From assembly GCA_025055755.1 (NCBI GenBank), contig JANWWF010000016.1, positions 1 through 34,549 of the forward strand: 34,549 bases of DNA. The letters run 5' to 3'. A program made the translations under genes and the position numbers. The stretch's first letter is position 1. Each line of letters starts with the position of its first letter. Of this stretch, positions 1-34,549 are shown piece by piece. A model generated the notes under the pieces. The model was not told the origin of the DNA. It saw only the letters and a list, made by a program, of their open reading frames with translations, and did no database searches. This stretch comes from Candidatus Kapaibacterium sp. Its GTDB lineage: Bacteria > Bacteroidota > Ignavibacteria > Kapaibacteriales > NICIL-2.

Positions 1-978
1 ACTGACCTCTACCGCTGCCGCTGGCTCGGCAACCGCTGGTCGGAGCCAGAGCCCCTTTCTGAACTTAACTCTGAATATGACGAGATTACTCCCTCGATCG
101 CTCCAGACAACAAAACCCTGTACTTTGCTAGCAATCGTCCCGGGGGAAATGGTGGATTCGACATCTATGTTGCTCGCCTTCAAGGTAATCGCTTTTCTTC
201 TCCCCAGAACATTGGTGCACCAATCAATTCTCCCAACGATGACATCAGCTACATCGCTCTACCGAACTCGACCACAGCATACTTTGCCAGCGATCGCCCT
301 GGTGGAATGGGAGGATACGACATTTACCGTGCTGTGCCTAATCCCGAAATGCCCGAGCCAGTTGTTACAATGCACGGTATTGTGCGGAATGCCACTACCA
401 AAGTGCCCGTCGGTGCTGATATCATCATCACAGATTTGAAAACAAAGCAAAAAGTCGCCACCTTCCGTAGCGACGATGAAACAGGCGAATACTACGTTAC
501 CCTTACGGCTGGGCGCACGTATTCGATTACTGCGGTACACCCCGATTATCTGTTCTACTCCGAACAGGTCGAAGTTCCTTCGACCGAGCGCGGCCGAGAC
601 ATTGAAAAGCATCTTGACCTTGCTCCTATCGAAAACGAAAGCGCTACGCGACTACTTGTGTTCTTTGATTTTGACAAAGCCGACCTCAGAGAAGAATCTC
701 TCCCCGAACTCGACTTGGCCGCAGAGTTCCTAAAGGAACACCCCACAGTCCGCGTCCGCATTGAAGGCCACACCGACGATGTTGGCACCGATGAGTACAA
801 CCTGCAACTCTCCAAGCGCCGAGCAGAAGCAGTCAAAAAGTACCTGGTTTCAAAAGGCATTGACGAAAAACGCATTTTGACGGTCGGCTACGGCAAATCC
901 CAACCGAAGGTTAAGGATACAACACCAGAAGCTCGCGCATTGAACCGCCGGGTGGAAATGAAGGTTGTCGCCAAGTAA
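1..978 (+). CDS. OmpA-family envelope protein with PD40 repeats (5' partial)
   Basis: The reading frame is open from base 1, so the start lies outside the window; 325 residues are visible. Two PD40/WD40-like beta-propeller repeats come first (about residues 36-65 and 79-112, each with a YFAS-R-PGG-GG-DIY pattern). A carboxypeptidase-regulatory-like beta-sandwich follows (about 124-192), then an OmpA C-terminal peptidoglycan-binding domain (about 217-325) with FFDFDKADL, IEGHTDDVG, the NLQLSKRRA helix and the terminal LNRRVE arginines. Known relatives anchor the outer membrane to peptidoglycan, and the same domain order occurs in T9SS-associated proteins such as PorE, so a role in T9SS or gliding machinery is possible but not shown. 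An in-frame ATG at 307 sits inside the second PD40 repeat and is not the start. The stop overlaps or abuts the start of truA. Confidence 0.85.
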   Translation, partial: TDLYRCRWLGNRWSEPEPLSELNSEYDEITPSIAPDNKTLYFASNRPGGNGGFDIYVARLQGNRFSSPQNIGAPINSPNDDISYIALPNSTTAYFASDRPGGMGGYDIYRAVPNPEMPEPVVTMHGIVRNATTKVPVGADIIITDLKTKQKVATFRSDDETGEYYVTLTAGRTYSITAVHPDYLFYSEQVEVPSTERGRDIEKHLDLAPIENESATRLLVFFDFDKADLREESLPELDLAAEFLKEHPTVRVRIEGHTDDVGTDEYNLQLSKRRAEAVKKYLVSKGIDEKRILTVGYGKSQPKVKDTTPEARALNRRVEMKVVAK

Positions 979-979
979 C

Positions 980-1768
980 GTGCGACAAAAGCGCTACAAG
1001 CTGACCATTGAGTATGACGGCTCTCGATATCGCGGCTGGCAAATCCAGCCAAACGTCCGAACTATCCAGGGGGAACTCATCACTGCTCTCCGTGCTGCGA
1101 CAGGCGATCCAACAGTGACGTGTACCGGTGCAGGGCGTACCGACGCTGGCGTCCATGCATTGGGGCAAGTTGCTCATACAGACCTTGTTACCCGGATGAC
1201 ACCCGAAGAGCTATGCGCTGCGATCAATGCACATTTGCCGGCAGACATTCATGTTCTGACAGCAGAACCTGTCTCTCACAGATTTGACGCACGCAAAAGC
1301 GCTGTTGCCCGAAGCTACCTCTACCAAATTGCTCTCCGCCGGGGGGCATTTGTCAAAGATTACGCCTGGTGGGTACAATCATCTCTCGACATTGCTCGAA
1401 TGAAGCGAGCAGGTGAACTGCTCGAAGGAAGTCATGACTTCCGATCATTTGCTAAGCCAAACCCCGAGACGAATTCCTACCGCGTCCTGTTGGAAGAAGT
1501 ACGTATCGAACAGCACGGTGCTCTCGTGTTAATTCGCTTGACCGCATCTCACTTTTTGTGGCACATGGCGCGAGCAATCGTCGGTACTCTCGTCCGCATT
1601 GGAAAGGGGGAGATTGACGACAACACCCTCCTTGGATACTTGCACACTCCTACACCCGAACCACTCAAGCATCTTGCGCCTGCTGCCGGATTGTTTCTCG
1701 AGCGTGTCTATTACAAGGGTGACAGTCGGGGCGGTGAACTTATTCCCACAATAAATCTGCGCTCCTAA
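980..1768 (+). CDS. truA: tRNA pseudouridine(38-40) synthase TruA
   Basis: TruA converts uridines 38-40 of the tRNA anticodon arm to pseudouridine. The catalytic aspartate lies in GAGRTDAGVHALG. Other family blocks are YDGSRYRGWQ near the N-terminus, HDFRSFAK in the middle, and FLWHMARAIVGTLVRIGKG near the end. The length, about 262 residues, is typical. I chose GTG at 980 because it follows the upstream TAA (976-978) directly. A TTG at 965 in the same frame would add five residues and overlap the OmpA-like gene by 14 bases. No strong ribosome binding site decides between them. The gene is probably co-transcribed with the OmpA-like gene. Its stop overlaps the convergent acyl-CoA dehydrogenase stop. 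Confidence 0.93.
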   Translation: MRQKRYKLTIEYDGSRYRGWQIQPNVRTIQGELITALRAATGDPTVTCTGAGRTDAGVHALGQVAHTDLVTRMTPEELCAAINAHLPADIHVLTAEPVSHRFDARKSAVARSYLYQIALRRGAFVKDYAWWVQSSLDIARMKRAGELLEGSHDFRSFAKPNPETNSYRVLLEEVRIEQHGALVLIRLTASHFLWHMARAIVGTLVRIGKGEIDDNTLLGYLHTPTPEPLKHLAPAAGLFLERVYYKGDSRGGELIPTINLRS

Positions 1769-2922
1769 ACAAGCGCATACTCCTTGAGCAGCTCTCGCGC
1801 AATGACGATGTGCTGAATCTCGCTGGTGCCCTCATAGATTTCGGTGATCTTCGCATCGCGCAGATACCGCTCAACCAAATACTCGCGCACATAGCCGTAG
1901 CCGCCATGAATCTGAATTGCCTCGAGTGCATTTTCAACAGCAACGCGCGAGGCCATCAGCTTTGCCTGTGCGGCTTCCTTGATGTAGCGCTGACCTTGAT
2001 CTTTGAGCCAGGCAGCCTTGTAAGTGAGAAGCCGTGCTGCTTCCAGCTTTGTTGCCATATCGGCAAGTTTGAACTGAATTGCTTGCAGCTCTGCAATAGG
2101 ACGACCGAATGCTTTGCGCTGCTGTGCGTAGGTTAGTGCTGCCTCAAACGATGCTGCTGCAATACCAAGAGCTTGTGCAGCAATTCCAATGCGTCCTCCA
2201 TTGAGCGTTTCCATGGCGATTTTGAAGCCCTGCCCCACCTCCCCTAAGCGATTTGCATCAGGGACACGGACGTTATCAAACCCCAACGAGCATGTATCAC
2301 TGGAGCGAATACCAAGTTTGTCTTCCTTGGCGCCTTGGGTAAAGCCTGGTGTTCCCTTTTCCACAAGAAAGCACGTTATCCCGCGGTGCCGCAGCTCGCG
2401 GTTCGTCTGGGCAAATACCAAGTACACGCTTGCTGTCGTACCATTAGTAATCCAGTTTTTCGTGCCGTTGATGATCCACTCATCCCCATCCCGCGTTGCA
2501 GTGGTATGCTGCGACGTAGCATCAGAACCTGCTTCTGGCTCGGAAAGACAAAACGCACCGATAATTTCCCCTTGAGCAAGTCGGCGGAGGTAACGTTCTT
2601 TTTGCTCTTCTGTGCCATAGGTCTCGATTGCCCAGCAGACAAGCGAGTTATTGACCGACATAATCACACCGACACTGGCATCCACTTTTGAAATTTCCTC
2701 CATCGCAATGACGTAGCTGATGCAGTCTAAGCCACTTCCTCCCCACTCCGGCGACACCATCATGCCCATAAACCCTAACTCTCCAAGCTTGCGAACAATC
2801 TCGGTGGGAAATTCACCCGTCTTGTCGCGCTCAACCGCAGTGGGAGCGATTTCACTTTGTGCAAACTCTCGTGCTGTCTGCCGTATCATCTGATGCGTTT
2901 CGCTGAACTCAAGAGAAAACAT
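1765..2922 (-). CDS. Acyl-CoA dehydrogenase
   Basis: This is an FAD enzyme that makes the 2,3-double bond in acyl-CoA thioesters, as in beta-oxidation or branched-chain amino acid breakdown. The 385-residue protein shows the full family order: an N-terminal helical domain beginning FSLEFSETHQMIRQ, the flavin-side block AFCLSEPEAGSDA, the middle beta-domain with GTKNWITNG, and the C-terminal helical domain with IHGGYGYVREY. The catalytic glutamate is in ITEIYEGTSEIQ, the position used by short-chain and butyryl-type dehydrogenases. Substrate length cannot be read from the sequence. ATG at 2922 is preferred; an in-frame TTG at 2931 would add three residues. It stands alone, divergent from the MTHFR fusion and convergent with truA (4-base overlap), and no electron-transfer flavoprotein gene is present here. 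Confidence 0.93.
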   Translation of the reverse strand: MFSLEFSETHQMIRQTAREFAQSEIAPTAVERDKTGEFPTEIVRKLGELGFMGMMVSPEWGGSGLDCISYVIAMEEISKVDASVGVIMSVNNSLVCWAIETYGTEEQKERYLRRLAQGEIIGAFCLSEPEAGSDATSQHTTATRDGDEWIINGTKNWITNGTTASVYLVFAQTNRELRHRGITCFLVEKGTPGFTQGAKEDKLGIRSSDTCSLGFDNVRVPDANRLGEVGQGFKIAMETLNGGRIGIAAQALGIAAASFEAALTYAQQRKAFGRPIAELQAIQFKLADMATKLEAARLLTYKAAWLKDQGQRYIKEAAQAKLMASRVAVENALEAIQIHGGYGYVREYLVERYLRDAKITEIYEGTSEIQHIVIARELLKEYALV

Positions 2923-3007
2923 AGCTTTCAACTTACAGAGACGTGAAACCTATCGGGCAAAAATGCGAATTTTGCAGCAGTAGTTCCCCAAAGCAGAGCT
3001 ATCGCTC

Positions 3008-4864
3008 GTGACGCACTCTCGTCCACCTTTGTCCGAACGACTTACTCAGCGAACCCTACCGCTGATTGCAATTGGCTCGATTGACTATGAGCTTCAAGAG
3101 CACGGCATCGAGCGGACAGAGCTTGCGCCACTGCAATCTCCCCTTCTGGTCGAAGAAACTCTTGCGGCGTTTGTTGAAGCAGGAGCAGAACTCCTTTTTA
3201 CTCCCACTGAGCGTGCGAGCCGTCTTTGGCTTCACGCCCTCGACCGTGCAGAAAAGGTCTATGAACTCAATCGCAAAGCAGTATGGATTGCTCGCAAAGC
3301 CGCAGCAAAACGGGCATACGTAGCCGGCGTTATTGCTCCGCCGCCGGTGATGCTGCAGCCTGTTGGGAGCTTGACCAAAGAGATGCTCCGCCGTAGCGTT
3401 GCTGAACAGGCTATTGCCCTGCTTGATGGAGGATGCGACGCGGTGGTGCTCAAATCTTTCCTGGACCTTGAGGAGCTCGTCCTTGCCATCGAAACCGTTG
3501 CTCCCCTTGCCAATGGCATCCCCATTATCGCGCTGAAGGCATTCCCCGAGGATGGCGCAGTGTTGGCTACGTCATTCGCTGCAGATGTAGCCCGCCTCCT
3601 CACAGGGCTTGGTGTAGCGGCAATTGGTGCCAGCGGTACCGTTGGTCCCCAACGCATGCAAACGATTATCACGCGCCTGCGGCAGGGAACAACTGTGCCA
3701 ATTGTTGCTCTCCCCGACAGTAGCATCCCAAGCATGGTAAGCGGTCGCGCAGTATATCGCGCAGAAACCGACTACCTTGCGCAGTCAGCTATTCGTCTCT
3801 TCCACGCAGGGGCAACAGTGGTGGGAATAGACCGTGGTGCTCTCCGCATGCACATTCAGGCGGTTGCGACGGCACTCCGGAATGTTAGCCCGCCAGCCGA
3901 GCAGCCCCGCATAAGTGTGCGCGATACCCATCTTGCGCCATCACCCCCTATTCCTGCGCCCTCTGCCTTTGCTCAAGCAGTACGGACACGGTTTGTGACG
4001 ACCGTAGAACTTGACATCCCCCGTGGCTTGCACATGGAGAGCGTGTTCGAGGGAGCTCGCTACCTCCGGCAGCACGGCATTGATGCAGTCAACATCAGCG
4101 ATGGCGCTCGTGCTCGCCTCCGCATCAACTCGATCATGCTCAGTGCAGCAGTACAGCAACAAACGGGGATGGAGTGCATCGCTCATCTTGCCTGTCGCGA
4201 TCGAAATATGGTCGCTTTGCAAAGCGACCTCCACGGCGCAGCCTTGTTGGGGGTGCAGAACATTCTTGCTGTCAGCGGCGACCCCTCGCACATTGGCGAT
4301 TTTCCTCGCGCCGCAAGTGTCGGCGATCTCGATTCCATCGGTCTTATCCGCGCTGCGCGCATGATGAACAGCGGACGCGATTTGGCAGGCAATCCGCTGG
4401 GAAGCGCAACAAACTTCTGCATCGCATGTGCATGCAATCCATGCGCCGACGACCTTGAACGCGAACTTGATCGCCTTGCCCACAAGGTTGCCGAAGGAGC
4501 AGAGGTAGTTTTCACACAGCCGTTATTTGACGTTGAACAGTGGTTCAACTTTATCGAGCGTGTGCGGAACTTGCCAGCGCGGTTTATCGTTGGCGTCCTG
4601 CCGCTGCGAAGCTTGCGGCATGCAGAGTTTCTGCACTATGAAGTGCCAGGAATGGTTGTACCGAAGTGGGCACGCGAGCGACTGCGCACAGCCCCGACCC
4701 CTGCATATGCAGCGGAGGAAGGCATAACGATAGCTGCAGAATTCCTCGCTGCTGTTCACTCCTATGCCGATGGAGTGTACCTAATGCCACCATTCAAGCG
4801 CTATGACGTGGCTGTTGAAGTACTCCGTCGTGCAGGAATACGCACACCGGTCCAACAATCGTAA
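3008..4864 (+). CDS. Homocysteine S-methyltransferase-like / methylenetetrahydrofolate reductase fusion, zinc site lost
   Basis: The 618-residue protein has the architecture of YitJ-type bifunctional enzymes (about 610 residues). Residues about 15-300 align with the homocysteine methyltransferase barrel: LIAIGSIDYELQEHG stands where the family has DGAMGT-LQ-RG. Residues about 322-612 form a methylenetetrahydrofolate reductase domain, with the catalytic glutamate E334 in TTVELDIPRG, AVSGDPSH, and FTQPLFD. The three zinc cysteines of the methyltransferase are absent: the GxNCxxGP motif reads GASGTVGP (Cys to Gly210), and the GGCCG motif reads GIDRG (Cys-Cys to Asp275-Arg276). Zinc-dependent methyl transfer to homocysteine is therefore unlikely. 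The reductase domain carries an extra cysteine cluster, C471-C474-C476-C479. The start is GTG at 3008 with a weak ribosome binding site. It is monocistronic and divergent from the acyl-CoA dehydrogenase. Confidence 0.88.
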   Translation: MTHSRPPLSERLTQRTLPLIAIGSIDYELQEHGIERTELAPLQSPLLVEETLAAFVEAGAELLFTPTERASRLWLHALDRAEKVYELNRKAVWIARKAAAKRAYVAGVIAPPPVMLQPVGSLTKEMLRRSVAEQAIALLDGGCDAVVLKSFLDLEELVLAIETVAPLANGIPIIALKAFPEDGAVLATSFAADVARLLTGLGVAAIGASGTVGPQRMQTIITRLRQGTTVPIVALPDSSIPSMVSGRAVYRAETDYLAQSAIRLFHAGATVVGIDRGALRMHIQAVATALRNVSPPAEQPRISVRDTHLAPSPPIPAPSAFAQAVRTRFVTTVELDIPRGLHMESVFEGARYLRQHGIDAVNISDGARARLRINSIMLSAAVQQQTGMECIAHLACRDRNMVALQSDLHGAALLGVQNILAVSGDPSHIGDFPRAASVGDLDSIGLIRAARMMNSGRDLAGNPLGSATNFCIACACNPCADDLERELDRLAHKVAEGAEVVFTQPLFDVEQWFNFIERVRNLPARFIVGVLPLRSLRHAEFLHYEVPGMVVPKWARERLRTAPTPAYAAEEGITIAAEFLAAVHSYADGVYLMPPFKRYDVAVEVLRRAGIRTPVQQS

Positions 4865-4869
4865 ACCCC

Positions 4870-4877
4870 TATATTTG
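4870..4877 (+). promoter_or_regulatory. Putative Bacteroidota -7 element for the RDD/kynA pair
   Basis: The bases TATATTTG match the TAnnTTTG -7 box of the Bacteroidota primary sigma factor. The site lies in the 61-base gap, 48 bases before the RDD gene ATG. No clear TTTG -33 element is seen about 20 bases upstream, so this is a half-match. Confidence 0.35.
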
Positions 4878-4925
4878 AGCTGCCACTGCGGTGAGTGGTG
4901 ATGTTTCATCTTTTGGGAGCATCCG

Positions 4926-5567
4926 ATGGCAACAGAGTACATGGTTCAGGTCCCCCTTTCGGAACTGCGGATTGGATTTGGCCGCCGCTTTGCAGCTACA
5001 CTTCTCGATGGTATCATTGTTGCTGTTGTTTCTCTCCTGCTCAACGGAATGATTAGCTCGGAATTGGAGCCTCTCCTTAACGAGAAAATTGAGCAGCAAA
5101 CGGCACAGCAAAGTGCTACCCTTGATGAACTCGATGAAGATAGCGCCGACGCAATGATGACAATGGTGCGATTTTTCACTGTGTGGACTGTCGTGGTGCT
5201 CATTACAGGGCTTCTTTACTACGGCTTGACGGAAATCTTCCTTGCTGCATCTCCAGGAAAGATGATGCTGGGCATCAAGATTGCAAGCCAAGATGGCACT
5301 CCTGCATCTACACAAGCGTTGGCAACTCGGTGGTTTATCAAGTCCGGACTGAGCAGCCTTCTTGGTGTGGTAGCCACCCTCAGTGATTCGATCGTGCTTA
5401 GCGTTTTATATCCGCTTGTCTCGTTTATCGTGTTTATTGGCTACTTTTTTGTGTTCGGTGAAAAACGCCAGGCACTCCACGATCTTATCGCAAAAACTGC
5501 AGTCTATCGCCGCGAGCACATCCAGCACCAATCGGTAGAAGATGGAACAAACCCGCCTGTACTATAG
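4926..5567 (+). CDS. RDD family integral membrane protein
   Basis: A 213-residue membrane protein with the RDD hallmarks: FGRRFAATLLDGIIV starts the first membrane segment (about residues 18-43) with the Arg and Asp that name the family. A second hydrophobic segment spans about 82-105 and a long hydrophobic stretch about 135-175 could make two more. SPGKMMLGIKI and the terminal QALHDLIAKTAVY are the other conserved blocks. A glutamine- and acid-rich loop (about 52-75) separates the first two segments. RDD proteins are poorly understood; some act as ion or metabolite transporters. A GGGAG ribosome binding site stands 6 bases before the ATG. The last 26 bases overlap tryptophan 2,3-dioxygenase, so the two are surely co-transcribed. 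Confidence 0.85.
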   Translation: MATEYMVQVPLSELRIGFGRRFAATLLDGIIVAVVSLLLNGMISSELEPLLNEKIEQQTAQQSATLDELDEDSADAMMTMVRFFTVWTVVVLITGLLYYGLTEIFLAASPGKMMLGIKIASQDGTPASTQALATRWFIKSGLSSLLGVVATLSDSIVLSVLYPLVSFIVFIGYFFVFGEKRQALHDLIAKTAVYRREHIQHQSVEDGTNPPVL

Positions 5568-6630
5568 CGACTATTTACAGCTCAACAAGATTCTCTCCGC
5601 TCAACAGCTGCGCAGCAGCGCTGCGGGCACGCCTGCACACGAGGAAATGCTTTTCATCATCGTCCACCAAGCATTTGAGCTGTGGTTCAAGCAACTGCTC
5701 TGGGAACTGCGCGACGTAATTACGCGGATTGGGCAGGATTATGTTCCTGAATCCGACGTCGGCATTGCTCTCGACCGCGTGCGGCGAATGCTGGTTATCA
5801 TGGATTTACTCGAGCGGCAATTCGATGTGCTCGAAACAATGACTCCCTCCCAGTTCATGGAATTTCGAGATCAGCTCTATCCTGCCAGCGGGTTTGAGTC
5901 CGTGCAATTTCGCATGGTAGAGGTTGCGCTCGGAGTTGATGAACGCACACGTGTCCAGATTGACGCTGCAGGTTACCGTGCGCGACTGCGCCAGGAGGAT
6001 CGAGCTGCGCTGGAGGATGTCGCTCGGCAGCCTTCCCTCTTTACCGCAATTGAACGCTGGCTGGAGAAGATGCCCTTTATGGAATCAGGCGGCTACCGCT
6101 TCCTTGATGCTTACCGTCAGGCAGTGGAGCGCATTTTTGCCCATGACCGCGAAGAACTGGCAAAGGTCACAACGCTAAGTCCAGACGAGCGTATTCGGCA
6201 GCAGGAGCAAATTGCCCGCCTGGAAGCGCACTTTGCCGCCCTCTTCGATGAGCAAGCCTATCGGACACTTCAGGAGCGAGGGGAAAAGCGCTTGTCGCAA
6301 CGAGCAACATTAGCAGCATTGTTCATCACAGTTTACGCCAATTACCCGTTGCTGCAACAGCCCTACCGTTTGCTCGATGCTGTGCTCGAATTGGATAAGC
6401 GGGTGAGCATGTTCCGTTTCCGCCATGCAATGATGGTTAGCCGCATGATTGGGCAGCGCACCGGTACAGGCGGCTCCAGCGGTTTCGACTACCTAATGGC
6501 AACGGTTCTCCGTCATCGCGTTTTTGCTGATTTAGCTGCCCTATCGAGCTACATCCTGCCTTCGTCGCACGTGCCGCCCTTGCCCGACGACATTGCGCAC
6601 AAACTCCACTTTGTCGCGGAAATCAGCTAA
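5542..6630 (+). CDS. kynA: Tryptophan 2,3-dioxygenase
   Basis: This heme enzyme opens the indole ring of L-tryptophan with O2 to give N-formylkynurenine, the first step of the kynurenine pathway. Key residues known from the Xanthomonas enzyme are all present. The distal histidine is H42 in FIIVHQAFELWFK, the carboxylate-binding arginine is R109 in MEFRDQL, the axial heme histidine is H295 in FRFRHAMM, and the tryptophan-binding loop RTGTGGSSGFDYL follows. At 362 residues it is longer than the roughly 300-residue Xanthomonas enzyme, with the extra length between the conserved blocks. ATG at 5542 lies inside the RDD gene. The next kynurenine enzymes (formamidase, kynureninase) are not in this window. 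Confidence 0.93.
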   Translation: MEQTRLYYSDYLQLNKILSAQQLRSSAAGTPAHEEMLFIIVHQAFELWFKQLLWELRDVITRIGQDYVPESDVGIALDRVRRMLVIMDLLERQFDVLETMTPSQFMEFRDQLYPASGFESVQFRMVEVALGVDERTRVQIDAAGYRARLRQEDRAALEDVARQPSLFTAIERWLEKMPFMESGGYRFLDAYRQAVERIFAHDREELAKVTTLSPDERIRQQEQIARLEAHFAALFDEQAYRTLQERGEKRLSQRATLAALFITVYANYPLLQQPYRLLDAVLELDKRVSMFRFRHAMMVSRMIGQRTGTGGSSGFDYLMATVLRHRVFADLAALSSYILPSSHVPPLPDDIAHKLHFVAEIS

Positions 6631-6654
6631 ATTTCTAACGAAACGTAAACCTGC

Positions 6655-7914
6655 TCATGCTGCCTCGGTAGCATCAGCGGCAGCAGTAGGTTCGTACTGA
6701 TACTGCACTTTTCCTTCCCCCCGCACAGCAGATGCTGTCACAATCACGCGGCGCACGCCACGCTGCTCGGGAAGTTCATACATGATAGGCAGCATTACCT
6801 CCTCCAGTATGGACCGCAGCCCACGTGCCCCAGTCTTGCGTTCTTTAGCACGCCGCACAACTTCGAGCAATGCTTCCCGCTCAAACTCCAGCTCGACACC
6901 TTCCATCGCAAACAGTTTTTGGTACTGCTTGACGAGCGCGTTTTTAGGCATTGTCAAAATGTTGAGCATTGCCTCGTCATCGAGAGGATGCAGTGCGACA
7001 ATCACCGGCAATCGTCCTATGAACTCTGGAATAAAGCCGTACTTGAGCAAATCGTCCGGCTCAACATGGGAAAGCAGCTCATAGCTTTCTTCCACGCTTG
7101 TTGTGCCCGGATTATGGAAACCAATAGCTGTCGAGCGCATGCGGCGGGCGATGATTTTCTCCAGTCCCTCGAATGCGCCACCACAGATGAACAGGATATT
7201 GCGCGTATTGACCTGCAGCAATGGCTGCTCTGGATGCTTCCGTCCCCCGCGAGGCGGCACACCGGCAATTGTGCCTTCGAGGAGCTTAAGCAATGCTTGC
7301 TGGACTCCTTCGCCCGATACATCCCGAGTAATGCTAGGGGAGTCACTCTTCCGCGCGATTTTATCAATCTCGTCAATGTACACAATGCCCATCTCGGCAC
7401 GGGGAATGTTGTAGTCGGCATTCTGAAGAAGAGCAGCAATAATGGACTCAACATCGTCGCCGACGTAGCCTGCCTCTGTCAGCGTCGTTGCATCCGCAAT
7501 CGCAAACGGCACATCAAGAATTTTCGCAAGCGTCCGTGCCAGAAGTGTTTTGCCTGTCCCCGTCGGACCAATAAGCAGAATATTGCTTTTTTCAACCTCG
7601 ACGTCCTCGAATGCTCCCAAAACACTTCCGCCCAGCACGCGCTTGTAGTGGTTGTACACCGCGACCGCAAGCGCCCGCTTTGCTTCCTCTTGACCGACCA
7701 CGTAGCTGTCAAGTTGGGCTTTAATCTCTGAGGGTTTCGGAAGTTTCAACGTAGGTATTGGTGCTGCTTGTTGGCGCTCGCGCTGCCGACTTTGCAGCAT
7801 AATCAGCGAATTGATAACGCAAATGTCGCAGATGTTGGCATTGTTCCCGGTAATGAGTGTGGTCACTTCATGCGCCGAGCGACCACAGAATGAGCATGTG
7901 TATTCTTTCGCCAT
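6655..7914 (-). CDS. clpX: ATP-dependent Clp protease ATP-binding subunit ClpX
   Basis: ClpX is the AAA+ unfoldase that feeds substrates into ClpP. The 419-residue protein has the N-terminal zinc-binding domain (C7, C10, C29, C32 in a CxxC-x18-CxxC pattern), Walker A GPTGTGKT (116-123), the GYVGDDVE pore loop (149-156), and Walker B VYIDEID (D181-E182). It also has the LLKLLEGT block and the sensor-2 GARGLRSI near the C-terminus. I chose ATG at 7914 ([11 protein letters not shown]) because it is the family start; an in-frame TTG at 7959 would add 15 residues unlike any ClpX. It lies 127 bases downstream of clpP on the same strand. That gap contains two hairpins. Confidence 0.97.
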
Positions 7915-7980
7915 TGCAGATTCTTGTTCTGGAAAGATACCAACGATACAGTCTATCAAGCAGATTCTGGCTTATGCACT

Positions 7981-8033
7981 CTACTGCCGCTGGACACGTA
8001 GGCAGTAGCGCGATAGGTGTTGTTGACCAACAC
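7981..8033 (-). repeat. Two consecutive hairpins between clpP and clpX
   Basis: Read on the minus strand, the first inverted repeat is GTGTTG with CAACAC around a 5-base loop (8033-8017). The second is CTACTGCC with GGCAGTAG around a 12-base loop (8008-7981). Neither is followed by a T-tract, so they are not simple intrinsic terminators. They could be an mRNA processing or stability element that sets the clpP to clpX ratio; this is inference. Confidence 0.45.
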
Positions 8034-8041
8034 TGCCACGG

Positions 8042-8683
8042 CTATACGGTTTTAGTGCTTTGGAGCACATGGTCAACAATGCCATACTCAAGCGCTTCCT
8101 GGGCAGACATGTAGTTGTCGCGGTCGGCGTCGCGCTTGATCTGCTCGTATGTTTTGCCCGTGTGCTTTGCAATAGCATGGTAGAGCATATCGCGAATGCG
8201 AAGCATTTCTTTTGTGAAAATTTCGATGTCCGTTGCTTGCCCTTGTGTTCGCCCAACAGGTTGATGCATAAGAATCCGCGAATGGGGCAAAGCATAGCGC
8301 TTCCCCTTTGTTCCTGCACAAAGCAATACTTGTGCCATCGATGCTGCAACACCAACGCAGTATGTGGCAATATCGGGTTTCACGTACTGCATAGTATCGT
8401 AGATTGCCATTCCAGCCGTAACGCTTCCCCCCGGCGAGTTGATGTACATGAAAATGTCTTTTGTGGGATCTTCGCTGGCCAAGAATAGCAGCTGGGCAAT
8501 AACCAGCGATGCAACGTAATCGTCAATCGGCGAGCCGATGAAAATGATACGTTCTTTCAGCAAGCGTGAGTAGATGTCATAGGAGCGCTCGCCACGGCTG
8601 GTTTGCTCGATGACAATGGGAACAAGCTGGCTTCGTGGATCAAGGGAATACATATCCGTTCTGCTCATCGAATACAGATCCAT
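8042..8683 (-). CDS. clpP: ATP-dependent Clp protease proteolytic subunit ClpP
   Basis: ClpP is the serine peptidase chamber that works with ClpX. The catalytic triad is visible: S115 in GVAASMAQ, H140 in RILMHQPVG and D189 in ADRDNYMSA. The oligomer-forming block [12 protein letters not shown] and the [12 protein letters not shown] segment are intact. The length is 213 residues from ATG at 8683. In-frame ATGs at 8668 and 8653 are also possible starts and would shorten only the propeptide-like N-terminus. In the usual GQAASM motif the glutamine is valine here (GVAASM). It sits between tig and clpX, the common bacterial order. Confidence 0.96.
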
Positions 8684-8739
8684 TGTATCAACCGATAGTG
8701 ATTGACTGCAGCGCCATTGACGCAGGGGCAGGGGTTTTA

Positions 8740-10026
8740 TTAGCCCTCGCCTTCGAGCTCGGCTTTGATTTCTTCGTAGGGGCGCTCGACAATGCGGACG
8801 CGCGCAAAGAGGAAATCAAACAGCGCATCGGTGAGTAAACGATTGCGTAGCGACGGTTTCTGCTCGAGTACCATTTTGAGTTGTACGGTATCAACGCCAT
8901 ATCGCTCTGCCAGCGCTGCAAGTCGCTCCTCAGTCAGGCGAATATCTTCCTGACGAAGAATTGTATCGGCAATCAATTGCCAGCGAACTGCGCTTTCTGC
9001 TTGAGGAAGGAAGTACTCGACAAGCTGCTGGCGAGGGATCTGCTGAAGGCGTTTATCTTCTTTGTTTCGCTCGAGGGTATCCGTTGCAAATTCTTCCGCC
9101 ATTGTACGGATCAGACTTTCGGGCACATCGAACTCATGAAGCTCCACCATCGTATCCACAAGACGCTCGCGCAGGTAGGAGTTGACCTGTTTCTCCCATT
9201 CTTGCTCTAACACACGCCGTAGCTCGCTGCGCAACTGCTCTTCTGTAGAAAGCCTACCGTTTGTCAAGGATGCAATGAATTCTTCCGTAAGCTCAGGAAG
9301 GACAACACGCTGTACGTCCACAACAGTGACGTGATAGATGTGTTCGTGAGCATGTGTTCTGTGCTCATCGCTGGTATGCCGAGTACGATACACAAATGTA
9401 TCCCCTTTGCGAAGGTTGAGAAGCTCTTCCCGCAACTGAGGATCCATGTGGTCATCGTCGAGGAAGAAATCTTGCTCTTTCCCGCCCACCAGCGGTGCAT
9501 TTGTCTCCGGGTCAACCGGAGCAAACTTGAGCTTGACAACGTACATCAAGTCCGTGATTTGCTCAGCGGGCACAAGCTCTGCGTTCCGCAGGCGAATATT
9601 TTCCAGCTCCTCGTCAATATCGGCTTCAGTGATAGAGCGAATTGGCTTGACAAGCTCGATCTGCTCGTAGGGCACAAGTGTTATATCCGGCATAATGTCG
9701 CACTCGACAACGACGCGTGCCCCACGGTCGGCAGTGCGTTCCAGCTCTACCAAGACAGGAGTTCCCACTACATCGAGTGCATGCTCTTGAGCAGCAGTAC
9801 GAAATGCTTCACTGGCAATATCGCCGAGTGCTTCTTGCTCAATGTGTGCACCGTACCGTGCTTTGATGATCTCGATCGGCACTTTGCCTTTGCGGAAACC
9901 TTCCAGTTGAAGATCCTTTTGCACTTCAGCATACGCACGCTCAAAGTATGGGGCAAGCTCGCTATAGCTCAACACGATTTCAACCGCACGCCGCAGTCCC
10001 CCGCGATCATGAATGGTTGTTTGCAC
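8740..10026 (-). CDS. tig: Trigger factor
   Basis: Trigger factor is the ribosome-bound chaperone that meets nascent chains at the exit tunnel. The ribosome-docking signature GFRKGKVP is at residues 43-50. A diverged FKBP-like domain occupies about 150-245, and the helical C-terminal chaperone domain fills the rest of the 428 residues. I chose GTG at 10026 because it is preceded by GAGGTG with a 5-base gap, and [10 protein letters not shown] begins the family fold. A longer frame reaching 10089 reads into the tRNA-Leu gene and is an artefact. The PPIase-like region contains a histidine-rich stretch ([13 protein letters not shown]), so peptidyl-prolyl isomerase activity is doubtful. The gene follows the tRNA by 36 bases and leads into clpP and clpX. 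Confidence 0.94.
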
Positions 10027-10062
10027 GAAAGCACCTCGAAAATTGTGAAAGGAGTAAATAGG

Positions 10063-10144
10063 TGCGGACGGAGAGACTCGAACTCTCACGGGTTGCCCCG
10101 CCAGATCCTAAGTCTGGTGCGTCTGCCAATTCCGCCACGTCCGC
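10063..10144 (-). tRNA. tRNA-Leu (anticodon UAG)
   Basis: The minus strand folds into a full cloverleaf of 82 bases. The acceptor stem is GCGGACG with CGTCCGC, and the discriminator base is A. The anticodon stem is CCAGA/TCTGG with loop CTTAGGA, giving anticodon TAG (reads CUN leucine codons). A class II long variable arm (GCGGGGCAACCCGT) and a GAGAG-TTCGAGT-CTCTC T-arm complete it. Only CC of the CCA end is encoded (the next base is T), so CCA must be completed by the nucleotidyltransferase. It lies 36 bases upstream of tig on the same strand and may share its transcript. Confidence 0.96.
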
Positions 10145-10191
10145 ATTCTAATCGAATGCAGTAGATGCGAAATTACAGCACCGCTTTTCCG

Positions 10192-13047
10192 TTAGCGCGC
10201 CCGTACTACAAGACGATGGACGTATGTTCTGGGTGTATGTAAGCGCAAAAGATACACTCCCGGCGGTAGCGATGCAATTGGCAGAGTAAACGCTTCGGGC
10301 GCTGGACCGAACTCCCAATGCTCAACCTTGCGCCCATCTACCGATACAAGCTCGACAGTCAGTTGGTCTCCTGCGAGGGCGGAGCATTCAACGGTGAGCA
10401 TATCGTGCTCGGCTGGCTGTGGATATACACGAACGGCAGAAAGGGCATTCTCCGACACACTGCTGTACGTTAGAGCACGCTGTTGCAGCTGTTCGCGATC
10501 TCGCCCTGCGAGGATAAGCACCTCGAATGTGCGTGTTGCACCTGGCGCAAGAGTATCGGGAAAGCGCGCCCCAACGACAATAGATTTGTCACCGAGTCCA
10601 CCAACTTGCAGTGCAGTGCCACGGCGGAGCGACTCCATCTTTCGCTCTGGTGTAAAATCTCTGATACTGGCGTAGATGACATCCAACCCCGCGCATTGGA
10701 GCTGCACGCCCGGTTCCTCGCTTCGTACTACTGCGATGACAATTGGATCGCCAGGCATTCGCTCCATAATCTCAGCACAAGCAGTGGGAAAGCTGTATAG
10801 TAGTCTTACTGCTGTGCTGTCTCCCGTTGGTGTTAAGTCGAAGTCGAGGTAATACCCTACTGCAACATTGCTCAGTGGGCTGCTGCTTCGGTTTGTGAGC
10901 GCTGTTCGGATGCGAACAGTTGCTCGATCAACAAACGCAAATTCCTCGCGCACTGTAACGCCTATTGCCTCTCCTGTTCGGTTTGTGGTGTCCCGCAGAA
11001 GACGATAGCCAGTCGCACCGGCTCCATGGATCTCGGAAGGAACGAAATCATTGTCGCTGGCCAGCCCATCTCCTTCAATACCGCTGCGCACGCGTTCAGT
11101 AGGATAGTGCACAAGGTACATTCCCCCTCCATACAGGAGCGAGCCAAGCTGAGCAATGCTAAATCCCTCTCCTTTGTATTCTTGCCCTGCCCCAGTATTG
11201 CGACCAATCCATCCATAATCGCCGAATGAGAGCACCGAACCTTCTGAGCGGAGGGTAACCCAGTCTGCCGTAGGATAAAAAGGAAAGAGCGCAAAATCTT
11301 CGTAGGGTGTCTGATCCCGCCCTAATCCTCGCACCGATAAGCGGAGAAAATGCAGCGTCGGCGCATAACGAGTGACAACCAGCGAGAATGGACCGATGGT
11401 TAACTCTTCCCCCAGGGCGACGCGCTGGCGACTGTCCTGCGCATCAAGTACCACCACTGCATCTGTTTGTCCGCCCCACGATTGGAGCACTTCAAGCTGC
11501 CACTGGAGCTGTGTTCCCTCCCCCAAATAATTGACCAGGCGAAAGAATACCAGCACCGTATCGCCAACCGCGCTACGCTCAACAGGTGTTCCATCCACCC
11601 GCTGATACTCAACGCCGACAGGCACAAGAGCTGGAGTTGAGAACGGATCTCGCTCTAATGCACGCCGTGCATTGACCATGCCCGGCACAAGCGAAGCAAG
11701 ATCCGGATTGACATTTCGCACATCACGTGCTGATAACCGGACATGCTCGATAGCTTGTAACGCTGTCAAGTGGGGATAGCGAGAGCGCACCAACGCTACA
11801 ACAGCGCTGACCATTGGCGCTGCCGAGGAAGTGCCGGAAAAGTACGTGTAGTCTGCATCGAAAATGTTCCCCGTCGTGCGGGCATTGCTGCCCGGTGCAA
11901 GGATACGACAGTGTGCTCCGATCCCCGTGCCAGGAACCACACTTCCATCAACTTCTGTTTCGCCAACTCCTAATACACCAGGATATGCAGCAGGATACAT
12001 CGGCTGAGCGCCAGTACTATTGCCCGAGGCAGCAACAATTGCGACATCTCGCGCAAGGGCAAATGCAATAATGCTCTGTTCGATTGGACTGGGAGTCTGA
12101 TCCTCATTACCCCAGCTGCAATTGACAACCTTGCATCCTCGAATCGCCGCATATATCAGCGATTCATAGCCGAAAAGGATATATCCCTCGGTGCTATTGG
12201 GCGTAGCTTTGATGGGAACAATACGGCAGCCTGGCGCGATGCCACTAATTCCTTTGCCATTGTTCTGCACGGCTGCTACGATGCCCGCTACATTTGTACC
12301 GTGCCCCCCCGTTGGATGCAGAACGTTATCAGGCGTAGTGTTATCGTTGCGCCAGGTAATGTTGTAGCCCCAGTAGTCGTCCACGTAGCCGTTTCCGTCG
12401 TCGTCAATTCCGTTGTTGGGGATTTCAGCTGTATTGCGGGCTATGTTCGCGTTGAGGTCCTCGTGCGTAATGCGCACACCGCTATCGCTGATTCCAATGA
12501 GCACGTTCGAAGAACCGGTCGTTACATTCCATGCCGCCGGTGCTTCAATTGCTTGGAGATACGTTTGTTGTGGAAAAAGTGGATCGTTCGGAGTTACAAA
12601 CAAACGCTGGCGGCGAACTGGCTCTGCATACTCCACCAACGGATGCTGTGCCATAAGATAGGCGCAAAATTTCTCCGCCGGAAGCGGTCCGCTGTAGCGC
12701 ACAAGAACAGTTCGTAGGAGCGGTTCTTCTGCTCGAGCTATCGCCTGTGCTTGTGCAGCACTAATCGAAGGTGCTTTGCCATTTTGCTGTTGCCAGGCAA
12801 GCGTTTGGTCTGGGCGGAGCAAGGAGCGCTCGATAGTAGCGCCTTCCCCCAGCTCGATAGTGGCACTTTGCACCAATGGCAGTGCGCCAGGAGAAAGCCG
12901 AACGTAAAGCCACGATGGCTCTCCCGCTATCGCCGATAATCCCGCCACCAGCGCTATGACTATAGTCCGAGCAACCACTGCTAACGCAACCGCAGAAGTA
13001 CTACATTTGCAGTGCAAAATACAATCTTTTTTGTCTTGAGATGGCAC
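10192..13047 (-). CDS. Secreted subtilisin-like serine protease with T9SS sorting domain
   Basis: A 951-residue S8 family protease. The N-terminus has a hydrophobic export signal (about residues 16-42), then a propeptide-like region to about 150. The catalytic domain has D188 in GISDSGVRI, H249 in GGHGTNVAG, the oxyanion asparagine in ASGNS, and S407 in FSGTSSAAP. An acidic insert, NNGIDDDGNGYVDD (211-224), looks like a calcium-binding loop. A long beta-rich middle region follows, and the end is a T9SS type A sorting domain (VYPQPAEHD, VDGRKVEHW, LPPGVYLLRL). It should be exported by Sec, moved across the outer membrane by T9SS and trimmed. GTG at 13047 has AAGG 8 bases upstream but overlaps the divergent dnaX start by 7 bases. 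GTG at 12978 is an alternative with a shorter signal peptide. Confidence 0.9.
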   Translation of the reverse strand: MPSQDKKDCILHCKCSTSAVALAVVARTIVIALVAGLSAIAGEPSWLYVRLSPGALPLVQSATIELGEGATIERSLLRPDQTLAWQQQNGKAPSISAAQAQAIARAEEPLLRTVLVRYSGPLPAEKFCAYLMAQHPLVEYAEPVRRQRLFVTPNDPLFPQQTYLQAIEAPAAWNVTTGSSNVLIGISDSGVRITHEDLNANIARNTAEIPNNGIDDDGNGYVDDYWGYNITWRNDNTTPDNVLHPTGGHGTNVAGIVAAVQNNGKGISGIAPGCRIVPIKATPNSTEGYILFGYESLIYAAIRGCKVVNCSWGNEDQTPSPIEQSIIAFALARDVAIVAASGNSTGAQPMYPAAYPGVLGVGETEVDGSVVPGTGIGAHCRILAPGSNARTTGNIFDADYTYFSGTSSAAPMVSAVVALVRSRYPHLTALQAIEHVRLSARDVRNVNPDLASLVPGMVNARRALERDPFSTPALVPVGVEYQRVDGTPVERSAVGDTVLVFFRLVNYLGEGTQLQWQLEVLQSWGGQTDAVVVLDAQDSRQRVALGEELTIGPFSLVVTRYAPTLHFLRLSVRGLGRDQTPYEDFALFPFYPTADWVTLRSEGSVLSFGDYGWIGRNTGAGQEYKGEGFSIAQLGSLLYGGGMYLVHYPTERVRSGIEGDGLASDNDFVPSEIHGAGATGYRLLRDTTNRTGEAIGVTVREEFAFVDRATVRIRTALTNRSSSPLSNVAVGYYLDFDLTPTGDSTAVRLLYSFPTACAEIMERMPGDPIVIAVVRSEEPGVQLQCAGLDVIYASIRDFTPERKMESLRRGTALQVGGLGDKSIVVGARFPDTLAPGATRTFEVLILAGRDREQLQQRALTYSSVSENALSAVRVYPQPAEHDMLTVECSALAGDQLTVELVSVDGRKVEHWEFGPAPEAFTLPIASLPPGVYLLRLHTPRTYVHRLVVRAR
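13002..13009 (+). promoter_or_regulatory. Putative Bacteroidota -7 element for dnaX
   Basis: TACATTTG matches TAnnTTTG and lies 31 bases before the dnaX ATG, the same distance as in the stronger promoter before the DUF1800 gene. No clear TTTG -33 box is seen. Confidence 0.4.
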
Positions 13048-14780
13048 TGGTCACACCTTCTGAGTACGTGGTCACAGCGCGCAAGTGGCGTCCTCTTCGC
13101 TTTGAAGAGGTTGTCGGGCAAGACCATGTCACAACCACCCTCCGCAACGCACTTGCCAGTGGGCGGATTCATCACGCATACCTTTTCTGCGGACCACGAG
13201 GAGTAGGAAAAACCACGACTGCCCGGATTATCGCCCGCGCAGTCAACTGTGCTGCTCCACGCAATGGTATCGAGCCATGCAACCAGTGTGATTCTTGCCA
13301 GGATATTCTGAACGGCCGCTCGCTCGATGTTGTCGAGATTGATGGTGCTTCCAACAATAGCGTCGAGGATGTTCGGCGTATCCGAGAAAATGCAAAATAC
13401 CCGCCCGCATACGGCAAGTTCAAGGTGTACATCATTGACGAAGTACACATGCTCTCGGCAAGTGCATTCAATGCACTGCTGAAAACACTCGAGGAGCCTC
13501 CGCCGCACCTTTTGTTCATTTTTGCCACCACAGAGCCGCACAAAGTCCCTGCAACTATTCAAAGCCGTTGCCAACGCTTTGACTTCCACCGCATGGATAC
13601 CAGAACAATCGCTTCCCATCTTCGCAGGATTGCACAAGCTGAAAGCGTGCAGATTGACGACGACGCTCTCTACACGATTGCCCGTTTCGCAGATGGTTCG
13701 ATGCGTGATGCACAATCCCTTTTTGACCAAGTGCGCGCATTTTCTACCGATACCATCACTGGTAGCACTGTCCGACAAAGCTTGCATATTCTCGGCGACG
13801 ATGTTTATTTTGCTATCACCGATGCGATTCTTACGCGGGATTTAGCGGCTGCGTTTGCTCTTTCGCAACAAATTATCTCCCAGGGATTCGATGTACACCA
13901 AACAATTCTTGGGCTCCTGGAACACTTACGCAATGCACTCACTGTCCGCGTTACGGGAACTACTGACCTGGTAGATGCCGCCGACGAAACACGCCACCAG
14001 TACCGGCAATTAGCACAACAGCTAACCGAAGAAGATCTTGTGCAAATGATGACGATTGTGGCGAACGCGGAACAGCAACTCCGGTACACTTCCCATCCTC
14101 GGTTACGCTTTGAATTACTATTGGCACAACTGGTCCACCTCCCGACTGCATGTGACATCGGCACATTGATTGCGCAGTTGGAACAGTGGCAAGGAGCAGC
14201 ATCCTCCCTTCCACCAGCGGGGGAACAGAAAAGCACCTCTCCCAGTGATACCAGTTCTTTCGGAGAAACACCGCCATCGAGCAGACAACACCCCATGCCC
14301 GCTGAGGAGAAGAGTTCCGCCCAGCACTCATCGCCTCCTTCATCCCCTACCCCGAGCACCCAAGAAGAAGGGAATGCATCACCATTTTCTCCGCCTCCTG
14401 CAACAAGTGTTACCGTTAACTGGCAGGAGATTATCACTGCTCTGCCGAAGACACTGGAAACTATCCGCATTCTGCTTCAGGAGCTCCCTCCGCCTGTGTT
14501 CGAGGGGGATAAATGCACAATTACCTGCACTGATAGTGCAGCCTTCGATGCACTCACACTTAAGCGAAGTCAACTGGAGAAGTTTCTCAGCAAGCAATGC
14601 GGCTATTTGGTTCACGTTCAGATCGTTCGAGCAGAAGCAGCAGCGGTTCATACTGCTCCTGCAGCTACACCTCCGGCCAACTCGACGCCATCTCAACCTT
14701 CGCATGGTCAGGAGCTAAGCCCCATTGAGCGTGCCCTTGTCGAGCAGTTCAAGGCACAACGAATTCCCCTCATCCAGTGA
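13041..14780 (+). CDS. dnaX: DNA polymerase III subunits gamma/tau
   Basis: DnaX is the ATPase of the clamp loader that places the sliding clamp on DNA during replication. The N-terminal motor domain has the ARKWRP start block, Walker A GPRGVGKT (51-58), zinc cysteines C70, C80, C83 and C86, Walker B IIDEVHML, LKTLEEPP, and ATTEPHKVPATIQSRCQRF. Residues about 385-445 are a Ser/Pro/Glu-rich linker, and a short tau-like C-terminal domain follows. Total length is 579 residues. The gene starts in the shared divergent region with the subtilase. Its last 11 bases overlap the SpoU methylase gene in convergent orientation. I did not find an obvious slippery A-run that would produce a separate gamma form. 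Confidence 0.95.
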   Translation: MALVTPSEYVVTARKWRPLRFEEVVGQDHVTTTLRNALASGRIHHAYLFCGPRGVGKTTTARIIARAVNCAAPRNGIEPCNQCDSCQDILNGRSLDVVEIDGASNNSVEDVRRIRENAKYPPAYGKFKVYIIDEVHMLSASAFNALLKTLEEPPPHLLFIFATTEPHKVPATIQSRCQRFDFHRMDTRTIASHLRRIAQAESVQIDDDALYTIARFADGSMRDAQSLFDQVRAFSTDTITGSTVRQSLHILGDDVYFAITDAILTRDLAAAFALSQQIISQGFDVHQTILGLLEHLRNALTVRVTGTTDLVDAADETRHQYRQLAQQLTEEDLVQMMTIVANAEQQLRYTSHPRLRFELLLAQLVHLPTACDIGTLIAQLEQWQGAASSLPPAGEQKSTSPSDTSSFGETPPSSRQHPMPAEEKSSAQHSSPPSSPTPSTQEEGNASPFSPPPATSVTVNWQEIITALPKTLETIRILLQELPPPVFEGDKCTITCTDSAAFDALTLKRSQLEKFLSKQCGYLVHVQIVRAEAAAVHTAPAATPPANSTPSQPSHGQELSPIERALVEQFKAQRIPLIQ

Positions 14781-15318
14781 TACCAAGCGCTTCGATAGCA
14801 CGGTAGAGCACTATTCCAACACTAACGGCCACATTGAGTGAATGCTTTTTGCCGAACATTGGGATTACGAGTGCTTCATCGCACTGCTCGAGGATGTCAT
14901 CACGAATGCCAATAAGTTCATTACCGAAGACAAACGTTGCGGGAAAATCGCCGCGCTGAAGCGTAGCATACGACCGTGCATTCTCCGCAAGCTCCACGGC
15001 AATGATGCGATGCTCTCGCTGTCGTTGGTAGGCAATTGCTTCGAATGGATCGGGCAGATGAATCCATGGGACTGTTTCCTCTGCACCCAGCGATGTCTTG
15101 TGAATCTTGCCGGTCTGCGGATTAGGTGTGTAGCCACTTAGCAGGAGTAGCTCAACCCGCGCAGCATCACACGTACGAAAAATAGAGCCAACATTATATG
15201 CACTCCGCACATTCCACAGCATTACCCCTATGGGATGCCGCCGGCTGCCATATTGCTGCTCAGTTGCTGCACGAGCAGCAGCAATTTCGTCGAAACTTAG
15301 TCGGCGCGGGCGATCCAT
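14770..15318 (-). CDS. SpoU-family (TrmH-like) RNA 2'-O-methyltransferase
   Basis: A 182-residue SPOUT-fold methylase that uses SAM to methylate a ribose 2'-hydroxyl in tRNA or rRNA. The three family motifs are present: NVRSAYNVGSIFRTCDA (motif 1), FVFGNELIGI (motif 2) and IPMFGKKHSLNVAVSVGIVLY (motif 3, the knotted SAM site). There is no N-terminal RNA-binding extension, so it resembles the short stand-alone TrmH/TrmL type; the target nucleotide cannot be read from sequence. ATG at 15318 overlaps the end of the PLP-enzyme gene by 22 bases; an in-frame TTG at 15324 is the alternative. It is the last gene of a three-gene overlapping operon. Confidence 0.9.
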   Translation of the reverse strand: MDRPRRLSFDEIAAARAATEQQYGSRRHPIGVMLWNVRSAYNVGSIFRTCDAARVELLLLSGYTPNPQTGKIHKTSLGAEETVPWIHLPDPFEAIAYQRQREHRIIAVELAENARSYATLQRGDFPATFVFGNELIGIRDDILEQCDEALVIPMFGKKHSLNVAVSVGIVLYRAIEALGITG

Positions 15319-16463
15319 TCGCAAAGGACCGAAGCAAGGTACTGGTACTCCTGTGGCTCGTTGTACACTTGCGAAGCAGTGCGGAGCAAGAGATCTGAAC
15401 CGAACGTAAACACGGGCACTTCAATGCGGCGCTCATCAAAAAGCCAATCATGAATCTGCTGGGCTGACCAGCCACGAACATGAGAAGGGGAAAGTGGCAC
15501 CGCTGCAAGGTAGGCAATCATCTCAGGTGGTGCTGGCAATGGACATCCAACTGCTTCAGCAAGAACACGCTGGGCATAGAGTGCCAGCGATCGGTTGTAC
15601 TGATACACCCGCTCTGCCCCAAGCTGATGGAAAAACTCTAGCCCCGCTGGTGCGCTCAAGTATGCGGACCAGTCCTTCGTTCCCGTAAAATCAAACTCAG
15701 CAATGTAGCCACTGCCGTACCCATGGGAGATCACCACCGGATGCGTTATCGTCTGATACTCTGGTGCCGTCCAGAGAAATGCACATCCTTTCGGGGCAAA
15801 CAGCCACTTATGGAAATTGCCTGTGTACCAATCGGCTCCGAGGGCAGAAAGGGTCAGCGGTATCATGCCTGGGGCATGCGCCCCATCAATCATCACCAAG
15901 ATTCCTCGCTCCTTGCAAAGCATGATGAGCTTTTCGACGGGAAAAACTATCCCTGTCGGCGAAGTCACGTGGTCAAAAAGGGCGAAGCGCGTCCGTTCGG
16001 TAAGTGCAGCACGAACTGCCTCTACGACCTGGTCGCCACTGGCAATAGGGAAAGGGACAGGCACTTCTACGTATTCTGCCCTTGCCAGTGCAGCGATGTA
16101 CCGCATAGCTTGGCGCACGGCGTTGTACACATGCGAAGTGGTTAGTACCTGGTCCCCAGGCTGCAAAAGAGGAACAAGCGATCGGAGCACTGCATTGACT
16201 CCTGTCGTTGCGTTCTCCACAAAGACCACATCCTCGCCGCGTGCGCCAAGAAACTGAGCCATCACCTCTGCTGCTGCACGCAATTCTCGGTGCAAGTGAC
16301 GCCCAACAAACTCCACCGGCTCACGCTCGAAGCGCTCTTGCCACTGGCGCTGAACCTGCAGAACTTCAATCGGTGTAGCGCCAAATGAGCCGTTATTGAG
16401 AAAAACGACGTCTGGATCGAGCAGCCACCGCGGGCGGATCGAACGACCAAATTCGACACTCAT
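15297..16463 (-). CDS. Class V aminotransferase-fold PLP enzyme (isopenicillin N epimerase-like)
   Basis: A 388-residue PLP-dependent enzyme of aspartate aminotransferase fold class V. It begins with VVFLNNGSFGATP, typical of the CefD/isopenicillin N epimerase-like group. ENATTGVN binds the cofactor phosphate, D193 in MIDGAHAPG pairs with the pyridine nitrogen, and K219 in TGNFHKWLFAPKG is the likely Schiff-base lysine. Members of this group include racemases, C-S lyases and cysteine desulfurase-like enzymes, so the substrate is not predictable; a true penicillin pathway role is unlikely. ATG at 16463 overlaps the TGA of the upstream glycosylase (ATGA), so translation is coupled. A GTG at 16478 would add five residues. 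It also overlaps the SpoU methylase downstream. Confidence 0.88.
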   Translation of the reverse strand: MSVEFGRSIRPRWLLDPDVVFLNNGSFGATPIEVLQVQRQWQERFEREPVEFVGRHLHRELRAAAEVMAQFLGARGEDVVFVENATTGVNAVLRSLVPLLQPGDQVLTTSHVYNAVRQAMRYIAALARAEYVEVPVPFPIASGDQVVEAVRAALTERTRFALFDHVTSPTGIVFPVEKLIMLCKERGILVMIDGAHAPGMIPLTLSALGADWYTGNFHKWLFAPKGCAFLWTAPEYQTITHPVVISHGYGSGYIAEFDFTGTKDWSAYLSAPAGLEFFHQLGAERVYQYNRSLALYAQRVLAEAVGCPLPAPPEMIAYLAAVPLSPSHVRGWSAQQIHDWLFDERRIEVPVFTFGSDLLLRTASQVYNEPQEYQYLASVLCEWIARAD

Positions 16464-17158
16464 TCTTCTATTCCACACCGTTTGAGTGCTTCGTGATAGG
16501 TCTGAACATATCGAGTGATGTACTCGGAGAGTCTACGCCGACGATACTGCATGATAAATCGTGGATGTTCAACAAAGAGCAAATCCTCGAAAAACCGATG
16601 TTCGCTATTGAGTCGCTCGGCAATACGCCGCACCGTGCCGCTACCGAACACAATTGCTATGTGCCGGTACAAGGGAAAATCGCACTGCTCACGGAGCGAT
16701 TGGACGATAAAGGGCAGGACAACACGTTCTAATGCCGGTTCATCGTAAAAGTTCAGATTCTTCCCGTCCCGCGCAAAGCCGAGTGGAGAGAGTGCAGAAA
16801 GGTAGAACAAACGGAAAAATTTCTTCACACCACCAAATGCATCGATGGTCTGGTACACAAATGTTGCAGAGAGCTCGCGCCCATTCCCGAGGGTATGCTC
16901 GATGCCGCAATAGAAGCGGAGAGCATAAGGATCAGTAAACGATAGCCCCGTTATCCCTGCACCGAAGCGGCCTGGATTGATACCAAAAATCCCGATACGC
17001 GGATGGGGATCGTCGTAGTACTTCGCACAAAAGCGGCTAATCGCAGAAAGCACTGCCGAATTCCGATATGGTTCAAGCACCGTTATGCCGCACGGAACAG
17101 AAGCGGGAAAGCGCAGGTTTCGCACCCATTCCAGGTATGCTTGACCAAACGTCTTCAC
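16460..17158 (-). CDS. SMUG1-like uracil-DNA glycosylase family protein (DUF4918)
   Basis: A 232-residue member of the uracil-DNA glycosylase superfamily, closest to SMUG1 and the Bacteroidota DUF4918 group. The first active-site motif is GINPGRFGAGITG (59-71, with N61 matching the SMUG1 asparagine), and the second is VEHPRFIMQY (H198). FVYQTID and FYLSALSPLGF are further conserved blocks. It probably removes uracil or oxidised pyrimidines from DNA in base excision repair. The open frame runs to 17374 but would then collide with the divergent DUF1800 gene. I placed the start at GTG 17158 (VKTFGQAYLEW), with AGTGG eight bases upstream; GTG at 17197 is an alternative. It is first in an overlapping operon with the PLP enzyme and SpoU methylase. 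Confidence 0.85.
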   Translation of the reverse strand: MKTFGQAYLEWVRNLRFPASVPCGITVLEPYRNSAVLSAISRFCAKYYDDPHPRIGIFGINPGRFGAGITGLSFTDPYALRFYCGIEHTLGNGRELSATFVYQTIDAFGGVKKFFRLFYLSALSPLGFARDGKNLNFYDEPALERVVLPFIVQSLREQCDFPLYRHIAIVFGSGTVRRIAERLNSEHRFFEDLLFVEHPRFIMQYRRRRLSEYITRYVQTYHEALKRCGIEE

Positions 17159-17233
17159 ATGCAAACCACTATGGATGAACAGATGCAAATATGGCACTCC
17201 AGTTGCAGCGCAGGAGAATACCGAGAAAAAAGC

Positions 17234-17265
17234 TTTGGTTTTACATTTAATGCGTTCTAAGTTTG
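17234..17265 (+). promoter_or_regulatory. Bacteroidota-type promoter (TTTG-n20-TAAGTTTG) for the DUF1800/DUF1501 operon
   Basis: A TTTG -33 box (17234-17237) and a TAAGTTTG -7 box (17258-17265) are separated by 20 bases, matching the published Bacteroidota primary sigma consensus of TTTG, a 19-21 base gap, and TAnnTTTG. The ATG of the DUF1800 gene is 31 bases downstream and is preceded by GGAGG. This is the best promoter match in the window. Confidence 0.65.
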
Positions 17266-17295
17266 CATACGTATAGTCAATCTTTGGAGGTGTCA

Positions 17296-18762
17296 ATGGA
17301 CCGGCGTGAATTCTTCTGGCGCATTCTTTCTCTTCCCCCTGGGCAGCCACTCGGCACAACAACCGGTCTTGCACCCTACAAGCCTGATACCCCTCTTAGC
17401 GAAGAAGATGCGCTTCACCTTTTACGCAGGACGACATGGGGAGTTTCGCGAAGTGACCTTGCTCGAGCACGGCAAATGACTACCCGCCAGGCCGTACAAG
17501 CACTATTTAGCGGCAACAAAAACCCAACCCCTCCACGCTGGGCAACAATTGACCCAATGACGGAAACCTTTCCTTCCGATAATGCCCGCTTTCAAGAGTA
17601 CTACCGTCGCTATGCAGAGCTGCAGCAGTGGTGGCTGCAACTAATGCTTACAAGCAGCTTTTCCATCCTCGAAAAGCTCGTTTTCTTTTGGCACAACCAT
17701 TACTGCTCTGATTACCTGAAGGTGTACTACCCGCAGTACATGCATCTGCAAAATCAAACTTTCCGCCAGATGGCGTGGGGCAATGCCCGAGAGCTTGCGC
17801 GAGCAATGGTTGCGGACCCCGCAATGCTGATCTACTTGGATAATGTTGCAAGCATCAAGGGCAATCCCAACGAGAACTTTGCCCGAGAGCTGTTAGAGCT
17901 GTTCACTCTTGGCGTCAACCAGTACACCGAGCATGACATAGTAGAAGCCTCCCGTGCCTTGACAGGCTGGCGCATTGAAGGAATGCGGGGAGTGTTCAAG
18001 CCGCAATTGTGGGACCCCGGCGTCAAGGAATTTCTGGGCCGCCGTGGCAACTTCAATGCTGATGACATCATCAACATCATCTTTGAGCAAGACCAAGCAG
18101 CACGCTTTTTAGCAACCAAGTTTTACCGTTTCTTCGTGTACGACGTCCCCAACCCTGAGATTGTCGAGCAGCTTGCTCAAATCCTCAAAGCGAATAACTT
18201 CGAACTGCGGCCAATGCTCGAGACTCTCCTAATGAGCGAGCATTTTTTTGATCCTGTATTCCGCGGCGCAGTTATCAAAAGCCCAATAGACTTTATGGTA
18301 GGGATGTGCCGCCAACTTTCCTACACCGATCTGCCTCTTGATTATGGAGTCGAACGAATGGCTAAGCTCACGCTCGAGCTCTTCTACCCACCTACCGTTG
18401 AGGGCTGGAAAGGGCACCATCTGTGGATTAACACGAACACCTATCCATTGCGGGAGCGCATCGCTGAATACTTTGTCGATGGCAAGCGCAACGACAATTA
18501 CCAAAACCTTCCCACCCCGCCGAATGTTCGTGCTTTTGCGCAGAGCTTTCCATCTCACAATAATGCGCGGGCATTTGTGCGGGATGTTGCGCGGTTTCTG
18601 CTGGCAATTGAACCTGGACCGCGAACTCTGGAGTATTTGCTCGAAGAACTCTTACTTGGTGCTCCAGAGTACGAGTGGAGTCTTTCGATGCCCAATGTTG
18701 AAGTTCGCCTTCGATCGCTCCTGAAGGCAGTGTTGACTTTGCCTGAGTACCAACTATTGTAG
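17296..18762 (+). CDS. DUF1800 domain-containing protein
   Basis: A 488-residue DUF1800 protein of unknown biochemical function. Family blocks are ALHLLRRTTWGVS near the start, LEKLVFFWHNHYCSD (about 130-145), NFARELLELFTLGVNQYTE (about 195), ASRALTGW, and a C-terminal PPTVEGWKG segment. ATG at 17296 has GGAGG 5 bases upstream; a frame opening at 17263 is too long. The N-terminus, MDRREFFWRI, resembles a twin-arginine motif, but only a short hydrophobic stretch follows and no cleavage site is evident. The pairing with a DUF1501 gene (12-base gap) is common in many phyla, and the two products are thought to act together in the envelope. No T9SS tail is present on this partner. Confidence 0.88.
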   Translation: MDRREFFWRILSLPPGQPLGTTTGLAPYKPDTPLSEEDALHLLRRTTWGVSRSDLARARQMTTRQAVQALFSGNKNPTPPRWATIDPMTETFPSDNARFQEYYRRYAELQQWWLQLMLTSSFSILEKLVFFWHNHYCSDYLKVYYPQYMHLQNQTFRQMAWGNARELARAMVADPAMLIYLDNVASIKGNPNENFARELLELFTLGVNQYTEHDIVEASRALTGWRIEGMRGVFKPQLWDPGVKEFLGRRGNFNADDIINIIFEQDQAARFLATKFYRFFVYDVPNPEIVEQLAQILKANNFELRPMLETLLMSEHFFDPVFRGAVIKSPIDFMVGMCRQLSYTDLPLDYGVERMAKLTLELFYPPTVEGWKGHHLWINTNTYPLRERIAEYFVDGKRNDNYQNLPTPPNVRAFAQSFPSHNNARAFVRDVARFLLAIEPGPRTLEYLLEELLLGAPEYEWSLSMPNVEVRLRSLLKAVLTLPEYQLL

Positions 18763-18774
18763 TGGAGGCACGCA

Positions 18775-20349
18775 ATGAAACGTCGAGAATTTTTACACCG
18801 CTCAACCGCAGGATTAGCTCTTGCAACGCTGGGAACCGCATTCGGCGGCGTGCGACTTCGAGCCCTGGCAGCCTCGCCCACCCTATCGGCGTGGCAACGG
18901 CTTACTGGCGGGTCAGATCGCGTTTTTGTGCTCATCCAATTAACTGGCGGAAATGACGGTCTCAACACAATCATCCCCATCGAAAATCCCCTTTACTACC
19001 AAGCACGCCCGACCCTGGCAATACCCAAGAACCAAACACTACCGTTGACACCGACCTTAGGCTGGCATCCAGCTCTGCGTTATTTCCGTGACCTCTACAA
19101 CGAGGGACGACTTTCGATTGTGCAGAATGTCACTTACCCTAACCCTGATCGCTCCCACTTCCGGGGAACAGATATCTGGCTAACCGCAACCGACAGCGAC
19201 GTTTTCAAAAGCAGCGGTTGGGTAGGGCGTTTTCTTGAAACTCTGGCACCAGAATTTCCAGACCGTTTACCGGATGAACCATTAGCAGTGCAAATCGGCA
19301 CCACACTGTCACTGAGCTTGCAAGGTAATCGGGGCTCGCTGGGAATCACCTTCCGCGACCCGGAAACATTCTACTCCCTGGTTGACCAGCAAGACAGCAG
19401 CACACTCTACGACTCTGCTCCCAACACATTCGGTGGTACGGAGTTGGAGTTTATCCGGACAGTTGAGCGCTCGTCGCAGCTCTATTCCCAAGCAGTCAAG
19501 CGAGCAGCGGATCGGCAGAAAACCAACACTGTTACATATCCAGCCAACAACCAATTAGCCCAAAGCCTCCGCATCGTTGCCCGGCTTATCGCGGGTGGAC
19601 TGAGTACGAAGTTCTATCTTGTTAGCGTTGGGGGAAACGTCTATGATACGCACATCAACCAAGGTGCCCTCACCGGTATCCATCCGCAGCTACTCCAAGA
19701 GCTTGCTGAAGCAGTGAAGCTTTTCTTGGACGACTGCCGTGGGCTTGGTATCGCTGATCGCGTCGCGGGCATGACCTTCTCAGAATTCGGACGGCGGGTG
19801 ATGGAAAACGGAAGCCGCGGCACAGACCATGGCACTGCTGCTCCCCTGTTCGTCTTTGGGGAAAAGATCATCGGTGGGCAACTGCTTGGCCGTGACCCAG
19901 ATTTAGCAAATCTCGACAGCCGCGGCGACCTTTTGATGGAATTTGATTACCGGCAAGTGTATGCAGCAGCCCTGCTTCAGTGGTTTGGCGCTCCGATGAA
20001 CACGCTCCAGTCTGTCTTATTCCGGGAATTTGCCGCGCTACCTCTTTTCCAACAAGTAAGTTCGGTAGAGCCCTGGGAAGATGCAGCCCTGCTCCAAACA
20101 TTACAAATCGCACCCAATCCCTGTTCTGTTCAAACGGTGGCAACATTTGTGCTCCCTACCACCGCTCATGTAGTACTCACAGTGCATGACATCCGCGGAC
20201 GGCAACTGATGGCAATCAATGGGGGCGACCTTTCCCCCGGACCTCAGGCGATACTAATACCGACATCCGGCTTGACAAATGGCACCTACTTTGTCCGTCT
20301 CCAAGCGGGACAGCGACAGGCAATGAAGGCATTCTTTGTTGAGCACTAA
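18775..20349 (+). CDS. DUF1501 protein with Tat-like signal and T9SS sorting domain
   Basis: A 524-residue DUF1501 protein, a family related to sulfatase/alkaline-phosphatase-like folds; its activity is unknown. The N-terminus MKRREFLHRSTAGLALATLG fits a twin-arginine signal (RR-x-F-L) with a hydrophobic core ending near residue 33. The DUF1501 core begins VFVLIQLTGGNDGLNTIIP, with HFRGTDIW, SVGGNVYDTHINQ, FSEFGRRVMENGSRGTDHG and PLFVFGEKI further on. The last 80 residues are a T9SS type A sorting domain (IAPNPCSVQ, VHDIRGRQL, LTNGTYFVRLQ). GGAGG stands 7 bases before the ATG. Combined Tat export and T9SS release would be unusual. It is co-transcribed with the DUF1800 gene. Confidence 0.9.
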   Translation: MKRREFLHRSTAGLALATLGTAFGGVRLRALAASPTLSAWQRLTGGSDRVFVLIQLTGGNDGLNTIIPIENPLYYQARPTLAIPKNQTLPLTPTLGWHPALRYFRDLYNEGRLSIVQNVTYPNPDRSHFRGTDIWLTATDSDVFKSSGWVGRFLETLAPEFPDRLPDEPLAVQIGTTLSLSLQGNRGSLGITFRDPETFYSLVDQQDSSTLYDSAPNTFGGTELEFIRTVERSSQLYSQAVKRAADRQKTNTVTYPANNQLAQSLRIVARLIAGGLSTKFYLVSVGGNVYDTHINQGALTGIHPQLLQELAEAVKLFLDDCRGLGIADRVAGMTFSEFGRRVMENGSRGTDHGTAAPLFVFGEKIIGGQLLGRDPDLANLDSRGDLLMEFDYRQVYAAALLQWFGAPMNTLQSVLFREFAALPLFQQVSSVEPWEDAALLQTLQIAPNPCSVQTVATFVLPTTAHVVLTVHDIRGRQLMAINGGDLSPGPQAILIPTSGLTNGTYFVRLQAGQRQAMKAFFVEH

Positions 20350-20389
20350 TAACGTTGGAGCAAAGAAACAATCCTGTATTTTCGCTCAG

Positions 20390-20410
20390 CCGCCGTAGGC
20401 GGGGGTGTTT
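20390..20410 (+). terminator. Weak hairpin after the DUF1501 gene
   Basis: CCGCC and GGCGG form a 5-bp stem with a GTA loop (20390-20402), followed by a G- and T-rich tail (GGGTGTTT). It could be a weak terminator or leader hairpin between the DUF1501 gene and the beta-barrel gene. The stem is short and the tail is not a clean T-run. Confidence 0.3.
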
Positions 20411-20435
20411 GTTTCACAACTATCAGGGTTGCTCT

Positions 20436-20918
20436 ATGAAAAGGTTCCTTTTTGCAGCGGTAGCAACGTTTCTTGCTGCGCCGATTGGGGCATGTGCTCA
20501 AAACCCCAATGGACAGTTCGGGGTTGGCTTGACATTGGGAACTGGTGCTGGGGCCCAGTTAACATACGCTATAAACTCGAACTTCCATCTCGGGGCTCGA
20601 TTGGGTTTTCAGAGTATAAGTGTAAGTGGCGAGTCACAATCGCAACTCCTTTTTGGACCCTTCTTCCGCTATTTGCTCTCCGCCAGTGGTGTTACTCCCT
20701 ATCTTTATGGGGAGTTTGAGTATGCAAGTGTTAGCAGTGGCGGGGCAAGCACATCAACTACAGGTTTACTCCTTGGTGGGGGTGTGGCGTACTACTGGAA
20801 TGCCTCATTTGGAATACGCGGCGAGGTTCACCTGTTGACCTTCGGTCTCGATCCCTCTTCAACAACGTTTGCTATCACCCCTGCGCGCATTGGCGTTGAC
20901 TGGTTCTTTGGGCGCTAA
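20436..20918 (+). CDS. Small outer-membrane beta-barrel protein
   Basis: A 160-residue exported protein. The signal peptide MKRFLFAAVATFLAAPIGACAQ is followed by alternating-hydrophobicity strands rich in Gly, Ser and aromatic residues (GVGLTLGTGAGAQLTYAI, HLGARLGFQSI, FGPFFRYLL). It ends in VDWFFGR; a phenylalanine near the C-terminus is common in beta-barrels. It resembles the generic outer-membrane beta-barrel (OmpW/OprF-like, porin_family) group of about eight strands. No ligand can be inferred. ATG at 20436 is preferred over the longer frame from 20355 because it begins the signal peptide. A strong terminator follows 26 bases after the stop. Confidence 0.8.
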   Translation: MKRFLFAAVATFLAAPIGACAQNPNGQFGVGLTLGTGAGAQLTYAINSNFHLGARLGFQSISVSGESQSQLLFGPFFRYLLSASGVTPYLYGEFEYASVSSGGASTSTTGLLLGGGVAYYWNASFGIRGEVHLLTFGLDPSSTTFAITPARIGVDWFFGR

Positions 20919-20943
20919 GGATCACCCAAGGAAAGTGCTCGTG

Positions 20944-20972
20944 AAGCGCCGCCTTCGGGCGGCGCTTTTTTT
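20944..20972 (+). terminator. Strong intrinsic terminator
   Basis: A perfect 10-bp stem AAGCGCCGCC / GGCGGCGCTT closes on a TTCG tetraloop and runs into seven Ts (20966-20972). It ends transcription of the beta-barrel gene. The complementary strand lies immediately downstream of the lipoprotein stop (20972-20974), so the stem may also protect or end that transcript, though it has no T-run in that direction. Confidence 0.92.
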
Positions 20973-22960
20973 CAGGGTTCCTGGAAGATGAAGTAGTTGT
21001 ATCCCCCTTGCTGTGTCCCATAAAAGACCACCGTGTATGCCCTGCCCAAACCGAAACTAACCGAGCCGTCTGGACGAAGGAGCTCTCGAGGTGGGCTATC
21101 CGATGTCCCAAACACAAGATTGATGCGCTGCAGACGGTCCAATGTAACCGGGCGCGAGACAAAACCAAACGCTACTCGATCGGCAAAAATGTTTGAGTCC
21201 CACTGATCCAGCGAAGTAAGCTGATCGCGGGACATACGTAACATGGCAACATCTGGTGCAGCATTGACGCATCGCACGCGCGCAATAAAGGTTGTCGGCT
21301 GGAGCGATACACTATCGAGAACAATCATCTGCGGGGCTGAGCTCCTCCCCGCTGCAATCACCGTTACGACATGTGCCGGATCAAGTGTCAACTGGATTCG
21401 AGTGCCATTGACTATTAGCGCCCGCTCTCCTTGGGGCAAAACAGTCGCAACTGCATTTCCTACTGATACGCCATCCCGAAGAACCCCTCCTTCGAAGCGA
21501 CACTGGAGTAGCGCCTTATCGGCGAATGCATTGATAACCTGTACATATACACCATCGTCCACAGGTGCAACTGCCCCGCTCTGCTCGTCGTCGGCGACGG
21601 TGTAGAGCTTGGTTTTTCCTTCGAGGGAGGTAAACACAATCAACGTGTACTGACGTCCTGCGCGTGCAGTATCGAAGGCAACCGCCACGATACGCTCGGG
21701 AACATCTCCCCGCACAATAAAAGGAACATCTCCAGCAGGAAGCCGCACACGGTCGCTCAGACTTGCATCGGGGAGAGCACGAGCGAGAAACTCGCCGTTG
21801 TGGTATTTGCCCGCTGCATCTAATCGCGCGCCGAGAAAGACAGTAAGCGCTTGCCCTCGTCCCATAGCATTGAGGACACGCCATTCAGTGGAATCGCGCG
21901 GTATTGCTCTTGGATCGCGAGAGACCACAGCCAACCGCGATGCCGGCGCACCAAAGTTCGGTGCATCCAGAACAATCACGGTGTAGCGAAAACCTACCTC
22001 GATCGAAATAGGGAGCTCGTCCTGCAGGATACCATTCGAATACAGCCGTACTGTGTCGCTTAGCGCTCCGGTGCAGGCAGGAATCACGTGATATTCGCTC
22101 AAATACTGCCCCTGGCCTCGGCGTGCAACGGTTCCCACCGATGCAATGGTGATGCTATCGAACGGGTAGCGCGACACGTTCATCCATCGCAACTCTGCAG
22201 TGCGCTCTACTTCAGGGACAGGCATCATCGGGCGCAAGGCGTTTATGCTTGGATCAAGCTCGTCGAGCAGGAAGACACGAACCTGGTCTGGTGACCCAGC
22301 AACGATTATCGTTGCAAAGCGTCGCTCGTTGAGCATGCCGCGGACAATCGCCACCGGACGTGCTCCGTGCAGAATCGACAGCACTAACTCTCCCGCCGGC
22401 AGTTCCCGTGGTGCGCCACTTGCCCGAAATGATTGCCGGTCGAAGTACTCGCCACTGGGGCAACCCAGCCGCACTTCGTATGCCAGCGTCGTATCCGGCA
22501 CGGCACACAGAAAGCGCACCTGCGCACGTCCTGCTGGAGGAAGAGGCACAGGATTGGTTACCAATCGAATCAATGTATCTGCATCCTGCGCATGCGGCGC
22601 ACCGATTGGTGAGGGCAGAAGTACCATCGTTTCAAATGTCCGCTTAACAAAGCGCGTGCGACTGTATTGATCCTTGACCGTAGTACCTGTGGCATCAAGC
22701 AACCGAACAAACGCAGAATCGGCAGGAGACTTGAGCAAAGGGCTGGTGGTCATTGGCATAACAAGTCCCGTCTGCACGCGTTCATCTCCCGCCTCCAGCA
22801 GCAGCTGGTAGCTACCCCCCCTGCTACAATTCACCAAGCGGACCATAATACTGTCAGAATCTGGTGGCGGTGAGACTAAGTCCCACGACTCTTGCTCGCA
22901 ACCGCTTGCGGCAAGAGCCACTAAAACACCAACGGCAAACAAGAAAATGTCCTTCTGCAT
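20972..22960 (-). CDS. Lipoprotein with about six tandem DUF4397-like repeats
   Basis: A 662-residue lipoprotein. The signal MQKDIFLFAVGVLVALAASGC places the lipid-modified cysteine at residue 21. The rest is built from roughly 100-residue beta-sandwich units, each opening with an R-V-x-N-A-like strand: MVRLVNCSRG, QVRFLCAVPD, ELRWMNVSRY, EWRVLNAMGR, YVQVINAFAD and RVRCVNAAPD. Each closes with a YTVIV or VTVIA-like strand. These fit DUF4397, a domain of unknown function found in surface lipoproteins. ATG at 22960 is preferred over the longer frame from 23092 because it begins the lipoprotein signal. The gene is monocistronic, divergent from prfA and convergent with the beta-barrel gene. Confidence 0.78.
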   Translation of the reverse strand: MQKDIFLFAVGVLVALAASGCEQESWDLVSPPPDSDSIMVRLVNCSRGGSYQLLLEAGDERVQTGLVMPMTTSPLLKSPADSAFVRLLDATGTTVKDQYSRTRFVKRTFETMVLLPSPIGAPHAQDADTLIRLVTNPVPLPPAGRAQVRFLCAVPDTTLAYEVRLGCPSGEYFDRQSFRASGAPRELPAGELVLSILHGARPVAIVRGMLNERRFATIIVAGSPDQVRVFLLDELDPSINALRPMMPVPEVERTAELRWMNVSRYPFDSITIASVGTVARRGQGQYLSEYHVIPACTGALSDTVRLYSNGILQDELPISIEVGFRYTVIVLDAPNFGAPASRLAVVSRDPRAIPRDSTEWRVLNAMGRGQALTVFLGARLDAAGKYHNGEFLARALPDASLSDRVRLPAGDVPFIVRGDVPERIVAVAFDTARAGRQYTLIVFTSLEGKTKLYTVADDEQSGAVAPVDDGVYVQVINAFADKALLQCRFEGGVLRDGVSVGNAVATVLPQGERALIVNGTRIQLTLDPAHVVTVIAAGRSSAPQMIVLDSVSLQPTTFIARVRCVNAAPDVAMLRMSRDQLTSLDQWDSNIFADRVAFGFVSRPVTLDRLQRINLVFGTSDSPPRELLRPDGSVSFGLGRAYTVVFYGTQQGGYNYFIFQEP

Positions 22961-23005
22961 ACAAACGGCATTGACGAACAACAACTGCCTCCGCGTGCAG
23001 GGGGC

Positions 23006-23013
23006 TAATTTTG
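23006..23013 (+). promoter_or_regulatory. Putative Bacteroidota -7 element for the prfA operon
   Basis: TAATTTTG matches TAnnTTTG and lies 25 bases before the prfA ATG in the divergent gap with the lipoprotein gene. A -33 box at the right spacing is not evident. Confidence 0.38.
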
Positions 23014-23038
23014 CAGCACTTTCTACACTGCAGACGAC

Positions 23039-24139
23039 ATGGAAGACAAACTCCGTGGCATCATTGAGCGCTTCCGCCAGCTGGAGGCACAACTAAGCGA
23101 TCCGGCGATCGTTGTAGACCAGCAGCGCTACCGTGCGATCGGGCGCGAATACAAAATGCTCCAGCCTATCGCGGAGGAAGCTGAGCATTACCTCAAGCTT
23201 TGCGACCAACTTGCTCAGGCAAAAAGCCTTGTCACAGAAGCAGGCATCGAACCAGAACTGCGTGACCTTGCCTACGAAGACATTCATCGCCTTGAGCATG
23301 CGATCGAACAATCGGAAGAACGGCTTAAGGTGCTGCTGTTGCCCAAAGACCCAACCGACATGAAAGGCTGCATCATGGAGATTCGGGCAGGCACAGGGGG
23401 CGAAGAAGCAGCGCTCTTTGCAGCCGATCTTTTTCGCATGTACACGCGCTTTGCTGAACGTAAAGGGTGGAATGTTGCTCTGCTGGATTTCACCGAAAGC
23501 GACTTAGGGGGCTTCAAAGAGATCAGCTTTGCTGTCGAGGGAGACGGTGCCTATGGCATGCTTAAGTACGAAAGCGGTGTTCATCGTGTCCAGCGTGTGC
23601 CAGAAACAGAAGCCAGCGGGCGTATTCATACGTCGGCGGCAACGGTGGCGGTCTTCCCTGAGTTCGACGAGGAAATCGAAATCGAGATTCGCCCTGAAGA
23701 TATCGAGCTGGAAACGTTCCGCTCTGGTGGAAAAGGTGGACAGAACGTTAACAAAGTTGAAACGGCTGTCCGTCTGCGTCACATCCCCACCGGTGTTGTC
23801 GTTGCCTGCCAGCAGGAGCGGTCCCAGCACGCAAACCGGGAGCGAGCGATGAAAATGCTCAAAGCAAAGCTCTACCAAATGGAACGCGAGCGCCAGCAGC
23901 AATCGCTCTCCCAAGCACGTCGCGAAATGGTCAAAAGCGGAGATCGCTCCGATAAAATTCGCACGTACAATTTCCCCCAAAATCGTGTCACTGACCATCG
24001 TCTCGAAGGGGAGGCAAAAAACTATGCCCTCCAACAAATCATCGATGGGGAGCTCGATGAGCTCATCGAACAGCTTCGCCTCCGCGAACAGGCACTCCTG
24101 CTCCAGGAAAGTCAATCGTCGCTGGATACGAACGCATGA
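23039..24139 (+). CDS. prfA: Peptide chain release factor 1
   Basis: RF1 recognises UAA and UAG and triggers release of the finished chain. The 366-residue protein has the codon-reading PxT tripeptide as PET (188-190, in [16 protein letters not shown]), which separates it from RF2 (SPF). The catalytic GGQ is at 233-235 in [15 protein letters not shown]. The usual alanine before GGQ is lysine here. [19 protein letters not shown] and the [16 protein letters not shown] block are standard. The stop overlaps the trpS start (ATGA), so the two are translationally coupled, and this gene leads a four-gene run. Confidence 0.95.
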
Positions 24140-25149
24140 GCCAGGCTTCTCAACGTCTGACAATCTTTAGCGGTATTCAACCATCGGGAATGCTCACACT
24201 TGGGCATATTGCCGGTGCATTGCGAAATTGGGTTGCGTTGCAATACGACTACCGCTGCTTCTTCTGCATTGTGGATTTGCATGCACTGACCGTTCGCCAA
24301 GTGCCGGCGAATCTGCGCCGTTGGACACTGGACTGCGCTGCGATGTATCTGGCAGCAGGCATCGACCCTGCCCAGGCAACGATCTTTGTGCAGTCCCATG
24401 TTCCAGCCCATGCTGAACTGGCATGGGTGCTGAGCACATTCACGGGCTTCGGCGAAGCAAGTCGCATGACACAATTCAAGGAAAAATCCGAGCAGCATGC
24501 CCACAACGTCAATGTAGGGCTGTTTGCATACCCCATCCTGATGGCAGCGGATATTTTGCTCTATCAGACAAACCTTGTCCCCGTCGGTGAAGACCAGAAG
24601 CAGCATCTCGAACTTACCCGTGACTTAGCTCAACGCTTTAATAACGCATACTCTCCAACATTCACGATCCCGGAGCCTTACATCCCCAAGTATGGGGCGC
24701 GACTGATGAGTCTGCAAGACCCACGGAAAAAAATGTCCAAATCCGATCCCAACCATAACGCTACAATTTTCCTTGCTGATGATAACGATGCTATTCGTCG
24801 GAAAATCCAGCGTGCGGTAACTGACTCAGGGACAACTATTGAATACGACCCAGACAATCGCCCTGGCATCTCAAACCTGATCGAGATTTACCACTTGGCC
24901 ACTGGCGATCCAATTGAGCAGATTGTTGAGCATTATCGTACAGCATCGTATGCTACATTCAAAGCTGCTGTTGCCGATGCGCTGGTTGCTTATCTCGAGC
25001 CGGTTCGCACTCGTTTTTTCCAGATACGGGACGATGAAGCGTTCTTGGCGGATCTCCTCGTTCGTGGCGCTCGCGAAGCTGCACAAGTTGCAAACCGCAC
25101 GCTGCAGAAAGTGTATCGAAAGGTAGGTCTGTGGTCGCCCAAGGACTAA
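24136..25149 (+). CDS. trpS: Tryptophanyl-tRNA synthetase
   Basis: This class I synthetase charges tRNA-Trp. The 337-residue protein shows the HIGH-like motif LGHI (22-25, in [15 protein letters not shown]), [22 protein letters not shown] at the adenylate and tryptophan site, and KMSKS at 199-203. Length and start fit the bacterial family. It overlaps prfA by 4 bases and is followed after 7 bases by a membrane protein gene. Confidence 0.95.
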
Positions 25150-25156
25150 GCACCTC

Positions 25157-26737
25157 ATGCTGAATTCTCCCAGCCGAATGCTACCTGCTATGGGGTGGAT
25201 TGCGGGTATTGTCACACTCGGAGCGGGAGCAATCATCGTCGCCTTGCCAATGTACCATGACCACGCGATTTATTGGCGAGGAGGAGAGCTTCTGCTTGAA
25301 GGCAAACCTCTGGCAAATGATTTTCTGGTCAAACAGCCAGGCATTTATGCAGTCTTCGCAGCTGCCCGTCTGCTGCTGGGTGACCATGAGTGGAGCTATC
25401 GTTTGCTTGATGCCGTTGTCCAGATTGGTATTGCAGCCCTCCTTGCACGAATTGCTGCTCAGCTGGAAGGCCGCATACTCGCTGGAGTGACCTACGCGGT
25501 ATATCTTCTGACCTATGCTGCGAGCGCGTTTGTGCTTGGCTCTCATCCTGAGTCCTATATCGGCATTGCAGTAGCGCTTTTTGTGCTCTCCCGCATGCAA
25601 AGTGAACAAAACTGGCGGCAGATGGTGGTTGATGGAGTGTTGGTGACATTTTTGGTATGGCTAAAAATAACGTTTGCGATGGCAGTCGTAGCAGTTGCCC
25701 TTGCAGACCTGCTCAGCAGCAGCTCAGTAAGGGTATGGGTGCGGCATTGGCTCGGTGTAGTTAGCATTGCGGTAGGAGCCACTGCGCTTCTGGTGGGTTT
25801 CTTTACGCCGCATATTGATTGGTCGAGCCTCCCGCCGGCGGTCGAGTATATGCGCTTCTATGCGAGCTTGCCTCCTCTCACTTTTGCTACCCTAACGGAC
25901 ATTGGGCATCGCTTACTTCGCGTGATAACCGAAAACTACTCGGTAGCAGTTAGTGGGGCAGCAATAGCAGGATGGATTTTTCTGGCCCGCACAGGGCATC
26001 CTCACCTGCTGCTTTGGGCATTGCTTTCGATAGGCGTGGCACTCAGCATTATCGTTGAGCGGAAGTTTGGCGTAGTGCACCTGTGGCGCATGTTGCCTCT
26101 GATCGCAATTCCTGCAGCAAAAGGTTTTGTGGTGGCATTCAAAAACCTTGGCGATCTTTGGCGCCAAAGTGCGCTCTCAATGCGGATTGCTGTTGTTATG
26201 CCTTTGTGCCTTAGCATTGCACTGCTCTCGCCACTTCCGCGAGCCGTTATGATGCTCCGTGCTCCGCTGTACGCCGCCGTTAGCCCAGAGCAGTATAATG
26301 CTGCATTTCAGCGTCCAGCGCATAACGTTCTCCACCGGCAGACCTTGTGGACACTATGCGGGTATCTTGCTTCTAACCGCAAGCCCAACGAGCGGGTGTT
26401 GGTGCTCTCTTCCTGCATGAGCCAGCTATATGTGTTCCTCCGAGAACCGCAGTGGTACCATTTTTCGACCACTCTTCCCGTTATGGGCACGTTTGTGCCC
26501 AAGCAGTGGCGCAAGCTGTATGAACAAGACCTGCGGCAAGCAGATTGGCTTGTCATCTCCACACTGGATCGAGCCAACTGGCTAACAGGACACAACTACA
26601 GCTCCTGGGAATGGTTCTGCGCTGATCGCCTGAGCAGCGAGTACCTCCGCACCCATTTTTGCCACGTGATGGAAACAGACATTGCAAAAGTGTATCGCCG
26701 CATTATTCCCGAAGTCGAACTACTCTCCGAGCGCTAA
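25157..26737 (+). CDS. Polytopic membrane protein, probable GT-C-fold glycosyltransferase
   Basis: A 526-residue membrane protein with about 9-11 hydrophobic segments between residues 12 and 375 and a soluble C-terminal part. The first external loop contains YHDHAIYWRGGELLLEGKPL, similar to the acidic loop that GT-C enzymes such as the ArnT/PMT/mannosyltransferase groups use for catalysis next to a lipid-linked sugar. LVKQPGIY and the short positively charged loops also suit this superfamily. The donor, acceptor and exact family are unknown; a polymer ligase or flippase-like role cannot be excluded. Its TAA overlaps the next ATG by one base (TAATG), so it is coupled to the downstream hydrolase gene. 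Confidence 0.65.
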   Translation: MLNSPSRMLPAMGWIAGIVTLGAGAIIVALPMYHDHAIYWRGGELLLEGKPLANDFLVKQPGIYAVFAAARLLLGDHEWSYRLLDAVVQIGIAALLARIAAQLEGRILAGVTYAVYLLTYAASAFVLGSHPESYIGIAVALFVLSRMQSEQNWRQMVVDGVLVTFLVWLKITFAMAVVAVALADLLSSSSVRVWVRHWLGVVSIAVGATALLVGFFTPHIDWSSLPPAVEYMRFYASLPPLTFATLTDIGHRLLRVITENYSVAVSGAAIAGWIFLARTGHPHLLLWALLSIGVALSIIVERKFGVVHLWRMLPLIAIPAAKGFVVAFKNLGDLWRQSALSMRIAVVMPLCLSIALLSPLPRAVMMLRAPLYAAVSPEQYNAAFQRPAHNVLHRQTLWTLCGYLASNRKPNERVLVLSSCMSQLYVFLREPQWYHFSTTLPVMGTFVPKQWRKLYEQDLRQADWLVISTLDRANWLTGHNYSSWEWFCADRLSSEYLRTHFCHVMETDIAKVYRRIIPEVELLSER

Positions 26738-27726
26738 TGAAATTTGCTTCATACCTTGCCGGCAGACAGTATCGGTTCGCTCTCGTGCTGGGCGACCGCC
26801 TTCTTGATTTGGCAGCAGCGCATGCAATAGCTCGTGCTGCTGGAATGCGCTTAGAACTTGGCTATTTGCCCTCTGATGCGGTAGAGTTCCTTCGATTGGG
26901 AGAGGCAGCTCTCCACGATGCGCAGCGGCTGGCAGAACTGGTTCCTACACTGGACCTCCACGCTGCAACCGTGCCCCTTGCCGAAGCTATTCTCGGTGCG
27001 CCCCTACCACGCCCAACTTCCCTCCGCGACGGCTACGCCTTCCGCCAGCACGTTGAAGCAGCGCGGCGCAATCGAGGACTTCCCATGATTCCAGAGTTTG
27101 ATGAGTTCCCTGTATTCTACTTTTCCAATCACCAGGCGGTAACAGGACCGGGCGATGTGCTCGTGATGCCACGCCACTGCGACCAACTCGATTTCGAGCT
27201 GGAATGCGCCATTGTCATAGGCAAGGAAGGGCGTAATATCCCTGCAGAGCGTGCTGATGAATACATCGCCGGTTACATGGTAATGAACGACTGGAGCGCT
27301 CGTGCCCTGCAAATGCAAGAAATGAAGCTCAATCTCGGACCGGCAAAAGGAAAAGACTTTGCCACCTCGCTTGGTCCTTTCTTGGTCACACGCGATGAAC
27401 TTGCTGCGCACCGAATTCTGACTCCGCAGGGTGAACGATACAACCTTGCAATGGTCGCCCGCATCAATGGGGAAGAAGTCTCGCGCGGCAATCTTGCGGA
27501 CATGCACTGGACATTTGCGCAGATTATCGAACGAGCAAGCTATGGCGTCACTTTGCAGCCGGGAGATGTCATCGGCTCGGGAACATGTGGGACTGGTTGT
27601 CTTCTGGAGCTTAACGGCAGCAAGGTGTTCGATCCACCCCGATGGCTTGCCCCCGGTGATGTTGTCGAGTGCGAGATTGAAGGGTTAGGAGTGCTCCGCA
27701 ATCGAATCGTGCTTGCATCGGATTAG
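26737..27726 (+). CDS. Fumarylacetoacetate hydrolase family protein
   Basis: A 329-residue FAH-superfamily enzyme; members hydrolyse fumarylacetoacetate or related beta-diketones, or decarboxylate or isomerise them, using a divalent metal. The metal-binding acids are E154 and E156 in DFELECAIVIG and D185 in VMNDWSARALQ. Other blocks are RDGYAFRQH, LGPAKGKDFATSLGPF and DVIGSGTCGTGCLLEL. The length and the N-terminal extension resemble Bacteroidota proteins annotated as fumarylacetoacetases of tyrosine degradation, which is plausible but unproven. ATG at 26737 overlaps the previous stop; a longer frame from 26659 lies inside the membrane protein gene. The stop overlaps the convergent Asp-box gene by 4 bases. 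Confidence 0.88.
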   Translation: MKFASYLAGRQYRFALVLGDRLLDLAAAHAIARAAGMRLELGYLPSDAVEFLRLGEAALHDAQRLAELVPTLDLHAATVPLAEAILGAPLPRPTSLRDGYAFRQHVEAARRNRGLPMIPEFDEFPVFYFSNHQAVTGPGDVLVMPRHCDQLDFELECAIVIGKEGRNIPAERADEYIAGYMVMNDWSARALQMQEMKLNLGPAKGKDFATSLGPFLVTRDELAAHRILTPQGERYNLAMVARINGEEVSRGNLADMHWTFAQIIERASYGVTLQPGDVIGSGTCGTGCLLELNGSKVFDPPRWLAPGDVVECEIEGLGVLRNRIVLASD

Positions 27727-29102
27727 TTCGGGATAAGCACTGCTGCACTCGCAATAGGATCGCCGATCACCAAGCGTGCGTAGTACATCCCCGCTGGAAG
27801 GTGTGCAACGTTTGCTTCGCCATAGAACGCGCGTTGTCCATATCGGCGCAGCGGAATGCGTGCGACTTGTTGCCCCAGGACGTTGTAGAGTTCTGCCCAC
27901 GCCGACACACCCGCCGGGGCTTCTTGGTAATCCGCAATGACACGAAGCACTCCTGGCATAGGCTGAACAATGACAAAGCGTTCTCGTTCCAGTGGTGGGA
28001 CTGGCTCATCGCTGGAAACATCCAGTGCGTAGAGTCCTGCATCCGTTGCGCAATAAAGGCGGGTATTGGCTCCTTCATGCACATAGCGGAAGGCAAACAC
28101 ATTGCCGGGCAATTGTCCCAACCATGGAATGCGATCATCGTGGATTTGCCAGGTGCGTCCTTCGTCAACGGTGCGGCGGATGATTCGTGCTCCAGGCACT
28201 ACCGTGTCAGCATCAAAAAATTCGGTAAAGCCACCGACGACCAGTTCATCTCGGTCGTCTCGCGGTCGAATGCCCATTGCCCACAGCGAGGTGTCCTGGA
28301 ATGCCAGCACATGCCAAGACCATCCGCCGTCGGTGGTGCGCCATAGCCCCCCGTTTGGACGGAGCTGCCAGAAAAAGTAGGTCATCACTGCATAGCCAAC
28401 ATTAGGGCGAAGAGTGCTAAAGCGTATCTGGGGGATTTCGGTATCTCGAAGAGCGCTTTGATAGAAGCGCTGGACAAGGCGCCACGTTCTCCCGCTGTCG
28501 TCAGAGCGATAGATAGCGCTGCCCTGGCAACCTGCGTAGAGAATGCCAGTCGAGTCGGGACGGATTGCAATGCAGCACAACCGCGGTGGAACAGGAGTAG
28601 GAAGCGAGCTATCAGGCGGAATTGAGCCTCTTACTTGCCAGCTGCGCCCACGGTCAGTGCTGCGGAAGATCGTCGAGGTCATAAACTCTGCGGCATACAG
28701 AATCTGTGGATTAGTCGGATCAACGATTACTGCCTCGCCGGAAAAGGTATAGTTCTGCTGTCCGACAAGGACACTTTCCCATGTCTGCCCGTTGTTGTTG
28801 GAGCGGCGGAGCGTACCAAAACGAATTCCTCCGACGAAAACCACGTTCGTATCGATCGGATGCACGAGGACATTGGTAAACTGCGTCGTTGCGGTGCGGA
28901 ATTCGACCACAATAGTATCCCACGACTTTCCTCCATCGTAGCTGCGGTAGAGCTGGCGCCCTTCTCCGCCCACATACAGCGTGCGCGGGTTTTTCGGGTT
29001 GATAGCAATGCCATAACACGGCTCTTCAATCAAACGCTGCCATGACTGCGCCCCCAGCGTAGTTGTCCACAGGACTAATCCGAGCAATTGCCAGAGTTTC
29101 AT
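27723..29102 (-). CDS. Secreted Asp-box (BNR) repeat protein with T9SS sorting domain
   Basis: A 459-residue exported protein. The signal peptide MKLWQLLGLVLWTTTLGA is followed by a beta-propeller with six Asp-box repeats of the form R-S-x-D-x-G-x-S/T-W (SYDGGKSWDT, SNNNGQTWES, STDRGRSWQV, SDDSGRTWRL, TTDGGWSWHV, TVDEGRTWQI). Such propellers occur in sialidases, sortilin and photosystem-assembly-like proteins; no glycosidase catalytic residues stand out. The last 70 residues are a T9SS type A sorting domain (AELYNVLGQQVARI, LPAGMYYARLV). ATG at 29102 overlaps the TGA of aspartokinase (ATGA). It lies on the cell surface or is secreted. Confidence 0.88.
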   Translation of the reverse strand: MKLWQLLGLVLWTTTLGAQSWQRLIEEPCYGIAINPKNPRTLYVGGEGRQLYRSYDGGKSWDTIVVEFRTATTQFTNVLVHPIDTNVVFVGGIRFGTLRRSNNNGQTWESVLVGQQNYTFSGEAVIVDPTNPQILYAAEFMTSTIFRSTDRGRSWQVRGSIPPDSSLPTPVPPRLCCIAIRPDSTGILYAGCQGSAIYRSDDSGRTWRLVQRFYQSALRDTEIPQIRFSTLRPNVGYAVMTYFFWQLRPNGGLWRTTDGGWSWHVLAFQDTSLWAMGIRPRDDRDELVVGGFTEFFDADTVVPGARIIRRTVDEGRTWQIHDDRIPWLGQLPGNVFAFRYVHEGANTRLYCATDAGLYALDVSSDEPVPPLERERFVIVQPMPGVLRVIADYQEAPAGVSAWAELYNVLGQQVARIPLRRYGQRAFYGEANVAHLPAGMYYARLVIGDPIASAAVLIPN

Positions 29103-30355
29103 TTTGCCATCTCCATCAATTGTTCCCGAACAACGGCATGCAATGCTTGGATAAAAGCAGACGCGGAGCATTGCTCGACACGAATAAGCATGCAGTAACG
29201 AGCACTCGCCACAACTTGGACACGACAGCTGAGCTGCTTTGCTGCTGTTGCAATTTGCTTCAGTGCTACTCCCTCGGCGTGGAGATGTTCTCCGACTGCA
29301 CAGATGAGGTCAATAGCTTGATCTGCCATACCATTTGGCGATGCTGTAATAGAATACGTTTCCCCTCGCAAGTGAACGGAGGCAAGGAGGTGGTGATCGC
29401 CTGGAAAAGGCATTCCTTGCTGCAGGTAGCCAGCACAACCAACCAACGCCCGTATTCCCCACTGGGCCTCAGGAAGAGCATCAACAATCTGCGTCCCAGG
29501 ATGCTGCGGCTCAAATGTATTTCGCACCGTTACGGGGATGCCGTGCTCAATAGCAGGAACGATAGTCAAGGGATGGAGGACTCGTGCTCCATAGGCAGAA
29601 AGAGCTGCAATTTCGCCCAATGTCATTTGGGGCAGGCTTACTGCATCCGGCACAATGCGGGGGTCAGCGCTAAAAATGCCCGAAACATCTGTCCAAATCT
29701 CTACGCCCTCTGCATGGAGGCAAGCGCCAAGAATTGCTGCCGAATAATCGGAGCCACCACGCCCAAGGGTTGTTGTAAGACCACTTCTGGTACTGGCGAT
29801 AAATCCTTGAGTCACGACGATTCGATGCCTGTCAAGCACAGGGCGAAGTTCCGTCTCTACCGCGGTAGCAGTTAGCTGCCACTCAACCTGTGCTGCAGTA
29901 AAGTGTGCATTTGTTTTGATAGCATAGCGAACGTCGAACCACTCTGCATCTCCCCCTTCGCAGCGCAGGTACGCTGCCAGCAAGTGGGAGCTAAGCAGCT
30001 CCCCGCACGCAGCGATTTCATCGAGCATGCGAGGAGTGCACTCCCCCAGAAGAGCTACTCCGCTACAATAGGCATGGACATACTCGAGCAGCTCGTCGAG
30101 AGGTTGGTACGGTAAAATGCCAAGCTCTTGGGCAACCTGGCGATGTCGCTGGGCAAGCGCATGCCATCGTGCCTCCCACGGCTGACCACGTGCTGCACTA
30201 TGGACTAATCCCAACAGCTCATCGGTTACACCACGGAATGCGGAAACAACAACGAGTATTTGTTCATTTACCGCTGCACAAAGAACAAGGTGGGCAGCAT
30301 GCTGGAGTGCTTTGGCGTTGGCGACGGATGTGCCGCCAAATTTCATGACTCGCAT
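29099..30355 (-). CDS. lysC: Aspartate kinase
   Basis: Aspartokinase phosphorylates L-aspartate, the first step to lysine, threonine, methionine and diaminopimelate. The kinase domain shows MKFGGTSVANA at the start, VVVSAFRGVTDELL, TLGRGGSDYSAAILG (ATP/aspartate site) and IWTDVSGIFSADPR. The C-terminal part (about 300-418) is a regulatory ACT-like region, with SVHLRGETYSITASPNG and a second poorly conserved unit, so feedback control may differ from standard LysC. Total length is 418 residues. ATG at 30355 is used; ATG at 30346 would remove three residues. It carries no homoserine dehydrogenase domain. It is coupled to the downstream Asp-box protein gene. Confidence 0.92.
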   Translation of the reverse strand: MRVMKFGGTSVANAKALQHAAHLVLCAAVNEQILVVVSAFRGVTDELLGLVHSAARGQPWEARWHALAQRHRQVAQELGILPYQPLDELLEYVHAYCSGVALLGECTPRMLDEIAACGELLSSHLLAAYLRCEGGDAEWFDVRYAIKTNAHFTAAQVEWQLTATAVETELRPVLDRHRIVVTQGFIASTRSGLTTTLGRGGSDYSAAILGACLHAEGVEIWTDVSGIFSADPRIVPDAVSLPQMTLGEIAALSAYGARVLHPLTIVPAIEHGIPVTVRNTFEPQHPGTQIVDALPEAQWGIRALVGCAGYLQQGMPFPGDHHLLASVHLRGETYSITASPNGMADQAIDLICAVGEHLHAEGVALKQIATAAKQLSCRVQVVASARYCMLIRVEQCSASAFIQALHAVVREQLMEMAK

Positions 30356-30396
30356 GGAGCTGACACACTCTCGCGATTACAAAAGTCCTGTGCGAA

Positions 30397-30404
30397 CAAA
30401 AATA
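30397..30404 (-). promoter_or_regulatory. Putative Bacteroidota -7 element for aspartokinase
   Basis: On the minus strand TATTTTTG matches TAnnTTTG, 41 bases before the aspartokinase ATG. It faces a second such element on the plus strand at 30428 in the same divergent gap. No -33 TTTG is visible. Confidence 0.35.
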
Positions 30405-30427
30405 GTGCCCTGCTCTGTTCTATGGCG

Positions 30428-30435
30428 TATATTTG
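30428..30435 (+). promoter_or_regulatory. Putative Bacteroidota -7 element for the TerC-like gene
   Basis: TATATTTG matches TAnnTTTG and is identical to the element before the RDD gene. It ends 32 bases before the TerC-like ATG. No -33 box is evident, and I see no manganese riboswitch fold in this gap. Confidence 0.4.
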
Positions 30436-30467
30436 GCTGAGCAAGACCACAGTTTACGATCCGCTGC

Positions 30468-31472
30468 ATGGTAGAAACTGAGCCACTGTGGATGTGGTTT
30501 GTGTTTAGCGCCCTTATCCTGTTTTTCCTCTGGATGGATTTGGCGCTATTCAACCGGCGTCCACACTCGATCTCTATCGGTGAGTCATTGTTTTGGACTG
30601 GAGTATGGAGCTCCCTTGCTCTTGGATTCTGCGTTTTTCTTTACGGCTACCACGACTTTTCCAAGGTTGGCGAACACAAAGCATTAGAGTTTTTGACTGG
30701 CTTTGTCGTCGAAAAGTCACTCAGTGTAGACAACCTGTTTGTGATTCTACTGATATTTCAGTACTTCCGTGTCGAACCGCAGTATCAACACCGGGTATTG
30801 TTTTGGGGAATATTTGGGGCTCTTGCAATGCGGCTATGTTTGATTCTTCTGGGAGTCAACCTTATTGCTCGCTTCCACGTGCTCGTGTACGTATTTGGAG
30901 GATTTCTCCTGGTCACCGCATTGCGAGTTGGCTTTGGCGCAGAGCATGATATCCATCCCGACCGTAACATCTTTGTGCGGCTTTTTCGCCGCTTCTTTCC
31001 AATTACGTCAGAGTATCACGGACATCACTTTTTTGTCCACGACGGACTACGCTGGATTGCAACTCCCCTTTTTGTTGTTCTGCTGGTTATCGAAGCAACA
31101 GATTTGGTGTTTGCAATAGATTCCATCCCGGCAATTCTTGCGATTTCGAAAGATCCTTTCATCGTTTACACATCGAATGCGTTTGCAATCCTGGGCCTCC
31201 GCTCCCTTTTTTTCGCCCTGTCGGGGATTATGCGTCTGCTGGTGTACTTGCGCTATGGGCTTGCAGCTATCTTAGCGTTTGTCGGGGCGAAAATGTTGCT
31301 CAGCGATGTTGTCCATATTTCTACAGGATTTTCGTTCATTGTTATCGTTCTTGTGTTAACCATCACTGTTGTTGCTTCTCTTCTTCATTCACAGCGAGCA
31401 TCTGCCCAGCAAATCACATCTCCACCAGCACCAGAACCCATTAAAGCACAACCCGAGCACATTAGCGAATAA
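30468..31472 (+). CDS. TerC/Alx family integral membrane protein
   Basis: A 334-residue membrane protein with about eight to nine hydrophobic segments. The TerC family signatures are EKSLSVDNLFVILLIF (about 81-96) and IEATDLVFAIDSIPAILA (about 208-226), whose acidic residues lie inside the membrane and probably bind a metal ion. Relatives include Alx and MeeF/TerC proteins linked to manganese export and to metal loading of exported proteins. The C-terminal 25 residues are polar and proline-rich. ATG at 30468 follows a putative -7 box. The last 11 bases overlap the convergent HlyD gene. Confidence 0.92.
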   Translation: MVETEPLWMWFVFSALILFFLWMDLALFNRRPHSISIGESLFWTGVWSSLALGFCVFLYGYHDFSKVGEHKALEFLTGFVVEKSLSVDNLFVILLIFQYFRVEPQYQHRVLFWGIFGALAMRLCLILLGVNLIARFHVLVYVFGGFLLVTALRVGFGAEHDIHPDRNIFVRLFRRFFPITSEYHGHHFFVHDGLRWIATPLFVVLLVIEATDLVFAIDSIPAILAISKDPFIVYTSNAFAILGLRSLFFALSGIMRLLVYLRYGLAAILAFVGAKMLLSDVVHISTGFSFIVIVLVLTITVVASLLHSQRASAQQITSPPAPEPIKAQPEHISE

Positions 31473-32736
31473 AATGTTCAAACGGTCGCAGTAGAGTATC
31501 GAAAACGTATGCAGCTAATGGTCGTTCTTCGACAATGACAATGAGTCTGCCTTCCATCCCAGGGCGAAGTGTTGCTTTGAATGAGTGGAGGGAGGAGGAA
31601 TCAATCTCTGCCTCCAACGTATAGTGGTGCTGTTCACCTGGTGCAAGGCTCAATGAGCGCACTTTTCCACGAAGCACTCCCCACCGTAGTGGTGGAAATG
31701 TGGATAACTCAATCACGACCGGCTGGCCGACCTGGAGGGAGCCAATATCTTTTGGTTGCACTTCTGCAGTTGCATAAAATACCCGCGATGGTTGACTGAG
31801 CTTGAGGAGAACTGCGCCAGCAGGTACTTGGCGTTCCGCATCACTGCGATAGGTAACAACTAAGCCATCGTCTGGAGCTTTGATAATAATCGCACCACTA
31901 TCGAGTGCAAAATCTCCGTAGAGGGTGCGAAGGCGCTGGTAGGCAGCATGGCGAGCCGCTTGGAGCTGAGCACGACGATTCTGGAGCTCGAGGGTAACCT
32001 TCTCTTCGGACTGACCAGCGATCGAACGTTCAAGTGCTAATTCACGGGCTTGCGATTCCAGCTGAGCAATATCGCGACGATATTGCTCACGCGCTCGGTG
32101 GAGTGCTTCTTCTGCAGCAGCTTTTTGGAATTCTGCCTGTTGGACTTCCGCATCGGATGCATACCCCCCTGCTCGAAGCTTTCGAAGCTGCTCAAGCTGT
32201 TCTCGCGCATTTCGTGCTGCCAGTTCAAGCTTACGGATTTCTGCTTGTTGCGTTGCAAGAGCAAAGCGTCGAGCTTGGTGCGTCCGCTCCAATTGCTGCA
32301 AAACCTTCTCCCGTTGGAGTCGCAGTCCTACCTGCGTTTTCGCATGAACAGGAAGCTCAGTCTTCTCGAAAAGCTCCTCCTGTAGCTGTGCAAGAGTGTA
32401 CTCCATTACCAGTGCGGCAATCTGCGGGGAGCTAATCCGCACCAGGGGCATACCGCGACGAACAGTTTCACCAACACGGACGTAGAACTGCTCGACAAAT
32501 ACATCCTCTGCATACCGATAAACCTGTTCCCGACTATCGCTTTTGATAACGCACGGTAGCTCTATCTGCCGTGGCACTTGGAGAACAATGCTGCTTACAG
32601 TTAGTACAACTGTCCCCACCACAACGCCGTATAATCCCATTCGCAATGCTCGGGGTCGGGCAGAGGTCAAGACAACATCGCGCTCTTCACTTGATGGCTC
32701 GCTTGCGTACATCGCAACAGACGGGAAATCATTCAT
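31462..32736 (-). CDS. HlyD-family membrane fusion (periplasmic adaptor) protein
   Basis: A 424-residue adaptor protein with a cytoplasmic N-terminus of about 32 residues and one membrane helix (about 33-54). A lipoyl-like half (VEQFYVRVGETVRRGMPLVRI, about 82-102) and a long Arg/Glu/Gln-rich coiled coil (about 115-270) follow. The second lipoyl half (IIIKAPDDGLVVTYRSDAE) and a beta-barrel come next. Such adaptors link an inner-membrane transporter, often an ABC or peptidase-ABC exporter, to an outer-membrane channel for type I or bacteriocin-like secretion. No transporter gene is visible on either side. ATG at 32736 is chosen over TTG at 32742; neither has a Shine-Dalgarno sequence. A terminator-like hairpin ends 15 bases upstream. 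Confidence 0.87.
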   Translation of the reverse strand: MNDFPSVAMYASEPSSEERDVVLTSARPRALRMGLYGVVVGTVVLTVSSIVLQVPRQIELPCVIKSDSREQVYRYAEDVFVEQFYVRVGETVRRGMPLVRISSPQIAALVMEYTLAQLQEELFEKTELPVHAKTQVGLRLQREKVLQQLERTHQARRFALATQQAEIRKLELAARNAREQLEQLRKLRAGGYASDAEVQQAEFQKAAAEEALHRAREQYRRDIAQLESQARELALERSIAGQSEEKVTLELQNRRAQLQAARHAAYQRLRTLYGDFALDSGAIIIKAPDDGLVVTYRSDAERQVPAGAVLLKLSQPSRVFYATAEVQPKDIGSLQVGQPVVIELSTFPPLRWGVLRGKVRSLSLAPGEQHHYTLEAEIDSSSLHSFKATLRPGMEGRLIVIVEERPLAAYVFDTLLRPFEHFIR

Positions 32737-32750
32737 GTGCAATCAGTGCA

Positions 32751-32787
32751 AAAATCGCTGAGCGTATGTGTATCCATACGCTCAGCG
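32751..32787 (-). terminator. Perfect 13-bp hairpin with T-tract before the HlyD gene
   Basis: On the minus strand CGCTGAGCGTATG pairs perfectly with CATACGCTCAGCG around a 6-base loop (32787-32756), followed by ATTTTT. It lies 33 bases after the stop of the T9SS surface protein and is its likely intrinsic terminator. The HlyD ATG is only 15 bases beyond the T-tract, so it may also act as an attenuator. Confidence 0.85.
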
Positions 32788-32820
32788 TCAAGACTGAGAA
32801 AGGACAGTCGTTTTCCTGCA

Positions 32821-34549
32821 TCAGTGCTGCACGATAAATCGCTGCGAGCGAACAAAAGTCTCTCCTTCGACCATCAAGAAGTATACTCCCGATGGCAAGG
32901 TTGCGATATCAAGTACTAAGGTGCGATGCTCACCACGTTGAACAATTCCTTCGAACACCGTTGCATACGGCCGTCCATCCAGTCCAATGATAGTCGCCCG
33001 AATATGCTGCTGCTTTGTAACAAAGAGCGTTGCCTCCGCACGATGTTCTGCGGGATTTGGCGAAATTTCTCCAAGTACTACTTCATTATCAACCTGTGGC
33101 GGAACACCAGCGATTGGCTCGCTATCGCTACCTTCCTTCGACAGGACACCGATAGGATTGTTCCCTAAGTTCGTAAAGCCATACTTGTACTTGAGGACAC
33201 ACCACACCTGGTCACGAACCGATGCGTCAGCAGTGTTGTAGAGGAGCACTTCCGCAATCTTTGTTTCGTTGCAGAGGTATTGGTTGGTTTCGTTGACCGA
33301 AGCAAAATCGTGGAATCGGGTATTGCCAACTTTCCCGCCGATACTCACAGCATCACCAGAGTAAGACATGCTGGTACCAGGTGTTCCTGATGGGGTGTAC
33401 ACGTTCCCATTGATAGAGAATCGCATTCGATTGGAGGAGGAGGCATTGCCATTGTACACAAATTGGAAGATGTAGTTTGTGCCAGGCTGTACTGTGAAGC
33501 CAGTATTGTGGAATACAGCCCATTGGTTAGTGCAGTTATTCGTACAGTTTTGATTGTTCCATGCACCGTAATAGACCTGACGGTTAATCAAGTATATCGC
33601 CATGCCGTGATTTTCATCTCCCTGCTTATAGATAACCATGCGGTTGTTGCTTAAGCTGGACGATGTCGGGCGATATACAATAAACAACGTCTTCTGGGTG
33701 CCGCCGCTAATACCGCTGCCCGTGTTGACGGATACTTGCACTGGTTGATCGTTACCATCCCAATAAATCGCTCCACGTCCGTTGAGAGCGGAGTAGTTCG
33801 GATAATGTTTCGGTCGGTTCGCGTCGGAATTTGCATTGACAGTTCCATCGGGGAAGTTCGAACCATCGCCTGCATAGTTTGGCCAGCCGAGGACATAGCC
33901 TCCAGAGTTTGTTGTCACTGTATCACCGGTAAAGCCCATGACAAAGTATGACGTCGGGATGCCATACGGTGTCACGGTAATACTCGACGGTCCACTAATC
34001 GAACCAGCGCAGCTATTGCAATTCTGGATGGATACTACGGTGAATGTAGTAGGCTGTGTAATCGTGTAATACAGGATGTAGGGGTTACTGGATGTTTGAA
34101 CTGTTACATTCGAGCCATTATTGATACGGTAGGTAAGGTGCCACGGACTACATCCGGTGAAGGTAAAGTGCACCGCTATTTGGCTACCAGGGCACACGTT
34201 TGATGATGGAGTGCTAATCGAGACTGTGGGGGCTGCCACAACGGTTACGCAAATTGTGTTTGATAGTTTCTCGCAGCCGCCAGCATCGGTGACCTTCACT
34301 GTATAGTTCCGAGTACCTGTCTGGTTCGTTGGAATGACGTAGGTGGAATTGGTGGCACCACTGATCGGTGATCCATCAGCGTACCACTGATAGGAGACGA
34401 TACCACTTGTTGGCTGAACGACGTAGAGAGTGCCACCTTGTTGGTTTTGGCAGTATGTGAGGTTTGTAGAGGAGGTCCCTTGCACAGCGATTGAAACTGT
34501 CCCAAGCGAGGTAATCGTAACGGTCACATTGTTGGATGTTGCAGTGCAT
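32821..34549 (-). CDS. T9SS surface protein with Ig/PKD-like and lectin-like domains (5' partial)
   Basis: The frame is open to the window edge, so the start is outside; about 575 residues are visible. It begins with the end of an SprB/Ig-like unit (ATSNNVTVTITS) and then has a PKD/Ig-like domain with YQWYADGSPISGATNSTY and CEKLSNTICVTVV. A second cysteine-containing Ig-like unit (about 105-190) follows. A concanavalin/LamG-like domain comes next (about 225-475, rich in Asn, Gly and Tyr, with KTLFIVYRP and MRFSINGNVY). The end is a T9SS type A sorting domain (ISPNPAEHRAEA, IGLDGRPYATV, LPSGVYFLMVEG). It is probably a large adhesin or polysaccharide-binding surface protein. A GTG at 34527 is not a real start, because the homology continues upstream. 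Confidence 0.87.
   Translation of the reverse strand, partial: CTATSNNVTVTITSLGTVSIAVQGTSSTNLTYCQNQQGGTLYVVQPTSGIVSYQWYADGSPISGATNSTYVIPTNQTGTRNYTVKVTDAGGCEKLSNTICVTVVAAPTVSISTPSSNVCPGSQIAVHFTFTGCSPWHLTYRINNGSNVTVQTSSNPYILYYTITQPTTFTVVSIQNCNSCAGSISGPSSITVTPYGIPTSYFVMGFTGDTVTTNSGGYVLGWPNYAGDGSNFPDGTVNANSDANRPKHYPNYSALNGRGAIYWDGNDQPVQVSVNTGSGISGGTQKTLFIVYRPTSSSLSNNRMVIYKQGDENHGMAIYLINRQVYYGAWNNQNCTNNCTNQWAVFHNTGFTVQPGTNYIFQFVYNGNASSSNRMRFSINGNVYTPSGTPGTSMSYSGDAVSIGGKVGNTRFHDFASVNETNQYLCNETKIAEVLLYNTADASVRDQVWCVLKYKYGFTNLGNNPIGVLSKEGSDSEPIAGVPPQVDNEVVLGEISPNPAEHRAEATLFVTKQQHIRATIIGLDGRPYATVFEGIVQRGEHRTLVLDIATLPSGVYFLMVEGETFVRSQRFIVQH

Follow-up and report, generated by a model that had tools for sequence, protein, structure and literature searches.

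What becomes of a homocysteine methyltransferase barrel that has lost its zinc ligands and is yet kept at full length beside an MTHFR domain? We address this question for a locus in a 34,549-nucleotide stretch of DNA from Candidatus Kapaibacterium sp. (contig JANWWF010000016.1; the whole stretch is referred to here as the window), in which an open reading frame on the plus strand (positions 3008-4864) starts at GTG and runs through 618 codons without interruption. Its product is a 618-residue YitJ/PRK08645-type fusion, the NCBIfam model PRK08645 (NF006396) being matched over residues 10-609 at 528 bits against a cut-off of 453, which places it by homology among the YitJ fusions. The two-domain YitJ layout proposed in a first-pass annotation of this DNA is borne out by this match and by those to PF02574 (residues 27-289, E 7e-28) and PF02219 (residues 327-584, E 5e-30). 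In an AlphaFold2 model of the fusion (mean pLDDT 89.5) both barrels are confident. The N-terminal barrel (about residues 19-295; positions 3062-3892, plus strand) is predicted to have the S-methyl_trans fold without a zinc site, and in structure comparison it matches the MetH homocysteine domain (Z 35.6, rmsd 2.6, 291 aa) and BHMT (Z 34.7), that is, the TIM-barrel fold of the family; the model of the C-terminal MTHFR barrel (residues 327-584; positions 3986-4759, plus strand) matches the MTHFR of T. thermophilus (Z 30.6, rmsd 2.1).

Pocket residues were mapped through a phmmer alignment to MetH of T. maritima (1q7m), which is ungapped across the zinc-site region. All three zinc cysteines are replaced, Cys207 by Gly210 (codon at positions 3635-3637) and Cys272-Cys273 by Asp275-Arg276 (3830-3835), exactly where the first-pass annotation had placed the losses, and the fusion thus lacks the three-cysteine site of a functional bifunctional YitJ protein. 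The metal-adjacent Asn234, which we take to be the zinc-side asparagine (fourth ligand) of substrate-free MetH, has become Asp237 (3716-3718), and Glu146, which holds the amino group of homocysteine, has become Lys149 (3452-3454; all codons on the plus strand). A conserved carboxylate binds this amino group in both MetH and MetE (PMC539065), and at Lys149 the fusion has none. No other cysteine aligns at the zinc positions; Cys143 is the sole cysteine of the barrel, so a three-cysteine site cannot be rebuilt from others, and alternative cysteines are ruled out. The earlier reading that DGAMGT has changed to IGSIDY is correct for the window's copy but specific to its genus, most zinc-less relatives having DGS(M/I/V).

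The window's genus has the most altered pocket of all the zinc-less fusions (IGSIDY, PTERASR), as might be expected of a sequencing or assembly error or of a gene decaying in one genome. Such an origin is nevertheless vanishingly improbable, as the same state is found in dozens of independent assemblies that form one clade with 100% support, in an open frame with pN/pS well below 1. The relatives of the source organism are Kapabacteria/Ignavibacteria assemblies, and 60 of 61 close genomes yield a match of some kind to the query, in most cases the same fusion. Among 114 proteins of the class that were read, 56 are full-length zinc-less fusions, the window's copy included, from ten families (f1, f2, f4, f5, f6, f7, f9 and f10 of the same order; f13 and f19 of the same class). 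Cysteine is absent at positions 210 and 276 in every one of them, and a lone middle cysteine at 275 is kept in two fusions of f19, a family in which this position is variable (C, F, S, Y). One-off decay, with a single degenerate copy beside intact homologues, is ruled out by these clade-wide relatives. Of the replacement residues that the first-pass annotation had singled out, Gly210 and Asp/Glu275 are conserved (nearly) throughout the clade, but Arg276 is confined to the window's genus, with glycine elsewhere. Position 149 is lysine (or arginine or serine) in the zinc-less clade and glutamate in all zinc-bearing fusions. We saw no zinc-less fusion outside the class; in the one further fusion found, which belongs to another class of the phylum, the cysteines are intact.

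The zinc-less fusions form one clade (SH-aLRT 100) in a tree built from the MTHFR columns only, and a single loss therefore explains all of them; the substitutions go beyond chance because they are common to the whole clade. The fusion has thus lost its zinc site by one event and throughout a large clade of uncultured bacteria (Kapabacteria and relatives). A sister fusion subfamily (f12, f14, f16, f17, f23, f25, f29 and part of f21) has intact GxNCTVGPQRM and G(A/G/S)CCG motifs, and the zinc site is likewise retained in a more distant subfamily (f3, f11, f20, f21 and others). The sister fusions (L128, L130, L131, L147, L158, L160 and others) have PAAG in place of PNAG, and with it no metal-side asparagine, while all three cysteines are intact. 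This PAAG-bearing subfamily is an apparent intermediate, its alanine at the metal-side position suggesting a stepwise path in which asparagine first gave way to alanine and the cysteines were then lost along with the changes from glutamate to lysine and from alanine to aspartate. A partial loss is seen in genera g17 and g28 of family f3 (L090, L092, L185, L186), where the first cysteine is serine, the third leucine or valine and the metal-side asparagine serine (SCL/SCV with PSAG), with the glutamate and the middle cysteine retained. This loss of two of the three cysteines, in the other fusion subfamily, is independent of that in the zinc-less clade.

Throughout the zinc-less set E334, H393, D425 and Q504 of the MTHFR half are invariant. 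E334, D425 and Q504 are the equivalents of the catalytic Glu28, Asp120 and Gln183 of E. coli MTHFR; the MTHFR site is therefore intact, and with the PF02219 match these residues give this half the sequence characters of a MetF. Each zinc-less genome of the class sample contains exactly one PF02219 match, which is the fusion. The first-pass annotation had supposed that methionine might be made by another route, and this is supported in the window's genome by a MetE of 772 aa (G000:C52, L126:2651-4966) with its zinc ligands (HMC, E, C) in place; neither a Met_synt_B12 domain, nor another PF02574 protein, nor MetH was found in that genome. Among the six genomes of the window's genus MetE without MetH occurs only here, the congeners having the MetH B12-activation domain and four better assemblies also a split MetH with intact cysteines. 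Elsewhere in the order sample MetE is limited to genus g7 (f5), where it is 51-52% identical to that of the window's genome. MetH has been exchanged for MetE in the window's genome, perhaps by transfer. We considered whether a correlation between zinc loss and another methionine synthase would prove redundancy and dropped the argument, as 223 of the 245 genomes sampled from the class have MetH regardless of the zinc state of the fusion. MetH or MetE, found in every zinc-less genome read but also in almost all zinc-bearing ones, makes the loss permissible without establishing its cause. In family f3 two zinc-bearing fusions (L089, G059:C20; L093, G018:C52) lie near a full-length metH on the same strand.

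These genomes also bear on whether the barrel might itself still methylate homocysteine, either without metal or at a non-cysteine metal site composed of Asp237, Asp/Glu275 and His282. Aspartate and histidine are able to bind zinc and H282 is present in 43 of the 56 zinc-less fusions, yet it is replaced in the other 13, D275 is lost in f19, lysine stands in place of the glutamate that salt-bridges the homocysteine amino group, and a separate MetE or MetH is found in every zinc-less genome read, which together make persisting methylation very improbable.

Genomic context was surveyed within the window, where the fusion's neighbours are truA and genes for an acyl-CoA dehydrogenase, an RDD membrane protein and a tryptophan 2,3-dioxygenase, together with clpX and tig; no methionine gene is among them. 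At gathering thresholds no riboswitch was detected near the fusion or near the metE of this genome. The dioxygenase (positions 5542-6630) is divergent, scoring 293 bits with Pfam and 176 bits with TIGR03036 against a cut-off of 391. A tRNA gene on the minus strand (positions 10063-10144), just upstream of tig, overlaps the start of the longest tig frame (8740-10089), so the true tig start is probably further in.

Near-invariant residues new to the zinc-less set are S24 (.98), F55 (1.0), R89 (1.0), W93 (1.0), K149 (.90) and D237 (.98), and at each of these positions both zinc-bearing groups have something else. At the pocket mouth K149, K177, E181, D182, R216 and D237 are charged or polar and near-invariant, and mouth side chains are more conserved than the remaining barrel (mean.76 vs.56, MWU p 1e-4), as is likewise the case in the zinc-bearing groups. 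Across five species of the window's genus, identity at the mouth is.73-.86 against.57-.69 elsewhere in the barrel. In the same genus pN/pS is 0.23-0.36 (about 0.3) for the barrel and 0.14-0.23 (about 0.19) for the MTHFR half, values that serve as a rough guide with pS near saturation. Judged from these patterns, the zinc-less barrel is under purifying selection, its pocket rewritten and held; the earlier claim that this is not decay agrees with the open frame, the low pN/pS and the clade-wide shared state.

The barrel could also be a relic needed only for the folding, solubility or oligomerisation of MTHFR, its pocket being without a ligand. The barrel is less conserved than the MTHFR half, both across the zinc-less fusions (54% identity against 63%) and within the window's genus (67% vs 80%), and its faster evolution in that genus fits a passive scaffold under relaxed constraint equally well. 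A single helix (81-99) carries both of the newly fixed residues R89 and W93; in the model it is away from the pocket loops and could form a domain or oligomer interface. In some relatives that lost the fusion (f8, G032), MetF occurs as a stand-alone protein. However, near-invariant charged and polar residues at the mouth are unexpected from a bare folding need, and we regard such a passive role as rather unlikely.

Those same residues could instead serve a new, zinc-independent reaction on another substrate, with Lys149, Asp237, Asp/Glu275, Lys177 and Arg216 as the rewritten pocket. Consistent with this are the acidic and basic residues that became fixed in concert where the active site had been, and an additional set of fixed changes in the window's genus (N66P, N71S, G113P, G276R/H). 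On the other hand, K149 is serine in two sequences and arginine in three, and in f19 the place of D275 is taken by S, Y, F or C, which leaves no strict clade-wide catalytic constellation beyond D237/K177/E181/D182/R216; no gene neighbour in the window points to a reaction. New catalysis is thus considerably less probable than a passive scaffold.

We infer that the fusion acts as an MTHFR and that its barrel either is a scaffold or binds an effector or substrate. The explanation that we prefer, and consider reasonably probable, is that a working MTHFR is joined to a pseudo-methyltransferase barrel, which now has a structural role and, by binding an effector or part of the folate or substrate in its pocket, tunes or docks the MTHFR. 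One ancestor of Kapabacteria and the neighbouring families lost the zinc cysteines from a zinc-bearing YitJ-type fusion, and on the same branch the glutamate for the homocysteine amine would have become lysine and the metal-side asparagine or alanine aspartate. The barrel would then have stopped making methionine, because zinc-thiolate activation of homocysteine had become impossible, and a separate MetH or MetE would have supplied it. Being a component of the sole MTHFR in the cell, it would have been retained, with the pocket mouth rewritten and held, and the pocket would now bind an effector or part of the folate or substrate. A bolder proposal, that the dead methyltransferase barrel is a ligand-sensing (allosteric) or newly catalytic MTHFR domain across an entire bacterial clade, is possible, if somewhat doubtful; were it true, the barrel would be a bacterial counterpart of the eukaryotic MTHFR regulatory domain, derived from a methionine-synthase barrel by zinc loss and a swap of pocket charge. 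The strong part of the finding is the clade-wide, single-origin and coordinated rewriting of the pocket on the only MTHFR, and the proposed ligand or role is the weak part.

These results have implications for annotation as well as for enzyme evolution. Automatic annotation names the protein a bifunctional methionine synthase, a label that is wrong for half of it across the clade, and models of methionine and folate metabolism in Kapabacteria built on that annotation will consequently err. Furthermore, fusions with zinc and asparagine, with zinc and alanine, and with no zinc, together with those of another family that lost part of the site independently, provide a natural series for studying how an enzyme domain becomes a non-catalytic partner. 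Among open papers we found no zinc-less YitJ fusion, and if the pocket does bind an effector, it would represent an MTHFR regulatory domain undescribed in the literature searched.

Compared with known systems, the window's fusion shares domain order and length with the YitJ/PRK08645 fusions, including the sister sequences in which GxNCTVGP and G(A/G/S)CCG are preserved, but lacks their zinc ligands, homocysteine-amine glutamate and metal-side asparagine. To judge from these residues, it cannot be bifunctional as the PRK08645 name implies, being of YitJ type by homology with a methyltransferase half that falls short functionally. In fold, a distorted TIM barrel, the zinc thiol methyltransferases (the homocysteine domain of MetH, BHMT and MmuM) agree with the window's fusion (Z 31-36, rmsd 2.3-2.6), whereas the barrel of the fusion has neither zinc cysteines nor a cobalamin or betaine partner domain. 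Eukaryotic MTHFR carries a C-terminal SAM-binding regulatory domain that is not a methyltransferase barrel. The eukaryotic enzymes (PDB 8qa6 and 8uy2 in the structure comparison) resemble the fusion, by analogy only, in pairing a catalytic MTHFR barrel with a non-catalytic domain, although in the fusion the additional barrel is N-terminal and of methyltransferase type. A known precedent for a dead zinc/homocysteine barrel beside an active one is the N-terminal barrel of MetE, a duplicated barrel that has lost zinc and homocysteine binding and partners the active barrel (PMC539065); in MetE, however, that partner is an active homocysteine barrel engaged in methionine synthesis, whereas the barrel described here is joined to MTHFR.
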